From Litchfieldia alkalitelluris (GTDB taxonomy: Bacteria; Bacillota; Bacilli; Bacillales; Bacillaceae_L): a DNA stretch of 64,000 bases. The stretch is taken from assembly GCF_002019645.1 (NCBI RefSeq), contig NZ_KV917374.1, forward strand, positions 95,148 to 159,147, given 5' to 3'. The notes beneath the pieces were generated by a model. The model saw nothing but the letters and a program-made list of their open reading frames with translations, ran no database searches and had not been told where the DNA came from. Both the position numbers and the translations under genes were made by a program. Shown here piece after piece: positions 1 to 64,000 of this stretch; positions within the stretch are counted from its first letter, which is position 1, and every line of letters starts with the position of its first letter.

Positions 1-152
<152 letters not shown>

Positions 153-237
153 AGATATTTGATTGCTCAAATAAAAATTTAAAACTAGATTAAACGTTGA
201 CGCTTGTTTATTGTGTTCAGTTTTCAAAGAACTTAAT
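153..237 (-). promoter_or_regulatory. 16S leader between tRNA-Gly and rrs
   Basis: On the minus strand this gap reads TTCTTTGAAAACTGAACA, then a CAAGCGTCAACG stretch. That is the familiar Bacillus rRNA leader just before 16S, with a boxA-like TTCTTTGAAAA. It lies directly after tRNA-Gly with no terminator, so the tRNA cluster and the rRNA are probably co-transcribed from the promoter upstream of tRNA-Asn. Confidence 0.6.
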
Positions 238-311
238 TGGAGCGGGTGATGAGAATCGAACTCACGACATCAGCTTGGAAGGCTGAGGTTTTACCATTAA
301 ACTACACCCGC
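238..311 (-). tRNA. tRNA-Gly (TCC)
   Basis: The cloverleaf reads GCGGGTG...CACCCGC with CCA encoded. The anticodon loop CTTCCAA gives TCC. It is the last tRNA before the 16S gene. Confidence 0.95.
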
Positions 312-326
312 ATATGAAATTTCTAC

Positions 327-403
327 TGGTCGGGAAGACAGGATTCGAACCTGCGACCCCTTGGTCCCAAACCAAGTGCTCTACCAAGCTGAGCTACTTC
401 CCG
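327..403 (-). tRNA. tRNA-Pro (TGG)
   Basis: The acceptor stem is CGGGAAG/CTTCCCG with CCA encoded. The anticodon loop TTTGGGA gives TGG, and the T-loop is GGTTCGAATCC. Confidence 0.95.
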
Positions 404-412
404 CAAATTAAA

Positions 413-489
<77 letters not shown>

Positions 490-562
490 ATTACTTAAAT
501 TAGCGACTTTTCTATCATAACAACTATGATTCTAAAAGTCAACAACATTTTCAAAAACTTTT

Positions 563-649
<87 letters not shown>

Positions 650-657
650 GAATGAAG

Positions 658-738
658 TGCGGGTGAAGGGACTCGAACCCCCACGTCAAAGACACTAGAT
701 CCTAAGTCTAGCGCGTCTGCCAATTCCGCCACACCCGC
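658..738 (-). tRNA. tRNA-Leu (TAG)
   Basis: This is a class II tRNA with acceptor stem GCGGGTG/CACCCGC. The anticodon loop CTTAGGA gives TAG. CCA is not encoded: the stem is followed by ACTT, unlike most of its neighbours. Confidence 0.95.
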
Positions 739-760
739 ATATTATGCTAAATCAAGAAAA

Positions 761-836
761 TGGTGAGCCATGAAGGACTCGAACCTTCGACCCTCTGATT
801 AAAAGTCAGATGCTCTACCGACTGAGCTAATGGCTC
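761..836 (-). tRNA. tRNA-Lys (TTT)
   Basis: The acceptor stem is GAGCCAT/ATGGCTC with CCA encoded. The anticodon loop CTTTTAA gives TTT. Its 5' part (acceptor strand plus D-arm) is repeated twice more upstream in the transcription direction. Confidence 0.95.
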
Positions 837-982
837 AAAATAAGAAAGTTATTTTGAATAAACACTCGGTTTTAAATGATGTCTTAGAAAGAGCATCTAT
901 TGTCGTCCCACTCTCAGGAAGTCTATTCAAGTAGTGGCTCGAGTGGTACGCTGAAGTTTCTCGGAGAAGCTTATTCAAACGT

Positions 983-1007
983 GCTCTACCGACTGAGCTA
1001 ATGGCTC
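983..1007 (-). pseudogene. tRNA-Lys 5' fragment (copy 2)
   Basis: This matches the first 25 nt of the intact tRNA-Lys exactly (GAGCCATTAGC...GTAGAGC), then departs into the spacer. It has no anticodon or T-arm. Confidence 0.85.
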
Positions 1008-1152
1008 AAAATAAGAAGTTATTTTGAATAAACACTCGGTTTTAAATGATGTCTTAGAAAGAGCATCTATTGTCGTCCCACTCTCAGGAAGTTTATTCAA
1101 GTAGTGGCTCGAGTGGTACGCTGAAGTTTCTCGGAGAAGCTTATTCAGACGT

Positions 1153-1177
1153 GCTCTACCGACTGAGCTAATGGCTC
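1153..1177 (-). pseudogene. tRNA-Lys 5' fragment (copy 3)
   Basis: This is a second truncated copy of the tRNA-Lys 5' quarter. It is the first one met by RNA polymerase, just after tRNA-Gln. Confidence 0.85.
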
Positions 1178-1193
1178 AAAAATAAAAAGAAAA

Positions 1194-1268
1194 TGGCTGG
1201 GCTAGCTGGATTTGAACCAACGCATGACGGAGTCAAAGTCCGTTGCCTTACCGCTTGGCTATAGCCCA
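1194..1268 (-). tRNA. tRNA-Gln (TTG)
   Basis: The acceptor stem is TGGGCTA/TAGCCCA with CCA encoded. The anticodon loop CTTTGAC gives TTG. Confidence 0.95.
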
Positions 1269-1492
1269 TTGAATAAACTTCATGAACCACTTCTTCGATT
1301 TAACTCCATGAATTCACTCCGCAAGAGGATATTTTGGGATATTTCAGAAGGAAATATCACGAAATGTCGTCGACATACTTGGTACTATTGAAATCTATAT
1401 AACATAAATCAAAAGCGTTAAACATAGTATGTCTTCTGTCTTACAAGAGAAACTAGGAATTTAAATTAATTTTAGTGATTATTGAAGATTAA
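1269..1492. other. spacer between tRNA-Gln and tRNA-Asp
   Basis: This 224-bp stretch is unusually long for a tRNA cluster. I see no ORF with a ribosome binding site and no tRNA-like fold. It contains a short TGGGATATTTCAGAAGGAAATATCA imperfect palindrome around 1334-1360. Confidence 0.5.
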
Positions 1493-1568
1493 TGGCGGTC
1501 CCGACCGGGATCGAACCGGCGATCTCCTGCGTGACAGGCAGGCATGTTAACCGCTACACCACGGGACC
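1493..1568 (-). tRNA. tRNA-Asp (GTC)
   Basis: The acceptor stem is GGTCCCG/CGGGACC with CCA encoded. The anticodon loop TGTCACG gives GTC. Confidence 0.95.
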
Positions 1569-1692
1569 TTAATAAATTAAATAACCTTACCCATGCACTT
1601 TGCTTGCGGACTGTTCCTTCCTCTTCCAGCAAATTCTTAGAAGCTAGATGCGTCGGAACAACTCGAAGCTTATTCGACGATGTTTCGCTCGT

Positions 1693-1710
1693 CGCTACAC
1701 CACGGGACCT
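1693..1710 (-). pseudogene. tRNA-Asp 5' fragment
   Basis: These 18 nt are identical to the 5' strand and D-stem start of tRNA-Asp (GGTCCCGTGGTGTAGCG). They lie 141 bp upstream of the intact gene in the transcription direction. The 123 bp between contain a short hairpin (TCGACGATGTTTCGCTCGTCG) and no gene. The arrangement parallels the tRNA-Lys duplication. Confidence 0.8.
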
Positions 1711-1762
1711 AATAAATATAATAACTGTTACTTCTCTTCAAAAAAGTTCTTAGATTTTTTTA

Positions 1763-1838
1763 TGGTGGAGGATGACGGGATCGAACCGCCGACCCCCTGC
1801 TTGTAAGGCAGGTGCTCTCCCAGCTGAGCTAATCCTCC
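1763..1838 (-). tRNA. tRNA-Val (TAC)
   Basis: The acceptor stem is GGAGGAT/ATCCTCC with CCA encoded. The anticodon loop CTTACAA gives TAC. Confidence 0.95.
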
Positions 1839-1895
1839 AAAAATAGAATAGAAATGGGAGGCGAGATAATAACTCTCACTTCCCATCTATCACAA

Positions 1896-1967
1896 TGACC
1901 CGTACGGGATTCGAACCCGTGTTACCGCCGTGAAAGGGCGGTGTCTTAACCGCTTGACCAACGGGCC
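1896..1967 (-). tRNA. tRNA-Glu (TTC)
   Basis: The acceptor stem is GGCCCGT/ACGGGTC, with anticodon TTC. CCA is not encoded: the stem is followed by ATTGTG. Confidence 0.95.
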
Positions 1968-1982
1968 AACTTCAAAAAGATA

Positions 1983-2073
1983 TGGCGGAGAAGGAGGGAT
2001 TTGAACCCTCGCGCCGCTTACGCGACCTACACCCTTAGCAGGGGCGCCTCTTCAGCCACTTGAGTACTTCCCC
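1983..2073 (-). tRNA. tRNA-Ser (GCT)
   Basis: This is a class II tRNA with a long variable arm and acceptor stem GGGGAAG with CCA encoded. The anticodon is GCT. Confidence 0.95.
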
Positions 2074-2076
2074 ATA

Positions 2077-2151
2077 TGGCTCCACAGGCAGGACTCGAAC
2101 CTGCGACCGATCGGTTAACAGCCGATAGCTCTACCACTGAGCTACTGTGGA
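2077..2151 (-). tRNA. tRNA-Asn (GTT)
   Basis: The acceptor stem is TCCACAG/CTGTGGA with CCA encoded, and the anticodon is GTT. It is the first gene of the cluster. The Asn-Ser-Glu start matches the trnS cluster of B. subtilis at the same chromosomal neighbourhood. Confidence 0.95.
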
Positions 2152-2181
2152 ATAATGCTTGTCTTCCTTAAGACTCTTTTT

Positions 2182-2210
2182 ATTATAAAAAGACTAATAA
2201 GGATTGTCAA
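2182..2210 (-). promoter_or_regulatory. Consensus sigma-A promoter of the tRNA-rRNA operon
   Basis: On the minus strand TTGACA (2205-2210) is followed by a 17-bp spacer and TATAAT (2182-2187), a perfect consensus promoter about 30 bp upstream of tRNA-Asn. A second candidate, TTGACT (2286-2291), 17 bp, TTAAAT (2263-2268), lies upstream. The tandem P1/P2 layout is typical of stable-RNA operons. Confidence 0.85.
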
Positions 2211-2294
2211 GACTCTTTGTTTTTAAGCAAAACTTCGTTGCCGTGTTACGACGGCTTATACAATTTAACATATCTTCAACATAAGAGTCAACCC

Positions 2295-2750
2295 TTATTT
2301 TAAATGGATTAATTTACCTGAGCATTTTCCGCACACATACCTATTTGTATCTACTTTTCTCTTTCTTACGTATCTTTGCTGACATGCATTGCATTCATAA
2401 AGATGTTGGGTCATTACTTTCCGTTTCTTAACTGAATCCAATGGTTTGCAGAATCGAGGCGCGTCCACTTTTTTTAGCAAATCTCTAAAATCCTTATCTC
2501 TATGTTGATACCCTTTACCTTCTATATGTAAATGATAATGACATAGCTCATGTTTAATAATGCCTACTAACTCTTCTTCACCACGTTCTATATAATATTT
2601 CGGGTTTAATTCAATATCGTGACTTTTGAGAAGATATCTGCCACCAGTAGTTTGTAGTCTACTGTTGAATCTTGCGTGATGTTTAAATGGCTTTCCAAAA
2701 TATTCAATTGATATAGCCTCTACAAACTTTTGTAAATCATTCACGTTCAA
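2295..2750 (-). CDS. SprT-like zinc metalloprotease-fold protein
   Basis: This 151-residue protein of the SprT-like family (YdcK in B. subtilis) carries the zinc-binding HELCHYHL motif (HExxH plus a third His) in the middle. A C-terminal zinc ribbon is formed by CNAC and CGKC pairs. The cellular substrate is not established for this family. I chose a TTG start at 2750 because AAGGAGG lies nine bases upstream. The reading frame stays open further upstream, but that extension is AT-rich and has no ribosome binding site. The position between tex/cmpA and the tRNA cluster is the conserved Bacillus order. Confidence 0.9.
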
Positions 2751-2952
2751 CGTGTGTTTCCTCCTTATACAATTCTGAGAAATAAGGTGCGAAAATGCAA
2801 AATCAAAATCCCATAAAGATCGTGTTTTATAAAAAAGCAAGATAATGAACAAACTTATATTATAGCCTAAAAAAATAAACGAACAGGACATCCTTATTGC
2901 GCATAGACTACTAAATAAACATACCCATTTTATCTAAAAGGAGGTATGATAC

Positions 2953-3066
2953 ATGCCCTCATGGCTCAAGAGTCAAATGAAACGTGCCTACTATGAAAAG
3001 AATATGTACCAAATCAAATTACTTAATCAATGTTGGTACTTTTATAGAAAGAAACACTGCTCTTAA
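2953..3066 (+). CDS. cmpA: Cortex morphogenetic protein CmpA
   Basis: This is a 37-residue protein beginning MPSWLKSQMKRAYYEK and ending with the WYFYRKKHCS-type tail of CmpA. In B. subtilis CmpA is a small sporulation protein that acts with ClpXP in the quality control of spore-coat assembly through SpoIVA. AAAAGGAGG precedes the ATG with good spacing. The gene lies convergent to tex and divergent from the sprT-like gene, as in Bacillus. Its last codons form the left arm of a terminator shared with tex. Confidence 0.9.
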   Translation: MPSWLKSQMKRAYYEKNMYQIKLLNQCWYFYRKKHCS

Positions 3067-3084
3067 AGCAGTGTTTCTTTTTGT
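3049..3084. terminator. Bidirectional terminator between cmpA and tex
   Basis: A 12-bp perfect stem AAGAAACACTGC/GCAGTGTTTCTT with a 7-nt loop is flanked by T runs on both strands. It overlaps the final codons of cmpA and ends at the tex stop codon. Confidence 0.85.
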
Positions 3085-5264
3085 TATTCAGGTTGAAGCA
3101 TTGATAGTGCCACTCGGCCTTTTTTCGCATCAACATCTTCAATCCAAACTTTCACAACATCTCCTACAGCTACAACTTCTAGAGGATGTTTAACAAATCC
3201 TTTTTTCAACTTCGAAATATGCACGAGACCATCTTGTTTTACTCCGATATCCACGAATGCACCAAAATCAACAACATTACGTACAGTTCCTTCTAGCTCC
3301 ATACCTTTTTGTAGATCTTCTAGCTTTAAGATATCCTTTTTCAATAATGGTTTGGATAACTCATCTCGAGGATCTCTTTCTGGACTCACTAGTGCTTCTG
3401 TAATGTCTTTTAAAGTGATCTCACCGATGTTTAATTCGCTAGCCATAACTTCTACCGATAGATCTGCAATAGCTTGTCTCAACTTTTCACTACCTAAATC
3501 TTCAGTTGTTGCATTTATTTGTTTTAATAAACGCTTTACTTCACTATAGCTCTCAGGGTGAATACCCGTACGGTCCAGCGGCTCATCACCATCTACGATT
3601 CTTAAGAAACCGATACATTGCTCGTATGTCTTAGCTCCGAGTCTCGGGATTTTCTTCAATTCTTTTCGATTGGTGAACTTCCCTTTTTCTTCTCTCTGTT
3701 TGACAATATTATTAGCGACTGCTTTAGATAGACCCGCTACATATTGCAAAAGAGATGAAGAAGCTGTATTAACATTCACTCCCACTTTATTAACAACCGT
3801 TTCAACGACAAAGGTTAATGAGTCGTTCAACTTCTTTTGCGAAACATCATGTTGGTATTGACCTACACCTACAGATTTAGGGTCTATTTTAACTAACTCC
3901 GCTAGTGGATCTTGTAATCTCCGTGAAATAGAGACAGCACTTCGCTCCTCTACTTGTAAATTCGGAAATTCCTCTCTTGCAATATCTGAAGCAGAATATA
4001 CACTTGCTCCAGCTTCGTTGACAATTAAGTAATAAATTTCCTTTTCTACTTCTTTTAAAATATCAGCAACAAATTGTTCTGTCTCTCTTGAAGCAGTACC
4101 GTTACCAATGGCAATCATTTCAACATCAAATTCATTAAATACTTTTAGGAATTTGTCTTTAGCTTCCGCTCTTTTATTAACAGGTGGATGTGGATATATC
4201 ACATCGATTTTCAGTACTTTTCCTATTTCATCAACAACTGCTAATTTACAGCCTGTTCGGTAAGCCGGGTCAACTCCTAGTACCATTTTTCCTTTTAAAG
4301 GAGGTTGTAATAATAAATTGCGTAAATTCTCAGAGAAAATATGAATCGCACGGTCTTCAGCCTTCTCTGTTAACTCTTTTCGAATTTCCCGCTCTACAGA
4401 AGGCTCAATAAGTCTCTTGTAGCTATCTTCAAGCACCTCTATGATATATGGTGTAACAGGAGAATGTTCAATTTTAATGACTTTTTTATGTAAATAACTC
4501 AGTATTCGATCTACAGGTGCCACAAGAGATACTTTAAGAATTTCCTCTTTTTCACCACGATTTAAAGCAAGTACGCGGTGCGGCACAATTTTATGAATAG
4601 GCTCTTTATAGTCATAATACATTTCAAACACATTCTTCTCATCTTTTTCCTGATCCTTAAGACTGGATTCAATACTTCCTTTAGAAAATGTCTCTTGGCG
4701 GATATGTTGACGGAAGGAAGGCTCATCTGCAATCCATTCGGCAATAATATCCTTTGCCCCTTGAATCGCATCTTCAACTATTAAGACATCTTTTTCTTCC
4801 GATAAAAACTGTGATGAATACTCATTTACATCAACATTCTTCGGAAAAGAATAAAACCATTCAGCAAGTGGTTCAAGCCCCTTTTCCTTTGCAACGGTAG
4901 CTTTAGTTCGTCGTTTTTGTTTGTAAGGACGATAAAGATCTTCCACTTGTTGAAGCTTTGTAGCTTTTTCAATATTTCCTTTTAACTCATCAGTCAGCTT
5001 GCCTTGCTCGGAAATCAACCGAATAACTTCTTCTTTACGTGTTTCAAGGTTTTGCATATACTGCCATTTATCTTGGACATCACGAATTTGCACTTCATCT
5101 AATGAACCAGTGACTTCCTTACGATACCTTGCAATAAAGGGTACTGTATTTCCTTCTTCAAGAAGAGAGATGACATTGGATACTTGTTTTTTATTAATCG
5201 CTAGTTCTAGCGCTATTGTTTTAATTAGGTGTTCATCTTTTTCAATTGCTTGTACCAAATTCAT
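3084..5264 (-). CDS. tex: Tex family S1 RNA-binding transcription accessory protein
   Basis: The 726 residues match the usual length of Tex (YdcI in B. subtilis). The order seen is an N-terminal helical region, a YqgF/RNase H-like domain starting near residue 330 (GVDPAYRTGCKLAVVD), helix-hairpin-helix segments around 500-560 and a C-terminal S1 domain (GMELEGTVRNVVDFGAFVDIG, about 645-715). Tex binds nucleic acid and associates with transcription and RNA turnover. The ATG at 5264 has only two bases between AGGAGG and the start; a TTG two codons later (5258) has better spacing and may be the real start. Confidence 0.93.
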   Translation of the reverse strand: MNLVQAIEKDEHLIKTIALELAINKKQVSNVISLLEEGNTVPFIARYRKEVTGSLDEVQIRDVQDKWQYMQNLETRKEEVIRLISEQGKLTDELKGNIEKATKLQQVEDLYRPYKQKRRTKATVAKEKGLEPLAEWFYSFPKNVDVNEYSSQFLSEEKDVLIVEDAIQGAKDIIAEWIADEPSFRQHIRQETFSKGSIESSLKDQEKDEKNVFEMYYDYKEPIHKIVPHRVLALNRGEKEEILKVSLVAPVDRILSYLHKKVIKIEHSPVTPYIIEVLEDSYKRLIEPSVEREIRKELTEKAEDRAIHIFSENLRNLLLQPPLKGKMVLGVDPAYRTGCKLAVVDEIGKVLKIDVIYPHPPVNKRAEAKDKFLKVFNEFDVEMIAIGNGTASRETEQFVADILKEVEKEIYYLIVNEAGASVYSASDIAREEFPNLQVEERSAVSISRRLQDPLAELVKIDPKSVGVGQYQHDVSQKKLNDSLTFVVETVVNKVGVNVNTASSSLLQYVAGLSKAVANNIVKQREEKGKFTNRKELKKIPRLGAKTYEQCIGFLRIVDGDEPLDRTGIHPESYSEVKRLLKQINATTEDLGSEKLRQAIADLSVEVMASELNIGEITLKDITEALVSPERDPRDELSKPLLKKDILKLEDLQKGMELEGTVRNVVDFGAFVDIGVKQDGLVHISKLKKGFVKHPLEVVAVGDVVKVWIEDVDAKKGRVALSMLQPE

Positions 5265-5346
5265 TTCCTCCTATAAAAAACATCTTAAACACTATCTATT
5301 ATCTTAACAAATTCTTCTATAGATTACATGTTTGAAGGAAATTTAT

Positions 5347-5937
5347 TTAGTGAATAAATCCACCAATAAAGGTAAAGTCATCATCTCTATTGTCTTCATA
5401 CTCCCTTAATCTTATATGCATTTCTTCTAAGCTTTCTACAGTACTTAACAATCCTTTGATCGCTCGAAGCTTTACCCCATCGGAATGGAAGAGGAAGGTT
5501 GAGTTTGATTGATATGAGAATCTTTGGGTATTAAAAACTTGGGGTTTTCCTGATAAATATCCCATAACGGGTAGAGGATAAATTAATTTAGATGAGGGTG
5601 AGTATAGGTAAAAATTAATATTCCCTACACAACTATAAACTAGTTCCTGGCTTTTAAAATATATTTTAAAAATAGCGACAGCTGCACCACGTTTGGACTT
5701 TAGGGCTAGGTTACACCGCTGTATAATTGAATGAACATCCTCAGAATGATAGCTTTTGACTACATTAACTACAGCTGAAGAAGCTTCAAAAGCAGCTTCT
5801 CCACTACCTAACCCATCAGCCATAGCACAAACAAAATAGTCTTGTGTATGAGTATAAAAGTACTGATCTCCACATACTGCCTGATTTTTCTTAGGTACCT
5901 GATATCCGCTCACTTGTATTTTCTCAGTTTCATTCAT
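5347..5937 (-). CDS. rsbX: RsbX serine phosphatase, feedback regulator of sigma-B
   Basis: This 196-residue PP2C-type phosphatase has the metal-binding MADGLGSGEAA segment and a later FHSDGV motif. RsbX removes phosphates from RsbS and RsbR and so resets the stressosome after stress. The gene is the last of the operon, 14 bp after sigB, which is the usual place. GGAGTG precedes the ATG. No terminator is obvious in the 80 bp before tex. Confidence 0.93.
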   Translation of the reverse strand: MNETEKIQVSGYQVPKKNQAVCGDQYFYTHTQDYFVCAMADGLGSGEAAFEASSAVVNVVKSYHSEDVHSIIQRCNLALKSKRGAAVAIFKIYFKSQELVYSCVGNINFYLYSPSSKLIYPLPVMGYLSGKPQVFNTQRFSYQSNSTFLFHSDGVKLRAIKGLLSTVESLEEMHIRLREYEDNRDDDFTFIGGFIH

Positions 5938-5951
5938 CTTAACACTCCGAA

Positions 5952-6719
5952 CTAAACATTTATTTCTTGTCTGAGTTTTTCTAATGCTTTTCTTTGCAGT
6001 CTTGAAACATGCATTTGAGAAATCCCGAGTAAATCGCCTGTATCTTTTTGACTTAAATTTTTTAAGTAGGTAAGGTTGATGATCTTTTTTTCACGCTCAT
6101 TTAATACATGTAAGCTTTCTTCGACAGAAATTCTTTGATGTACTTGGTCAAACCCAACGTCCTCTTCCCCGACGATATCGTGTAATGTTACCGTACCACC
6201 TTCAGAATCAGCATCAATTGTATGGTCGACTGAGAGAGCGTTATAGCCTCGTCCCATCTCCATCGCTTCTAATACTTCCTCCTCAGAAACATCAATATAA
6301 TCTGCAATTTCTTCAATCTTAGGAGACCTCTGCAGTTGAATAGTAAGCTCGTCCACCGTATTTTTTATTTTAGGTCCTAACTCTTTAATTCTTCTTGGAA
6401 CATGAACACTCCATGTTTTATCTCGAAGAAACCTTTTAATTTCACCAATAATCGTTGGCACAGCAAACGATTCAAATGTCCTTCCAAACGAAGAATCAAA
6501 GCGGCGGATGGCTCCTAATAAACCAAGTAGCCCGACTTGTACAATATCTTCGTGAAAATCTCTTCCCTTCGAGTATTTACGCGCTAGAGACTCGACGAGC
6601 TTTGTGTATTTTTCAACCAACTTCTTCTCGGCCAGTTTATCATCACATTCTTGAAATTGTGTGATTAATTGGTACGTTTCTGATTTATTTTCTGCTATAG
6701 GTTGAGATTCGCGATTCAT
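5952..6719 (-). CDS. sigB: RNA polymerase sigma factor SigB
   Basis: This 255-residue sigma factor has region 2 (GLLGLLGAIRRFD, FESFAVPTIIGEIKRFLRD), region 3 and a region 4 helix-turn-helix (NLSQKDTGDLLGISQMHVSR). It directs the general stress regulon. The gene overlaps rsbW by 35 bp, which keeps synthesis of sigma factor and anti-sigma factor coupled. Length and arrangement match Bacillus SigB. Confidence 0.95.
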   Translation of the reverse strand: MNRESQPIAENKSETYQLITQFQECDDKLAEKKLVEKYTKLVESLARKYSKGRDFHEDIVQVGLLGLLGAIRRFDSSFGRTFESFAVPTIIGEIKRFLRDKTWSVHVPRRIKELGPKIKNTVDELTIQLQRSPKIEEIADYIDVSEEEVLEAMEMGRGYNALSVDHTIDADSEGGTVTLHDIVGEEDVGFDQVHQRISVEESLHVLNEREKKIINLTYLKNLSQKDTGDLLGISQMHVSRLQRKALEKLRQEINV

Positions 6720-7170
6720 TTTTCTCCACCTGCTTCCCCTGTAAGTACTTTGTCATAAACACAGTCACACCGTAATTATGATGGACTCTAACTTTATCCA
6801 TTAGCGAGTCTATGATATATAGACCTAAACCACCCTCAGGTAACTTTTCGACTGAGTCTTCAATGGTATGTGGTCCGATTTCTTCTTTCATCTTTTCAAA
6901 ATCAAAACTCATTCCATTATCTGCAATCATTACTTCTAATCGATTTTTATAAATTCCATATCCGATCGTAATTTCGCCACCCTCATTCTTTCGATAGGCA
7001 TGTTGGACAGCATTTGTACAAGCTTCACCAGTTGCGACCTTAATATCCTCAATTGATTCATATGAAAATCCCATCCTACTTGCGACTCCAGATAATGTTA
7101 AACGAACAACCCCTACATATTCAGGCTTTGCGGGTACCTTCATTTCAATATAATCAAATTGTTGGTTCAT
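6685..7170 (-). CDS. rsbW: Anti-sigma-B factor and serine kinase RsbW
   Basis: This 161-residue GHKL-fold kinase shows the N-box ATGEACTNAVQHAYR, the ADNGMSFDF segment and the GGLGLYII glycine-rich segment. RsbW binds SigB and also phosphorylates RsbV. It overlaps rsbV by 4 bp and sigB by 35 bp. Confidence 0.95.
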   Translation of the reverse strand: MNQQFDYIEMKVPAKPEYVGVVRLTLSGVASRMGFSYESIEDIKVATGEACTNAVQHAYRKNEGGEITIGYGIYKNRLEVMIADNGMSFDFEKMKEEIGPHTIEDSVEKLPEGGLGLYIIDSLMDKVRVHHNYGVTVFMTKYLQGKQVEKNESRISTYSRK

Positions 7171-7499
7171 TTCACTCCACCTTCTAACTTACGATCTATA
7201 TCCATAATGCCTGATAAGCCCGTTATTGAAAATAATCGTTCCAGTCGTTCGGAAAGACCTACTAATTTAAATTCTCCATTATGTTTCTTGATGTTTTTAA
7301 AGGCCCCTATAAAAATACCTAACCCTGTACTATCCAAGTATGAAACGTCACTTAAATCCACGATCAAATGACTATTTTCTATTTCAGAGATAGGTAGTAA
7401 TTTTTCTTTCACCTGTGGCGCTGTATAAACATCAATTTCACCATGTATAGTAACATAATGACCTTCACTAATTTCACGTATATCTATTTGAATGTTCAT
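7167..7499 (-). CDS. rsbV: Anti-anti-sigma factor RsbV
   Basis: This 110-residue STAS protein has the phosphorylation motif SYLDSTGLGIF with Ser57. Unphosphorylated RsbV binds RsbW and frees SigB. The start is set at 7499, because AGAGGTG lies seven bases upstream and the length matches the family. A longer in-frame start would run back across the sigma-B promoter into rsbU. Confidence 0.95.
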   Translation of the reverse strand: MNIQIDIREISEGHYVTIHGEIDVYTAPQVKEKLLPISEIENSHLIVDLSDVSYLDSTGLGIFIGAFKNIKKHNGEFKLVGLSERLERLFSITGLSGIMDIDRKLEGGVK

Positions 7500-7534
7500 T
7501 CTTTTCACCTCTAAATATGTTTTGTAATGTCCAT

Positions 7535-7560
7535 TTACCCTGAATAGCCATTGCTTAAAC
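7535..7560 (-). promoter_or_regulatory. Autoregulatory sigma-B promoter upstream of rsbV
   Basis: On the minus strand GTTTAA (7555-7560), a 14-bp spacer and GGGTAA (7535-7540) match the sigma-B consensus GTTTAA-N12-15-GGGTAT. It drives rsbV-rsbW-sigB-rsbX, the known feedback design. The TAA stop of rsbU lies inside the -35 element. Confidence 0.85.
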
Positions 7561-8568
7561 ACATCTTTTTAATAAAATAAATGTAAAATCATCCTTTAAT
7601 TCAAAATCCTGTAGTTTCAATAACTCTTTATATACATTTTCTACAATTTCTTGAGCAGGCAAATGAATGTATTGTCGTATATAATTGGTGATTTGTTCTC
7701 TTTCGATAAACTCGCCACAAATTCGCCCTTCAGTCACACCGTCTGAGAGGAGAATAATCATATCTCCTTCGTTTAAGCTGATTTGATATTGTTTATATTC
7801 AGTTGATTTATCTACCCCTAAGACTAAGCCTTTGGTTTCCATAGTCGAAAAGGTATCATCGCTCTTTCGATAGATAAATCCAGGTTCATGCCCAGCAGAG
7901 CTATATGTAAACATGTGACTATCTGTATGATAAATACCATATAGCATCGTAATAAACATGCCCATATCAAAATTTTGCTCTACCACTCGATTCAAGTTTT
8001 TCAGTACTTCACTTGGAGTTAATCTCATATTCGGAAGACTATCCATGGCATATTTGATCATCGACATACACAATGCAGCAGGGATTCCTTTTCCAATCAC
8101 ATCCGCTATCGCGACACTCAAGGTAGCCTGGTCGTCAGAAACAAAATTAATATAATCACCATTCATTTGCTTTGACGGAATACTTATTGCTCCAACATCT
8201 AATGAACTGATTGAAGGAATGGTCGTTTCAAGTAATGTTTGTTGAACTCCGGCCGCAACTTCGATTTCAGTTTTCAATTCTTCCTGTTGAAATCGCAAGC
8301 TTTGATGCTCTTGATATGCTAGTCCATATCCCATCATTACTTCTAATAAAAAATCTAGTGAAAGAACAACCTCCTGTGGTAAATCAGGAATTAATTTTTT
8401 TAATGTTTTACGATGAAGATTCACTATCTCCTCGGGAGGAATAACTTGTTCTATCGCTTTTCTACTAAACTTCTGACCTTGGTATAACGCTTGTTCATCA
8501 CGTTCCGTTAAATAATTTGAAAGAATCTGACTATACCTCTTCTCCATTCCCTCACGAAACTCCATCAT
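7555..8568 (-). CDS. rsbU: RsbU, PP2C phosphatase of RsbV
   Basis: This 337-residue protein has an N-terminal helical RsbT-binding domain (about 1-85) and a C-terminal SpoIIE/PP2C domain (ADVIGKGIPAALCMSM, SAGHEPGF, LLSDGVTEGR). RsbT released from the stressosome binds the N-terminal part and switches on dephosphorylation of RsbV. GGGAGGGG precedes the paired ATG start codons. It lies 9 bp after rsbT. Confidence 0.94.
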   Translation of the reverse strand: MMEFREGMEKRYSQILSNYLTERDEQALYQGQKFSRKAIEQVIPPEEIVNLHRKTLKKLIPDLPQEVVLSLDFLLEVMMGYGLAYQEHQSLRFQQEELKTEIEVAAGVQQTLLETTIPSISSLDVGAISIPSKQMNGDYINFVSDDQATLSVAIADVIGKGIPAALCMSMIKYAMDSLPNMRLTPSEVLKNLNRVVEQNFDMGMFITMLYGIYHTDSHMFTYSSAGHEPGFIYRKSDDTFSTMETKGLVLGVDKSTEYKQYQISLNEGDMIILLSDGVTEGRICGEFIEREQITNYIRQYIHLPAQEIVENVYKELLKLQDFELKDDFTFILLKRCV

Positions 8569-8577
8569 AGCCCCTCC

Positions 8578-8982
8578 CTATCGCAACCATTTAATACTCT
8601 CAACAGTGGTCCCTTTACCAGGAGTAGAGTCAATAAGAAACTCGTCCATCAACCGTTTTACCCCTGGTAATCCTGCTCCCAAACCACCAGAAGTTGAAAA
8701 ACCATCCTGCATAACCTGCCTTATGTCAGAGATCCCAGGACCATTATCAATTGATTTGATCTCAATTCCCACTTTTCCAGACTTGGCAACCTTGTTTATG
8801 GTAATCTCACCAGTCCCCGCATATAAATAGATATTTCTAGCTAACTCAGAAATAGCAGTTGTTATTCTAGCTTGATCGACTGTGCTAAATCCAAGATCCT
8901 TTGCTGCATTTCGACCATGTTGTCTAGCTGCAACAATATCCCATTCGGTCGTTATCCTGACACAGGGCTGCTGGATTGCCAT
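8578..8982 (-). CDS. rsbT: RsbT, stressosome serine/threonine kinase
   Basis: This 134-residue GHKL kinase has the N-box [17 protein letters not shown] and [12 protein letters not shown]. It phosphorylates RsbR and RsbS in the stressosome and then activates RsbU. It overlaps the end of rsbS by 31 bp. Confidence 0.95.
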
Positions 8983-9341
8983 GGATTTTCCCCCAATTCA
9001 ATTTGCAAATTTTTTATCCCTCTTTCTAAATCAAGGGCTGTTAATACATCATCCAGACGAACCCCTAATTCAACAAGAGTAATTGCAACAGCAGGCTGGA
9101 TTCCAGTGATGACAACCTTCGCTCCCATTAGGTTAGCCATTTTAATGACATCACCCAAAACCTTTGCAATAAAAGAATCGATAAAATCAATGGAAGTGAG
9201 ATCTATCACAACGCCATGGGCACCTGTTTCATGGAGTTTATTTAATAAATCTTCCTGAAACTGTAAAGCTGTTTGATCATCAAGTTCCCACTGAATCGAA
9301 ACAATCAGATATTGATAAAGCTTCATTATCGGAATTCTCAA
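8952..9341 (-). CDS. rsbS: RsbS, stressosome STAS protein
   Basis: This 129-residue single STAS domain protein has the phospho-acceptor Ser56 in [12 protein letters not shown]. It forms the stressosome core with RsbR. It is several residues longer at the C-terminus than B. subtilis RsbS, and the extension overlaps rsbT by 31 bp. It overlaps rsbRA by 4 bp. Confidence 0.94.
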
Positions 9342-10177
9342 CTTAACCCCTCCGTTGATAGACTCACTATTTTTCGATTGGTCATTTCCAAGGCAGTTTC
9401 TATTCCTTTTTTCAACGTATTCTTTGTAATAAATTGATCTAAATTAATTCCGAGATTCACGATTGTTTGTGCAATTTCAGGTCGGATTCCTACTAATAAA
9501 CACTTGGCTCCGACAAGTCTAACCGCCTCGGCTGCTTGGATGATATGATGTGCAACCATTGTGTCTACCACAGGGACTCCTGTTATATCGATTAATACAA
9601 CCTCCGAGCGATGCTTCACAACACCTTGAAGAAGGTTCTCCATAATTTGTCTTGCTCTCTCAGTATCAATGGTACCAACCAAAGGCATAATTGTAATATT
9701 TTCAAAGATTGGAATAAGTGGTGCAGATAATTCCTGAAGTGCTACTTTTTGTAAGGTAACTGTTTGTTCCCAGTTGCCTGAATATAGGGAAATCATTTGA
9801 CTAATAATCGGATTAATCCATAAATCTACTTCGTTAAGTACAAGTAAATAATCCTTTTCATCATTCTTTTCTTCAAATGCACGCTTTAAAATCACGCTAC
9901 GAAATGCCTGTAGCCCTTCAATTACATAGGTTAACGGCCAACCCATTCGAATGACCTTATTCGAAAAATCGGTTAACTTCGTTGAAAAACCTTCTCTATC
10001 TTTATTTAAATTATCAAGAATGATTTCAATGAATTCCTTACTTGTAGATACGAACATTTCACCGTTCGAACCACTATCTAATTGTTTGTGTTTTCCTACT
10101 AGTTTGATTTCCTTAATCCATTCTTCGATAATTACGGATTTATTCTGGTCTAAAAAATGTAAGATATAGTTATTCAT
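9338..10177 (-). CDS. rsbRA: RsbR-type stressosome sensor protein
   Basis: This 279-residue protein has an N-terminal globin-like RsbR domain (about 1-150) and a C-terminal STAS domain (about 155-270). The STAS domain contains [16 protein letters not shown], whose Thr corresponds to an RsbT phosphorylation site. It is the first gene of the rsb operon, with GGGGGAGA before the ATG. The upstream gap holds repeats. Confidence 0.94.
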
Positions 10178-10685
10178 CGTCTCCCCCTTAAAAAGTTAGT
10201 CACTCTCCTATTATTTCATTCATCGACATATTCTTCAAATATCTTGCATTAATGAGACTTCTCGCCAACATAAGAAAAACCGCGCAAAGACCTCTCCTTT
10301 ATTGATTTAGTGAATATCCGAAAGTTTATTCCATGCCTTTTATTCCTTTATTATACAAAGGAATCCATATAGATCTAAAAACTAATGGTATGGACCAGCT
10401 ATCACTCTAGGAGTTACCTATGTTTTCTCATTAAATGGTTGTGTTGATTTCATGTGGTTGAATTTAAACGGAAAAATTACGCTTAATTCAGGAAATATCA
10501 ACATATCCCTAAAAATAACGGGATTTTTTCCACTTATAGGAACCTAATCTATAGATTTAGCTATATATTAGTGTAGTTAACGGGAATTTCTCCCCTTATA
10601 TCTGCTTCTTAAGCCCCCACTAGACTCAATAGCGGGAATTTTTCCCCCTATAACTATAAGTTCAAATTTTGATACTTTCTAATAA
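10178..10685. repeat. Gene-free stretch with three SGGAAWTTTYYCC palindromes
   Basis: No gene is seen here. Three imperfect palindromes recur at about 10519, 10577 and 10629 with the core A(A/G)CGGGAATTTTTCCCC followed by CTTATA or CTATA, spaced 50-58 bp apart. The same type of element recurs at 16840-16970. The part next to rsbRA must hold the operon's sigma-A promoter, which I could not pick out with confidence. Confidence 0.5.
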
Positions 10686-10687
10686 AA

Positions 10688-10710
10688 AAAGGCTGAATTA
10701 CTCAGCCTTT
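10688..10710 (-). terminator. Terminator of the methyltransferase gene
   Basis: A 9-bp stem AAAGGCTGA/TCAGCCTTT with a 5-nt loop is followed on the minus strand by a run of seven T. Confidence 0.85.
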
Positions 10711-10715
10711 TTCTC

Positions 10716-11903
10716 TTATCGTCTCGATAAAACCATTGTATAAGTCTTCGGGAGACCCATATCATGAACCTTATGATTTGGCTCCTCTTCTAGTACCTCT
10801 ATAAAAAGTCCCGCATCAGCGAGAATTGTCACCACTTCTCCTATCGTCCACTGCCGTTGATAAACCTTGGCTAAATCCTGCTTATTCTCTTCAGGCATAT
10901 GTTTTGTAAAAGCAACATCCAATGTTTTGATAGATGGGTCAAAGTAGTTTCCTGTTACCTTATGTTTTTTTCCACTGGATGTTATTAGTTTGGTAGAAAT
11001 TGGATGGAACTCATGCAAGATAAACTTACCATTCTCGTTTAATAAATCTCGGATTAACACCGCCAACGATTTGAGGTCTACAAAATAGTGTAAAACTCCC
11101 AATTCCATTAATACAATGTCAAATTCACCAACATTATACATAGGCAAAGATAAGGCATCTGACAGAATATAGTTCAACCGAGAATCTGCTGCTTTTGCCA
11201 CTTCTTTTGCATATTTTTGATTTTCCTTCGAGAAATCAACAATCGTCACGTCTGCTCCCAGCAATGCCATAGCTACACCTTTGACTCCATTAGAACCAAG
11301 TAGATGAATGACCCGTTTCGAGGACAAATCCCCTAAATATTTCCGGTACGGGTGTAACCGCCAATCAGGGTTTTGTTTGATTTTATCAGCAGCATGTTCT
11401 GGTTCACCAAATCGCTGAATCAGCGCCTGAAAATTATTTTGGTTCCATGCTTGTTCGTTACTACTAGTCATATCGTGTTGCTTTTCTAGTAAAAATTCCT
11501 CGATACGAGTTTTACTGAAATAATAACGATCATCATAAATATATGCATATAGTGATTTACACCATACTTCTGTTCCCCCCACATCCACTTTTATACGATA
11601 TGGGTCTGTTTTAACAGTAGTATTAAAAACGCAACGAAATTGAATGTGGTAGTTATCGTCATAAAAAGTAAAACTTGCTGCAAATTGATCCTTTTTGATC
11701 TCTGACGGTGAATAAGCCTCATACTTCTCATAAACACTTTCAAGCAAATCCCACTGTATCAAAATGATAAGTTGATTTTCATGCTCAATCGACACGCCTT
11801 GTAAAATTAAGGCTGTTTCTTCTATGAACTGATAAGGAATAGTTGACCGCTCAAGTTCATTTGTATACTTTTGCACAACTTCTCTAAAAGATTTTTGATT
11901 CAA
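10716..11903 (-). CDS. Class I SAM-dependent methyltransferase with NTase-like N-terminus
   Basis: This 395-residue protein has a Rossmann methyltransferase core in its second half: a HLLGSNGVKGVAMALLGADVT motif I region, then VTIVDFS and LSDALSLP, with VLMELGVLHYF as a motif IV-like strand. The first 150 residues look different. They contain an ILQG...IIILIQWD pattern and VWCKSLYAYIYDDRYY, reminiscent of minimal nucleotidyltransferase-like domains. That similarity is only my pattern reading. The start is TTG with GGAGG nine bases upstream. The gene is monocistronic between ndoA and rsbRA, with its own terminator. The substrate is unknown. Confidence 0.75.
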   Translation of the reverse strand: MNQKSFREVVQKYTNELERSTIPYQFIEETALILQGVSIEHENQLIILIQWDLLESVYEKYEAYSPSEIKKDQFAASFTFYDDNYHIQFRCVFNTTVKTDPYRIKVDVGGTEVWCKSLYAYIYDDRYYFSKTRIEEFLLEKQHDMTSSNEQAWNQNNFQALIQRFGEPEHAADKIKQNPDWRLHPYRKYLGDLSSKRVIHLLGSNGVKGVAMALLGADVTIVDFSKENQKYAKEVAKAADSRLNYILSDALSLPMYNVGEFDIVLMELGVLHYFVDLKSLAVLIRDLLNENGKFILHEFHPISTKLITSSGKKHKVTGNYFDPSIKTLDVAFTKHMPEENKQDLAKVYQRQWTIGEVVTILADAGLFIEVLEEEPNHKVHDMGLPKTYTMVLSRR

Positions 11904-11960
11904 CCCTAGAATCCTCCATTTTTTTCTAAACTTACTTTTATCATATCCTGATTAGGAAAA

Positions 11961-12095
11961 ATAAGGCTCTTTTCTGAAAGATTTTACTAATAGTACATTT
12001 ATCATTTGAAAACTGCCGCTTTTAAAAATAAAACAGTTGATCTCGGAAGAAAAGATGCCACTATATTTTTTTACAACAAAGTTATAAAAATTTTT
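11961..12095. repeat. Dispersed AAGGCTCTTTTCTGAAAGAT repeat, copy A (decayed)
   Basis: It begins ATAAGGCTCTTTTCTGAAAG and carries AGAAAAGATGCCACT about 90 bp on. The same two landmarks occur together at 41352-41521, and the second landmark alone occurs at 24857 and 45208. Confidence 0.65.
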
Positions 12096-12107
12096 CATAA
12101 AATAAAA

Positions 12108-12130
12108 GAAGCTACCACATCGGCAGCTTC
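12108..12130 (-). terminator. Terminator of ndoAI-ndoA
   Basis: A stem GAAGCTGCC/GGTAGCTTC (one G-U pair) is followed on the minus strand by TTTTATTTTAT. Confidence 0.75.
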
Positions 12131-12152
12131 AGCATATATTATAAAATAATAC

Positions 12153-12503
12153 CTAAAAATCGATGAGTCCTAAACTAATTTGTAAGGCTTCATCCACTCT
12201 GTCCATCATCTCTTCGTCTAGATGGGTAATTTTGTCGGTTAGACGTTGCTTATCAATTGTTCGAATTTGCTCTAGAAGAATAACTGAGTCACGCTCAAAG
12301 CCATATTTTTCCGCATCAATTTCTACATGGGTAGGCAATTTAGCCTTTTGGATTTGCGCCGTTATTGCTGCAACAATTACTGTGGGACTAAACCGATTCC
12401 CAATATCGTTTTGGATGACAAGAACTGGACGAACGCCGCCTTGCTCTGAACCAACAACAGGGGAGAGGTCAGCAAAATACACGTCGCCACGTTTAACAAT
12501 CAA
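12153..12503 (-). CDS. ndoA: MazF-type endoribonuclease toxin NdoA (EndoA)
   Basis: This 116-residue PemK/MazF protein ([23 protein letters not shown]...RPVLVIQND) is nearly identical in pattern to B. subtilis EndoA, which cuts RNA at UACAU. The start is TTG, four bases after the ndoAI stop. The ribosome binding site is the GGGGGGT at the end of the antitoxin gene, so translation is probably coupled to the antitoxin. Confidence 0.95.
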
Positions 12504-12507
12504 ATGA

Positions 12508-12789
12508 TTACCCCCCGCTAACTAAGCGTTCTACGGTGTGGTCTGCTTCGGACTCTGCTAAAAAAGCCTCCGATGCAATGTTTAGATTAATTTTTGCCAT
12601 TTCCATATAACCACGTCTCATAGACTCACGAATATGACGTTTCTTTCTTTCACGAAGGTACATTTTTGTTGCTTGATAAATTAGTTCATTACGGTTCCCG
12701 TTCTCTTGTTTTACTAGTCCGTCTAATTCACTGATTAGATTCTGTGGTAAACGAATTAATATCTCTGTTGTTGCGCTGGATTCAGACAC
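12508..12789 (-). CDS. ndoAI: Antitoxin NdoAI (ribbon-helix-helix)
   Basis: This 93-residue protein has an N-terminal ribbon-helix-helix segment ([16 protein letters not shown]) and the conserved C-terminal tail [18 protein letters not shown]...VERLVSGG that blocks the toxin. I set a GTG start at 12789: GGAGG lies about nine bases upstream and the length then equals B. subtilis YdcD. An ATG two codons earlier would be almost on top of the ribosome binding site. Confidence 0.93.
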
Positions 12790-12997
12790 AAACATACACC
12801 TCCACCATAACTACACACCATAATTATTCTATTCCACCTTTTATAATACCACCAAAATATCGGAGATGCAAAGCGTTTTCCTGTATTTCTACACTATTAT
12901 CACATCTCTACGTGCTTTTTATACATACTTGCTAAGATAACTGTACACAATACATCTTCTTCACACATTCACACACATGACTATGGTAGAAGCCCTA

Positions 12998-14152
12998 CTA
13001 TAATAGAATTGTATTTCTCACTTCAATTATACTCTGTTTTTCCAAAAAAATACGAGGCACACGAAAATTTATTGTACACGGTATTTCATAATTAATGGTT
13101 TCAAGTCTTGCAGCAACTTCATCCATGCTAATTTTTTCAGAACCTTGCTCCCCAATAAGTGTCACCTTTGTTCCTACGGGCAATTCACTTGGCAGACGTA
13201 CCATAAACTGATCCATACAGACTCTTCCAATAATTTCGCAACGTTTTCCGTCAACCAACACTTCTCCGCCCTGATGTTTTCGAATCCAACCATCAGCATA
13301 GCCGATTGGGACAGTTCCAACCCACTCGTCCTGAGGAGATGTATAGGTTGCACCATAGCTAACTTTATCACCTTTTTTTAACATCTTGACATGAACTAGA
13401 CGACTATGAAGGCTAAAAGCTTCTTTTAATGGAAATGGTAACAGATGACGAATATCAGGAGAAGGAGTTAAGCCGTACATGGCAATTCCCATTCTCACAG
13501 CATTAAATGTTTTTTCCTTAAAACGTAAACCTGTCGCACTATTTCCGGTGTGAATATACGTAGGCTGACTTGGAAGTAATGAGAGAAACTGAGTAAATTT
13601 CTCGAATTGTTGATCAAAATAAGTTGTGTCCACTTCATCTGCTGTCGCAAAGTGAGTATATACTCCTTCTACTTGAAAAACCTCTTCCTTCTCAAAGATG
13701 TCCATCATTTCGAGGAATTCCTGCTCATCTCTAACGCCTAAACGACTCATTCCAGTATCAATTTTCAAGTGAACTGAAACTTTTTTATCTGCGGAAAGAT
13801 ACTGCTTGGCGTTCTTTAACCAATCAGAACTATAAACAGTTAATGAGATATTTTTTTCTGCAGAGACATTGATATTTTCTGCGCGGGTTGCACCTAATAC
13901 TAATATCGGGGCCTTAATCCCATGATTTCTTAAAGCGATTGCCTCATCTAAAATAGCGACTGCCAAACAGCTCGCACCCGCTTCAAGTGCCACCTTTGCT
14001 ACTTGCACATCTCCGTGTCCATAGGCATTCGCTTTAACAACAGCAATGATTTGCTGCTCCTTAGAAAGGTGACGAATCATTGATTGAACATTAGCCGTAA
14101 TATCATCTAAGTCAATCTCTACCCATGTATCACGATAAAACTCTCTCTCCAC
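12998..14152 (-). CDS. alr: Alanine racemase
   Basis: This 384-residue PLP-dependent fold-type III racemase has the PLP lysine in VVKANAYGHG (Lys40) and the VSYGATYTS region with the second catalytic Tyr. It makes D-alanine for peptidoglycan and feeds Ddl and MurF encoded downstream in this window. The start is put at GTG 14152, since the upstream in-frame extension lacks family similarity. AAGGGAAGTG lies about eleven bases upstream. Confidence 0.93.
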   Translation of the reverse strand: MEREFYRDTWVEIDLDDITANVQSMIRHLSKEQQIIAVVKANAYGHGDVQVAKVALEAGASCLAVAILDEAIALRNHGIKAPILVLGATRAENINVSAEKNISLTVYSSDWLKNAKQYLSADKKVSVHLKIDTGMSRLGVRDEQEFLEMMDIFEKEEVFQVEGVYTHFATADEVDTTYFDQQFEKFTQFLSLLPSQPTYIHTGNSATGLRFKEKTFNAVRMGIAMYGLTPSPDIRHLLPFPLKEAFSLHSRLVHVKMLKKGDKVSYGATYTSPQDEWVGTVPIGYADGWIRKHQGGEVLVDGKRCEIIGRVCMDQFMVRLPSELPVGTKVTLIGEQGSEKISMDEVAARLETINYEIPCTINFRVPRIFLEKQSIIEVRNTILL

Positions 14153-14248
14153 TACAACACTTCCCTTATGGTATACCGGATTAATATATGTAAGATTATT
14201 ATCCCTATTCAACCTTTTTGTCAATGATGAGAAAAGCAAAAGCAAAAA

Positions 14249-14273
14249 AAGTGGCCTAGATTATAGGCCACTT
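14249..14273 (-). terminator. Terminator of the ydcC-like gene
   Basis: A 10-bp perfect stem AAGTGGCCTA/TAGGCCACTT with a GATTA-type loop is followed on the minus strand by seven T. Confidence 0.85.
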
Positions 14274-14286
14274 GATCGTTTTTTAT

Positions 14287-15291
14287 TTACTTCACTGCTT
14301 GCCCTTGTACAGAACGAGCAATCATTAATAACTCTTCTTGTGTTAAGTCTTCAGATGCAAGCATGAAATCCACTCCATCATGTGACCAAGAAACTGCTTG
14401 ATCTGTTAAGGCACCGACAGTAAAGCCTAAGTCAACAGGCTCACCACTTACAGAAGTTGTTGTACCTACTTCAGACACTTGCGCTCTTTCTTGAATAAGT
14501 GTGAAGGATTTCTCCCCACCGAACGTCATGATAATTCTCTTACCATTTTCAGTTTCAATTTCTTTTTCCTCAACCAAATTCACGCCTTCAATTTCTACTT
14601 GTGGGTACATAACAGCAACCGGCTCATCTACCCCAGCCATTACTGGAACCTCAAGCAATGCACCAGACATGTTTTTCTCTACGTTAAATGCATTTTCATC
14701 AAACTCTGGATTAAATGTTGTTTTCGTAAATTCTACAATGAGTAGCGGATTACGATCAGGATCCATGACTTTCACACTTGCTGGTGTTAAATCTTTGTTA
14801 AAAGTAATCTCTTGTGTTGGAAGCATTTTATTATTTTTATAATTTGTTTTCGTTTCAAAAACGTATTTGTCTTTTTCAGCTGTGAATTTCGCCTCAGGAT
14901 CACCCTCGATGTCCTGAACTAAAGACTCATACAAGTAAGCTTGACTACTATTTTGTGGCCAATCACTTTGGAATCGGAAGCTTTTATTAAGTGCAGGTGT
15001 TAAAACAAAGACTCCATCATCATTTCGCAAAATCATTTGACTTTGATCTTTTTGAGCATTTTTAAGATTCACTCGGTAATAGGCAGGAGTTTTGTGCCAA
15101 ATCTCCACCTCATATACCTGTTGCTCGCTCCCAGTTTGCAATGTCATTTTTGCTTCTGCTTTATAGCCTGACAAACTTTCAACCTTTTCCCCTAGAGACT
15201 TTACAACATCTTCCTGAGACTTTTGACCACATCCCGCAAGTGCTATGATCGCGATTATTGCAAATACTGTCATTAATAATTTCTTCTTCAT
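14287..15291 (-). CDS. Outer-surface lipoprotein, YdcC/LolA-fold family
   Basis: This 334-residue protein has a type II signal peptide with lipobox LAGC (mature Cys near residue 21). The rest resembles YdcC-type lipoproteins whose N-terminal half has a LolA/LppX-like fold. The biochemical role is not known. Its place between alr and acpS is the conserved Bacillus order. In B. subtilis ydcC is expressed in sporulation under SigE; I did not identify a SigE promoter here. Confidence 0.85.
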   Translation of the reverse strand: MKKKLLMTVFAIIAIIALAGCGQKSQEDVVKSLGEKVESLSGYKAEAKMTLQTGSEQQVYEVEIWHKTPAYYRVNLKNAQKDQSQMILRNDDGVFVLTPALNKSFRFQSDWPQNSSQAYLYESLVQDIEGDPEAKFTAEKDKYVFETKTNYKNNKMLPTQEITFNKDLTPASVKVMDPDRNPLLIVEFTKTTFNPEFDENAFNVEKNMSGALLEVPVMAGVDEPVAVMYPQVEIEGVNLVEEKEIETENGKRIIMTFGGEKSFTLIQERAQVSEVGTTTSVSGEPVDLGFTVGALTDQAVSWSHDGVDFMLASEDLTQEELLMIARSVQGQAVK

Positions 15292-15536
15292 TCCTTCAAC
15301 CCCTTTGCATCATTTCAACGAATTAAAGAGTCAAGGTGTTTGTATGATGATGAATAGTTCACTTAAAGGTGTTATACCGACCTAATAGAACCCCCTATTT
15401 TCTATTAATACTGGTTATACATGGCTTATTCTACTCCCTCGTTATCACGATGCCTTTTATCAACCATTCATCATCAACTACACCTTGTCTCCCCTTCTGA
15501 CACCAATATATGAGGCAAAGTTGAGTAATATGCAGA

Positions 15537-15896
15537 CTAGCTTGACAAGCTTTCAATAATTACTTGTGCAACTGCGTATTCTTTACTGTGAGATATTGAT
15601 AAATGGACGTTTCGACCATCATTTATTTTTATTGAAGGTTTCCCTACTTCATTTGAGGTCACTTCAATATCAAGAAAGCTTAAATCCTTTCCAATCCCCG
15701 TTCCAACAGCTTTTGAATAAGCTTCCTTAGCTGCAAATCTTCCTGCTAAAAATTCAATTTGCCTTCGACCAATAAGCGAGTTGTAATGGTTTCTTTCGTT
15801 TTCTGTTAAAATTCGTTCGATAAATTTTTTTTGCCTGATTACAATTTTTTCAATTCGTTGAAGCTCAACAATATCAATACCAATTCCGATGATCAT
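15537..15896 (-). CDS. acpS: Holo-[acyl-carrier-protein] synthase AcpS
   Basis: This 119-residue phosphopantetheinyl transferase has the metal-binding GIGIDIVEL motif and [14 protein letters not shown]. It transfers 4'-phosphopantetheine from CoA to acyl carrier protein. The length is typical. The gene is divergent from the rhomboid gene. The 245-bp gap before the ydcC-like gene shows no gene or clear terminator. Confidence 0.95.
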
Positions 15897-16045
15897 ATTA
15901 TGTAGAACCTTCCTTCTATTTAGATAATAAACTTCATATAATGTACAAACCTCAAAAATGGATGCAATCTATAGAGATGTGCTACGATTGAAACACAGCT
16001 ATTTTTTTATAAAACTTTTTAAAAAATTCTAAAAGGAGTTTTTAA

Positions 16046-16645
16046 ATGTTTACACGAACAGAAAGCTTTAAAGAATTTCTACGTTTTTACCCTATTATAT
16101 CAGTCATTATTGCAATTCACATCTTCCTTTGGATTCTCTTAGCCTTGCCAGTACTTGGAGGAGGTTATCTACTGAATCAAATGGTAGGCTATAATGTGTT
16201 GATTAGTGAAGGAGAATATTGGCGATTACTAACACCCATTTTTGTACATGCAAGCTTTGGACATATGTTATTTAACTCATTTTCACTTGTTTTGTTTGGC
16301 CCTGCACTTGAACGCATGTTAGGAAAGGCGAAATTTATTGGAGTTTATCTTAGCACAGGTGTCCTTGCGAATCTTGCTACCTATGTAATTGAGCATGAAC
16401 AATTTAGGCATGTAGGTTCATCAGGAGCAATTTTTGGATTATTTGGGGTTTATTTATATATGGTTCTAAAAAGAAAAGATTTAATCAGTTATGCCAATTC
16501 ACAGCTTATTCTTACGATACTTGTGATTGGGGTAATCATGACGTTCTTGAATCCAAATATCAACATAATCGGACATGTGTTTGGATTAATTGCTGGTGTC
16601 CTTCTCGCTCCTGTGTTCATTGGGAAATCGAAAAGGTATGTTTAA
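16046..16645 (+). CDS. Rhomboid family intramembrane serine protease
   Basis: This 199-residue protein has about six membrane segments. The catalytic serine is in GSSGAIFG (Ser126) and the catalytic histidine in NIIGHVFG (His177); the WR and HAS-FGH motifs of rhomboids are also present. It corresponds to YdcA of B. subtilis. AAAAGGAG precedes the ATG. Substrates are unknown. Confidence 0.9.
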   Translation: MFTRTESFKEFLRFYPIISVIIAIHIFLWILLALPVLGGGYLLNQMVGYNVLISEGEYWRLLTPIFVHASFGHMLFNSFSLVLFGPALERMLGKAKFIGVYLSTGVLANLATYVIEHEQFRHVGSSGAIFGLFGVYLYMVLKRKDLISYANSQLILTILVIGVIMTFLNPNINIIGHVFGLIAGVLLAPVFIGKSKRYV

Positions 16646-16692
16646 TTCTCTGACTAGCCTCGTTTCTTATTACAAAAATTAAAGTGGAAATT

Positions 16693-16737
16693 AAAACGAG
16701 TGTCAGTTTGTATATCAAATTGCCACTCGTTTTTTTA
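16693..16737 (+). terminator. Terminator of the rhomboid gene
   Basis: A long imperfect stem AAACGAGTG...CACTCGTTT with loop TATAT is followed by a run of seven T. Confidence 0.8.
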
Positions 16738-17097
16738 TGGGTGTAATCTAAAAGCCATCGGATGGAGTAAATAGGGGAACAATGGTGTTGTATCCCATAA
16801 TTTGATATAGGATTTATCTTACAAAAATTCTAGTAATAAACGGAGATTTTCCGGTTAACCGGCTGAATGGAGCTCTTTTCGGGATATATAAGCGGAAATT
16901 TTCCGCTTAAACAAAGAGAAATTGCTTATTTTTGGCTTTTTTGAGACGATAGCCGGAATCCTTCCGCCTATTTAAGCTAAATTAAGGGCTATTACATAAT
17001 TAAGAGAACTTTCTACGCTTATTTATCAAAACAAACCAACCTGATTCCATCATCAGGGTCCGTGACGGCAGCTCTTTTGCCACATTGTATAACTATG
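16738..17097. repeat. Gene-free stretch with CGGAAATTTTCCG palindromes
   Basis: Three palindromes with an (A)GCGGAAATTTTCCGC(T)TA core lie at about 16840, 16890 and 16950, spaced 50-60 bp. They resemble the set at 10519-10650. Between 17030 and 17090 the minus strand reads like the tail of a VOC-type protein (a VTDPDDGIRLVCF-like stretch). It has no start and could be a decayed gene remnant. Confidence 0.5.
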
Positions 17098-17131
17098 AAA
17101 AAATAGCTCAGTCACTATACTGAGCTATTTC
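17098..17131 (-). terminator. Terminator downstream of ydbT
   Basis: A 12-bp stem AAATAGCTCAGT/ACTGAGCTATTT is followed on the minus strand by a run of T. It lies 130 bp beyond the ydbT stop; the stretch between holds no clear gene. Confidence 0.75.
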
Positions 17132-17258
17132 TAATATCCATTATTGATTGCCTGTTAAACTAGCCTTATTTGTTACCTCCATAAGCAATTCGTAATCCTT
17201 TCGATGAAACTTCACTTTCAGGTTTTACTAGAGGGAAAGATACCCGTTAAAAATTATC

Positions 17259-18716
17259 CTATCCCTCACTTTTGGAACTTCGTGAATACCACTTGAAGAT
17301 TGCGAGACTATCTTCTTCGGCGATATCTAATACCTTAAAGCTTCTCCCTGTACCACTTGATAAAATCGACGCTTGGATAGTCGCTAATGAGCTCTGTTTC
17401 TGAAAAAGTGATTGTTGCTCTTGAAGGGCCTGAACCCTTCTCTTTTTAATTAACACTGTGACTCTACTAAAAAGACGAAAACGCAAGCCAATTTGTTTGG
17501 TTTCTTCACCCAAATGATAACCCGCATCTGAATATCTTTTGTATCCTAGAATGAAACTAATTGGAACTAACAACAAACTCCAATATGTCCAATTACCAAG
17601 AAAATAAATAAGAGGAGTGATTACAACAACCACAGGAAAAACTGCTCTTAATACATATCTAATTAAAGCTTTTTTTGGTGGTGTTGTAAAAACGGTATCG
17701 GCTTGATAATCTGAAACAAATAAACCTAAAGCGTGCTCTAGCTGATTTTTTTTCAATAAAGGAAAAAGCATGGTTGAAAATCCATCCTCTTTGTCGCCAG
17801 CTGAACCTCCAGCACTCTCAAGGTATACTGTTGTATATCCGAGTATTTGCCGAACTGGATTTTCCACCATTTTAATCGCTTGTATTCTCTTAATCGGTAC
17901 AGTTAATCGTCTTCTCTCAAGTAACCCCCTGGTAATGATTAGTTCGTCACCTGATTTTTCAACTGAAAAATTAGCATACCGTAATACAACAATAAGCATT
18001 CCAACTAACCATGCAACTAATAAGAGTAAAATCGAAATTAGGACAAAGTAAACGACCATATTAATTTTAAGATAATCTTCAATTCCTTCAAAAATTAAAT
18101 CGTAAGGTATAATTTCATCTACTTGTGAAAAAAAGGCGATTAAACCAGAAAAGACAATGCCTATTCCTCCAGAAGTTGTAGCCGCGATAAAAAGTTCCTT
18201 TTGATTCATTTGATAAGTATTTGTTGATTGCTCCTGTTTCTCTTGATGATGGTGCTCTTTGTTGACTTTCGTTAAACACTCCTGAAGTCGGTCTGCTTCG
18301 GTTTGAGTGATCGCAGTTAATACAGCCTCTGCTTCAGCACCTCCTCCAGCAGTCTCTACCTGTAGCTTCACCAACTTAAAGAGGCGCTGAATCACGCCAG
18401 AAGTTACATTAATCGTTTGAATCCGTTCAATTGGTATATACCGTTTTTTTCTGACAAAGACTCCATATTCGATTCTTAGCTCGTCGTCCTCGATTCGATA
18501 CGTAAATCGATACCAATGCAAAATACCTGATGTTACAATTCCGACTAAAATAAGCGCCAGACCCACAACCTGTAATAAATCGACAAGCGGATTCTCACCT
18601 CTGCCACCAATAAATATAAATAGAACTAGCGGAAACAGAAGTTCACGAATCCTTTGAATAAACGTTATTACCGCAGCATACGGATGCATTCTTCTTGGCT
18701 TAGACATCATCATCAT
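17259..18716 (-). CDS. YdbT-like bPH2-domain membrane protein
   Basis: This 485-residue membrane protein has three bacterial PH-like (DUF304) units between hydrophobic segments. Repeats of the type YEDDELRIEYGV...YIPIERIQTINVTSG and ELIITRGLLERRRLTVPIKRIQAIKM are easy to see. It overlaps ydbS by 17 bp and forms a pair with it, as in B. subtilis, where YdbS-YdbT have been linked to resistance to an antimicrobial peptide of B. amyloliquefaciens. The start is among four consecutive ATG codons. Confidence 0.85.
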   Translation of the reverse strand: MMMMSKPRRMHPYAAVITFIQRIRELLFPLVLFIFIGGRGENPLVDLLQVVGLALILVGIVTSGILHWYRFTYRIEDDELRIEYGVFVRKKRYIPIERIQTINVTSGVIQRLFKLVKLQVETAGGGAEAEAVLTAITQTEADRLQECLTKVNKEHHHQEKQEQSTNTYQMNQKELFIAATTSGGIGIVFSGLIAFFSQVDEIIPYDLIFEGIEDYLKINMVVYFVLISILLLLVAWLVGMLIVVLRYANFSVEKSGDELIITRGLLERRRLTVPIKRIQAIKMVENPVRQILGYTTVYLESAGGSAGDKEDGFSTMLFPLLKKNQLEHALGLFVSDYQADTVFTTPPKKALIRYVLRAVFPVVVVITPLIYFLGNWTYWSLLLVPISFILGYKRYSDAGYHLGEETKQIGLRFRLFSRVTVLIKKRRVQALQEQQSLFQKQSSLATIQASILSSGTGRSFKVLDIAEEDSLAIFKWYSRSSKSEG

Positions 18717-19179
18717 TCACCATAGCTAACTTAGAAATTAAATCTCGCAAATGATCTGCTTCCTCAAGATCTAGGGCCGGAATTTCGTGTACGGTTGCAG
18801 CAGTTGAAATTGTGACCGAGGCTAATTTATGTGCTCTTAAAATTGGCCCTTGATATGTATCGACATGTTGTACCCTTATCATAGGGATAGTCGTTCTTCG
18901 CACAACAAAAACACCTTGTTGAATATCGATTTCATGCTCTAAAACTTCATACCGCCATCTTTTCCATTTTATTTTTGGAACGAAAATAACAGTTATTATC
19001 GTTTCTAAAACAGAAGCTATGAATATGATAATCACTATCCAGTAAGGCCATTCAAAAAGATATGTTAAAACGAGAACCCCTATAACTGCAATCCATCCAA
19101 CAGCAGATGTAATTAATGCTGAAATTCTCCATGCAGGTAATGCCCGCTCACTAATTTGATTTTTAGGTGCACCCCTCAT
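18700..19179 (-). CDS. YdbS-like bPH2-domain membrane protein
   Basis: This 159-residue protein has two N-terminal membrane segments and one DUF304 unit (YEVLEHEIDIQQGVFVVRRTTIPMIRVQHVDT). The start at 19179 is set by GGAGGAGAACA just upstream. It equals the length of B. subtilis YdbS. It is translated just before ydbT, which it overlaps. Confidence 0.87.
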   Translation of the reverse strand: MRGAPKNQISERALPAWRISALITSAVGWIAVIGVLVLTYLFEWPYWIVIIIFIASVLETIITVIFVPKIKWKRWRYEVLEHEIDIQQGVFVVRRTTIPMIRVQHVDTYQGPILRAHKLASVTISTAATVHEIPALDLEEADHLRDLISKLAMVNDDDV

Positions 19180-19249
19180 TGTTCTCCTCCAATATTCATT
19201 CATGTGATTAAAGTATAATGTATTTATGCATACCAGGAAAGAATATTGG

Positions 19250-20215
19250 TTAATGGATTTTAAAACTAGAAGCATCTATAAATTCAATTTCAGGATACTT
19301 TTTCAGATCCTCGACAAGCTTAAATAGAGCATTGTCTTTTTGTTTAGCTTCTATCATACAGTCCATTTCATCAACACTACCCTTCACATTTGAAAGAAAC
19401 CGCATGAACATAGAATCATCAATATAATCGGCATGTGCACGAAATTCTTTTTCATTTCTTGGACTGGAAATATGCATCTTTAAAGGTAACCTTGAGTGTG
19501 ACCATGTTCCTACGACTCTCTCCCATTCGCTTTCCCAATCCGGAACTTCATGATGGGCAAGATGGTGATGGTAATCAAAAACAATCGGTACCGAAAGCTT
19601 TTCACATAAATATAACGTATCAAGTAGGGTAAAGGTAGTATCATCATTTTCGAGCATTATCATCTTTTGAATGGGAACAGGAATATTCCCCCAGTTTTCA
19701 ATAAATTGTTCTAGCGCTCTATCTTTGTCATTGTATGCTCCCCCAACATGAATCACACAACGATGTTCACGGTCGATGTTCATGCCGCGTAATAACGCCT
19801 CATGAATCATTAAATTTTTAATCGATTGTTTGATGATCTCCTTCTGTTCTGTTGTAAATACTACAAAGTGATCTGGATGGAAACCAACCCGCATCGAGTG
19901 TTCCTTGGTGAACTCACCAATTTCTTCGAGAATATGTTTTAGTGGTCGCATAAATTTCCAATCGGACACTTCCTCATGTCCAGCCAAAGGAATTAATCTG
20001 GAGCTCAGCCTAAAAAAATGGATATCGTGAGCTGCATTGTATTTTAACAACCTAAGACAATTTTCAAGATTGCTAATCGCAATGCGTTCAAGCTTACTAA
20101 TAGCAGCCTCTCGGTCTTTTATTTTTTGAAACTGAGCAACCGTCATGGTTTGGGAAGGCGAACTGTTTTGTAGATTCATACTCATTGCTACATAACCTAA
20201 TCTTACAATTGTCAT
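19250..20215 (-). CDS. uvsE: UV DNA damage endonuclease UvsE
   Basis: This 321-residue TIM-barrel UV damage endonuclease has a RLGYVAMSM start, HFFRLSSRLIPL, MRVGFHPDHFVV, CVIHVGGAYNDK, LENDD and FDYHHHLAHHE. The His, Asp and Glu residues of these segments bind metal ions. It nicks DNA 5' to photoproducts. GAGGTG precedes the ATG. In B. subtilis uvsE (ywjD) is elsewhere in the chromosome, so its place beside ydbS is a local rearrangement. A 52-bp repeat array lies just upstream. Confidence 0.9.
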   Translation of the reverse strand: MTIVRLGYVAMSMNLQNSSPSQTMTVAQFQKIKDREAAISKLERIAISNLENCLRLLKYNAAHDIHFFRLSSRLIPLAGHEEVSDWKFMRPLKHILEEIGEFTKEHSMRVGFHPDHFVVFTTEQKEIIKQSIKNLMIHEALLRGMNIDREHRCVIHVGGAYNDKDRALEQFIENWGNIPVPIQKMIMLENDDTTFTLLDTLYLCEKLSVPIVFDYHHHLAHHEVPDWESEWERVVGTWSHSRLPLKMHISSPRNEKEFRAHADYIDDSMFMRFLSNVKGSVDEMDCMIEAKQKDNALFKLVEDLKKYPEIEFIDASSFKIH

Positions 20216-20349
20216 GAAGGCACCTCATTTATAAATAATTTTCAATTAGTATGCCCTTGTATTGCTTATAAACAAGGTCTATTTAAAATAAGAGGCGGGG
20301 TATTTGGCCGACTGAGGCTCCTTCGGGGTTAGATTTTCACATTGAGGGA

Positions 20350-21072
20350 AATTCAGACAGCTTGAGGGGCCAAAGAGGGAAGGCTGTCCGAAGTTGGTTG
20401 AGGTTCAGACAGCTTGAGGATCAAAAGAGAGAAAGCTGTCCGAACTTGGCTGAGGTTCAGACAGCTTGGGAGACACAAGAGAGAAAGCTGTCCGAACTTG
20501 GCTGAGGTTCAGACAGCTTGAGGATCAAAAGAAAGAAAGCTGTCCGAATTAGCTAAGGTTCAGACAGCTTAAGGATCAAAAGAGGGAAAGCTGTCCGAAC
20601 TTGGATGAGGTTCAAACAGCTTGAGGGAGAACACAGATAAAGCTGTCCGAACTTAGCTTAGGTTCAGACAGCTTGAGGGAGAAAACAGATAAAGCTGTCC
20701 GAACTTGGCTTAGGTTCAGACAGCTTGGGAGACAAAAGAGAGAAAGCTGTCCGAACTTGGCTGAGGTTCAGACAGCTTGGGAGACACAAGAGAGAAAGCT
20801 GTCCGAACTTGGCTGAGGTTCAGACAGCTTAAGGATCAAAAGAGGGAAAGCTGTCCGAACTTAGCTTAGGTTCAGACAGCTTGAGGGAGAACACAGAGAA
20901 AGCTGTCCGAACTTGGCTGAGGTTCAGACAGCTTAAGGCTCAAAAGAGGGAAAGCTGTCCGAACTTAGCTTAGGTTCAGACAGCTTGAGAAAGAAAACAG
21001 ATAAAGCTGTCCGAACTTGGCTTGAATTCAGACAGCTTGAACGAGAAAACATGTAATGCTGTCCGAACCTTG
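20350..21072. repeat. 52-bp tandem array 1, fourteen units
   Basis: TTCAGAC recurs at 20352, 20404, 20456, 20508, 20559, 20611 (TTCAAAC), 20663, 20715, 20767, 20819, 20871, 20923, 20975 and 21027. The period is 52 bp throughout except for one 51. Each unit is a dyad: half-sites TTCAGACAGCTT and AAGCTGTCCGAA around a 17-bp middle, then an 11-bp linker. The half-sites hardly vary. The middle occurs in a few distinct versions (such as GAGGATCAAAAGAGAGA, GGGAGACACAAGAGAGA, GAGGGAGAACACAGATA). The array fills the gap between mscL and uvsE. Confidence 0.95.
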
Positions 21073-21125
21073 GTAGAATGTCCGATCGGCTGAGTTCCGT
21101 ATATGTATTTGTGTTAAAAATTCGC

Positions 21126-21608
21126 CTAACTAATATTAATCTTTACTGTAGGCTCCTCCTTTGCAATTGGGAAGGACTGATCTAGTATGGTTGTACAGTT
21201 GGGGCAACGACTGGCTTCTGCTGGGATAGCCATGGAGCAAGCTGGACATTGTTTAGAAGTATAAGAGGATGGAGAACTACGTAGTTTATTTACTTGTTTG
21301 ATGGTAATAAATGTAGCAAACGCAACAATTCCAAAATGAAAAACTGTATTCAGAAAATGACCATAATTTATCGTTGCAGCACCTGCCTCCTTTGCCTCAG
21401 ATAGCGAAGCATAACGGTGTGTAGATAAATTTATGTACAAATTCGAAAAATCGACCCTTCCTACAAGCAAACCTATGGGTGGCATAATAACATCTGTTAC
21501 TAACGAATCGACAATCTTTCCAAAAGCTGTCCCGATTATAACCCCTATTCCCATATCTATGACATTTCCTCTTATTGCAAATTCCTTAAATTCTTGTATC
21601 ACTTTCAT
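21126..21608 (-). CDS. mscL: Large-conductance mechanosensitive channel with C-terminal zinc ribbon
   Basis: This 160-residue protein has a normal MscL N-terminal half: [28 protein letters not shown]1, a periplasmic-type loop and TM2 ending near residue 108. Instead of the usual C-terminal helix it carries CPAC (121-124) and CPNC (135-138), a rubredoxin-like zinc ribbon. GAGGAGTG precedes the chosen ATG. The longer open frame reaching into cshA is not coding. The channel releases solutes on hypo-osmotic shock. The role of the ribbon is unknown. Confidence 0.92.
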
Positions 21609-21780
21609 GCTAATCACTCCTCTATTTAAGCCTATGTTAGAAGGGAATTGGGATATGCTACAGAAATTACATTTTAGGTCACGGGCACATGTGTTATATG
21701 TGAGAAATAAAAGCGGTGAGCTTTGTTCAAGTTGGGTGTTGACTTCATCCGCCATTTCCCTAATTATTCCAACAAAAAAA

Positions 21781-21806
21781 AAAACAGTGCTATTACACAC
21801 TGTTTT
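21781..21806 (-). terminator. Terminator of cshA
   Basis: A 9-bp stem AAAACAGTG/CACTGTTTT with an 8-nt loop is followed on the minus strand by a long T run, 14 bp after the cshA stop. Confidence 0.85.
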
Positions 21807-21819
21807 TTTTTCAGTCATA

Positions 21820-23322
21820 TTAAGCTTCACTCTTACGGAAGTTTCTTCTCTTACTTCCAGCTTGAGTAGAAGATTGCCTATTACGATTGCGATCTCCGCC
21901 ACCTGAACGGCTTTTACCTTGCTGTTGACCACCTTTATAGCGGTTACGGCCGTCGCCGCCTCTACCGCCGCCGCCAGCTCCACCTGAACGCTCTCTTTTT
22001 GAACGAAGTGGCGCTTCTTCTGTAAGCTTAATTGGTGTTTCGTCAGGCTCTTTTGTCATCATTTTGATTGCCGCAGCTACAACTGATACTGAATCATGCT
22101 CTTCTAAAAGCTCTTCTGCAGCACGCTTGTAGTAAGAGATGTTTTCGTTAGCAATTGTACTAGTCAGCTTTTCAATCGTCATTTTTTGTTGACCTTCTAA
22201 TGCCTCATCAAGAGTCGGAGGAGTCAAGCGCTCCATTTTACTCTTTGTTGTTCTTTCAACATTTTTAAGTTGACCCATTTCTCTCGGGGTTACAAAAGTC
22301 AGTGCCATACCATGTTTACCAGCACGACCTGTACGTCCAATACGGTGAACATAGCTTTCTGGATCTTGAGGAATATCAAAGTTGTAAACATGTGTTACAC
22401 CTGAGATATCAAGTCCACGAGCCGCTACATCTGTTGCAACTAGCACTTCAATTGATCCTTCTTTAAATTTGCGAAGAACCGAAATACGTTTTGCTTGGGT
22501 TAAGTCACCATGAATACCTTCAGCTGCATACCCTCTTAATGTTAAAGCTTCTGAAAGCTCATCAACACGGCGCTTTGTACGACCAAAGATAATAGCTAAT
22601 TCTGGTGATTGAATATCTAACAAGCGAGTTAAGATATCAAACTTTTTCTTCTCTTGTGTTTCAACATAGTACTGCTTAATATTTGGCGTAGTCATTTCTT
22701 TTGTTTTTACTTTAACAATTTGAGGATCCTGCATGAATCTTTCAGCAATACGCTGAATTGGTCCTGGCATTGTTGCAGAGAAAAGTAATGTTTGGCGCTC
22801 ATCAGGAATTCCAGCTAAGATTGCTTCGATATCCTCAATGAATCCCATGTTTAACATTTCATCTGCTTCGTCTAAAACAACTGTGTGTACATTTTGTAAA
22901 CGCAATGTTTTACGGTTAATATGGTCAATGATTCTTCCTGGAGTACCAACAATAATATGTGGGTGTTTTTTTAATGAACGAATTTGACGGCTTATATCTT
23001 GACCACCATAAATCGGTAAGATACTCACACGGTTAAATTGACCAATTTTGTTTAATTCTTCAGATACCTGAATTGCTAATTCTCTTGTTGGAGCAACTAC
23101 AATCCCTTGAACTGTGTCAATGTTGATATCGATTTTCTGAATCAAAGGAATACCAAAAGCAGCAGTCTTTCCTGTTCCTGTCTGCGCTTGTCCAATTACA
23201 TCTTTACCTTCTATTGCAATTGGAATAGTTTGTGACTGAATTGGTGTAGCTTCCTCAAATCCCATTTTACTAATTGATTTCATTAACGATTCATTAATAC
23301 CTAATTCTGCAAATGTTGCCAA
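21820..23322 (-). CDS. cshA: DEAD-box RNA helicase CshA
   Basis: This 500-residue helicase has all core motifs: the Q motif, [35 protein letters not shown] and [11 protein letters not shown] basic, glycine- and arginine-rich tail follows from about residue 440. CshA works in the RNA degradosome-like complex, ribosome assembly and cold growth. The start is TTG with AAAGGAG about eleven bases upstream. It lies between murF/ddl and mscL, close to the Bacillus ydbR position. Confidence 0.95.
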
Positions 23323-23814
23323 TATTTTTCAATCTCCTTTTATTTAACATATAATTACAATGAAAAAAATGACTTGTTAGACGGTAAACTTATAGATACT
23401 TGACTAACGCCTTGTTAGGTCAATTATAATGTTTCACTTCGGTCACTTCACTGTAAGGCAACTATATGTATTCCATGATCATCATAGATGAAGATTTGAT
23501 ACGTACGTTCTGTAATAATACCTTACACTTTTGTACCAATTGCGAAATCACCTATTTTCTCAACTCGAGTATAGGCGATTGCCAGTTCCTAGAAAGAGTA
23601 AATTTCCTATTTTTACTCTTAAAAAAAGGACAGTTCCGTAAAACGGAGATCATGCCCAAGGTTCACGTCCAATAAGTTAAACTAAGGAATGATTTTCTAA
23701 AAAAACCATCTTCCTCCTTTAACACTGTAAATGTTATCTTAACACTTCACTATCATAATTGCAATCTTGAGGCAAAGATATTTAATTATAGAGTTATTAT
23801 TGGTTGCTCTTCTG
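23323..23814. other. Gene-free stretch between cshA and the esterase gene
   Basis: The part next to cshA should be its promoter and leader (the minus strand carries ATTATAAT near 23425). An imperfect hairpin AAGAGTAA...TTACTCTT lies at 23594-23620. Short open frames here lack ribosome binding sites and I do not support any of them. Confidence 0.4.
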
Positions 23815-24501
23815 CTATTTATGTAAAAATAAATAAACTTCTTTAAAAAGAATCTCTTGATCTTCACTATGACATACATGATGCTTCGATTGAGGTAATA
23901 AACAAAGCTTTTTCTCTTTCGCAATAATCTTTTCATATAAATAATGAGCACTCTTAATTGGAACTATGCCGTCACATTCTCCTTGTATGATTAGTGTAGG
24001 AATATCAATGTCCTTAAATTTAGGTCTAACTAATCGAACAAGCTTTCTAAACTCCATCGTCGCTTTCAATGGAGTATGAACAATTTTCTCTTTATACCTT
24101 ATAAAAAGTTCATTTTCATTAATCGAACCTCTTACAGCATCAGCTACCATGTCTTTCACATCCGTAAACAATTGTTTTGGATTCACATAATAAACTGCCG
24201 CACTAAGTAATACAAGTTTCTTTATCGGATATTTAGATGCTAAATATCCCGCGATGATTCCTCCCATTGAAAAACCAATCACAAAGACTTCGTCACAAAC
24301 ATCCAGTAGCTTTTGCAATTCATCTTCAGCATGACGCAACCATTCGCTATTAGATATTCCCTTTAATTCTAATGTTTCCCCATGTCCAGGTAAGGTAGGC
24401 ATGACAATTAACCAATCTGTATGCTCCTTAAGATATGTGGCTAAAGGCTCAACTTCGTACGGCGAACCTGTAAACCCATGAATACACAAACAACCTATCA
24501 T
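23815..24501 (-). CDS. Alpha/beta-hydrolase, Est30-type carboxylesterase
   Basis: This 228-residue hydrolase has the oxyanion CIHGFTGSPYEVEPLA segment, the nucleophile elbow GFSMGG, a late Asp in QGECDGIVP and the catalytic His in SKHHVCHSED. It resembles small esterases such as Est30 of Geobacillus. The start is the ATG at 24501; a GTG three codons earlier sits inside the likely AGGGTG ribosome binding site. The natural substrate is unknown. Confidence 0.85.
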   Translation of the reverse strand: MIGCLCIHGFTGSPYEVEPLATYLKEHTDWLIVMPTLPGHGETLELKGISNSEWLRHAEDELQKLLDVCDEVFVIGFSMGGIIAGYLASKYPIKKLVLLSAAVYYVNPKQLFTDVKDMVADAVRGSINENELFIRYKEKIVHTPLKATMEFRKLVRLVRPKFKDIDIPTLIIQGECDGIVPIKSAHYLYEKIIAKEKKLCLLPQSKHHVCHSEDQEILFKEVYLFLHK

Positions 24502-24664
24502 TCCAATCACCCTAAAAACCGTTTTATTTTCTCTTCTATTGTTATGATATATAAACCTTTATTTTTTCAGTCAAATTTTTTTTGTAATATTTTTGTAACA
24601 AAAATGAAACATTTCCATTTTTCATACGTCTATATAGTATACGAATTAACAAGGAGGAATTAAT

Positions 24665-24781
24665 ATGAACAAATTTTTAACTTTTAGCAAAGAAAAAACA
24701 AATGAAATTATGAGTGAATTCATCCCTTATTCTATTGGCATTGCGTTTATTTTATTGGTGATTAAGCCTTTTATAAGCTAA
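24665..24781 (+). CDS. Small single-pass membrane protein (38 residues)
   Basis: AAGGAGG lies seven bases before the ATG. The 38 residues start with a charged segment (MNKFLTFSKEKTNEIMSEFI) and end in one hydrophobic helix (YSIGIAFILLVIKPFIS). An intrinsic terminator begins at the stop codon. Ribosome binding site, membrane helix and terminator together make a real gene likely. I do not recognise the family. It is divergent from the esterase gene. Confidence 0.7.
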   Translation: MNKFLTFSKEKTNEIMSEFIPYSIGIAFILLVIKPFIS

Positions 24782-24813
24782 AAAAAACACCCCATATGTT
24801 GGAGTGTTTTTTT
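24780..24813 (+). terminator. Terminator of the 38-residue gene
   Basis: A stem AAAAAACACCCC with GGAGTGTTTTTT (one bulge) and a loop of about 8 nt is followed by T. Confidence 0.75.
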
Positions 24814-24856
24814 ATTGAGTTAACATATATTTTACAGGATGGTGATTTTACCTTTA

Positions 24857-24930
24857 AGAAGAAAAGATGCAACTCTACTTCGTTCATAATGAGTGTAAAA
24901 TACCTTTCGAAAGCAACAATTTTATAAAAA
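24857..24930. repeat. Dispersed repeat, copy C (3' part only)
   Basis: It begins AAGAAGAAAAGATGCAACTCTACTT and ends GAAAGCAACAATTTTATAA, matching the right part of the copy at 41352-41521. It lies downstream of murF. Confidence 0.65.
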
Positions 24931-24932
24931 TC

Positions 24933-26294
24933 CTATTGTAGTGCATTCACTACTTCTTCTAACTTCATTCCTCGAGAGCCTTTTACTAACACGATATCAT
25001 TTGTTTTTACTAAGCTTAAAAGCTGGGTTATTAACTCTTCCTTATTGTTATAAGCAAATACTTTTTCTTCCTTGAAATGTTCTCTTGCTCCCAATGCAAT
25101 ATGCTGAGCTAACTCACCAAAAGTAAAGACAAAATCTATTTTATCTTTATTTATTGCTTTACCTACCTCATAATGAAAGTTCTTTTCATTTTCTCCTAGC
25201 TCTAGCATATCTCCTAGAACAACGATTTTTTGTTGGTAACCATTCAAATCCTCAAGCAGCTCGATGGCAGCCTTCATTGAAGTAGGACTAGCATTATAAG
25301 CATCATTAATAATATGCACATCATCTTTACCTTTAAGTAATTCCGTTCTCATCCCTGTAATTTTCAAGCCTTTAAACCCAGTATTTATTTTATCTACTGG
25401 AACTCCAAAAAAATCAGCGAGAGCAATGGTAGCCATTGCATTATTAACATTATGCTTTCCTAGTACAGGAATGAAGAATGGATGTTCACGGTATTTATTT
25501 ATCGTAAAAAATGTACCATCATTTTTTTGCTCAACAGAAGTTGAATAATAATCACAAGTATCAGAAAGTCCAAATGTAATGAATTTGACCTTTGACTTAT
25601 CAACTCTCTCATTGAGAAGTGGTTCATCACCATGAAAAATGAGTGGTCCAGACGAATCTAAGCCTGCTTTTATTTCTAGCTTTGCTTCGGCAATTCCTTC
25701 CCTAGAGCCTAAGTCCTGGAGATGTGACTCACCAATATTTGTAATAATTGCAGCATCAGGCCCGGCTAAGTTAGATAGAAATTCAATTTCACCTTTTCCG
25801 CTCATCCCCATCTCTAATACAGCAATTTCAGTATCTTCCTCTAAACGAAGAATCGTTAAAGGCAACCCGATATGGTTATTTAAATTGCCTTCAGTTTTTT
25901 GAACTTTAAAGGTTGTTCCAAGGACAGACGCGACCATATCCTTTGTTGTTGTTTTACCATTACTTCCTGTAATTCCAACCACCTTAACATCTAATTGTTC
26001 TAGATAGTTTTTTGCCAATTGTTGTAGGGCTTTCAATGTATCATCAACAAAAATAAGCGGAATATCTTTTGGTGGATTGGGTTGATCCTTTTGCCATAAA
26101 GAAGCAACCGCACCTTGTTCGACCGCAGTTTTCACAAATTCATGCCCATTAAATCTTTCACCGATAATAGGAACAAACAGATTATCTTTTATAACGGTTC
26201 TTGTATCAATTGATGCACCATTGATGTTTATATTTTCTTGGGCACCTTGACCACTAACCATTTCATTGACTTCAAATAAAGTACGTTTTATCAA
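24933..26294 (-). CDS. murF: UDP-N-acetylmuramoyl-tripeptide--D-alanyl-D-alanine ligase MurF
   Basis: This 453-residue Mur ligase has the ATP loop GITGSNGKTTTKDMV, the GMSGKGEIEFLS central domain and the NDAYNASPTSMKAA signature of MurF. It adds D-Ala-D-Ala to the UDP-MurNAc-tripeptide. The start is TTG after AAAGGAG. It lies directly downstream of ddl, which makes its substrate. Confidence 0.95.
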   Translation of the reverse strand: MIKRTLFEVNEMVSGQGAQENININGASIDTRTVIKDNLFVPIIGERFNGHEFVKTAVEQGAVASLWQKDQPNPPKDIPLIFVDDTLKALQQLAKNYLEQLDVKVVGITGSNGKTTTKDMVASVLGTTFKVQKTEGNLNNHIGLPLTILRLEEDTEIAVLEMGMSGKGEIEFLSNLAGPDAAIITNIGESHLQDLGSREGIAEAKLEIKAGLDSSGPLIFHGDEPLLNERVDKSKVKFITFGLSDTCDYYSTSVEQKNDGTFFTINKYREHPFFIPVLGKHNVNNAMATIALADFFGVPVDKINTGFKGLKITGMRTELLKGKDDVHIINDAYNASPTSMKAAIELLEDLNGYQQKIVVLGDMLELGENEKNFHYEVGKAINKDKIDFVFTFGELAQHIALGAREHFKEEKVFAYNNKEELITQLLSLVKTNDIVLVKGSRGMKLEEVVNALQ

Positions 26295-26399
26295 GAAATA
26301 CCTGCTCCTTTCATGAGATAACCAACTTTATACGGGTTATCATACTATGTAAAGAAGGGTCGACTCTAGGTGGAGTCAACCTCTTTATTAAAATGATTC

Positions 26400-27491
26400 T
26401 TAAAATGTATACTTAATTTTTTGCTTCTCTTCATGACGCTCTATCGCAAGTTCAACAAGTGTTTCAATTAATTTCGGATATGATACGCCAGCTTCCTGCC
26501 ATAATAATGGGAACATACTAAACGGAGTAAAACCAGGCATCGTATTCACTTCATTCATTAGTACTTTGCTGTCCTTCGTTAAGAAGAAATCTGCTCTTAC
26601 AAGACCAGAGCAATCTAATGCTTTGAATGCTTTTATTGCTACTTCTTGGATTCGATTATGTTCATCCTCAGTAATCTCAGCCGGAATGACTAGTCCCGTA
26701 TCGCCATCTTCATACTTGGCTTTATAATCGTAAAAATCTTTCTTAGGAATAATTTCCCCGACCACTGAACAAATTGGCTCATCATTGCCTAACACACCAA
26801 TCTCAACTTCTCTTCCAATGATACCCTCTTCTACAATGACTTTACGGTCATATTCAAAGGCTTCGCGAAACGCCACTGCTAAGCTTGCACGATCTTGGCA
26901 TTTACTAATACCAACGCTAGACCCTAGGTTTGCAGGCTTTACAAAACACGGGTAACCCAGCTCTGTTTCGATTTTATCATATGCAGCTTCAGGAGCCTTT
27001 TCCCACTCTTTTCGAATGTAAGAAACATATTTAGCCTGTTCAATCCCTGCTTGAGCGAAGACATTCTTCATCACCACTTTATCCATTCCTGCTGCAGAAG
27101 CTAATACACCATTCCCCACATAAGGAATGTTCAATAACTCTAATAAACCTTGAACGGTCCCATCCTCACCATTTGGACCATGAAGTAACGGGAAAATAAC
27201 ATCTATTGAACTTTCTTCCTTCACGTTGGTAAGCCCAGTTGGGAAAATTTCTTGGTTAAGTGATACTGGCGAAACAACATCTCCACCATCTGTTAACTTT
27301 AATTTCTCCACTTCCTCAACAGGGCCAAGTAGTTCAGTTCCTCGCTTCCACTCACCAGTTTCAGATATATATATTGGATGTATTTCATATTTTGATAAGT
27401 CTAGGGCCTTGATTACTGCTTTCGCGGTTTGCAATGACACTTGGTGCTCAGCAGATTTCCCTCCATATAATAAGCCTAATTTGATTTTCAT
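26400..27491 (-). CDS. ddl: D-alanine--D-alanine ligase
   Basis: This 363-residue ATP-grasp ligase has [61 protein letters not shown], and VRADFFL with [14 protein letters not shown] near the C-terminus. The ATG at 27491 has AGGGGGAAG upstream; ten extra residues would be added by an upstream start without such a site. It is probably co-transcribed with murF, about 105 bp away. Confidence 0.95.
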
Positions 27492-27810
27492 AAACTTCCC
27501 CCTAACACACTTCTTCATATTTTCCTATTGTATCACTAACATAGCTTATTTAAATAGGATGATTTTAAAACATCATCTATTTAATTTGATTGTCTATTTT
27601 GTTACTGTTTTTCACCTATTGAACCCTTCTTTTATGAACATATTTAGTATATGTTTTCACTAGGCGTTTGGGCATGTCTACCGTAAAAATAAATTAGGTT
27701 GTAAGCATTCGCTATAGTTCACTTGTCGAACGTCCCGGCGCGGTCTCACTTTTCCGACTTCTAACAACTTCTGATGCCAAGACCCTAAATTTGTCCGATT
27801 TCAAACCAAC

Positions 27811-28315
27811 TTCGGACAGATTATGTTGCCGAATGCTTAAAGCTGTCCTAATCTTGCCACTTCAGACAACTTCTGCAACCAAGAACCTAAAGCTGTCCGA
27901 ACTCTTGCCTACTTCAGACAACTTCTGCTGCCAATTGCTTAAACCTGTCCGAACTCTTGCCTACTTCAGACAACTTCTGCCGCCAATTGCTTAAACCTGT
28001 CCGAACTCTTGCCTACTTCAGACAACTTCTGCCGCCAATTACTTAAACCTGTCCGAACTCTTGCCTACTTCAGACAACTTCTGCCGCCAATTACTTAAAC
28101 CTGTCCGAACTCTTAACTACTTCAGACAGCTTCACCGACCAATTACCTAAAGCTGTCCGAACTCTTGCCTACTTCAGACAACTTCAGCAACCAAGAACCT
28201 AAAGCTGTCCGAACTCTTGCCTACTTCAGACAACTTCTGCCGCCAATTACTTAAACCTGTCCGAACTCTTGCCAACATTCAGACATCTTCACCAGCCAAG
28301 CACAAAAAGCTGCAC
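27811..28315. repeat. 52-bp tandem array 2, ten units
   Basis: TTC(A/G)GACA recurs at 27811, 27861, 27913, 27965, 28017, 28069, 28121, 28173, 28225 and 28278. The period is 52 bp apart from the outermost steps. Units read TTCAGACAACTT, a middle such as CTGCCGCCAATTGCTT, then AAACCTGTCCGAA or AAAGCTGTCCGAA, then an 11-bp linker. Spacing and both half-sites are those of array 1, so this is the same family. More degenerate units reach back to about 27750. Confidence 0.93.
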
Positions 28316-28368
28316 ATCCACTAATCAAGTGACGAACTTCAATTAACATCGATATCTATACTATAGAA

Positions 28369-28725
28369 TTATTCGGCAAAATGACAAACCTCTAATGCAT
28401 TTCCATCTCTATCATAAAATCGGAACCAGTTTACATCATCCTCTTTTTGGATTTCTTCGACTTTTACTCCATTGTCTAAAAGATGCTGGTAAACAAATTC
28501 TATATCTGAAACGTAAAAGTTAAAAAAGGCTTCTTTAAGTGGTTCGAAATCAACTGTTTCTGCTTGGCGAAGAGTCAGTGGTGTTTCACCGATATTTAAT
28601 GCTGCATAATTTCCACGTTCCCACCTTAATGAGAACTTTAAAACTCCTGTATACCATTCGATTGCTTCGTTTAAATTATGTACTGTTAAAAACACTGTAT
28701 CAATTCTCTTAAACAATTGCTCCAT
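28369..28725 (-). CDS. VOC (glyoxalase-fold) family protein
   Basis: This 118-residue protein is of the vicinal-oxygen-chelate superfamily: RIDTVFLTVHNLNEAIEWYTGVL at the N-terminus and FYDRDGNALEVCHF at the C-terminus with a likely metal Glu. The reaction cannot be told. It follows repeat array 2 and is monocistronic. Confidence 0.8.
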   Translation of the reverse strand: MEQLFKRIDTVFLTVHNLNEAIEWYTGVLKFSLRWERGNYAALNIGETPLTLRQAETVDFEPLKEAFFNFYVSDIEFVYQHLLDNGVKVEEIQKEDDVNWFRFYDRDGNALEVCHFAE

Positions 28726-28791
28726 GATATATATTCCCCATTTCTCACTATTATTTGATTATAATAGTTCGACAATCCAAGGCTATCTCCT

Positions 28792-29967
28792 TTATTTCCT
28801 GACCCATGCGTCTGTATCATAACCTCTCACTTGCCAATACCCTAGATGTGGCTGGTCGGTTATTTCCATTCTTACTAGCCATTTCACAGATTTATAGGCA
28901 TACATCTTTGGCACAATTAATCTGACTGGACCACCAAATTCGGAAGGAATGACCTGGCCATCCATTAACACCGCAACCATCACATCATCCATTTCCGCTT
29001 GCTTTAGAGCTAAAGCATCGGTATACACCCCATCACCGGAATAGAATTTGATATACTTACCATTCTGTTGTACACCCGCTAATTCTAATAGCTTCCTCAA
29101 CGGAATTCCCTCATAGGTAACCTGATGAACAGACCACCCTGTCACACAATGAAAATCAGAAACTTGAACCTCACGTTTAATCTTCAAAAATGATTGCCAA
29201 GTGAAAAGCTGCGGATGATCAACTAACCCATCAATTTGAAAGTACCAATTTTGATCAGTAAAGTGAGGGATCTTGGTGACTGTATAGGCCCTAAATTCCC
29301 CCTTCATCCCACCACCTATTGGCGGCCTAGACTCCTTGGCGGGTATAGGGAAAGGTCTTAAGTCATTTTCCAATGGTTTTTCGAGTATTTCATTATAGGC
29401 CATTCCCCCATTAAAAAGGGTTCGTTTAAGCCATTGGTAAATGGCAGGACCAATAACAACTACAGCTGCTAGACTAATAGAATACTTAACAAATTCCCTT
29501 CTATTTAATTTCTTACCCGTAAATGAAGAGTTATCTTTTTTCCTTCTACTTAAGATCAACTTAAGTCTAGTGATAATATGGTATAAGATGAATGGGACAC
29601 TTAACCAGGTTACATAATCATGAAGCGATAATGCTAATTTCGACATGACTGCAGGTATACTTTTCTCGAAAACTAGCAATAATCCGCTAATGCTCCATAA
29701 GGTAAGTATGGACAACGTAATAACTAAATTCACTTGTTTACCTAGACTATTTCCAATAATCTTCCAGTGTTTTTTTAAGTACGGAAAATAACCGATAAAA
29801 ACTAATATAGATAAAAACCCTGCAACGATATGTATATTGATTATACTTACACGATAGTCTGCTAGCGTTCCACGAAGTGCGGGTAAATAAATGGCGATAC
29901 CTGTGATAAACAGAAACAAAATAATCCAGCCATTATAACTATGAAGCTGCTTTAGCTTTTTCCACAT
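28792..29967 (-). CDS. Membrane cytochrome b-like domain fused to sulfite oxidase-type molybdopterin domain
   Basis: The first 140 of 391 residues form four membrane helices with histidines (His46, His116, His130) that could hold b-type haem. A NRREFVKYSISLAAVVVIGPA segment, Tat-like with Arg156-Arg157, follows as an anchor. The rest is a sulfite-oxidase-type Mo-cofactor domain with the Mo-ligand Cys274 in SDFHCVTGWSV and the GGPVRL segment. It looks like a one-chain version of a molybdoenzyme plus membrane haem partner. The substrate is unknown. Confidence 0.82.
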   Translation of the reverse strand: MWKKLKQLHSYNGWIILFLFITGIAIYLPALRGTLADYRVSIINIHIVAGFLSILVFIGYFPYLKKHWKIIGNSLGKQVNLVITLSILTLWSISGLLLVFEKSIPAVMSKLALSLHDYVTWLSVPFILYHIITRLKLILSRRKKDNSSFTGKKLNRREFVKYSISLAAVVVIGPAIYQWLKRTLFNGGMAYNEILEKPLENDLRPFPIPAKESRPPIGGGMKGEFRAYTVTKIPHFTDQNWYFQIDGLVDHPQLFTWQSFLKIKREVQVSDFHCVTGWSVHQVTYEGIPLRKLLELAGVQQNGKYIKFYSGDGVYTDALALKQAEMDDVMVAVLMDGQVIPSEFGGPVRLIVPKMYAYKSVKWLVRMEITDQPHLGYWQVRGYDTDAWVRK

Positions 29968-30016
29968 AGTAATCCCCCATTAGTTTAGATAAGAAAAACT
30001 AGCACGCTTTAAACGG

Positions 30017-30421
30017 CTAGCTTTTGCTTTTACTCTTTTTATTGTCAATCATTCCTTCCCATTCATAAAGGCCACCTTTCAAATGGGAAATAGACGAGAC
30101 TTTGTGCTTCTTTTTGATCATTCGGGCAGCATTCTTGCTTCTGATTCCGGTTTGACAATAAAGTATAATTTCTTTGTCTTCAGGTATCATTTCATTTTTC
30201 CTTTTCAAATGGGAAATTGGAACATTTATTGCCCCTGGCAGGTGCTTTGCTTTGTATTCATATGGCTGTCTAACATCAATTAGCACCACATCTTTCGGAC
30301 GCTTTAGTTTTTTCTTTATTTCCGCTTCATTTAAGTTAGTTAGTCCTTTTACAGGCTTTAACCGATCATAGGTGATATATATACACACACATAATAAGAT
30401 AAGACTAATAATCGTTTGCAC
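30017..30421 (-). CDS. Membrane-anchored rhodanese-like protein
   Basis: This 134-residue protein has one N-terminal membrane helix and a single rhodanese domain with active-site loop CQTGIRS and the VRQPYEYKAKHLPGAINVP segment. The domain could handle persulfide sulfur. I chose the GTG at 30421, because AAGGAG sits nine bases upstream; the GTG three codons earlier overlaps that site. It precedes the molybdoenzyme gene by 50 bp and may be co-transcribed. Confidence 0.85.
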   Translation of the reverse strand: MQTIISLILLCVCIYITYDRLKPVKGLTNLNEAEIKKKLKRPKDVVLIDVRQPYEYKAKHLPGAINVPISHLKRKNEMIPEDKEIILYCQTGIRSKNAARMIKKKHKVSSISHLKGGLYEWEGMIDNKKSKSKS

Positions 30422-30490
30422 TACTTCCACTCCTTGGTGATTTTTGTCGATTCTTTTATTTCCCGTAAAATATTTAGATAATTCAAACTT

Positions 30491-31099
30491 CTATCCGATA
30501 ATGTGATAAAGTAGATATATACTAACACCCCAAATAATAAGGGCAGAAATTTTATTCACAATGGTCATCATCTTCCCAGTCTGATCTATTTTCCCTACAT
30601 ATCTCCCAGCAAGGGCCAATCCAATAAACCAAAGCCATGACACGATAATTGTTGATCCTGTAAAAATAACCTTTTCTACTCCTTGATAAGCAAGTGAACT
30701 CGTTCCAATCACTCCTATTGTATCTAAGATTGCATGTGGATTTAATAATGAAACTGACATTGCAAAAATGATTTGTTTTTTAATAGATAAGGGCTTGTAG
30801 TCAGCCTTCTGACTTGGCTTACTTTTCCAGATTGCCCAACCCATATATGCTAAAAACAAAATACCCACAACAAAAATCGATAGTTTTAGCATCGGAAAAG
30901 TTAACAGAATGACAGATACTCCCATGACAGCTAGGATAATAAGTAATGTATCACACAAAGCTGCAGTCACCACAACAGGAATGGCATATGCAAATTTCGG
31001 TTGGTTTGCTCCTTGGTTAAAGATAAACACATTCTGAACTCCTAATGGCAAAATTAGACCGAACGCAAGTATCATTCCATGTAATATTATAGCTATCAT
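30491..31099 (-). CDS. LysE/ArgO-type amino-acid exporter
   Basis: This 202-residue membrane protein has six predicted helices and the family start GMILAFGLILPLGVQNVFIFNQG, plus SLLNPHAILDTIGVIG. The family exports basic amino acids. AGGGTG precedes the ATG. Confidence 0.87.
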   Translation of the reverse strand: MIAIILHGMILAFGLILPLGVQNVFIFNQGANQPKFAYAIPVVVTAALCDTLLIILAVMGVSVILLTFPMLKLSIFVVGILFLAYMGWAIWKSKPSQKADYKPLSIKKQIIFAMSVSLLNPHAILDTIGVIGTSSLAYQGVEKVIFTGSTIIVSWLWFIGLALAGRYVGKIDQTGKMMTIVNKISALIIWGVSIYLLYHIIG

Positions 31100-31223
31100 A
31101 TTTTCACCCTACCATGTTATTTTCTCTCATTCTATTGTATATTATTTTATTAGAAATTGCGTTATTATAGACGAAGAGCTTAAACTATTATCTGCTGTAT
31201 CTTGGAGGTGTCAGATTCCCCAC

Positions 31224-31673
31224 GTGAAAAAAAGTAACCGATTGAGATCTATTTCAGGATGGATTCTCCTTAGCTATTTACTCACCCTTATTTACTGGAT
31301 GCTTCTTGGGTTTTCTCGCACACCAAGAGAGCATTATTCATATAATTTAATACCTTTTTCTACTATTAATAATTATTTTAGTTATTACTCTCATTATCCA
31401 TTATCCATTTGGTTAATTAATATAATAGGCAATATCGCTGTTTTTGTCCCATTTGGACTTCTCATCCCCCTATGGAAAAAGCGTTTTTTGAAATTCCGCT
31501 CATTTATTTTGCTATTCCTGATTGGAATTACGATATTGGAATTACTTCAGCTTTATTTTCGAGTTGGTAGCTTTGATGTTGATGATATTATTTTGAATTC
31601 TCTTGGCGCTTCCATCGGGATACTTATTTTAAAAGTAATCTTAAAAATAAAATCAAAAGTTCATATTATATAA
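31224..31673 (+). CDS. VanZ-like family membrane protein
   Basis: This 149-residue protein has four membrane segments and the VanZ signature NIIGNIAVFVPFGLLIP with FDVDDIILNSLGASIG. VanZ of vancomycin-resistance clusters gives low-level teicoplanin resistance, but most chromosomal homologues have no known role. The start is GTG; GGAGGTG lies 13 bases upstream, which is far. Confidence 0.8.
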   Translation: MKKSNRLRSISGWILLSYLLTLIYWMLLGFSRTPREHYSYNLIPFSTINNYFSYYSHYPLSIWLINIIGNIAVFVPFGLLIPLWKKRFLKFRSFILLFLIGITILELLQLYFRVGSFDVDDIILNSLGASIGILILKVILKIKSKVHII

Positions 31674-31698
31674 TATCAACACTGAAAATAACTTAGTT

Positions 31699-31833
31699 AG
31701 CGGAGTTCCATGAGCTGCGATCCACTTGCTTTCCGCGGGGTGGTCCGTGAGCCTCCTCGTCGCCAGGGGCGGGCTCCTGTGGGGTCTCACGAGACCACTC
31801 GATCCCGCAGCAGGAGTCAAGTGGCTCTCCGCA
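31699..31833. repeat. GC-rich Bacillaceae intergenic repeat with long inverted arms
   Basis: The element begins GCGGAGTTCC and ends CTCTCCGC. The arms CCACTTGCTTTCCGCGGGG and CCCGCAGCAGGAGTCAAGTGG are complementary over much of their length, and GAGCCTCCTCGTCG and GGGTCTCAC occur inside. It is strikingly GC-rich against an AT-rich background. I recall very similar sequences dispersed in many Bacillaceae genomes. Confidence 0.8.
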
Positions 31834-31912
31834 CATTCCTCACTTAGGAAGTACACTTTTTTCATTCTCCATGTTACAAATACTCATTCACATGAAAGTC
31901 TAGCCACATTAA

Positions 31913-31937
31913 AAAAGAGTCCTCTTTGGACTCTTTT
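31913..31937 (-). terminator. Terminator of the aap operon
   Basis: A 10-bp stem AAAAGAGTCC/GGACTCTTTT with a 5-nt loop is followed by T on the minus strand. It lies directly after the ATPase stop codon. Confidence 0.85.
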
Positions 31938-31940
31938 TGT

Positions 31941-32720
31941 TTATAGTATTTGTGATAAAAACGCCTTTGTTCTTTCGTGTTGAGGGTTGTCAAAGAGTTC
32001 CTCTGGGGTTCCCACTTCAACAATTTCACCAAAATCAAACAGGATGATTCGGTCTGCAACTTGGCGAGCGAATCCCATTTCATGTGTAACAACAAGCATT
32101 GTCATCCCAGATTCAGCTAACGTCTTCATAACATCTAATACTTCTTTTACCATTTCTGGATCAAGGGCAGATGTAGGCTCGTCAAACAACATGATTTTCG
32201 GCTGCATAGCAAGGGCTCTAGCAATAGCTACACGCTGCTGCTGTCCTCCGGAAAGCTGACCTGGATACTTATCTGCTTGTTCCGGAATCCCAACTCTTTC
32301 TAATAGTTCCTTCGCAATCTTCTCTGCCTTGTTCTTCTTCCACTTTCTTACCCAAATTGGCGCTAATGAAATATTTTTCAAGATTGTCATGTGTGGAAAA
32401 AGATTGAATGATTGAAACACCATCCCTGTTTCTTTCCGAATTTCCTCAATATTTTTAATATCATTTGTAAGGTCAATACCATCAATGTTTATAGTTCCTT
32501 GCTGAAATTCCTCAAGAGCATTAAGCGTGCGGATAAAGGTTGACTTACCAGACCCCGATGGACCTAAGATAACAACTACTTCTCCTTGTTTAACGGTAAC
32601 ATCTACATTTTTTAACACATGTAGATCTCCGAACCATTTATTAAGTCCTTTGACAGTAACGATATCTTCTCTTTCTTCAAGTGGCGTGGTTAATTTTTCT
32701 ACAGCAAATAAACTATCCAT
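31941..32720 (-). CDS. Amino-acid ABC transporter ATP-binding protein (AapP/GlnQ type)
   Basis: This 259-residue ABC ATPase has Walker [10 protein letters not shown], signature [15 protein letters not shown], Walker [15 protein letters not shown] and the H-loop VVTHEMGF. It energises the two permeases encoded just upstream. It is last in the four-gene operon. Confidence 0.93.
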
Positions 32721-32739
32721 ATGTTACCTCTCCTTCCCT

Positions 32740-33942
32740 TTAGCGTTTTCCTAATCCTACTGACGCTTCTAGACGCTTACTCACATGTGACATTAAATAA
32801 CAGAAGATAAAGTAGATTACAGCAATAAAGACTAATACTTCCATTTGCTTTCCTAAAAACTCGGGGTTAGCAATTAGTTTCTTACCCATACCAAGTAAGT
32901 CTGTTAAGCCTACAATCGCAACCAATGATGTATCCTTAAAAATTGAAATGAATTGGCCAACCATCGCTGGTATTACAGCTCTTAACGCCTGAGGCAAAAT
33001 GATTAAGCCCATCATTTTTGGTTGATTTAATCCCAATGCTTGTGCCGCTTCAAATTGCCCTCGTGGAAGTGACTGTAAACCACCTCTAATATTCTCTGCT
33101 AAATAGGCTGCACTAAACAGAGTGAAACCTACCATCGCTCTCACGACATTATTGATTTCAACTCCATCCCCTAAGAATAATGGAAGCATCAGTTGTCCAA
33201 CAAATAAAACAGTTATTAACGGTATTCCACGAATAAACTCAATATAGATTATACAAAACCACTTCACAACTGGAAGCTTACTTCTTCTGCCTATTGCAAG
33301 CAAAACTCCGATTGGAAATGAACAAACTATTGAAACACTCGCTATTAGTAACGTTAATAAAAACCCGCCCCATAATCCCGGTCTTACAGCAGGTAACACT
33401 CCAAAGCCATTAAGCAACGTAATGAATATTGGCACAAATAAAATCCATAAAGTTAGGACACCAATCTTCATTTTCGGAATTTTAGGCCCTACGAAGTAAG
33501 TGACTAACATTAAAGCAATATTCATTCCAAGCAATAATCTTGTATTAAAGGTAACAAAGGGTACGACAGCCATGATAAACATCAGAACACCAATGGTTAT
33601 CGCTACATGTCCAATTGACCCTTTCCATATTCCCCATGATGCTCCTAATAAAGCTGATAATAATGCAAGCCCCGTCCAAATTCGCCAAAGTTCCTCAACT
33701 GGGTATTGCCCGACCATTAATAATCTGAAGTTCACTGAGATAACTGACCAATCTGCAGCAATTATAAATCCTGCTGTTTTATAGATAATTGTTCCTGCAA
33801 CGACTGAAGCAACAATTGTTAAAATAGAGTTTAGCCAACTACTAAATAAGTTTGCTTTTATCCAACCAGCAAAACCAAGAGATGAGTTAGGCGGTTTCAT
33901 TGCAACAGTTTCACTATTTTTATTTACTTCAAGCTGCTCCAA
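32740..33942 (-). CDS. Amino-acid ABC transporter permease (AapM type)
   Basis: This 400-residue permease has the C-terminal EAA-loop segment LPRGQFEAAQALGLNQPKMMGLIILPQALRAV. It is much longer than a GlnP-type permease because of extra N-terminal membrane segments, which is typical of AapM/BztC. The start is TTG after GTGAGGG. It is 10 bp after the AapQ-type gene. Confidence 0.9.
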   Translation of the reverse strand: MEQLEVNKNSETVAMKPPNSSLGFAGWIKANLFSSWLNSILTIVASVVAGTIIYKTAGFIIAADWSVISVNFRLLMVGQYPVEELWRIWTGLALLSALLGASWGIWKGSIGHVAITIGVLMFIMAVVPFVTFNTRLLLGMNIALMLVTYFVGPKIPKMKIGVLTLWILFVPIFITLLNGFGVLPAVRPGLWGGFLLTLLIASVSIVCSFPIGVLLAIGRRSKLPVVKWFCIIYIEFIRGIPLITVLFVGQLMLPLFLGDGVEINNVVRAMVGFTLFSAAYLAENIRGGLQSLPRGQFEAAQALGLNQPKMMGLIILPQALRAVIPAMVGQFISIFKDTSLVAIVGLTDLLGMGKKLIANPEFLGKQMEVLVFIAVIYFIFCYLMSHVSKRLEASVGLGKR

Positions 33943-33952
33943 TTACCCTCAC

Positions 33953-35128
33953 CTACCTTTCTACCAATTGGAATTTTTTATTAAAGAAATTCATAAATAA
34001 CGAAGTGAATAAACTAAACGTTAAGTACACTAAAATCATAATAAAGATCGATTCAACTGCACGTCCTGTCTGGTTCATGATCGTTCCACCAACACTTACA
34101 ATATCTTGGTAACCTACAGCTACCGCTAAACTTGAGTTTTTGATCAAGTTTAAATACTGACTTGTTAATGGAGGGATGATGATTCGAATCGCTTGTGGGA
34201 AGATAACAAGTCTTAAGGCTGTTGAATTTTTAAGACCTAACGCTTTTGCTGCTTCCACTTGCCCTTTAGGAACACCCATAATCCCAGCACGTACAATTTC
34301 TGCTATAAAGGTTGAAGTATAGATGACAAGTGCAACTAAGATAGCTGCAAATGTTTCTGAAATTGTATAACCACCGACAAATCCTTTTCCTTGCACAACT
34401 GGTGTTGTGACTGTCACTGGACCTGTACCAGTGATGATAAAAGCTACTAAGAAAGTCACAAGAAGACCTACAAAGGCAAAAATAACTGGATATTTCTGCT
34501 TGCCTGTTTCAACTTCCTTTTTCATTAAAAATTTATAAAGAAAAGTTGCAACTACAATACCAACAATAGCTAAAATCCCCCACAACAGTGAACTCCCATG
34601 TGTTTCATACCAAGGAATTGCCGTACCACGGTTCGAGAAAAAAATAGGGCCTAATTTTACCGCTTCTTCGATCCTTGGCAATGTAAGGAATACCGCAAAA
34701 TACCAAATGAAAATTTGTACTAGTAAAGGTGTATTACGGAATACTTCGATATAAACTGTTGCAAGCTTGCTAACAAGCCAGTTATTTGATAATCTAGCAA
34801 TCCCAATAAATACACCTATGATACTTGCCAAAATAACTCCAAAAAACGCAACGCGTAGTGTGTTTAATAATCCCACTAGAAAAGCTTTGCTATATGGATC
34901 TGTTGGTGCATATTCAATTAACGATTCAGAGATAGAAAAGGATGCAGTATTTTTTAGGAAGTCAAAACCCAACTTCATACCCATCTGACTTAATCCAGAC
35001 AAAGCATTTGTAATAAAATAGTAACCGGCAATGAACACAGCTACAGTAAACAAAACTTGTAGCAGAATTGGTATTATTTTTTTATCTCGCCAAAAAGGAG
35101 TAGTAACAGTCGAAGTGTTTTTGGCCAT
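33953..35128 (-). CDS. Amino-acid ABC transporter permease (AapQ type)
   Basis: This 391-residue permease has EVFRNTPLLVQIFIWYF and the EAA-loop VPKGQVEAAKALGLKNSTALRLVIFPQAIRI. The long loop region between the first helices is typical of AapQ/BztB. The ATG at 35128 has AAAGGTGG upstream; a GTG four codons earlier overlaps that site. Confidence 0.9.
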   Translation of the reverse strand: MAKNTSTVTTPFWRDKKIIPILLQVLFTVAVFIAGYYFITNALSGLSQMGMKLGFDFLKNTASFSISESLIEYAPTDPYSKAFLVGLLNTLRVAFFGVILASIIGVFIGIARLSNNWLVSKLATVYIEVFRNTPLLVQIFIWYFAVFLTLPRIEEAVKLGPIFFSNRGTAIPWYETHGSSLLWGILAIVGIVVATFLYKFLMKKEVETGKQKYPVIFAFVGLLVTFLVAFIITGTGPVTVTTPVVQGKGFVGGYTISETFAAILVALVIYTSTFIAEIVRAGIMGVPKGQVEAAKALGLKNSTALRLVIFPQAIRIIIPPLTSQYLNLIKNSSLAVAVGYQDIVSVGGTIMNQTGRAVESIFIMILVYLTFSLFTSLFMNFFNKKFQLVER

Positions 35129-35149
35129 TATACTGTCCACCTTTCAAGA

Positions 35150-35194
35150 AAAAATAGACCTGCCATAGAGATCAGCTCAGGATAGCAGGCCTTT
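35150..35194 (-). terminator. Hairpin between the binding-protein gene and the permease genes
   Basis: On the minus strand AGGCCTGCTAT and ATGGCAGGTCT form a long imperfect stem followed by ATTTTTTC. It lies 27 bp after the binding-protein stop. A leaky terminator here would give more binding protein than permease, a common design in ABC operons. Confidence 0.65.
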
Positions 35195-35220
35195 TAAAAC
35201 TGTTTACATATATCCTTTTA

Positions 35221-36309
35221 TTAACGGAATGGAGGAGAGTATAAAATCCCACCATCTGTATAAAGTGAATTTAATCCACGTTCTAATTTGAATACAGAAT
35301 CAGCACCTAAATGACGATTAAAGATTTCACCATAGTTACCAACCTGCTTAATCACTTGATATGCAAAATCGTTGGATAAACCTAACTGCTCTCCAAGATT
35401 ACCTTCTGTACCTAATAGACGCTTAATTTCTGGGTTTTCACTTGTTAAGAACTCATCAACGTTTGCAGATGTAATTCCAAATTCCTCAGCTTGAATTGTT
35501 GCTAATACGATCCATGTTACAGCATCGTACATTTTATCATCTCCACCTTTTACAGATGGCCCAAGTGGTTCTTTCGATAAGTTTTCAGATAAGATTTTAT
35601 GTGCAGAAGGATCTGCCATGATTGATTGACGAGAAACTAGACCTGATTTATCAGTTGTCCAAGCATCAATACTTCCCGCTTCATATGCTGCCACTACAGC
35701 ATCTGCATTATCAAAAACTACCGCTTCATAGTTGATACCAGCAGCACGCATTTGGTCAGCAAGGTTCAACTCAGTTGTTGTACCAGTTTCAACTCCAATA
35801 CGAGCTCCCTCTAAATCTGCAATACTATTAATTCCGCTATCCACAGGTACCATAAGCCCTTGACCATCATAGAAAGTTACAGGAGCAAAGTTTAATCCTA
35901 CTTCAGTGTCACGGTTTGTTGTCCAAGTAGTGTTACGTACTAACACATCCACTTCACCTGTTTGAACAGCTGTAAAACGCTCTTGCGCTGATAAAGGACG
36001 GAATTCAATTGCTTCAGAATCACCTAAAATCCCCGCTGCAATTGCTTTTGCAAAATCAACGTCAAAGCCAGTATTTTTACCATCCGTTCCCACATAACCA
36101 AATCCTGGTAATGTATCGTTTACACCCGCTACTAGTTTACCTCTTGACTTGATTGTATCTAATACAGATTCACCACTTGCCGCAGGTGCATCACCAGATC
36201 CGTTATCAGCTGGTTTTTCATCCGTACCAACCTCGTCACTCGTACATCCAGCTAATGCTAGGATAGCTACCATAAAAATACTTAACAAAAATGCCAATGA
36301 TTTTTTCAA
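35221..36309 (-). CDS. Amino-acid ABC transporter substrate-binding lipoprotein (AapJ type)
   Basis: This 362-residue protein has a lipoprotein signal (MKKSLAFLLSIFMVAILALAGC, lipobox LAGC) and a low-complexity Gly/Ser/Asp/Ala linker. The binding domain has GKLVAGVNDTLPGFGYVGTDGKNTGFDVDF and TTWTTNRDTEVGLNF, typical of AapJ/BztA general L-amino-acid receptors. It is anchored outside the membrane and feeds the two permeases. The Aap type is better known from proteobacteria but occurs in Bacillaceae. Confidence 0.92.
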   Translation of the reverse strand: MKKSLAFLLSIFMVAILALAGCTSDEVGTDEKPADNGSGDAPAASGESVLDTIKSRGKLVAGVNDTLPGFGYVGTDGKNTGFDVDFAKAIAAGILGDSEAIEFRPLSAQERFTAVQTGEVDVLVRNTTWTTNRDTEVGLNFAPVTFYDGQGLMVPVDSGINSIADLEGARIGVETGTTTELNLADQMRAAGINYEAVVFDNADAVVAAYEAGSIDAWTTDKSGLVSRQSIMADPSAHKILSENLSKEPLGPSVKGGDDKMYDAVTWIVLATIQAEEFGITSANVDEFLTSENPEIKRLLGTEGNLGEQLGLSNDFAYQVIKQVGNYGEIFNRHLGADSVFKLERGLNSLYTDGGILYSPPFR

Positions 36310-36490
36310 TTCGTTTCCCCCTTTTTATATGTTGTAAATATCAGCCTTTCTGTGATTACTATCAAAACCCAGAAGACCAATAATAATACCAATGTAAGAT
36401 AAGAGATTAATAGATATTAAATCTCCAACACTTCTACAGTATCTAAAGTGCCTTATGTGAGATAATATCACGCCTAGTGTTATGTTAATT

Positions 36491-36518
36491 ATTATACAGA
36501 CTTTTCAGATATATGCAA
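36491..36518 (-). promoter_or_regulatory. Sigma-A promoter of the aap operon
   Basis: On the minus strand TTGCAT (36513-36518), a 16-bp spacer and TATAAT (36491-36496). It leaves a leader of roughly 175 nt before the binding-protein gene. No known riboswitch was recognised in that leader. Confidence 0.65.
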
Positions 36519-36646
36519 ATAATTTTTCTATTTAAATATATAAAATATTCTGATATCTAATGTTTTATTATCTGACTATGGTGTGAACCGCTTACAAAAC
36601 ACCATGATAAATTCTTTCTAGACACGAAGTTTATGGAGGTATATCA

Positions 36647-36817
36647 TTGCCAAAGTTACTTTTCAGAATATTCTATAGTTTAATTATATTATTTAAATAT
36701 ACCTCTATTCCTATTATCTTTACACCAGTTGATTTTCTTGTAAAAAAACCTTCCATATCGCACTTGTTCAATTCTACTCCAAAAGTCTTACCTCCCTTAG
36801 GTAGAACTACTGACTAA
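36647..36817 (+). CDS. Possible 56-residue small protein
   Basis: TGGAGG lies seven bases before a TTG start. The frame is open for 56 codons, beginning with a hydrophobic segment (LPKLLFRIFYSLIILF, first residue read as Met). No homologue is known to me and there is no terminator. Codon use is AT-rich like the surroundings, so this is tentative. The stretch 36310-36898 otherwise holds only the aap promoter and leader and the SDR operon upstream region. Confidence 0.3.
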   Translation: MPKLLFRIFYSLIILFKYTSIPIIFTPVDFLVKKPSISHLFNSTPKVLPPLGRTTD

Positions 36818-36898
36818 AGATACCCTTATTCTCTGATTGCTCAATCCTTTTATCCATCTAAACTTATAGTAACAACAAAGCGAAAGGATGAACCAAAT

Positions 36899-37627
36899 AT
36901 GACAAACCAAAAAGTGATTATGATTACTGGAGCCTCTAAAGGATTAGGGAGAGCATTAACACTTGCATTCGCAGAAAAGGGATATTCTCTTGCCATTTGC
37001 GCACGAGGACTCGAAAAATTATTACAGGTAAAGAAGGAGGCATTAGAAAAAGGAGCGCAGGAAGTGTTAGCGATACAAGCAGATGGTGCGAAAGAAGAAG
37101 ATGTAGATCGTTTTATCTCAATCACAGAAAGTGCTTTTGGAAAGATCGATGTATTAATTGTTAATGCGTCTATCTTCGGTCCTGGGCCTACATTGCTGTC
37201 TGATTATCCGGTAAATGAGTTAAAACAGGTCTTAGATGTGAATATTCTGCACCCATTCCTGACTATTCGTCGTGTGTTACCAGGAATGATAGTGAATCAA
37301 TCTGGGAAGATCTTCGCAATTACTTCAGAAGCCGGAAAAACAGGTTTTGCGACATGGGGGGCATATGGCATCTCCAAGTTTGCAGTCGAAGGGCTAATCC
37401 AAACATGGTCAGATGAACTTGAAGGAACGAATATATCCATCAGCTTAATCGATCCAGGAGAAATGGATACAGAGATGCACCATATTGCAGTTCCTGATTG
37501 CGATTATGAGCTTAGTGCTCCTGAAGAAGTTGCAAAGGTCATTCGATTTCTTGCTTCTAGTGACGCACAATTTATTCATGGACAAAGAATTCAAGCTCAG
37601 CAATTTCAGGGAGGAGAAACAATATGA
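36899..37627 (+). CDS. Short-chain dehydrogenase/reductase
   Basis: This 242-residue SDR has the cofactor motif TGASKGLGRALTLAF, a VNASIFGPG segment where NAG is usual, and the catalytic Ser-Tyr-Lys with YGISK at about 158-162. The substrate is unknown. It overlaps the QueA-like gene by 4 bp (ATGA), so the two are translationally coupled. AAAGGATG precedes the ATG. Confidence 0.88.
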   Translation: MTNQKVIMITGASKGLGRALTLAFAEKGYSLAICARGLEKLLQVKKEALEKGAQEVLAIQADGAKEEDVDRFISITESAFGKIDVLIVNASIFGPGPTLLSDYPVNELKQVLDVNILHPFLTIRRVLPGMIVNQSGKIFAITSEAGKTGFATWGAYGISKFAVEGLIQTWSDELEGTNISISLIDPGEMDTEMHHIAVPDCDYELSAPEEVAKVIRFLASSDAQFIHGQRIQAQQFQGGETI

Positions 37628-38658
37628 ACACGATTGCACCATCAAACCAATTCTTTATTCCAGATCATCTTAATGCCTCATTACCACCTGAGGCATTAGG
37701 TAAAAGGCGTTCTGATATAAAAATGCTTGTTTTGAATGCTAATAACCAACAAACTAATCATTTCAAGTTCAATGACTTAGTTTCCTTATTTGAGTCAGGA
37801 GATGTATTGGTTTTTAATAATAGTAGAACCATTCCAGCTGTGCTTAATGGGTCTTTAAATCACAAAAAAGTAGAAATTAGACTATCTCGAAAATTATCAG
37901 ATGCAAAATGGGAGGCACTTATTTTAGCAGAGGACTTTGAGGACGGAGATATCATTTCATTTCCAAATAGGGTTACAGCTGTTATTAACAAGAAAACTGA
38001 ATCAATCCTTTCCACGTTACTCTTCTCGATTAAAGGAAATCAATTATTGGATTTTATCTATAAAAATGGAAAGCCGATTCGATATGAATATATTACAAAA
38101 CCTTTGCCACTAGAATTTTACCAGACAGTGTATAGCTCGGTCCCTGGTTCTGTCGAGATGTGCTCTGCTGGAAGAGCATTCACATGGGAAATGCTACATC
38201 AGCTTAAGAGCAAAGGAGTGAAGCTAGCTTTCTTGCAACTTCATACCGGATTGAGCTATTACGGAAACGACCAATGGCCAGAGCCTAACAAGCATCCAGA
38301 ATGGTATCACATACCTACTGAAACCGCAGAGATAATTAATCGAGCTCATAAAGAGAAAAAAAGAGTCATTGCTGTTGGTACAACTGTAGTAAGAGCTTTG
38401 GAGTCTTCTATTTCAAATCACAAAGTCGGAAGTAGTTCAGGATGGACGACAATCTATATCAACAAACACTCGACCATTCAATCTGTTACTGGTTTGATTA
38501 CCGGGTTTCATGAACCCGAGGCTAGTCATTTAGATTTATTAACTGCCTTTATTTCAGAAGATTATCTTATCAAAAGTTACAATGAGGCGATTGATAAAGG
38601 CTATCAATGGCATGAGTTTGGAGATTTAAATTTAATATTACATGATGGAAATTCATAA
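37624..38658 (+). CDS. QueA-like S-adenosylmethionine:tRNA ribosyltransferase-isomerase paralogue
   Basis: This 344-residue protein of the QueA fold has the FESGDVLVFNNSRTIPAVL segment and YQTVYSSVPGSVEMCSAGRAFT. In genuine QueA the latter reads like YQTVYA...GSVAAPTAGLHFT; the TAGLHFT box is changed here to SAGRAFT. It has no tgt neighbour, but sits between an SDR gene and a VOC gene with overlapping stop and start codons. It is likely a paralogue with another substrate rather than the queuosine enzyme. Confidence 0.8.
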   Translation: MNTIAPSNQFFIPDHLNASLPPEALGKRRSDIKMLVLNANNQQTNHFKFNDLVSLFESGDVLVFNNSRTIPAVLNGSLNHKKVEIRLSRKLSDAKWEALILAEDFEDGDIISFPNRVTAVINKKTESILSTLLFSIKGNQLLDFIYKNGKPIRYEYITKPLPLEFYQTVYSSVPGSVEMCSAGRAFTWEMLHQLKSKGVKLAFLQLHTGLSYYGNDQWPEPNKHPEWYHIPTETAEIINRAHKEKKRVIAVGTTVVRALESSISNHKVGSSSGWTTIYINKHSTIQSVTGLITGFHEPEASHLDLLTAFISEDYLIKSYNEAIDKGYQWHEFGDLNLILHDGNS

Positions 38659-39005
38659 TGAATTTCCATCATATCGGAATATCAACCGCTAGCCCTGATG
38701 AAACCTTATACTTTTATAGCACCTTTTTCGGATTCGAAGAGATCAAAAGATTTATGTTTAACAATGAACTCCTGATTTTCATAGCGCACAATGGATTTTT
38801 ACTCGAAATTGTTCATGAGCCATCAACGAAGACTTCTCCTACAATTCATATTGCTTGGGAGGTAGAGGATCTTCAAGGAAAAATAATAGAGTTGGAAAAC
38901 AAGGGATTACTTCCTATCGAAGGGCCTTATAGAATCGGAAAGATGTTAGTCGTTTTTTTCAAGGGAATAAATGGGGAAATCTTAGAATTAGTAGAAAAAA
39001 CCTGA
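38658..39005 (+). CDS. VOC family protein of the SDR/QueA-like operon
   Basis: This 115-residue glyoxalase-fold protein starts MNFHHIGISTASPDETLYFY and ends with VVFFKGINGEILELVE, including the usual metal-binding His and Glu. Its start codon overlaps the QueA-like stop by one base (TAATG). It is the last gene of the operon. Confidence 0.83.
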   Translation: MNFHHIGISTASPDETLYFYSTFFGFEEIKRFMFNNELLIFIAHNGFLLEIVHEPSTKTSPTIHIAWEVEDLQGKIIELENKGLLPIEGPYRIGKMLVVFFKGINGEILELVEKT

Positions 39006-39031
39006 TCTTCATCCAAGGAAGACAGGTTTTT
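38996..39031. terminator. Bidirectional terminator after the VOC gene
   Basis: A stem AAAAACCTG/CAGGTTTTT is extended inward by TCTTC/GAAGA. It ends 5 bp before the stop of the convergent response-regulator gene. Confidence 0.8.
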
Positions 39032-39035
39032 CACT

Positions 39036-39677
39036 TTAAGAAGACAGACCAAATTTCATTGCAAAAATGGCAGCTTGTGTTCGATCAGCTAATTGTAGTT
39101 TCCCCAGGATATTCGATACATGAGTTTTAACCGTTTTTTCAGATATCACAAGGCTTGATGCAATCTCTTTGTTGCTTTTCCCCATTGAGATCTGAATCAG
39201 GACGTCTTTCTCCCGCTTTGTTAACTGCTTTACTAGCTTCTCCTCTTCCGTTTCCTTTGCAGTAATTCTCGTTAGAACGTATTTTGTCACCTTATTATGC
39301 AGCTTACTTTCTCCACTATGAACAGCCCTAATTGTTTCTGCTAATTCATCCGGTTCAATATCCTTTAACTGGTAGCCACTGGCACCCGCTTGTAGTGCTG
39401 GTATCACATGCTCCTGATCAGCAAAGCTTGTTAATATGATCACTTTAGTTGTTGGAAAAAGAGTGGTGATTTCCCTTGTCGCCTCAATTCCATTTTTCTT
39501 AGGCATAATTAAATCCATTAATACTACATCTGGTTTTGTATCTTCTACGACCTTCACTGCTTCTTCGCCATTTTCAGCCTCTGCGACAATTTCTAAATCT
39601 TTTTGTGATTCTAAAAAATACCGTAGTCCCTTTCTAACCACATGATGATCATCCACTAACACCACTTTTATACTCAT
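39036..39677 (-). CDS. NarL/LuxR-family response regulator
   Basis: This 213-residue protein has a receiver domain (VVLVDDHHVVRKGLRYFLE, phospho-Asp in DVVLMDLIMPKKNG, Lys late in the domain) and a LuxR helix-turn-helix (LTKREKDVLIQISMGKSNKEIASSLVISEKTVKTHVSNILGKL). It resembles LiaR. It is 15 bp after its kinase gene. Target genes are unknown. Confidence 0.9.
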   Translation of the reverse strand: MSIKVVLVDDHHVVRKGLRYFLESQKDLEIVAEAENGEEAVKVVEDTKPDVVLMDLIMPKKNGIEATREITTLFPTTKVIILTSFADQEHVIPALQAGASGYQLKDIEPDELAETIRAVHSGESKLHNKVTKYVLTRITAKETEEEKLVKQLTKREKDVLIQISMGKSNKEIASSLVISEKTVKTHVSNILGKLQLADRTQAAIFAMKFGLSS

Positions 39678-39692
39678 GCCTTTGCCCCCATT

Positions 39693-41117
39693 CTATAAAC
39701 CTAGAAAGACGGTAATTTCCGTCCCTATATTTTTTTTACTATTGATACTGATGCTACCTCCAAGTTTACCAACACGCTCTTGCATGGTTTTAAGGCCATA
39801 GCCAGAGACTAGATCATCCTGATTTTTATCAAACCCACAGCCCTCATCTGAAATAACCATTTTGACGAAATCCTTAACCGTAAAAATAATCTTTACATCA
39901 TCGCTCATTGAGTGTTTTTTCACATTGTTAAGAGCTTCCTGCCCCACTCTCCAAAGACACTCTTCAATGGGATTAGAAAGGTTAAGAATACCATGTAATT
40001 CAATATCAACACTTAACTTAATAAGCTCACCATACCGTTTTAATGCAGTAAGTAACCCTTGTTCTAACCCTTCAGGCCGGAGTTGCCAAATTAACTTTCG
40101 CATTTCCAATAAGGCTTCAGAAGATAAGGCTTGAATCTCGACAAGCGGGTTTATTATTTCCTCTTTATCCGCTCTCGCCTGAAGTCCTTTTGAAATAAGT
40201 GTAATGGAAAATAACAACTGATTAACTGAGTCATGTAAATCTCGTGCTAGTCGGTTTCTTTCCTCCATTAATGCAAGTTCCGTCCGGTGTTGTTCAATTC
40301 TATTTTTTTCAGCGATAAGGGCAAAATGATAGCTAATTTGCTTTGATATCATTTCATCAAGTTCTTCAAGTGTTTCGCCGTATACAATCAACTCTACTCG
40401 ACTCTCACCAACTACTTCTTTTAGAGAGATGGAAGAATCTTGGCTATCTCCTTCTTTTTCACATTGATGATCTAATGTAATGGCAACCCCTGTCCATGGG
40501 AATAAACGAGCTAAACACTGCACTCCATGCTTAAGAAGGGATTTGTTATCATTTAACTCATTCATATTAGCCATCCACTGACTAAATGCATGAAGATACT
40601 TTGCTTTTTTCTGCTCATATTCATATAACTTCATTCGGTAACATGTTGCACCAACCTGTAGTGCAATCGTTTCTAAAATTTCAAGCTCCTCAGTTGTAAA
40701 ATGAGTTTTGTATGGTGAAGAAACATTAATTAAACCATACGTTTCATTTCCCGCTTTAATCGGAATTGTCGCATGATGAGTAATTCCCTCAGTACTTCCC
40801 CAATTTTCCTCCATCGCTCGTTCTAACCTTTGGCACTCGATCATATTAACCGCATTCCTTAGCTTTCCGTTCCTACATTTTTCAAGGCACCAACAATCCT
40901 CTTTACACATAGGAAGGAAATCATTAAAGCTCAGTCCATCGGGTAGGTTATAATAAGCGACTAATTGATGTCTTAAATCATTGACTAAGAATACCCAACC
41001 CGTCTGAAATCCTGTAACCTTTAAGAGCTTTTCCAATACGATTTGTAACATTGAATTCAAATCTTGACCTTCATGAAGGATCGTCGAAATCTCTCTTAAA
41101 ATATTTCGATCATTCAT
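39693..41117 (-). CDS. GAF-domain sensor histidine kinase (HisKA_3 type) with a cysteine cluster
   Basis: This 474-residue cytoplasmic kinase has an N-terminal GAF domain (about 15-170), a second linker region, the dimerisation and phospho-acceptor box LARDLHDSVNQLLFS and a HATPase domain ending the protein. The GAF domain carries a tight cluster, Cys71, Cys75, Cys77, Cys81 and Cys95, that could bind metal or an Fe-S cluster. AGGGGAG sets the start at 41117. It partners the adjacent response regulator. Confidence 0.88.
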   Translation of the reverse strand: MNDRNILREISTILHEGQDLNSMLQIVLEKLLKVTGFQTGWVFLVNDLRHQLVAYYNLPDGLSFNDFLPMCKEDCWCLEKCRNGKLRNAVNMIECQRLERAMEENWGSTEGITHHATIPIKAGNETYGLINVSSPYKTHFTTEELEILETIALQVGATCYRMKLYEYEQKKAKYLHAFSQWMANMNELNDNKSLLKHGVQCLARLFPWTGVAITLDHQCEKEGDSQDSSISLKEVVGESRVELIVYGETLEELDEMISKQISYHFALIAEKNRIEQHRTELALMEERNRLARDLHDSVNQLLFSITLISKGLQARADKEEIINPLVEIQALSSEALLEMRKLIWQLRPEGLEQGLLTALKRYGELIKLSVDIELHGILNLSNPIEECLWRVGQEALNNVKKHSMSDDVKIIFTVKDFVKMVISDEGCGFDKNQDDLVSGYGLKTMQERVGKLGGSISINSKKNIGTEITVFLGL

Positions 41118-41274
41118 ATTTATCTCCCCTAAGTTCATACTCCCTTTATTTTACTATGCCTTGAAATTCTTTTGTTGCTTTCTTATGAATGATTTCTTCT
41201 ACAACTTTTGGATGAAACCCTTTGTTTTATGAGTAAAAGTACACAACATCTACATAATAAGTTGTATATCAAAA

Positions 41275-41332
41275 GAAAAGCGGAAGGCGCCCTCTATCGG
41301 CGACGGAGCTAGGCACCATAACTAGGTTCAGA
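41275..41332. repeat. Truncated GCGGAAGGCGCC-type intergenic repeat
   Basis: It starts AAGCGGAAGGCGCCC and runs quickly to GGCGACGGAGCTAGGCACCATAACTAGG. The end matches the right end of the longer element at 43734-43862 (GGAGCTAGACACCAAAACTAGG), so it looks like an internally deleted relative. Confidence 0.7.
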
Positions 41333-41351
41333 TTATTTATATGTATCTTTT

Positions 41352-41521
41352 AAAAAGGCTCTTTTCTGAAAGATTGTTGCTAAATGACCTGTTTTTCGGT
41401 AGGTTACATTATTTCACTAGATGTTATGGTTAAAATTCAGGAAAAAAAGCTACCACTGTACTTAGTTCATAGTGAGTTTAAAAGACCTTTAAAAGCAACA
41501 AAGTATACGAAAACAACCTTA
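41352..41521. repeat. Dispersed repeat, copy B (fullest copy)
   Basis: It begins AAAAAGGCTCTTTTCTGAAAG and ends AAAAGCAACAAAGTATACGA, with GAAAAAAAGCTACCACTGTACTT in the right half. The ends AAAGATTGTTGCT and AAAGCAACAAAGT are loosely complementary, which suggests a MITE-like element. Copies or parts lie at 11961, 24857 and 45208. Confidence 0.7.
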
Positions 41522-41541
41522 AAAAAAGTAGGGATTAAAAA

Positions 41542-42267
41542 ATGTGGAATGCGTTCTTATGGGGCAGCGTGGCCGGTTCTGCCTTATTTGCAGGAGCGTT
41601 AATAGGACTTTTTTTTAACATTAAAAAGCGATGGATCGCAGCAATAATGGCATTCGGTACAGGGGTATTAATCGGGGCTGCATCTTTTGAGTTACTCGAG
41701 GATGCAATACAAGAAGGAGGAATCCTTCCCACCTCGTTCGGTTTCTTACTTGGTGCTCTATTATTCACAGTTGTTGATCTTCTCATTTCCAACAAAGGGG
41801 GAAAAGAACGAAAGCGATCTGGTGAAAATCCAAGGGGACATTCCGGGTTAGCTATTTTCATTGGTACTCTTTTCGATGCGATTCCGGAATCGATCATTAT
41901 CGGATTAAGCATACTCGAAAACCATACGGTCAGTCTTCTATTAGTGATCGCCATCTTTATTAGTAATTTCCCTGAAGGTTTATCAAGCAGTGTTGGGTTA
42001 AAAAAAGACGGTTACTCTAAAAAGAAAATTCTCTTTCTTTGGCTGTTTGCTTTAGTCCTATCTGGAATGAGCTCCTTAGCTGGATACACCTTATTTAAAG
42101 ATGGCTCATCTATAATTATAGCCGGAATCGGTTCATTTGCTGCCGGTGGAGTAATCGCCATGGTATCATCCACCATGTTACCTGAAGCATTTGAAGAGGG
42201 CGGACCTGTTGTTGGATTTATAACTGCCTTAGGTTTATTATTTTCGCTGATTCTAAGCTCACTATAA
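41542..42267 (+). CDS. ZIP-family metal transporter
   Basis: This 241-residue membrane protein has eight predicted helices, FGTGVLIGAASFELLEDA, a DAIPESIIIGLSI metal-site helix where ZIPs often have HxxPE, and SNFPEGLSSSVG. It likely imports a divalent metal such as zinc. GTAGGGA precedes the ATG with modest strength. The two repeats above lie directly upstream. Confidence 0.83.
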   Translation: MWNAFLWGSVAGSALFAGALIGLFFNIKKRWIAAIMAFGTGVLIGAASFELLEDAIQEGGILPTSFGFLLGALLFTVVDLLISNKGGKERKRSGENPRGHSGLAIFIGTLFDAIPESIIIGLSILENHTVSLLLVIAIFISNFPEGLSSSVGLKKDGYSKKKILFLWLFALVLSGMSSLAGYTLFKDGSSIIIAGIGSFAAGGVIAMVSSTMLPEAFEEGGPVVGFITALGLLFSLILSSL

Positions 42268-42312
42268 AATTGAAAACAAGCATGCCCATTAAAAAGGAAG
42301 TTATTGGCATGC

Positions 42313-42528
42313 TTAATTTAGATCCAGCAGTTCTTCCTCCTGAGCTTTTAAGATTGCTTGAATTCGATCAGGAACCTCCATTTTGGAATAGATGGAAGAG
42401 ATATAATTTTTCACTGTTCCTTCTGTTAAATATAATCCTCCGGCTATTTGACGATTATCCTTACCCTCTACAAGTAGTCGCAAGACATCTAGTTCTCTGT
42501 CCGTTAAACCATAGCCTACTTTCTTCAA
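42313..42528 (-). pseudogene. Response-regulator remnant: LuxR-type HTH without receiver domain
   Basis: The 71 codons encode only LTDRELDVLRLLVEGKDNRQIAGGLYLTEGTVKNYISSIYSKM plus a tail, the DNA-binding domain of a NarL-family regulator. The receiver domain is absent and TAG TAG stops lie upstream in frame. Just upstream in another frame, a QQLVERKIEE-like linker is legible. This suggests a frameshift or deletion scar. It has no ribosome binding site. Confidence 0.7.
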
Positions 42529-42552
42529 TTTTTCTTTCTACTAATTGCTGGG

Positions 42553-42753
42553 ATGGAACCAGAAGTCCATTCAGCAACCATCAGTTTTGCTACAACCGGG
42601 GAATATGGGGTTCACTCAGATACAATTCCTTTTAGTTGGCTTGTAACATTTGCCATAACTACTTTTATTCTTGCAATATATTCTTTGATACTTTTCTACA
42701 GACATAATAAAAAAGTTCATTCAGAAAAAATGAACACTACATTTCTACTATGA
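42553..42753 (+). CDS. Hypothetical 66-residue protein with one membrane helix (doubtful)
   Basis: It reads MEPEVHSATISFATTGEYGVH, then one hydrophobic segment FSWLVTFAITTFILAIYSLILFY and a basic tail. It has no ribosome binding site. The frame continues upstream through hydrophobic codons to a stop inside the antisense regulator remnant. It could be the 3' remnant of a divergent neighbour of that regulator. Confidence 0.3.
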   Translation: MEPEVHSATISFATTGEYGVHSDTIPFSWLVTFAITTFILAIYSLILFYRHNKKVHSEKMNTTFLL

Positions 42754-42828
42754 TTATATTTAAAAATTCTTATTGACAGTTCTACAAATATATCTTAATA
42801 TTATCTCAATCAGTTAAATATGTTTCTC

Positions 42829-42926
42829 CTAAAGGGGAGTAGCTTTTACAGCAGAGTCGTCATTTCGGAGTTTAATTACTCTCGGCTTTGTTGGCAACTT
42901 TTACGTTGTTAGCAAGACCTTTACCA
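42829..42926 (+). ncRNA. yybP-ykoY (Mn2+) riboswitch
   Basis: The aptamer hallmarks are present: AAAGGGGAGTAGC at 42831-42843, a GTCGTCATTTCGGAG segment, and GCAAGACCTTTACC at 42912-42925. This class senses Mn2+ and usually precedes terC-type or other Mn-export genes. Here terC starts 1.3 kb downstream, with small genes between. Confidence 0.85.
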
Positions 42927-42946
42927 ATCGGTAGAGGTCTTTTTGT
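42914..42946 (+). terminator. Riboswitch expression-platform terminator
   Basis: A stem AAGACCTTTACC/GGTAGAGGTCTT with loop AATC is followed by TTTTTG. Its left arm is the 3' strand of the aptamer, so Mn2+ binding and terminator formation should be mutually exclusive. Confidence 0.8.
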
Positions 42947-42953
42947 ATCTTTC

Positions 42954-42991
42954 AAAACCTTTGCCAATTATTATGGTGAGGGTTTTTTTAT
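42954..42991 (+). terminator. Second hairpin after the riboswitch
   Basis: AAAACCTTTGCCA and TGGTGAGGGTTTT pair imperfectly, followed by TTTTTATTT. Two terminators in series between aptamer and first gene is unusual. Confidence 0.6.
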
Positions 42992-43026
42992 TTGGATAAT
43001 TTAGACTTCGATTAGGAGGCTAACGA

Positions 43027-43194
43027 ATGACTAATAAAAAAAGATTACAAGATGCGATATCAAAGGAAGCTGAACAGTTAGCTGCAATTGTTAAAGCGAA
43101 TGGACTCACCCATCGTGACACAGTATTACAAAGCCAGAAGCTAGATACACTTATCTGGAAGTATCAATACGATCGAAGGGAGCAATTAAAATGA
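43027..43194 (+). CDS. Spo0E-like sporulation regulatory protein
   Basis: This 55-residue protein has the Spo0E-family pattern GLTHRDTVLQSQKLDTLIWKY; the SQKLD box is the family's SQELD catalytic or interaction motif. Family members dephosphorylate Spo0A~P. AGGAGG precedes the ATG. It overlaps the next gene by 4 bp. Confidence 0.85.
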   Translation: MTNKKRLQDAISKEAEQLAAIVKANGLTHRDTVLQSQKLDTLIWKYQYDRREQLK

Positions 43195-43322
43195 AAAAAA
43201 GCCATCAATCTTTATCAATGCTAATTAATAGAAATATAGAAGAATTATTAAGAGATAAAGCGCAGATTGAAAAGATCGAAAAGCGAATTGAAGATCGCAT
43301 AGTGAAGAATAAAACAAAATAA
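43191..43322 (+). CDS. FbpB-like small basic protein
   Basis: This 43-residue basic protein has the pattern SLSMLINRNIEELLRDKAQIEKIEKRIEDR, like FbpB family proteins. In B. subtilis FbpB is an iron-responsive partner of the FsrA small RNA. It is coupled to the Spo0E-like gene by ATGA. I saw no Fur box of its own. Confidence 0.75.
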   Translation: MKKSHQSLSMLINRNIEELLRDKAQIEKIEKRIEDRIVKNKTK

Positions 43323-43338
43323 CTGGAGGGAATTTAAA

Positions 43339-43725
43339 TTGATACTAAGGAAATACTTGTCTCTTATAGGAATAGGTTCAGCAAAAATCGATCTTATCTT
43401 ATCTAAAGAAACGTATACGCCTGGTGAACTTATTCATGGTTACTTCCTTTTAAAAGGAGGAACCATTGAGCAACAGTTGAAACGAATTGATTGTGACTTG
43501 GTAAGAATTCATGAAGGTAAAGAAGAGGAAGACATTCTCGACTCTACGACCATTTTGACGTCGACACTTCTTCATTCAGAAGAAGCTGATAAAATTCCTT
43601 TTTCATTCAAACTACCAAATGGGTTGTCACCTTCGGATCAACAAACATCTTACCGTTTCAAAACAAGATTATATTTTAAAGAAGGCGCAAAAAGTATCGA
43701 TCAAGACTTAATTCAAATCGTTTAA
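43339..43725 (+). CDS. Spo0M-like arrestin-fold protein, N-terminal domain only
   Basis: The 128 residues resemble the first half of the sporulation-control protein Spo0M (DLILSKETYTPGELIHGYFLLKGG, IPFSFKLPNG, DQDLIQIV). Spo0M has about 258 residues, so this is a single-domain form or a truncated one. The start is TTG with GGAGG ten bases upstream. It is the third gene after the Mn riboswitch. Confidence 0.75.
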   Translation: MILRKYLSLIGIGSAKIDLILSKETYTPGELIHGYFLLKGGTIEQQLKRIDCDLVRIHEGKEEEDILDSTTILTSTLLHSEEADKIPFSFKLPNGLSPSDQQTSYRFKTRLYFKEGAKSIDQDLIQIV

Positions 43726-43733
43726 TATGAAAA

Positions 43734-43862
43734 GTTCAGGGTGCCCGCCTATCGGCAACAGGCATAAGACGAGCGCTGACAGAAGCCAAGGTTTTCGCCT
43801 TCCGAAGCGATTGGCTTATGACCCCGATCCGGTGGCACCTGGAGCTAGACACCAAAACTAGG
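43734..43862. repeat. GC-rich intergenic repeat with inverted arms
   Basis: TCAGGGTGCCCGCCTATCGG at the left and CCGATCCGGTGGCACCTGGA at the right are near-complementary. GCATAAGACGAGCGCTGACAGA and GGAGCTAGACA lie within. I recall this sequence type as common between genes in Bacillaceae. It separates the Spo0M-like gene from the DUF1232 and terC genes. Confidence 0.75.
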
Positions 43863-43919
43863 TAAAATGTTTATGCATTCCGCAATGATAAAAAAGTATG
43901 TTAGCTTTTAAGGTAGGTG

Positions 43920-44201
43920 ATGCTTTTGTTTAAATATTTCAAACGATTAAAGTTTATCCTTAAATTTTGGAGGTTCATTCCTTTTTTAAAAGATTTCTTT
44001 CTCACTAAAGAGGTGCCATCACATCATAAGGTACTTGGAGCACTTATCATTTTAACTTATGCATTTTTCCCATTTGATTTGATTCCAGATTTTCTAGCCT
44101 TTTTTGGGATCATTGACGATGTGGTTCTTGCCACTTTTGTATTAGAAAGATTCGTAAAAATTGCACCACAAACCTTAAAGGATAAATATAAGCTTGGGTA
44201 A
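43920..44201 (+). CDS. DUF1232 (YkvA-like) membrane protein
   Basis: This protein of about 93 residues has the DUF1232 core ALIILTYAFFPFDLIPDFLAFFGIIDDVVLATFVLERF, two hydrophobic stretches with a conserved DLIPD-type motif. Function is unknown. AAGGTAGGT precedes the ATG. It probably shares a transcript with terC, 44 bp away. Confidence 0.8.
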   Translation: MLLFKYFKRLKFILKFWRFIPFLKDFFLTKEVPSHHKVLGALIILTYAFFPFDLIPDFLAFFGIIDDVVLATFVLERFVKIAPQTLKDKYKLG

Positions 44202-44245
44202 CATTTAATTAATTATAGATAGGTATATTAGGGGGCAGAATTTAA

Positions 44246-45031
44246 TTGGAATTTTCATTATTAGTTGAGTATGGTTGGGTATTATTGGTCTTAATTTTAT
44301 TGGAAGGTTTATTAGCTGCTGATAATGCTTTAGTATTAGCAATTATGGTAAAACACCTTCCAGAAGAAGAAAGAAAAAAGGCTTTATTTTATGGTTTAGC
44401 CGGAGCATTTGTTTTTAGATTAGCTTCGTTGTTCATGATTTCATTTCTTGTTGACGTATGGCAAGTCCAAGCGATTGGAGCGCTATATTTATTATTCATA
44501 GCAGCTAATCACATCTTTAGAAAATTACTATTGAAGAAAAAAGATGATGGGGCACCTGTAAAGGAAAAAAAGAAATCAGGTTTCTGGGGAACTGTATTCA
44601 AGGTAGAGTTAGCTGATATCGCATTTGCTATTGACTCAATCTTAGCTGCAGTTGCATTAGCAGTAACATTGCCACACCTGCCAATTGGAGAAATTGGGGG
44701 AATGAACGCAGGACATTTCATTGTTATATTCCTTGGTGGTTTTGTTGGTTTAGTTATTATGCGATTTGCTGCACATCTGTTTGTCGACTTATTGAAAAAA
44801 AGACCTTCTCTGGAAATAGCAGCATTTATGATTGTTGGAATGGTAGGGGTTAAGTTAGTAGTTCTGACACTATCTCACCCTGATATAGCGATCATCCCAT
44901 ATGGCTTTGCACATTCTTACACTTGGAAAATAATCTTCTATTCAATCTTAGTTTCGATCGCAGTTGGTGGTTGGTTCTTATCTAAAGAAAAAGTAGAAGC
45001 TCCTGTTGAAGAAGTAAAAGTGAACGGCTAG
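44246..45031 (+). CDS. TerC family membrane protein (probable Mn2+ exporter)
   Basis: This 261-residue protein has about seven membrane segments and the family motifs LLEGLLAADNALVLAIMVKHL and ELADIAFAIDSILAAVALA, with conserved Asp in membrane helices. Bacillus homologues under yybP-ykoY riboswitches (YceF, YkoY) export Mn2+, in part to metalate secreted proteins. The start is TTG after AGGGGGCAG. The Mn riboswitch upstream supports this role. Confidence 0.88.
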   Translation: MEFSLLVEYGWVLLVLILLEGLLAADNALVLAIMVKHLPEEERKKALFYGLAGAFVFRLASLFMISFLVDVWQVQAIGALYLLFIAANHIFRKLLLKKKDDGAPVKEKKKSGFWGTVFKVELADIAFAIDSILAAVALAVTLPHLPIGEIGGMNAGHFIVIFLGGFVGLVIMRFAAHLFVDLLKKRPSLEIAAFMIVGMVGVKLVVLTLSHPDIAIIPYGFAHSYTWKIIFYSILVSIAVGGWFLSKEKVEAPVEEVKVNG

Positions 45032-45040
45032 ATAGTTGAT

Positions 45041-45076
45041 GGAGACCTTTTAGGGATACTAGAAGGTCTCCTTTTT
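45041..45076 (+). terminator. Terminator of terC
   Basis: A stem GGAGACCTT/AAGGTCTCC is followed by TTTTTC, 10 bp after the stop. A second hairpin, AAAGAACGGA...TCCGTTCTTTT, lies at 45142-45184. Confidence 0.85.
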
Positions 45077-45207
45077 CATACAGTGGCATTTTGTAAATAT
45101 AGGTTATCGATTTTTTGATGGAGTTTTGATTATTATATATTGTAAAGAACGGAGTATCTTTTTATGGATAATCCGTTCTTTTTTAAATATAGGCAGTTAT
45201 AATTTAG

Positions 45208-45265
45208 GAGAAAAGATGCCACTCTACTTAATCATCATGTTTTTTCAAAAAACTTTAAAATAAAC
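45208..45265. repeat. Dispersed repeat, copy D (3' part only)
   Basis: AGGAGAAAAGATGCCACTCTACTTAATCATCATG matches the second landmark of the repeat at 41352-41521 and the copies at 12051 and 24860. The terminal AAAGCAACAA part is not recognisable. Confidence 0.55.
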
Positions 45266-45283
45266 AATGAATAGGAAAACAGT

Positions 45284-46099
45284 CTAAATTAATGTAATAT
45301 TATCTAAGTCTTCTACTTGTTTGGCCTCTAATCTTTCTAATACTCTTCTTTTTCGATATAACATCATTGCTGCTTCAGCTGTATCTTGAATCGTCGATTT
45401 ATTTATATATGCACCAAATAGGATACCGGCAACTGGTATAAGCTGAAATAGCTTCTTCCATCCGAAATTATCTCTATATGTAGTTAATACCTCTCTCCAG
45501 CCCTGTAACTGTGACATCATTTGTGTATTGCTTTTCCGATCGTTAAACAAACTCAACTCTTCTAATATAGCTTTCTTTCCGACTATATCAGAAGATGAAA
45601 ACTGCAAACATTTCACAACAAAAATTCGCTCATCTTTTTCTTTGGGATTGTATCCATAACATAGTGCGATTTCTTGGATTGTCTTTAATGTAATACCTAG
45701 CATTAAAGGTATGTCTATAGCTAACGTAAAAATGCCACCAATCCCTGTTGTCCCCCCTTGAATCATCGCTGTTTTAGCACTTCTACTACTTATCTTCTGA
45801 GCTGCTACATCCATCTTATCTATTTCAAGTTTGGACACTTCTTCTATAGTAGTCTCATTCCCGAATTGTTTACTTAAGACCCGCTTTTCATCAACGAGAT
45901 AACTTCCTCCAGACTGAACATAGTTACCTAATTCATCAATTGCAATTCCAATTTTATCGTGAATGAACTTGGGTGTCACTTTATCTAAAATCATAAAAGG
46001 CACTCTGCCTAGCTTTTCCCAAAACCAAAGACCTTTTTGCTCCCGCTCCCATTTTTCTATTTCCTTTAATTTTTTTTGCAAGTCTATAACTGACTCCAT
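45284..46099 (-). CDS. EcsC family protein
   Basis: This 271-residue EcsC-type protein has a WEREQKGLWFWEKLGRVPF start, GGTTGIGGIFTLAIDIPLMLGITLKTIQEIALCYGYNP and a hydrophobic LIPVAGILFGAYINKS near the end. The role of the family is poorly defined. GAGAGGT sets the start at 46099, nine codons into the longest open frame. Confidence 0.85.
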   Translation of the reverse strand: MESVIDLQKKLKEIEKWEREQKGLWFWEKLGRVPFMILDKVTPKFIHDKIGIAIDELGNYVQSGGSYLVDEKRVLSKQFGNETTIEEVSKLEIDKMDVAAQKISSRSAKTAMIQGGTTGIGGIFTLAIDIPLMLGITLKTIQEIALCYGYNPKEKDERIFVVKCLQFSSSDIVGKKAILEELSLFNDRKSNTQMMSQLQGWREVLTTYRDNFGWKKLFQLIPVAGILFGAYINKSTIQDTAEAAMMLYRKRRVLERLEAKQVEDLDNITLI

Positions 46100-46246
46100 C
46101 TGATAATACCTCTCTTGTAAATACATATTTTTATATATATACGTTTCACATAATCACATAGTTTCTCCTAATTTCTTTTATTAATAACTTTTTTATTAAA
46201 ATAAATACCCCTCTAGATAAAATTCTAAAAGGGGGTTCTGCAAATT

Positions 46247-46846
46247 TTATTGAAGTGGGTCTTGGTCCTGAATCTCTTCCACCTGATGAAAAAGGTTTTG
46301 AGTTGGTTTGTTTGATGGTGAATTCGTTATAATTTTGGAATCTAATTTGTTTCCTAATATTTCAATTGCCTTCTTTAGGTTTTCAATATCTTTTTTCGTT
46401 GCATATGATTCTTTCTCATTTATTTCAACTCAGAGATCACCACTTACCTCTAATGTTGCTGATTGCAACTTTGTAATGTCATTAATTTTTTTTATTCGAA
46501 GCTTCATCTTTAATTCATCTTCAGGAATTCTTGCTTTTCTTAGATTTTCATGGAGAATTTGCCCGTCCTTTACAAGTAACATTGGCTCACCCATGATATA
46601 CTTCTTAAGCTTTGGAACATAGATTTGTAAAAGTGATAATAAAATAATGCCCGAAATAATAAGCGCGCCGTGATATACACTAATCCACGAGTCCTCTGAT
46701 TTTAATGGATGAACCAAAACCGTCCCAATTCCAATCATAATGACTACTTCACCTGGTGTGGCTTGTGATATAGTGCGTTTGCCTCCCAGTCTTAATAAGA
46801 TGACCGCTGAAACAAAATAGATAATTGCTTGTATCCAACCTGCCAT
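46247..46846 (-). pseudogene. DUF421 membrane protein gene with one in-frame TGA
   Basis: The first 138 codons encode a DUF421 protein: three membrane segments, LRLGGKRTISQATPGEVVIMIGIG, then a cytoplasmic domain ending LEVSGDL. A TGA (46430-46432) follows. The same frame then continues for 60 codons with a plausible charged tail (NEKESYATKKDIENLKKAIE, ending EEIQDQDPLQ) to TAA at 46247. A single GGA-to-TGA change would explain this. The start has GAGGGAG upstream. Either it is a recent nonsense mutation or the TGA is read through. Confidence 0.75.
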
Positions 46847-47043
46847 TCTACTCCCTCCTCAAACTTAGCTTTTGTAATTCACATTAAAATATAAGCAGTT
46901 AGTGTTTAATTAAATAAAAGAAGTTTTAAAACTAAAAAAAGAGAGTTTGATGAGGGAAATAGGACAGCCTTTGGCTTATGATCAACATCTAACGGTAGCT
47001 TCCTTCTTAAAAACTAAAATGCCACTTCTCGTCGCATTAAATC

Positions 47044-47076
47044 AAAAGGGATAGAGTTTATAACTCTATCCCTTTT
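47044..47076. terminator. Perfect 15-bp hairpin just left of the transposon end
   Basis: AAAAGGGATAGAGTT and AACTCTATCCCTTTT pair fully with a 3-nt loop. It ends 28 bp before the proposed transposon left end. A 34-codon open frame (46950-47054) ends inside it and may be the tail of a gene. I do not recognise it and its start lacks a good ribosome binding site. Confidence 0.65.
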
Positions 47077-47104
47077 CATATATATCTTTTCTTGGTCACT
47101 TTTA

Positions 47105-47230
47105 TGTGGATTTTAATATAACATGGCATAAAAATGATGGATATTTCCGCTTTTTTTAATATACGTTTGTCACTTTGTTTAATATAAAATGACATTTAAC
47201 ATGATTAATTTAATATATTTTGACATATGT
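47105..47230. promoter_or_regulatory. Transposon left end: TGTGG terminus and four TnsB-type binding sites
   Basis: TTTAATATA occurs at 47112-47120, 47155-47163, 47178-47186 and 47209-47217. Each is followed within 3-6 bp by TGGCAT, TGTCAC, TGACAT and TGACAT respectively. The uneven spacing of about 22-bp direct sites next to a TGT terminus is how Tn7-family ends look. A 5-bp target duplication would include TTTTA (47100-47104). Confidence 0.65.
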
Positions 47231-47362
47231 TACAGTAAAAAGATGAATAAGCATATATGTTAATAGGCATTTAATACCTCCATTTTTCATAAATATAGTT
47301 AGAATGATTAAACGAATGAGGTTTAGTTAATTTACTATAAGGAAAAGTGAGGGAAACATTAT

Positions 47363-47725
47363 ATGTATATATTAAGTAAGGTTGATTTAAAAAATGATGA
47401 AATTTTAGAATCATGCCCAGTTAGCCTCATTGATGGAAGTGAAATATATTGCATGGGTATGCTAGTCAAAAGGGAATTGTGTAATGATGATTTTAAAGGT
47501 GTTTCTTATTATCAATTTGTTTACTTTTACGGAAGAAGTCCTTTGAACTTTACCAATAACGACTTTACGAGACTTCAGAAAGAATACTCCTTTGATAATA
47601 ATTTGGAGATGATTGCAGATTTTAGATATTGTTACAGCGAATATAGCAATTTACCAGGTTTAGATTCAAGAAATCGAGAATTTCACGGTAAAGATACTAG
47701 TAATGGGCAGCTATGGCAAGTTTAA
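47363..47725 (+). CDS. Hypothetical protein at the transposon left end
   Basis: This 120-residue protein of mixed composition begins MYILSKVDLKNDEILESC. I do not recognise the family. GTGAGGG precedes the ATG, and a strong terminator lies just after the stop, so the gene is probably real. It faces the tns operon and lies next to the end sites. The stretch 46847-47362 otherwise holds the hairpin at 47044 and the end sites. Confidence 0.55.
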   Translation: MYILSKVDLKNDEILESCPVSLIDGSEIYCMGMLVKRELCNDDFKGVSYYQFVYFYGRSPLNFTNNDFTRLQKEYSFDNNLEMIADFRYCYSEYSNLPGLDSRNREFHGKDTSNGQLWQV

Positions 47726-47729
47726 TTTC

Positions 47730-47765
47730 AAAAAACTACGTTATAAATGCTTGACGTAGTTTTTT
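47730..47765. terminator. Bidirectional terminator between the 120-residue gene and tniQ2
   Basis: A 12-bp perfect stem AAAAAACTACGT/ACGTAGTTTTTT has a 12-nt loop. It serves both converging transcripts. Confidence 0.85.
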
Positions 47766-47790
47766 AAGATGCTTAATAGACAGTATTTTA

Positions 47791-49566
47791 TTAAACTTCC
47801 AAATTATTAATTTTAATGTTATTTGAAATCAATTTAGCAAGTTCAGGGTGCTTCCTCCACATTATTGTTCTTCCAATAGGTAATACTTCATAAATTCCGG
47901 CTATACTTATACGTTTTGACTTATTCACTTCTAAGTAATGCATAGCCTTTTTATAGAGAGTTTCCCTTTCTTGCTCTATACGAAATAACTTCTGTACTCC
48001 CTTATATTCTGATATAACTTCATTGCCACCCCAGTTTCTTATTGTTTCTGGACTAACATTTAACGCAATACATACATTCTTAATTGTAACATCCTTGTCT
48101 TCATCTAATAATTGCTCTAATACACTATTTATGAGCCCCACTTTTTCATCTACATTAATCTTTTTATCACTTCGCTTTTGAACAGGCTTGCTTCTAAGAG
48201 CATTCATAACAAATTGATGGTATCTATACATTAAAAATATCTCATAATTTAATAACAACATAGCTTTTCTAATTTCCTTAATTCCTTTTCCTTTATTCAC
48301 TAAATCCACAAACTGTAAAAGCTGCTTCTTTCTTATAGGCGATATTTTAGGCAATGATATTCCACTAACATCTCGTGTTTTAAAATATGCTATACAACGT
48401 TTTAACTGTTCTACCGATAAATTAGCCTGCTTGGCTAACTTACTAAGGGAAACACCTTCAATATTATTTATCAAAACTTTATACCCTTTTATAAAGTATG
48501 TTCTTTCAATAAAATTACCTTCTTTATCATAGGCATATTCACAATGGCAAAATCGACAGTACATATACTGTAAATGTTTTTTGCCATTTTTCTTTACCCT
48601 TAAGTTAGTATTTAATCTAATTAAATCTCCCTGATTTTTTCTACACCAAGGTGCAATACAAGTTGGTTTTGTTTGTTTAATTCTGCTTGTTTGAACAATA
48701 GAATTCACAAATTCATCTGGAACTTTCATATCATATAATGCTTGTAAACCAACGCCACATTCTAGTAACACATCTTTAATAATTGAAATATGTATAGCCT
48801 TTTTATTAATTAGTGTTCCACGAGCATATTGTAAAAGCATTGTTATCCTATTAGAATTCGATACTTCATTAGATAAATTTTTTTTATTAAATAAGTCCGA
48901 CTTTTTTGATAAAATATATAATAACCTAATAGCTAATAAGGAAGTTTCTAGGTTGATTTTTGTATTATGAATAAAGGTTTCCCAAAATTCACATTTCCTT
49001 TTATCAACTTCTGAGATAACAGCTTTACTTTGTGAACGACCAACTAATGAATACTCACAGTTCGGGCATATATCAATTGAATTCATATGCTTAAAATACA
49101 CTCTTTTAGAACAATTAGGACATTGCTGAACTAGATTTTCATTGTGTTCAAGACACACATTAACATCATTTATTTGCCAAATTAACTTGTGATATCCATT
49201 TTCTTTTAAACAGGTGTTGCAATAACATAAATAATCCCTCTTAACTCCTAACATTATTCTAGAATTTTCTACGTTATCTGACGCTCCCAAGTGTTCTATC
49301 ACATTAAAGAAAGTGCAGCTTATTAATTCAACCTTTGAAACACCTATAAGTTCATCTAATTTATTCATATCCAACCTGGAAAACGGGGTGATATCTAGTA
49401 GTTGAAAAGAATCACGTTGAAAGTAAAGGTTAATATTTAACCTTATAGCATTTAGCAAGGATAATAAGTTAATTGAATTTATTTTTGAAAGTCGTAGTAA
49501 AAATGAGGTTAATGACTCTCCATATACTGGCGTTAACCTAATTGTAAGTGTTTTCAGTTTATCCAT
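47791..49566 (-). CDS. tniQ2: TnsD/TniQ family target-selection protein 2
   Basis: This 591-residue protein has an N-terminal TniQ domain (LTIRLTPVYGESLTSFLLRLSKIN) with zinc-binding CNTC, CLEHN, CPNC and CPNC pairs in the first 200 residues. A C-terminal part follows with several predicted helix-turn-helix units (TIKNVCIALNVSPETIRNWGG). TnsD proteins bind a chromosomal attachment site and recruit TnsC. The ATG at 49566 has AGGGAGGT upstream; a further 15-codon extension starts with TTG and has no such site. It differs clearly from tniQ1. Confidence 0.83.
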   Translation of the reverse strand: MDKLKTLTIRLTPVYGESLTSFLLRLSKINSINLLSLLNAIRLNINLYFQRDSFQLLDITPFSRLDMNKLDELIGVSKVELISCTFFNVIEHLGASDNVENSRIMLGVKRDYLCYCNTCLKENGYHKLIWQINDVNVCLEHNENLVQQCPNCSKRVYFKHMNSIDICPNCEYSLVGRSQSKAVISEVDKRKCEFWETFIHNTKINLETSLLAIRLLYILSKKSDLFNKKNLSNEVSNSNRITMLLQYARGTLINKKAIHISIIKDVLLECGVGLQALYDMKVPDEFVNSIVQTSRIKQTKPTCIAPWCRKNQGDLIRLNTNLRVKKNGKKHLQYMYCRFCHCEYAYDKEGNFIERTYFIKGYKVLINNIEGVSLSKLAKQANLSVEQLKRCIAYFKTRDVSGISLPKISPIRKKQLLQFVDLVNKGKGIKEIRKAMLLLNYEIFLMYRYHQFVMNALRSKPVQKRSDKKINVDEKVGLINSVLEQLLDEDKDVTIKNVCIALNVSPETIRNWGGNEVISEYKGVQKLFRIEQERETLYKKAMHYLEVNKSKRISIAGIYEVLPIGRTIMWRKHPELAKLISNNIKINNLEV

Positions 49567-49572
49567 ACCAAT

Positions 49573-49607
49573 ACCTCCCTTACCAGTATTTCCAATATAA
49601 GGGAGGT
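49573..49607 (-). promoter_or_regulatory. Hairpin that masks the tniQ2 ribosome binding site
   Basis: On the minus strand ACCTCCCTTA (49598-49607) pairs perfectly with TAAGGGAGGT (49573-49582) over a 15-nt loop. The second arm is the Shine-Dalgarno sequence of tniQ2, which ends six bases before its ATG. The hairpin starts 8 bp after the tniQ1 stop codon and has no T tract, so it is not a terminator. Confidence 0.75.
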
Positions 49608-49615
49608 TCAATCTT

Positions 49616-51574
49616 TTATTCTGATATTATTTCGTTTATTGTTTTATTAATTGTATCACCTAATCTTCTAAAAATACCATTACCAGTCGATATAGATATC
49701 TCCGCTACACCTAATATTTCACTTAACTTATCCGGAGTTATTTCTTGTTTTTCTAGGTATAGCTTTTTTATTGCTTCTTTAAGCTTCTTTCTTTTTATCT
49801 CAGTCTGATTTACTTTACTTGCATTTGCTATTTTTGAAATATATTTTTTAATATCAATATGATTTCTTACTAAATAACTATATGTCTTACTAATATATTT
49901 ATAAATCTCTTTAACATGTATTTGTTCTTCTTTTTCAGTTTTTGACTGAACGAGTTCATTTATTTTGTTATATATAATTATTTTTTCAGCCAATAAATTA
50001 TCTCTTTTTGTATATATTGTTTCATCTTTCCTAATTTCAGCAAATAGTTCATTCTTCTCAACAATTTCCAAAGATGCAGCTATTTCTCTTACTACTAAAC
50101 TAATTTCTTCATTTATTTCATCTACCAGTAGAGAATTAGGCATCTTTGTTTTCCCATCTTCTTTCTTATCCCCTCTATTCTCCTTAAAAGCAATATTACG
50201 CTGGACCTCTGGGTGCCAATATAAATAACTAAACTCCAACACCCCCCAGCCATAGCTTTTTTTTGCAGCAGATGCCATCAGTTTGAAACTGTGACTATTT
50301 TTACTAAGTATTTTAAACTGCTCTAAAACAGTATTACTAAATTGAAATTTCTCCTCATCGTTATCATCGACTTCTAATAACTGATATTGAAGAATATACC
50401 CTAATACAGAATACAGTTTAAAAATAGGAAGTTTCAGTTCCCTTTGTATAGCAGTCTTTGATACACCATTTTCATATAGTGGTTTTACTTTGTAGTAAAT
50501 AAGATTTGCTTCGTCAAAAAGGCATTCCCATTTTTCGGTTTCCTTATTTACTCCAAATCTCATCCAACACCCTGTACAAACACTAACTAAGTCAAATTTA
50601 TGACGGAATGGTACATATCTTTGAGTTGTACTTTTCATAATTCTTTTCATTTTAAATTTTGTACCTCTATAATTACACCACGGTGATAAGCAACGCCCTA
50701 ACTTACTTACATTAGTTCTAAAAAGAGGTCTTAAATATGAAATTGGAACTTCAATATCTATTATCTCCTCTAAATTTATTCCTACATTTCGCAAAACTGA
50801 AAAGAGAAGGTTTAATGTTACCCTATCATCGCTTTTTCCTTTAACTATATTTCTCAATCTTCTCATTTGGTGTTTTTTTAATTTTATTCTATTATTATCA
50901 GCAATATAAAGAACTTGTGCTGCAAGCTTTCTGTGATTAATCGAGTTAAACTTAGGTGAAGAAGAAAGGGTTTGTATTAATTTCCAATCCTTATAACACT
51001 GTAGCTGACTTTCAATTACAAAACTATTTGTTTCTATTTGTTCCTCCTGTTCAAGGAGTAACGCCGAACAATTACAGCACTTAAATAAAGCAATATTTTC
51101 GTTTACATATGGCAAAGCATGTCCACATTTATCACATTTTGATTTTAATTTTGTAAGATGTTTATTGCATAATCGGATTTCTTTGACTTGCCATAATAGC
51201 TTATATGCACCTGTTTCTACTAAACATGATAAACAGAATTTACGATTTTTCACTTCAGTTTCTTTTAAGAATATAATTTTCCCAGCTTTATCCCCAAACC
51301 ATTTAATAATAGTAGAAGAAAAAGAATGGTGGTCTATAAGATTAATAGGTAAATTGGTTATAGAGACAAAGTTTTCAATCTTAATAATATCCTTGGGATA
51401 GAAATCGAGCTTCTCTACATAACTACCAACTTTTATATATTTTTTCTCATTTCTTACCAACCTAAATAGTTGCGCTATATTTATCTTGTTAATATTAGCT
51501 AATCTCAATAAATAAGAGGATATAGATTCACCTTCGATGATATCCGGTCGTAAAGTTAGCCTACCTTTTATCAT
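49616..51574 (-). CDS. tniQ1: TnsD/TniQ family target-selection protein 1
   Basis: This 652-residue protein has an N-terminal TniQ domain (GESISSYLLRLANINKINIAQLF), zinc pairs CLSC, CNKH, CDKC and CCNC between about residues 110 and 170, and a long C-terminal region with predicted helix-turn-helix segments and a charged coiled stretch. It should bind a specific DNA target and recruit TnsC. GGAGGG precedes the ATG. It is 14 bp after tnsC. Confidence 0.85.
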   Translation of the reverse strand: MIKGRLTLRPDIIEGESISSYLLRLANINKINIAQLFRLVRNEKKYIKVGSYVEKLDFYPKDIIKIENFVSITNLPINLIDHHSFSSTIIKWFGDKAGKIIFLKETEVKNRKFCLSCLVETGAYKLLWQVKEIRLCNKHLTKLKSKCDKCGHALPYVNENIALFKCCNCSALLLEQEEQIETNSFVIESQLQCYKDWKLIQTLSSSPKFNSINHRKLAAQVLYIADNNRIKLKKHQMRRLRNIVKGKSDDRVTLNLLFSVLRNVGINLEEIIDIEVPISYLRPLFRTNVSKLGRCLSPWCNYRGTKFKMKRIMKSTTQRYVPFRHKFDLVSVCTGCWMRFGVNKETEKWECLFDEANLIYYKVKPLYENGVSKTAIQRELKLPIFKLYSVLGYILQYQLLEVDDNDEEKFQFSNTVLEQFKILSKNSHSFKLMASAAKKSYGWGVLEFSYLYWHPEVQRNIAFKENRGDKKEDGKTKMPNSLLVDEINEEISLVVREIAASLEIVEKNELFAEIRKDETIYTKRDNLLAEKIIIYNKINELVQSKTEKEEQIHVKEIYKYISKTYSYLVRNHIDIKKYISKIANASKVNQTEIKRKKLKEAIKKLYLEKQEITPDKLSEILGVAEISISTGNGIFRRLGDTINKTINEIISE

Positions 51575-51588
51575 TTGTATCCCTCCTA

Positions 51589-52518
51589 TTAATTTAATAG
51601 CTGTTCTTTAATTTTTTTGTCATCCATATCCCCAATTATATTTTGTTGAGCCTTCATTAAAATTTCTGCATCTATATTCTCCAATATCTTTAAATTGTTA
51701 AATCCAGGGTCAAAAACCCCAATTAAGCGAAAGGCTTCATTTAAGATTGGAACTAACCAACCAACTAAACCATAACTTAGGTGGTGTAAAATAATACCCA
51801 ACTTGCTATTTCTGTCCGATAGACAGAAATACTTTTCAACTCCTAATTGCTTATCTATTAATTCTAGGACAGTATAAAACCTTTCATCACATTCTTGAAA
51901 ATAATCAATTGTTCTTGGAGCAAACCTACCACATAACTGTGAATTTAAACTGCGAAGTTCCTCTGTATCGGGAGTGCCTACACAAACAATTGCAACATCT
52001 GTTGAATTTGTTAAATCTTTTACCAATTCCATTGACTGTTTTTTACTTATATATCTAACCGATAAGATATAATCCATTTCATCCAATATAATCATCTCAA
52101 CCTTTTGTTTCCTGATTAAATGATAGACCCTTTCCTGTAGTTCATCTATTTTACCAGTTATAGTTGGTGCTCCAAGACCTGCAAGAAGTTTGAGGTAAAA
52201 TCCAGAGGGCGTAAAGATAGATGGTAGCTTTACATATACAACAGGCACGACATCTACCTTTACTTCTCTGCCGTATTCATCCTTTTCTAAAGCTTCATAC
52301 TTTTTATTTAAGGTTACATATCTCTTCATCATCTGGGTCTTTCCAACTCTTGATTTTCCTTTAATAAACAAATTTATTGGCGTATCATTCCCACCCGCTT
52401 CAAAATTTAATCTCCTATACATCCGACGACCATCTAACAAATTCCATATCTCTGTTACGTCAGGGTGCTCTACATAAATACTCACTACCCTCAATTGAAA
52501 TTCTTTATAAGGATTCAC
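51589..52518 (-). CDS. tnsC: TnsC-type AAA+ transposition regulator
   Basis: This 309-residue ATPase has Walker A GKSRVGKT (residues 54-61) and Walker B MIILDEMD (142-149), followed by a sensor-1-like VAIVCVGTPD. TnsC links the target selector to the TnsAB transposase and blocks repeated insertion. It is shorter than Tn7 TnsC. The start is GTG with GGGAGG upstream, 2 bp after tnsB. Confidence 0.88.
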   Translation of the reverse strand: MNPYKEFQLRVVSIYVEHPDVTEIWNLLDGRRMYRRLNFEAGGNDTPINLFIKGKSRVGKTQMMKRYVTLNKKYEALEKDEYGREVKVDVVPVVYVKLPSIFTPSGFYLKLLAGLGAPTITGKIDELQERVYHLIRKQKVEMIILDEMDYILSVRYISKKQSMELVKDLTNSTDVAIVCVGTPDTEELRSLNSQLCGRFAPRTIDYFQECDERFYTVLELIDKQLGVEKYFCLSDRNSKLGIILHHLSYGLVGWLVPILNEAFRLIGVFDPGFNNLKILENIDAEILMKAQQNIIGDMDDKKIKEQLLN

Positions 52519-52520
52519 AT

Positions 52521-54620
52521 TTACTTCCTCCCATTTTTTTTGTTCGCAACCTCTCTATTAAACTCATTCATCAGTTCCTCTAAGCTTGAATTATTGGATA
52601 TATTTTTTCCAGTAAGATTTTCAAGGTTCTCTTTACTAACTAACTCAAAACCTGTTCGCTTAGCCATTTGTTTGAATTTTTTATTTGTTTTCATTTTCTT
52701 CGCTATTTTTTCTTTGAGTAAAATCTTGCCCTTTAACAAGTGTTTTGAACCAGGTATTTGGTTTTTATTGATTTCACCGTGTTCCCTAAGTATCTCTATA
52801 CGTTTCTTATAGGTATAGTAGTTTAGATTCTTTAATTCATCTGCTGGTGGATATTGCGCTGGTAAAAAGACATATTCCCTCGTTTTAGGGTCTAATACAT
52901 AGATACTGGAAATATCATCGTCATCATACTTGATGATAAATTGACCTTTTTGCATACCAATATATTTTGATGTTGTTGGAGAATTGTAAATAATATTTCT
53001 AAATCGAATTCCTTCTCTTGTATACAGCCTTTTTTGTGTGGGTAGCAACTTTATACCAAATTCTCGCTCTTCTTCATGTGGTATAAAGTCAGGATATCCT
53101 CCTGTTTCAATACCATAATAATATCTTAACGTTGGGGTGGGATACTCTAACGGTAATCCTGTATGATTCTGATGATGGTATACATCAGCAATATAAGTAA
53201 TAAGGATTTCTTCAATATCGCTAAGTGTGAAAACTGCCTCACTTTCAGCGTCGTAACTCCCTAATTCTTTTACGTTACTCTTTCTTGTACCAGCCATATC
53301 ATGAATTAACCCCTTATTAAGGGTACCAAATAAACGCTCAATTACTCCCCCATATCTAGGAGTTCCACGAGGTCTATACATTACTTGTGACCCGAGGGTC
53401 TCATCTATAAGTTCTTTTATTGCTGCATTGTTAAATTCCGAACCATTATCAAAATATATAATACTTGGAATGCCGTACATATCCCATTCATTAACAGTGT
53501 CATACTTTTCCTTACTGTTCTTCATAAAAATACCATGCTGAATTGCCTTCCTAACTTTATTAGCTGATGGCGGTTCAAAGGAAACATGCAAACACCAAAC
53601 CATCCTCGAATATAAGTCAATACCAAGGGTTATCCAAGGGCGACCAAAGTTACTTCCCGATTTATCATCTATTACATCCAAGTCCAGTTCGGTATGGTCA
53701 ATTTGTATAATATGTAAGGGAGCTACAGCAATTTCATTGGAAAACCCTCGTGTTACTGAATTATATCTTTCATCAGCTAATTCCCCTAAACGCATTCTAT
53801 TTTTCACCTTATCACTTAGTCTTTTCTCGATAATGTGATAAACCGTATCGTAACCTAAAGGTTTCAATCCCTTTTTGAAGCAAAGTATTTCAAGTTGTTC
53901 TGTTACCTTTTGAATAGTAGGCTTTATTTTTTTTAGGTAGTAATTTTCTATAACATTTTTTATCAACGGAACATATTTTTCGTCAACTCTCACATAAATA
54001 GTGTCTAGTATTAATTCCTTATTATGTGGGTGACATATCTCAATTAAACATTCGTCTTTTCTTATCGTCTTTACTTTAACAGACTTAGGGATTAGACCTT
54101 CTAACCCATTCTTAGGTGAGTATAATTCTGCATTCTTATAGTCTGACAAATACCGCTTCAATTGCCTTTCTGATTTTCCGTGCTGTTCCTTAATTCTTTT
54201 AAAGAGTGTCTCCTTAGTCAACTGATTTAAGGTCTCTTCTTCTTTTAGTAAATATCCGTATGCATTATGGAAAATTGCGATGGATTTCAAATCCCCTTTG
54301 CTTGCATTCTCAAATATAAGTATCGGTTTTATTAATTCAAACCGTTTGGTTACTTTTTTTCGCTGGTCCTCTGTTAATGTATCTATAATGGAACGGTACC
54401 TTTGTTCAACTATGTCATTTTGCTTTTCAACCTTTTTTATCAATGAATTAATAGGAATAAAAGTTAAGTCATTAATTAATTCCAAATAATTTATATCAGT
54501 GAGCCCTCGGTTCCCTTCAATTCTTTCTATTGTTATTAGCGGTGGCTCAAGTGCAACGACTACATGCTTTATTCCCTTAAAACTAAATTCATCCCCAACA
54601 CTTAATGAAATTAATCCCAT
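52521..54620 (-). CDS. tnsB: TnsB transposase (DDE family)
   Basis: This 699-residue retroviral-integrase-fold transposase has catalytic residues Asp308 (IQIDHTELD), Asp391 (IIYFDNGSEF) and Glu428 (GGVIERLFG), a DD(36)E-type spacing. N-terminal helix-turn-helix DNA-binding segments and a basic C-terminus are present. It binds the element ends and cuts and joins the 3' strands. ATG 54620 has GGAGTG six bases upstream; a GTG three codons earlier overlaps the tnsA stop. Confidence 0.92.
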   Translation of the reverse strand: MGLISLSVGDEFSFKGIKHVVVALEPPLITIERIEGNRGLTDINYLELINDLTFIPINSLIKKVEKQNDIVEQRYRSIIDTLTEDQRKKVTKRFELIKPILIFENASKGDLKSIAIFHNAYGYLLKEEETLNQLTKETLFKRIKEQHGKSERQLKRYLSDYKNAELYSPKNGLEGLIPKSVKVKTIRKDECLIEICHPHNKELILDTIYVRVDEKYVPLIKNVIENYYLKKIKPTIQKVTEQLEILCFKKGLKPLGYDTVYHIIEKRLSDKVKNRMRLGELADERYNSVTRGFSNEIAVAPLHIIQIDHTELDLDVIDDKSGSNFGRPWITLGIDLYSRMVWCLHVSFEPPSANKVRKAIQHGIFMKNSKEKYDTVNEWDMYGIPSIIYFDNGSEFNNAAIKELIDETLGSQVMYRPRGTPRYGGVIERLFGTLNKGLIHDMAGTRKSNVKELGSYDAESEAVFTLSDIEEILITYIADVYHHQNHTGLPLEYPTPTLRYYYGIETGGYPDFIPHEEEREFGIKLLPTQKRLYTREGIRFRNIIYNSPTTSKYIGMQKGQFIIKYDDDDISSIYVLDPKTREYVFLPAQYPPADELKNLNYYTYKKRIEILREHGEINKNQIPGSKHLLKGKILLKEKIAKKMKTNKKFKQMAKRTGFELVSKENLENLTGKNISNNSSLEELMNEFNREVANKKNGRK

Positions 54621-54625
54621 TGATT

Positions 54626-55357
54626 TCACTCCATTGCAGAAATAGATAACTGTTGATATATGCTACCTCTTTTAACAAAACTATCTTTGTTGATTTGTTC
54701 AAATAAATTCACTGCAAGAAACCCTCTTGCAATCATATAGAAAATAACAGGAATAACTAGTTTTTGGTCATATCCCTTTAAAGATTGTGCAAGAAACATA
54801 ATACGTTCTTCCCCCATACTATCAATCTTATCTAATAACCTTGAAACTAACGGCTGGTAATAGTCTCTCTCCTTTTTGTAGTTCCACAAAAACATCGTGT
54901 TTTTCTTGAGAATTTCAGGCAGTTCCTTAGTTACAACTGTCTTATATAGCCAACCTTTTCTCTCACAAAATTTCATACATTCCCTTTTTATTTGCTTGTC
55001 TTTATGCGACTCTGGGGTATTAACTTTAATTTGTGAAAGAATTGGCTTCATACCCTGTTTAAAAATTAAAACATCAGGAACATGAATCCAACTATTTAGT
55101 TTTCCTTTTTCATCTTTATAATAAATAGGAATTTCAACAGGTTGCTCATAGTAACGTATAGTTGTAGGGTCAAGTTCCAAGATATAAAAGAGTAAGCACT
55201 CCCCCCACAACGATTCATAATACACTGGTCTCTGCATTTTATTACTCCTAAAAGAACCAATCATATGTTGCTTATATTTACTCTGTTTATTATCAACTTT
55301 CCGTTTTAGATTGTATAATTTATCCTCTAATGCCCAAAATTTATTAACCCAATCCAT
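54626..55357 (-). CDS. tnsA: TnsA endonuclease
   Basis: The 243 residues show the TnsA restriction-enzyme-like catalytic set: Glu53 (SLWGECLLFY), Asp95 (HVPDVLIF) and Lys111 (SQIKV). TnsA cuts the 5' strands, so the element should leave the donor cleanly rather than form cointegrates. AGGGATGG sets the ATG at 55357; two earlier ATG codons lack spacing. It ends at the ribosome binding site of tnsB. Confidence 0.88.
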   Translation of the reverse strand: MDWVNKFWALEDKLYNLKRKVDNKQSKYKQHMIGSFRSNKMQRPVYYESLWGECLLFYILELDPTTIRYYEQPVEIPIYYKDEKGKLNSWIHVPDVLIFKQGMKPILSQIKVNTPESHKDKQIKRECMKFCERKGWLYKTVVTKELPEILKKNTMFLWNYKKERDYYQPLVSRLLDKIDSMGEERIMFLAQSLKGYDQKLVIPVIFYMIARGFLAVNLFEQINKDSFVKRGSIYQQLSISAME

Positions 55358-55410
55358 GAAATTTACCATCCCTATCATTTTTTATTGATAGAAAGAGTAT
55401 ACAACAAAAA

Positions 55411-55446
55411 TTCATAAAGTGAAAATAAAAGTTTTCACTTTATGAA
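55411..55446. promoter_or_regulatory. 15-bp inverted repeat operator between tnsA and the XRE gene
   Basis: TTCATAAAGTGAAAA (55411-55425) and TTTTCACTTTATGAA (55432-55446) are perfectly complementary around a 6-bp spacer. TATACT-like and TATAGT-like -10 elements flank it on the two strands. Bound regulator would cover both divergent promoters. Confidence 0.75.
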
Positions 55447-55507
55447 CTTTTACGTTCTATAGTATATAATATATAATGTAAATTACAAATAAAGAAAAGG
55501 TGATTCT

Positions 55508-56086
55508 ATGAGTTATTTAGGAGAAAACGTAAAAAAATATAGAAAATTAAACGGGCTAACAATTAAGGAATTAGCTTATTTATGTAAATCAAGTGTTTCT
55601 AGCATAAGTCAGATTGAAACTGGAAAAAGAGACGCAACCTTTAAAACTATATTGAAAATTTCTGAGGCACTTGGTATTGATATATCAAAATTAGTAGAAT
55701 CTCCTGATAAGGTAACTTATGAACATCATATAGAGGTTTCAATTAGCTTTAGTGATTATAATATGCTTATGGGATTTTCAGATAGAGCAAAAGATTCGGA
55801 GCTTATAAGTTGGAGTATTGTAATTGATTTATCAAACAATACTATAATTGATGTTTTATATTTTAATTCACACACACATTTATTATCCTCTGAAGATTTC
55901 TTTAGTTCCGTATTGGTTCCGTACTTATCGCATCAAAGATTTGCAGTTTTAATGGACTCTTTAGATATAAATAACAAATACATTGAATTTAGAAAAAAGG
56001 GCTTAGGTTGGGATGATTTCCAACTAATATTAATGAATATTCATAAAAAGGCACTTAATAGACAAGCTAGCTCTTTAAATAAATAA
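55508..56086 (+). CDS. XRE-family transcriptional regulator
   Basis: The 192 residues carry an N-terminal helix-turn-helix (VKKYRKLNGLTIKELAYLCKSSVSSISQIETGKRDATFKTILKISEALG, about 8-58) and a C-terminal domain of about 130 residues that I do not recognise. AAAAGGTGAT precedes the ATG. Divergent from tnsA with a perfect inverted repeat between, it is probably the repressor of the transposition operon and of itself. Confidence 0.85.
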   Translation: MSYLGENVKKYRKLNGLTIKELAYLCKSSVSSISQIETGKRDATFKTILKISEALGIDISKLVESPDKVTYEHHIEVSISFSDYNMLMGFSDRAKDSELISWSIVIDLSNNTIIDVLYFNSHTHLLSSEDFFSSVLVPYLSHQRFAVLMDSLDINNKYIEFRKKGLGWDDFQLILMNIHKKALNRQASSLNK

Positions 56087-56329
56087 TTTTATTATGTATT
56101 ACTAAATCAAAAACCTCGATATTAATGGTTGATTTTAATATTATTCCCTGGGCTAACTCGCTAAGATATCGTTTCTTTTGATTAATATTTCTTATTTTCG
56201 TTTTGCACTTGTACTTTTCAATAAATCAATTACATTTCGAAATCTTGATAAAAAATACCTGATTTCCCTTTATATAACTACATACATTTATAGGTAAAGG
56301 TTGTAACATGTGATACTGAGGTGGTTTAC

Positions 56330-57142
56330 ATGTTTGTGAGTCCAATGTTGCTTCACAAAAGCGATGAGCCCTTTGAAAGCAACGTTTATTTTACAGAATT
56401 AAAATTTGATGGTATTAGACTGTTATTATCTAAGTTTGATAACAAAGTTCGTTTATATACACGCCATAACAATGACGTTACCTCCTTGTTCAAGGAACTA
56501 CACGATATAAACATTCCAAACGGAACTGTTTTGGACGGAGAATTAATTGTTCCCGGAGTTAAAGGAAAACCTGAGTTCGAACTAATGATGGAGAGATTCT
56601 CGTCTAATAAATCGAATCATTTCATTCAATATGTGGTCTTTGACATAATTAAATACAACAGCCAGGACCTTACTTTCACCCCCTTATATGAAAGAAAACA
56701 AATTTTGGATGAAGTTATTTCAGATTCTAAACACGTTGTCAAATCTCAATATATAGAAGGAAATGGGGTTGCCTATTTCGATTTGATAAAACAACAAGGT
56801 CTTGAGGGAATAGTATTGAAAAACAAGAATTCTAAATACCAAACCAATAAGCGTAGCCATGACTGGTTAAAAGTTATTAATTATCAATATAAAGACGTTT
56901 ATATTACTGGCTTAAAAAAAGCTGAATTTGGCGCTGTGTTATCTTTCGAAGATGGAAGATATTTAGGAATCATGGAATTCATGCCTCTAGAATCACGAAA
57001 AAGATTGCATTCAATGAAGAAAATTATCGGGGAAACCGAAAAATATATTAATATAGAACCAGTTAAGTGCAATGTTAAATACAGAAATTTAACAAGTAAG
57101 GGATTATTGCGAATACCCTCATTTCATACATGGATTTCATAA
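56330..57142 (+). CDS. ATP-dependent DNA ligase (LigB/YoqV type)
   Basis: This 270-residue minimal ATP ligase has the adenylation motif TELKFDGIR (Lys25), LDGELIVPG, VVFDI, LEGIVLKN and DWLKV, then an OB-fold tail. It equals B. subtilis LigB (YoqV of prophage SPbeta) in length. It seals nicks in duplex DNA. GAGGTGG sets the ATG at 56330. In a Tn7-like element it could help repair the gaps left by insertion, but may simply be cargo. Confidence 0.87.
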   Translation: MFVSPMLLHKSDEPFESNVYFTELKFDGIRLLLSKFDNKVRLYTRHNNDVTSLFKELHDINIPNGTVLDGELIVPGVKGKPEFELMMERFSSNKSNHFIQYVVFDIIKYNSQDLTFTPLYERKQILDEVISDSKHVVKSQYIEGNGVAYFDLIKQQGLEGIVLKNKNSKYQTNKRSHDWLKVINYQYKDVYITGLKKAEFGAVLSFEDGRYLGIMEFMPLESRKRLHSMKKIIGETEKYINIEPVKCNVKYRNLTSKGLLRIPSFHTWIS

Positions 57143-57174
57143 TAGTAAAATTCATTTGTATATCTTCTTTTAAA

Positions 57175-57204
57175 AAAAGTCCTCGACACAATTCGAGGAC
57201 TTTT
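57175..57204. terminator. Terminator after the ligase gene
   Basis: A 12-bp perfect stem AAAAGTCCTCGA/TCGAGGACTTTT has loop CACAAT. A-rich and T-rich flanks suit both strands. Confidence 0.85.
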
Positions 57205-57238
57205 AAGAAAAAAATGTATATACTATTTTAAATTAATA

Positions 57239-57493
57239 TCATTTTTTTAGTCTTCCTAATTGGTAAAATATAAAAATGAAAATTGCTGATAAGACAACTA
57301 ATATTGTTAGAAATAAAAACACGCTTTCTTCGTTTGGAGGAATGAAAATAGAAATGAAATAAATAAGAACAAATGGAGTTATGTACATCAATATGACTGA
57401 CAACCATTCTAATCTTCTTCCCTTGTCAAACACAACTCCCCAAACCACAGTTCCATATATAATCAATACGGTTAATTCTGTTCCATACCTCAA
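57239..57493 (-). CDS. Small membrane protein (84 residues)
   Basis: Three hydrophobic segments (LTVLIIYGTVVWGVVF, LSVILMYITPFVLIYFISIF, FLFLTILVVLSAIFIFIFY) and a basic end are present. The start is TTG after AAAGGTGATAAG. I do not recognise the family. It follows the 66-residue gene by 17 bp and lies downstream of hamB in the same orientation. Confidence 0.6.
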   Translation of the reverse strand: MRYGTELTVLIIYGTVVWGVVFDKGRRLEWLSVILMYITPFVLIYFISIFIPPNEESVFLFLTILVVLSAIFIFIFYQLGRLKK

Positions 57494-57510
57494 CTTATCA
57501 CCTTTTTCTT

Positions 57511-57711
57511 TTAGAGTTTTCTTAAATTGGTTATATAAACAGCATTATCAGGGTTGTTTTTATCAATAATAGAGTCTTTAGTTATGTTAAAACGACTCAT
57601 ATCTAATCCTTTTCTTAAACTCTTAAAATATTCCCTAGCTTCTTTTTCCGTATAAAATATTTCTGTTTGTCCTAACTCTCCCCAACACTCTACAATCCAA
57701 TCTTTCTCCAT
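57511..57711 (-). CDS. Hypothetical 66-residue protein
   Basis: This small soluble protein starts MEKDWIVECWGELGQTEIFY, then EKEAREYFKSLRKG and a C-terminal NAVYITNLRKL. TGAGGA precedes the chosen ATG. A much longer frame runs upstream through a TTTGTATG triple repeat and is not credible. It pairs with the 84-residue membrane protein gene. Confidence 0.6.
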   Translation of the reverse strand: MEKDWIVECWGELGQTEIFYTEKEAREYFKSLRKGLDMSRFNITKDSIIDKNNPDNAVYITNLRKL

Positions 57712-57967
57712 GATATCAGTCCTCATATGGTCCGTAATGTTTTTATGTTTGTATGTTTGTATGTTTGTATTTTTGCGTTTTTTACACATCATCAAATGTA
57801 TATTTTTAAGGTGGCGTTCTTGAACCATCGGAAGTAAGTTCACCTATGCCTACATTAAATTGCCTCTATACCTCATTGTGAGTGACATAATGGGCTTTCT
57901 TAGATATTATTTGGGTTGTAAGTCACCCAAATAACACCTAATTCTCAACTTTAAATATTAATTGAAT

Positions 57968-60900
57968 TTATTTTAGATTGGGATTCCTTAATTGCATTGT
58001 CCACTCTCCATTATTACAAGTAAAATAAACCCCTAAATTATTTTCAGCCTTATCAAACGGGAATTCCTTATTAACTTCAACCTTTTCTATAAAAGAATAA
58101 TCAGGACTACAGAGAAAGGTATTTCCTTCAAAGCCCTTTGCACTTAACACCATACCGCCAATTGAAATATTTTCTTTAAAGATGAAGTTTGGAATTTTCA
58201 CCATTTTATTCGTAAAATTAGTTCCATTGGATTTTAAAAGTGAAACCCAATGGAGTGTATTCTCGGTAATACCTCTAAGCTTATCCACTGAATCAATAAT
58301 ATACTGCTTTAAACTTCTAACACTTAATTCTTCATACTCCGGGTCTAACGCAGTTCCTAACTCTGTTGCTGCAACTCTTGAATGGACACCTGCCAAGTAT
58401 ATTTTAGCAGCATACCAGTTTGGTAATCCCAATTGAACCAATACAGCTAATGTTTCGTATTCTTTAGCACCCTCATTATCGTTTAACTCAGACAACATCC
58501 TTGTTATTGCATGTATGCCCCATGGTAATGTATAACCATAGTATTCGTTAATGTTTTTGAGAGTTCTTTCATCAAGAGAAGAAATTGATTCCCCAGTTAT
58601 CCATAGTTCCCTTACGTCATCGTCTATTTCATGATTATCAAATTGCTTTGACGGGAATCTTGATATAAATAACTCTGTTTCCTTTAAAAAGTTTAATAAA
58701 TCCTCGATAGCTTTATTAGATTTTTGATATTTCTCCACAATATCTAATACAATTGGTAGCTCACTTCTGATAAATAGCCCTGAGCGAATTGGAATACTGG
58801 ATGACACCAATCCCTTCCAATGCTGAGGCTCACCTGCCAACTTTAATACCCCCTCATTTCTAGCCTTTAGAAATGAAATAATGTCAGTTTCATTTATTCT
58901 TTTTTTAAAATATTTAGCTTGAATATAAGCTAATGAACGTCTAAAGTAATCATCTATCCATTCGGAAGAATTTTCACATTCATAGCTATTGAATTCTATA
59001 TTTAACGCCAACAATGTATCGTCTATCCAGTCAAATATGGTTAAAAAGTTACTAGTGTACCTTTCTTCTAAACTGGAATAATCATTTTCTGATATCATTT
59101 GGAGTAGTGTTTCAAAACTTACATCCGTTGCTATTGCAACACGATACACATAATCAACAATATGCAGTAATCCACTAACAGCTTTATCCTGATTTCCACT
59201 TTCAAAATATTCAAATGCCAGTCTTCTATCCCTTCTAGCACTCCATGAACCCGAACCTCCACTTGCGTCAACTACAAAGAGGATTTTGCCTTCTCTGTCT
59301 ACAAAACTTCGCCCAGCACGTCCAGCAATATTCCAAAAGTCATTATTACTAATTTTATTTTCACCGTCATACCAGACATTCGAAAAGATAACAGTTGATA
59401 CCCCTATGTTAACACCTTGCCCTAGAGTAGATGTAGCAACGATTATCTTGGGATTACCCTTTCTAATTAATTTTTCCATTGCTAATCTAACCTCAGAAGG
59501 TAAACCGGAATGGTGGCATAATACTCCATACTTTGCACATTGGTAAACCTTTGATTCTTCACCGTATGCTTCATCACAAGCTAATTTAAAAATATTCCAT
59601 TCAGCGTTACTGTTCCAAATATGTTCTTCTTTATCTTCCCCCATTGCCCGTATGATTTCCTGTGCTTGGGACAAGACCATATTCTTTCTACAAACAAAAA
59701 CTAATACGGAGCCAGAGTTACTTAGCTTTAATGAAGCTGCTGCAACTGCCTGCTTTTTCTCTCTAGGAAAGCTATACTCAGACCTAGCCCTCTTAACCAT
59801 AAACGGATTAATGAAGCTCCGATTAAATGACTCGATTTCACCTTTCCAAGTAATATTTACATTACTACCAGTGTATTCAAGTAGTCCAAATCTTTGAGAG
59901 GATGGTCGCCAATCTGAATTAACTTCCATTGTTTCATTCCCAGATATCCAACTTGCAATCTCTGATGAATTCGGTAACACCGCTGAAAGAAGAATCATTT
60001 TCCCCCGGTTTCTATTTAGATGAATTCTTAACTCTTCTATGAATACTTCACTTAAAACCTGTCTCTCTTCCGGTCCAATTAAATGTCCTTCATCAATAAT
60101 TACGAGTTTTATATTCGATTTAACATCGGAGTTACTTCTTAATATAGCTTTTGCTTTCTCAGGAGTCGCTATGATAATATTAGATTCATTTATTAATGTC
60201 TCATCAAGTTTACTAAACTGTGAACCACCATATAGATGAGATACTTCAAATCCTAGTGGTTCGAACACCTTTGAAATTGAATCCTCTACCTCATAAGCTA
60301 ATGACCGAAATGGAGCCAGATAAAGTATTTTATCTTCAGACCCTTTTACTAGACAATCTAGTATTGTAATCTCCGCAATTCTTGTTTTTCCCGCACTTGT
60401 AGGTAGACTTACAACTCCTCCTTTATCATCTAATACCACCGGCAAAGAAATTTTCTGGGAATGAAAAATCTCTACTACGGGACTCTTTTGGAAAGCCATC
60501 GATGCTATATAACTTCTTACTGTATTATCTTCTCCATTCATATATGGAGGAATCGTCTTCCACAAAGAATTCTCCTGAAACCCATCAACGATTAACATAA
60601 ATAGTCGTATAACCCACCACAAAGATGGTTCTGCATCAACTTCCAATAGTTCTAATAAGTCTATTAAGTATTCCTTTGCCTTTTTTAGCCATAATTCACT
60701 TCCTGAAAAGATAAATTCTAGCAAGCTTGATAATGATTTTGAAAGGATTAGAACGTATATCCTATTATTCGCTAATTTCTCATCATCCAACTCTGATATA
60801 GTTTTATCACTATATTCACCGCTCAAAAATATTTCAGAAAGGGATTTATCCAATTCTGAATACTTCCTTCTTAAGAACTCGGATATTAATTTTGCAATTA

Positions 60901-61297
60901 TTGTATCAAAACTGATATTCTTCAATACTATAAAAGACTTTGAGTATTGATTAGCTGAATAAAAGGCAAGAGAACTTGTTAAAATGAAATATGTACTAAA
61001 CTCATTTCTATTAGCAATTGGACTATAGATGTTTTCTAAAATAGCGGCACCCTTTTCTAAAGGGAAAATCGATTGACTAATATTTTTGTTTTCAGCAAAG
61101 GAACATCCAATTGACAAGTAGGACATAGCTATACCAGTTAGTCTTTCATCTAAGTCAGTTGAGTAATTCGGAAAATTCGCAAACGGTTCCTGAACATTAA
61201 AAAGGATGTAGCGTGAATCACTTTGGGCAAAATAGTTTTGAATGAGTTTATCACTTTCTAGCCTTTCCAATAAAGCCTCTGCTTTTTCAATCTGCAT
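57968..61297 (-). CDS. hamB: Hachiman defence protein HamB (helicase)
   Basis: This 1109-residue superfamily 2 helicase has an N-terminal all-helical region of about 270 residues, Walker A SLPTSAGKT (near residue 300), DEGH (near 402) and motif VI AGRAGRS, followed by a long helical C-terminal part. Next to a DUF1837 protein it forms the Hachiman anti-phage pair; HamB senses and moves on DNA and releases the nuclease HamA. The ATG at 61297 has AAGGGG upstream. It overlaps hamA by 11 bp. Confidence 0.9.
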   Translation of the reverse strand: MQIEKAEALLERLESDKLIQNYFAQSDSRYILFNVQEPFANFPNYSTDLDERLTGIAMSYLSIGCSFAENKNISQSIFPLEKGAAILENIYSPIANRNEFSTYFILTSSLAFYSANQYSKSFIVLKNISFDTIIAKLISEFLRRKYSELDKSLSEIFLSGEYSDKTISELDDEKLANNRIYVLILSKSLSSLLEFIFSGSELWLKKAKEYLIDLLELLEVDAEPSLWWVIRLFMLIVDGFQENSLWKTIPPYMNGEDNTVRSYIASMAFQKSPVVEIFHSQKISLPVVLDDKGGVVSLPTSAGKTRIAEITILDCLVKGSEDKILYLAPFRSLAYEVEDSISKVFEPLGFEVSHLYGGSQFSKLDETLINESNIIIATPEKAKAILRSNSDVKSNIKLVIIDEGHLIGPEERQVLSEVFIEELRIHLNRNRGKMILLSAVLPNSSEIASWISGNETMEVNSDWRPSSQRFGLLEYTGSNVNITWKGEIESFNRSFINPFMVKRARSEYSFPREKKQAVAAASLKLSNSGSVLVFVCRKNMVLSQAQEIIRAMGEDKEEHIWNSNAEWNIFKLACDEAYGEESKVYQCAKYGVLCHHSGLPSEVRLAMEKLIRKGNPKIIVATSTLGQGVNIGVSTVIFSNVWYDGENKISNNDFWNIAGRAGRSFVDREGKILFVVDASGGSGSWSARRDRRLAFEYFESGNQDKAVSGLLHIVDYVYRVAIATDVSFETLLQMISENDYSSLEERYTSNFLTIFDWIDDTLLALNIEFNSYECENSSEWIDDYFRRSLAYIQAKYFKKRINETDIISFLKARNEGVLKLAGEPQHWKGLVSSSIPIRSGLFIRSELPIVLDIVEKYQKSNKAIEDLLNFLKETELFISRFPSKQFDNHEIDDDVRELWITGESISSLDERTLKNINEYYGYTLPWGIHAITRMLSELNDNEGAKEYETLAVLVQLGLPNWYAAKIYLAGVHSRVAATELGTALDPEYEELSVRSLKQYIIDSVDKLRGITENTLHWVSLLKSNGTNFTNKMVKIPNFIFKENISIGGMVLSAKGFEGNTFLCSPDYSFIEKVEVNKEFPFDKAENNLGVYFTCNNGEWTMQLRNPNLK

Positions 61298-62132
61298 TCT
61301 CAATACCCCTTTTCAATTTCTCATTTGCTAGGGCAAAACTTTGGGATATTAATTCTTCAGGCTTATCTAATCCTAATGATAAAAAAATAAAACTAGGGTT
61401 CTCAGAATATAAATTGTTTTCAACGTTTGTAGCTGTATTATGATTACTTAGAAGAAACCCAACATTGACCACTGGAACTATCCCCTGTTTAACATCAATA
61501 TTTAATTCTTCTAATTTATCTGCGAGCTCTTCTTCACCCAATTCGCTAAGTCTATTAGCAACAAAAAGTATTGATAAAGGCAGTTTTAGGGTTTTTCCAA
61601 ATTCATCTGTTATTTCCTCAACAGCAGCTTTATTTGGTGTTTTTCTGAACTTCGATTCACCTAGAATAACCTTATCGGCAAGATTTTCCTTATTGAAAAG
61701 TAGTACGTCATCCCCCTTTATAGATTGACTCACATTTGGGTTATAACGTAATTTATATAATAATAGTTGAAGTTGGGTTGACTCCTGGAGATATTCCGCA
61801 AGAACTATCTCCGCTCCATTTCCTCTCATTGTTTTTTCAGCAACAGGCAGCATTTGCTGCTGATTTAAATACTCATTTAGTCCATATTTTCTTACTATCA
61901 TTTCTCTTTTTCGTTTTAATCTAGCAATTGTTGAATCCGCGATATGATGGGTAATTATCCAATCTGAGATTTGTTCAACTGCAAATTCACGCATTCCCTC
62001 TGTTTCGCTTAATTTCCTATGTATTTTATTATTTAAAACAGGTAAATCCTCGTGAGACAACCACTCCGCAAAAATGGATTTATTAGGGTGCCCTCCTATA
62101 AGTTCACATTGACCTGAAATTGAATCATTCAA
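61287..62132 (-). CDS. hamA: Hachiman defence protein HamA (DUF1837 nuclease)
   Basis: The 281 residues match the DUF1837 family. A PD-(D/E)xK-like core is visible: Asp141/Asp142 (KGDDVLLF), then ILGESKFRK with Glu159 and Lys161. HamA is the DNA-degrading effector held in check by HamB. GGGGGG precedes the ATG. It lies about 190 bp downstream of hsdR in the same orientation. Confidence 0.88.
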   Translation of the reverse strand: MNDSISGQCELIGGHPNKSIFAEWLSHEDLPVLNNKIHRKLSETEGMREFAVEQISDWIITHHIADSTIARLKRKREMIVRKYGLNEYLNQQQMLPVAEKTMRGNGAEIVLAEYLQESTQLQLLLYKLRYNPNVSQSIKGDDVLLFNKENLADKVILGESKFRKTPNKAAVEEITDEFGKTLKLPLSILFVANRLSELGEEELADKLEELNIDVKQGIVPVVNVGFLLSNHNTATNVENNLYSENPSFIFLSLGLDKPEELISQSFALANEKLKRGIENAD

Positions 62133-62318
62133 ATCATTCCCCCCAAAATTAGAGCAGAAGCTAACTTACTTCTGCTCATCTTAGTTAGTAAGATTAAAAA
62201 TAGGATGCTTGCACATAAGATAGTGTAATACGTTATATCTAAACCAAAAATAAAGATTTTCCGTTTAGTCCTCAGTTGATAGTAATGATAGAATTGAAGT
62301 GTTTTAGGTATAATAAAC

Positions 62319-64000
62319 TCAGATATTTAGTTCAAACTCCATCTGTGCCATCAACTCAGCCTGCTTAACTACTGTCTCTACTGCTTCCTTCTGTAAATCT
62401 GGTGGATAACCGTATTTCTTTAAGAGTCGCTTCACTGTTACTCGCATTTTAGCTCTTGCGGATTCACGTAGATTCCAGTCGATGCTCATATTCACTTTAA
62501 TCGACTTTGAAAGTTCGTGCGCAATGAGTTTTAGTGTATCATCGCCTAATACTTGCTCTGCTGTTTCATGTGATGCTAGTGCATCATAGAAGGCAATTTC
62601 TTCTTTAACAAGACCTGTTTGCTCTCCTCGTTTATATGCCTCATCCATTTCCTTAGCCAATGCAATCAATTCTTCAATAACCTTGGATGTTTCAATCGCT
62701 CGTTTATTGTATTTGTTGAGTGCGCCTTCAAGCATTTCAGAAAATTTACGAGCCTGTATTAAGTTCGTTCGCTGCACACTTCTCACTTTGCCGTTTAACA
62801 AACGATTCAGTAACTCAACCGCTAAGTTCTTATGAGGCATTGCCTTCACATCTTCTAAGAACTTATCTGATAAAATCGAAATATCTGGATTCTCTAAGCC
62901 TAGCGATTCATAAATATCGACTACTTCTTCTGAAATAACTGACCTCGAAATCAACTGATTAATTCTTGCTTCCATTTGAGCGTTCGTTTTCTTCTTACTA
63001 TTGTCACCAATGCTCTTTACTAGACTTGCTTTTACAGCCTTAAAGAATCCAATTACTGCATTTAGTTCCTGTGCTTCTGGTGTAGTGGCACATAAGGCAA
63101 ACGCTTTTGAAAGCTCCGTTACCGTGGTTAAAAAACGTTTCTTTGCTTCTTCACCCAGACCGAGAACAAAGTCCATTGTTGAGATAATGGCATTCATTCG
63201 GAGCGTTGCCTTATCAGATAAATAGCCACTATAATCATGTCCATACAACATTTCAATAAGCACTTCATACTTCTCTAGTAAGATATTCACCGCAACAGCT
63301 GTATCTACACCAGCAGTATTTTTATCACTTTCCGTGTATTGATGTAACGCTTCTTTCAAGCTTTCTGCTATACCAATATAATCAACTATTAATCCGCCAG
63401 GCTTGTCCTTGAACACACGATTTACACGAGCAATGGCTTGCATCAAATTATGCCCTTTCATAGGCTTGTCGATATACATAGTGTTCATTGCTGGAACATC
63501 AAATCCTGTAAGCCACATATCCCGTACAATGACGATTTGTAATGGGTCTTCATTATCTTTCATGCGTCTTGCCAAATACTCGCGTCTCTTTTTATTCCCA
63601 ATGAACTTCTGCCATTCTACAGGGTCACTTGATGCTCCTGTCATGACAATTTTAATCACGCCTTTATCATCGTCATCGGAATGCCACTCAGGACGCAATG
63701 CGATAATTTCCTTATATAAATCAATCGCAATGCGACGAGACATCACGACCACCATCGACTTTCCGAACATAGCCTGTCGCCGTTCTTCATAATGCTTCAC
63801 AACATCCTCAGCTAATCGCTTCACTCGTGACTCAGCTCCGGCTAATGCCTCAAGTCTTGACCATTTAGATTTCAAACGCTCTTTAACGGATTGTTCTTGG
63901 TCTTCTGTAATCTCTTCATACTCATCATCTAGTCGAAGGTCACTCGGTAAATCTAGTGGAATAATACGACTCTCATAAAAGATTTTCACGGTTGAACCAT
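62319..64000 (-). CDS. hsdR: Type I restriction enzyme R subunit HsdR, 3' part
   Basis: The frame is open to the window edge and begins inside the protein ([18 protein letters not shown] is typical of the HsdR helicase core). Helicase motifs seen are [37 protein letters not shown] and [10 protein letters not shown], then a helical C-terminus with [24 protein letters not shown]. The translocating ATPase and the nuclease domain lie upstream, outside the window, as do any hsdM and hsdS genes. Confidence 0.92.

Follow-up and report, generated by a model that had tools for sequence, protein, structure and literature searches.

Intergenic arrays of an inverted octamer on a 52-bp frame in the Litchfieldia alkalitelluris chromosome, putative phased sites for a DNA-binding protein

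ParB or Noc binds a contiguous palindrome, the plasmid that carries sopC encodes its own ParB, and eukaryotic satellite DNA with CENP-B boxes keeps a short protein-binding word within drifting tandem monomers. In the passages of PMC6238139 that treat plasmid F, sopC consists of twelve 43-bp tandem repeats with inverted-repeat binding motifs, a unit length near four helical turns. Repetitive extragenic palindromes (REPs) are described in passages of PMC3116915 as intergenic inverted pairs present in hundreds of copies, with several families per genome and some ordered tandem arrays. The bcr repeats of the Bacillus cereus group are likewise interspersed families in Bacillus relatives, and in the relevant passages of PMC3733652 bcr1 is listed as MITE-like and not as a phased array. 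Finally, the TAACTGA repeats of Beggiatoaceae, cyanobacteria and Bacteroidetes are sporadic, largely intergenic copies of a short fixed word lacking a proven binder, in the passages of PMC4679880 concerned.

The arrays described here are nearest to sopC in design, having tandem units with inverted motifs, and to REP or REPIN sequences in genomic habit, being high-copy, intergenic and built of inverted pairs as REPs, BIMEs and REPINs are; tested defining features of both nevertheless fail. While sopC is a single plasmid locus, the family described below as family A comprises dozens of chromosomal arrays with half-sites 25 and 11 bp apart and no extra ParB, and this splitting of the half-sites also separates the arrays from the contiguous palindromes of ParB-parS and Noc-NBS. 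Unlike REPs, the arrays share a frame of about 52 bp over several motifs, their half-site is no palindrome and their spacers are mostly locus-specific; the octamer at their core is not self-palindromic, and a GTAG tag after it or a CTAC tag before it occurs in 10 of 30 linkers. The distinction from bcr1 rests on its description and not on sequence, whereas TAACTGA repeats differ in being direct 7-bp repeats that in one genome lie mostly just upstream of start codons, with inverted pairs rare (PMC4679880, in the same passages). The likeness to CENP-B satellites lies in the kept short word, the arrays differing in being bacterial, in having a 52-bp unit and in being dispersed over many loci. No description of such arrays was found in the literature searched, which covered few subscription papers, nor do the passages seen of PMC2267715, PMC3733652, PMC6238139, PMC3116915, PMC4666352 and PMC4679880 describe them. 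Bacterial repeats are usually described by their sequence; here it is the geometry that is conserved, with several words on one frame of about five helical turns and one half-site word keeping that frame across many genera.

The window, by which we mean the whole 64,000-nucleotide stretch analyzed, corresponds to C1:95148-159147 of a 5.43-Mb genome, of which 2.43 Mb was read, and contains two arrays of family A with the following features and flanks.

20352 to 21067, no strand: family A array 1, 14 x TTCNGACA-N25-TGTCNGAA-N11
20433 to 20467, no strand: example of the proposed, putative binding unit with its arms
27759 to 28285, no strand: family A array 2, 21 half-sites in 33/19 geometry, spacers unlike those of array 1, ends degenerate
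19250 to 20215, minus strand: uvsE (UvdE, PF03851), flanking array 1
21126 to 21608, minus strand: mscL (PF01741), the other flank of array 1
26400 to 27518, minus strand: D-Ala-D-Ala ligase gene (ddl), flanking array 2
28372 to 28725, minus strand: glyoxalase-family gene, the other flank of array 2

A first-pass annotation of this DNA had described a single array of 14 units with an exact 52-bp period and both arms in every unit. The 14 units, with 28 half-sites, were recovered, with steps of 52 bp in 12 of 13 cases and of 51 bp in the remaining one, so that the period is not exact throughout; the left arm TTCAGACAGCTT is intact in every unit but unit 6, which reads TTCAAACAGCTT (13 of 14 exact), and the right arm AAGCTGTCCGAA is exact in 12 of 14, with the first and last units one base off. 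That annotation had rightly noted that the middles of array 1 vary among a few types, had overlooked array 2, and had taken a dodecamer as the half-site; across arrays and species only the octamer TTCNGACA is common. Half-site matches with up to two mismatches number 54 in the window, whereas 100 dinucleotide shuffles averaged 6.78 and never exceeded 12. A CRISPR array was rejected as an identification, given that spacers recur within the array and that the genes flanking the arrays in the window are uvsE, mscL, ddl and the glyoxalase gene. Elsewhere in the window, a 170-bp tandem repeat of 2.2 copies (positions 811-1189) lies in a tRNA cluster beside an rRNA operon.

Across the genome, the exact pattern of two 12-bp arms matched 81 times on the forward and 95 times on the reverse strand. 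Searching the 2.43 Mb for chains of TTCNGACA and TGTCNGAA revealed 32 family A chains versus 2 in a reversed-sequence control, and these chains correspond to 28 separate places with 469 paired units, as an insertion, a masked stretch or a gap divides four of them into more than one chain. Within 2.03 Mb, a separate count recorded 32 arrays with 510 units in total, 446 of 478 steps being 52 bp. Eight 20-kb pieces of the sequence read were picked for their exact family A units, and densities are thus unbiased only for 3.94-5.43 Mb and 0-0.40 Mb. By greedy ORF calling, family A arrays are free of overlap with any ORF longer than 150 aa, and not one of the 31 family A loci is fully contained in an ORF of at least 100 aa. 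Among 27 arrays of at least five units with both neighbours called, the neighbouring genes are co-directional in 16 cases, convergent in 7 and divergent in 4. The flanking genes examined encode UvdE, MscL, a DEAD helicase, Ddl, a glyoxalase, UPRTase, a subtilase, an M17 peptidase and an antiporter, and a tie to particular genes was rejected because these flanks are mixed.

The host terminus lies near 3.2 Mb by GC skew, and we could not detect any family A chain in 20 pieces of 20 kb (0.40 Mb in all) spread over 2.24-3.875 Mb. In G292, 20 pieces place the turn of the GC skew between 2.40 and 2.64 Mb, spo0J and noc lie at 4.79 of 4.80 Mb, and family A arrays are found at 2.35 and 2.52 Mb. As there is a gap in the sampled sequence around the terminus here and there are arrays near the terminus in G292, family A follows no general chromosomal pattern, and avoidance of the terminus, on the logic of nucleoid occlusion, was rejected as a general rule. 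Separately, no exact family A unit occurs at C1 2.224-3.948 Mb among the matches listed, and families B, C and D, described below, are present in that interval.

The invariant part of family A is the octamer TTCNGACA in alternating orientation, with starts 33 and 19 bp apart, the spacers being specific to each array. Exact octamers in the 2.43 Mb follow one another from left to right arm at 33 bp 406 times, versus 5 times at 32 bp and 7 at 34 bp, and from right to left arm at 19 bp 413 times, versus 2 times at 18 bp and once at 20 bp; left arms recur at 52 bp 409 times. When each octamer was placed by its neighbours and not by its own sequence, and letters other than N were counted (435 and 448 tiles), octamers diverged from their array consensus at 0.7% (left) and 1.4% (right) of positions, compared with 11% for the middles and 13% for the linkers, so that, within an array, the octamer is roughly tenfold less variable than the spacers. 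The TT two bases past the octamer and the outer linker letters are also constrained, at 1-3% divergence. Together, the divergence figures and the 33- and 19-bp peaks support the earlier suggestion of conserved half-sites with selection on both half-sites and spacing. The identity of the octamer in 29 of 29 array consensuses is partly built in, since the chains were located by it.

The step from right to left arm is stricter than that from left to right, with 11 deviations in 609 versus 29 in 622 (p 0.006), and, because units within an array are not independent, the p-values given for steps, pairing and position 4 are rough. At octamer position 4, the two arms read A-C in 14, G-C in 8, G-T in 7 and A-T in none of 29 array consensuses (Fisher p 0.006, for arrays that are not fully independent), and A-T occurs in 7 of 469 individual units. 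Given the lack of A-T among the consensuses, every pair retains TTCGGACA in one half-site. The linker ends in C or G at both sides in each of the 30 array consensuses compared, with the identical letter at both ends in 27, and this matching of end letters gives the near-palindrome a polarity.

Tandem Repeats Finder kept 190 loci in the 2.43 Mb, with a period of 52 in 46 and of 104 in 13. Seventy-seven loci lie within 1 of a multiple of 52 (52n loci), comprising 31 of family A, 20 of B, 12 of C, 11 of D and 3 others as labelled by simple word counts; 43 of the 46 non-A loci therefore fit three other words, ATTCCC (B), TATGAT (C) and CGGCG (D), and 19 loci of period at least 40 have periods other than 52n. 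The fully read 3.94-5.43 Mb contains 19 loci of A, 16 of B, 8 of C, 8 of D and 2 others. Only 4 of the 46 non-A loci lie wholly within an ORF of at least 100 aa, and 52n arrays make up 1.7% of the bases read. Family B, TNATTCCC, shows the distances 33, 19 and 52 as family A does, its octamer limits having been set to fit the family A frame and its 52-bp period being independent of that choice, while family C has a period of 52 and family D is a direct repeat with 21-bp steps within 104 bp. One example of each is given here.

C1 341396-342013: family B array
C1 208481-209088: family C array
C1 279949-280636: family D array

Family B turned up in 9 of 396 genomes, with multiple matches in six, against one match for its reversed control; family D was likewise matched in 9 of 396. 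In five other species, the family B linker is always 11, with a middle of 24 (G092, G095), 25 (G044, G213) or 26 (G255), and the period is 51 or 53 in some species. Since G044, G092, G095 and G255 have family B without any family A match, neither family requires the other. The words of families B and C may resemble ParB or Noc half-sites, and TTCAGAC may resemble the Neisseria DNA uptake word; neither likeness enters the argument.

Conservation of the 52-bp spacing in other arrays, and existence of the family beyond this strain, had been set beforehand as checks on the first-pass reading, and both were borne out. Scanning named genomes for exact matches revealed 15 stretches in five organisms, Cytobacillus oceanisediminis DE0166, Bacillus sp. 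ISL-55, ISL-41, Chryseobacterium sp. ISL-80 (by record title) and Mesobacillus selenatarsenatis SF-1, and units step mainly by 52 bp in 13 of the 15. The array-bearing records titled Chryseobacterium sp. ISL-80 are L046, L047, L052, L054, L056 and L057, and their title is probably wrong. With the spacing left open (middle 15-35, linker 3-23), the octamer pattern could be recovered from 32 of the 396 genomes scanned in the order, the host included, representing 15 of 135 genera, against one match in total for the reversed control pattern; 26 genomes have at least five matches with both strands summed, and single matches may be chance. Thirty further genomes or records each contributed one locus, chosen for matching the earlier scans, and named records among them may duplicate other genomes; in these loci 33 bp occurs 124 times and 19 bp 125 times, with only 9 and 3 other distances, respectively, within 3 bp. 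G009 contains one array with a 51-bp period. Outside the order, a sample of 398 genomes from the phylum gave just one match, in one genome and of another length.

Presence within genera is sporadic: G229 has no matches and eight other members of its genus have at least 85 forward matches each, and in another same-genus pair one genome has none and the other 24. This would be odd for a core chromosome function. Array 1 gave no blastn match in 72,556 plasmid and 50,697 phage records, a search that arrays with other spacers could escape, and the core pattern at fixed geometry gave no match in viral contigs; a phage or plasmid element was accordingly rejected as an identification.

The constraint on the word and on two distances, the freedom of the spacers, the placement of several motifs on one frame and the non-compensatory changes in the arms together argue for recognition of duplex DNA by a protein, and we consider it fairly likely that the arrays are phased sites for a putative sequence-specific dimeric DNA-binding protein. 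Of the earlier proposal of a phased DNA-protein array or RNA hairpins, selection on sites and spacing thus stands, hairpins do not, and the bound protein is put forward from the pattern of constraint. Helical repeat length at 10.4 bp per turn makes 52 bp five turns, 104 bp ten and 21 bp about two. The putative dimer would sit on the 27-bp inverted pair TGTCNGAA-N11-TTCNGACA, which in the example unit forms the core in the order right half-site, 11-bp linker, left half-site; the pair with the 11-bp linker is taken as the dimer site because the 19-bp step is the stricter and because the linker of family B is fixed at 11. Successive dimers 52 bp apart, or about five helical turns, would face one side of the DNA and could form a cooperative nucleoprotein array, like ParB on sopC of plasmid F. 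The most speculative parts of this proposal are that related proteins with other specificities may read the other half-site families on the common frame, and that the arrays may act on the chromosome, in folding, anchoring or silencing, and not on single neighbouring genes. If protein-bound, the arrays would offer a natural chromosome-wide test of how helical phasing builds higher-order nucleoprotein structure.

ParB-family genes were counted in 34 genomes with and without arrays, and 31 have the expected two; a third is found in G010 and G116, which have arrays, and in G001, which does not. An additional ParB beyond Spo0J and Noc was therefore rejected as an explanation, as none tracks the arrays. 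More broadly, and tentatively enough that we would sooner expect it to be wrong, Bacillales-type chromosomes might carry a satellite class in which half-site words, at least four of them in this genome, occupy one frame of about five turns, each word being read by its own member of a putative family of DNA-binding proteins that builds one-faced nucleoprotein arrays at dozens of loci between genes; such a class would be a dispersed bacterial analogue of centromeric satellites that also draws a dedicated insertion sequence.

Could the same pattern arise from repeated RNA hairpins that serve processing, stability or termination? Pairing between the arms is feasible, and 41-nt consensus units fold more stably than their shuffled versions, with a mean z of -3.9 on one strand and -5.1 on the other. 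Position 4 of array 1 gives G-U on the strand read by the neighbouring genes and A-C on the other, and among eight units from other genomes that were folded, most have their octamers paired, as those of any inverted pair would be. However, units of G010 and G024 fold weakly. In 6 of 29 consensuses, position 10 of the arm reads C-C or G-G and so lacks a partner on either strand (on the plus strand the count is 7), and a compensatory pair occurs in none of the 29. Of 14 testable arrays, 5 have the strand favoured by position 4 running with the genes and 9 have it running against them. RNA structure, moreover, has no need of a fixed linker or a helical period. The hairpins of the first-pass annotation are thus a poor fit and were rejected as the main constraint because arm changes are non-compensatory and strand and gene direction do not agree; we regard them as very improbable. 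Functionless tandem repeats arising neutrally by slippage seem less probable still, to the point of being barely credible. Units are homogenised within arrays, as slippage or unequal exchange would produce, and neutral drift fits the spacers, but the roughly tenfold lower variation of octamers than of spacers inside arrays speaks against it for the octamers, as do the retention of both sub-distances across genera despite spacer drift and the occurrence of different motifs on one frame.

The remaining alternative to a protein-bound array is selfish satellite or REPIN-like DNA, in which sites are kept for an amplifying or moving enzyme that needs them intact and correctly spaced, with no gain to the host. 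Several observations are consistent with it. In four of eight relatives, mscL and uvsE are adjacent without an array, with 46 to 137 bp between the called genes, and in the remaining four uvsE lacks a neighbouring mscL and an array as well; because four relatives keep this gene order without an array, the host lineage probably acquired array 1, and arrays appear to spread. Comparing spacers between arrays, 44 of 435 pairs agree at no fewer than 16 of 28 positions, versus 0.46 expected from shuffled sequences, with three of the 44 representing pieces of one array; for the arrays at 0.58 and 2.22 Mb, the agreement reaches 24 of 28. This excess over shuffled sequences suggests that the arrays share descent. 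As a separate observation, arrays are kept at corresponding loci in ISL-55 and M. selenatarsenatis and in G005 and G007, where units align at about 77-84% and long alignments, comprising flanks and part of the array, at 86-92%. The patchy presence across genomes would likewise suit a selfish element, as would Y1 transposases (PF01797, RAYT and IS200 pooled), found in 16 of 17 array-bearing genomes tested. Against this, PF01797 is also present in 13 of 17 genomes with no array match or one, the RAYT partner expected of REPs is missing in array-rich G099, which has 405 array matches and no PF01797 gene, and the spacers of units at different loci are mostly not shared. As PF01797 does not track the arrays, a REP/RAYT system was rejected, and on balance we hold a selfish origin to be possible and rather doubtful. 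If the arrays are selfish, they would be a bacterial counterpart of satellite DNA whose spread the REP transposase does not explain, and a new mechanism would be needed.

An IS256-family element with a 386-aa Transposase_mut protein also bears on selfish spread. Locating copies by their left end with at most two mismatches revealed six in the genome (L268, L269, L270, L271, L272 and L273), all six of which lie in or beside 52n arrays, a pattern that would favour a selfish reading and that may reflect either targeting or survival in harmless DNA. By family, two of the six go with arrays of A, one with a B-like array that has two copies to one side, and three with D-like arrays. Both insertions into family A lie at the centre of the 25-bp middle and are bounded by 9-bp duplications.
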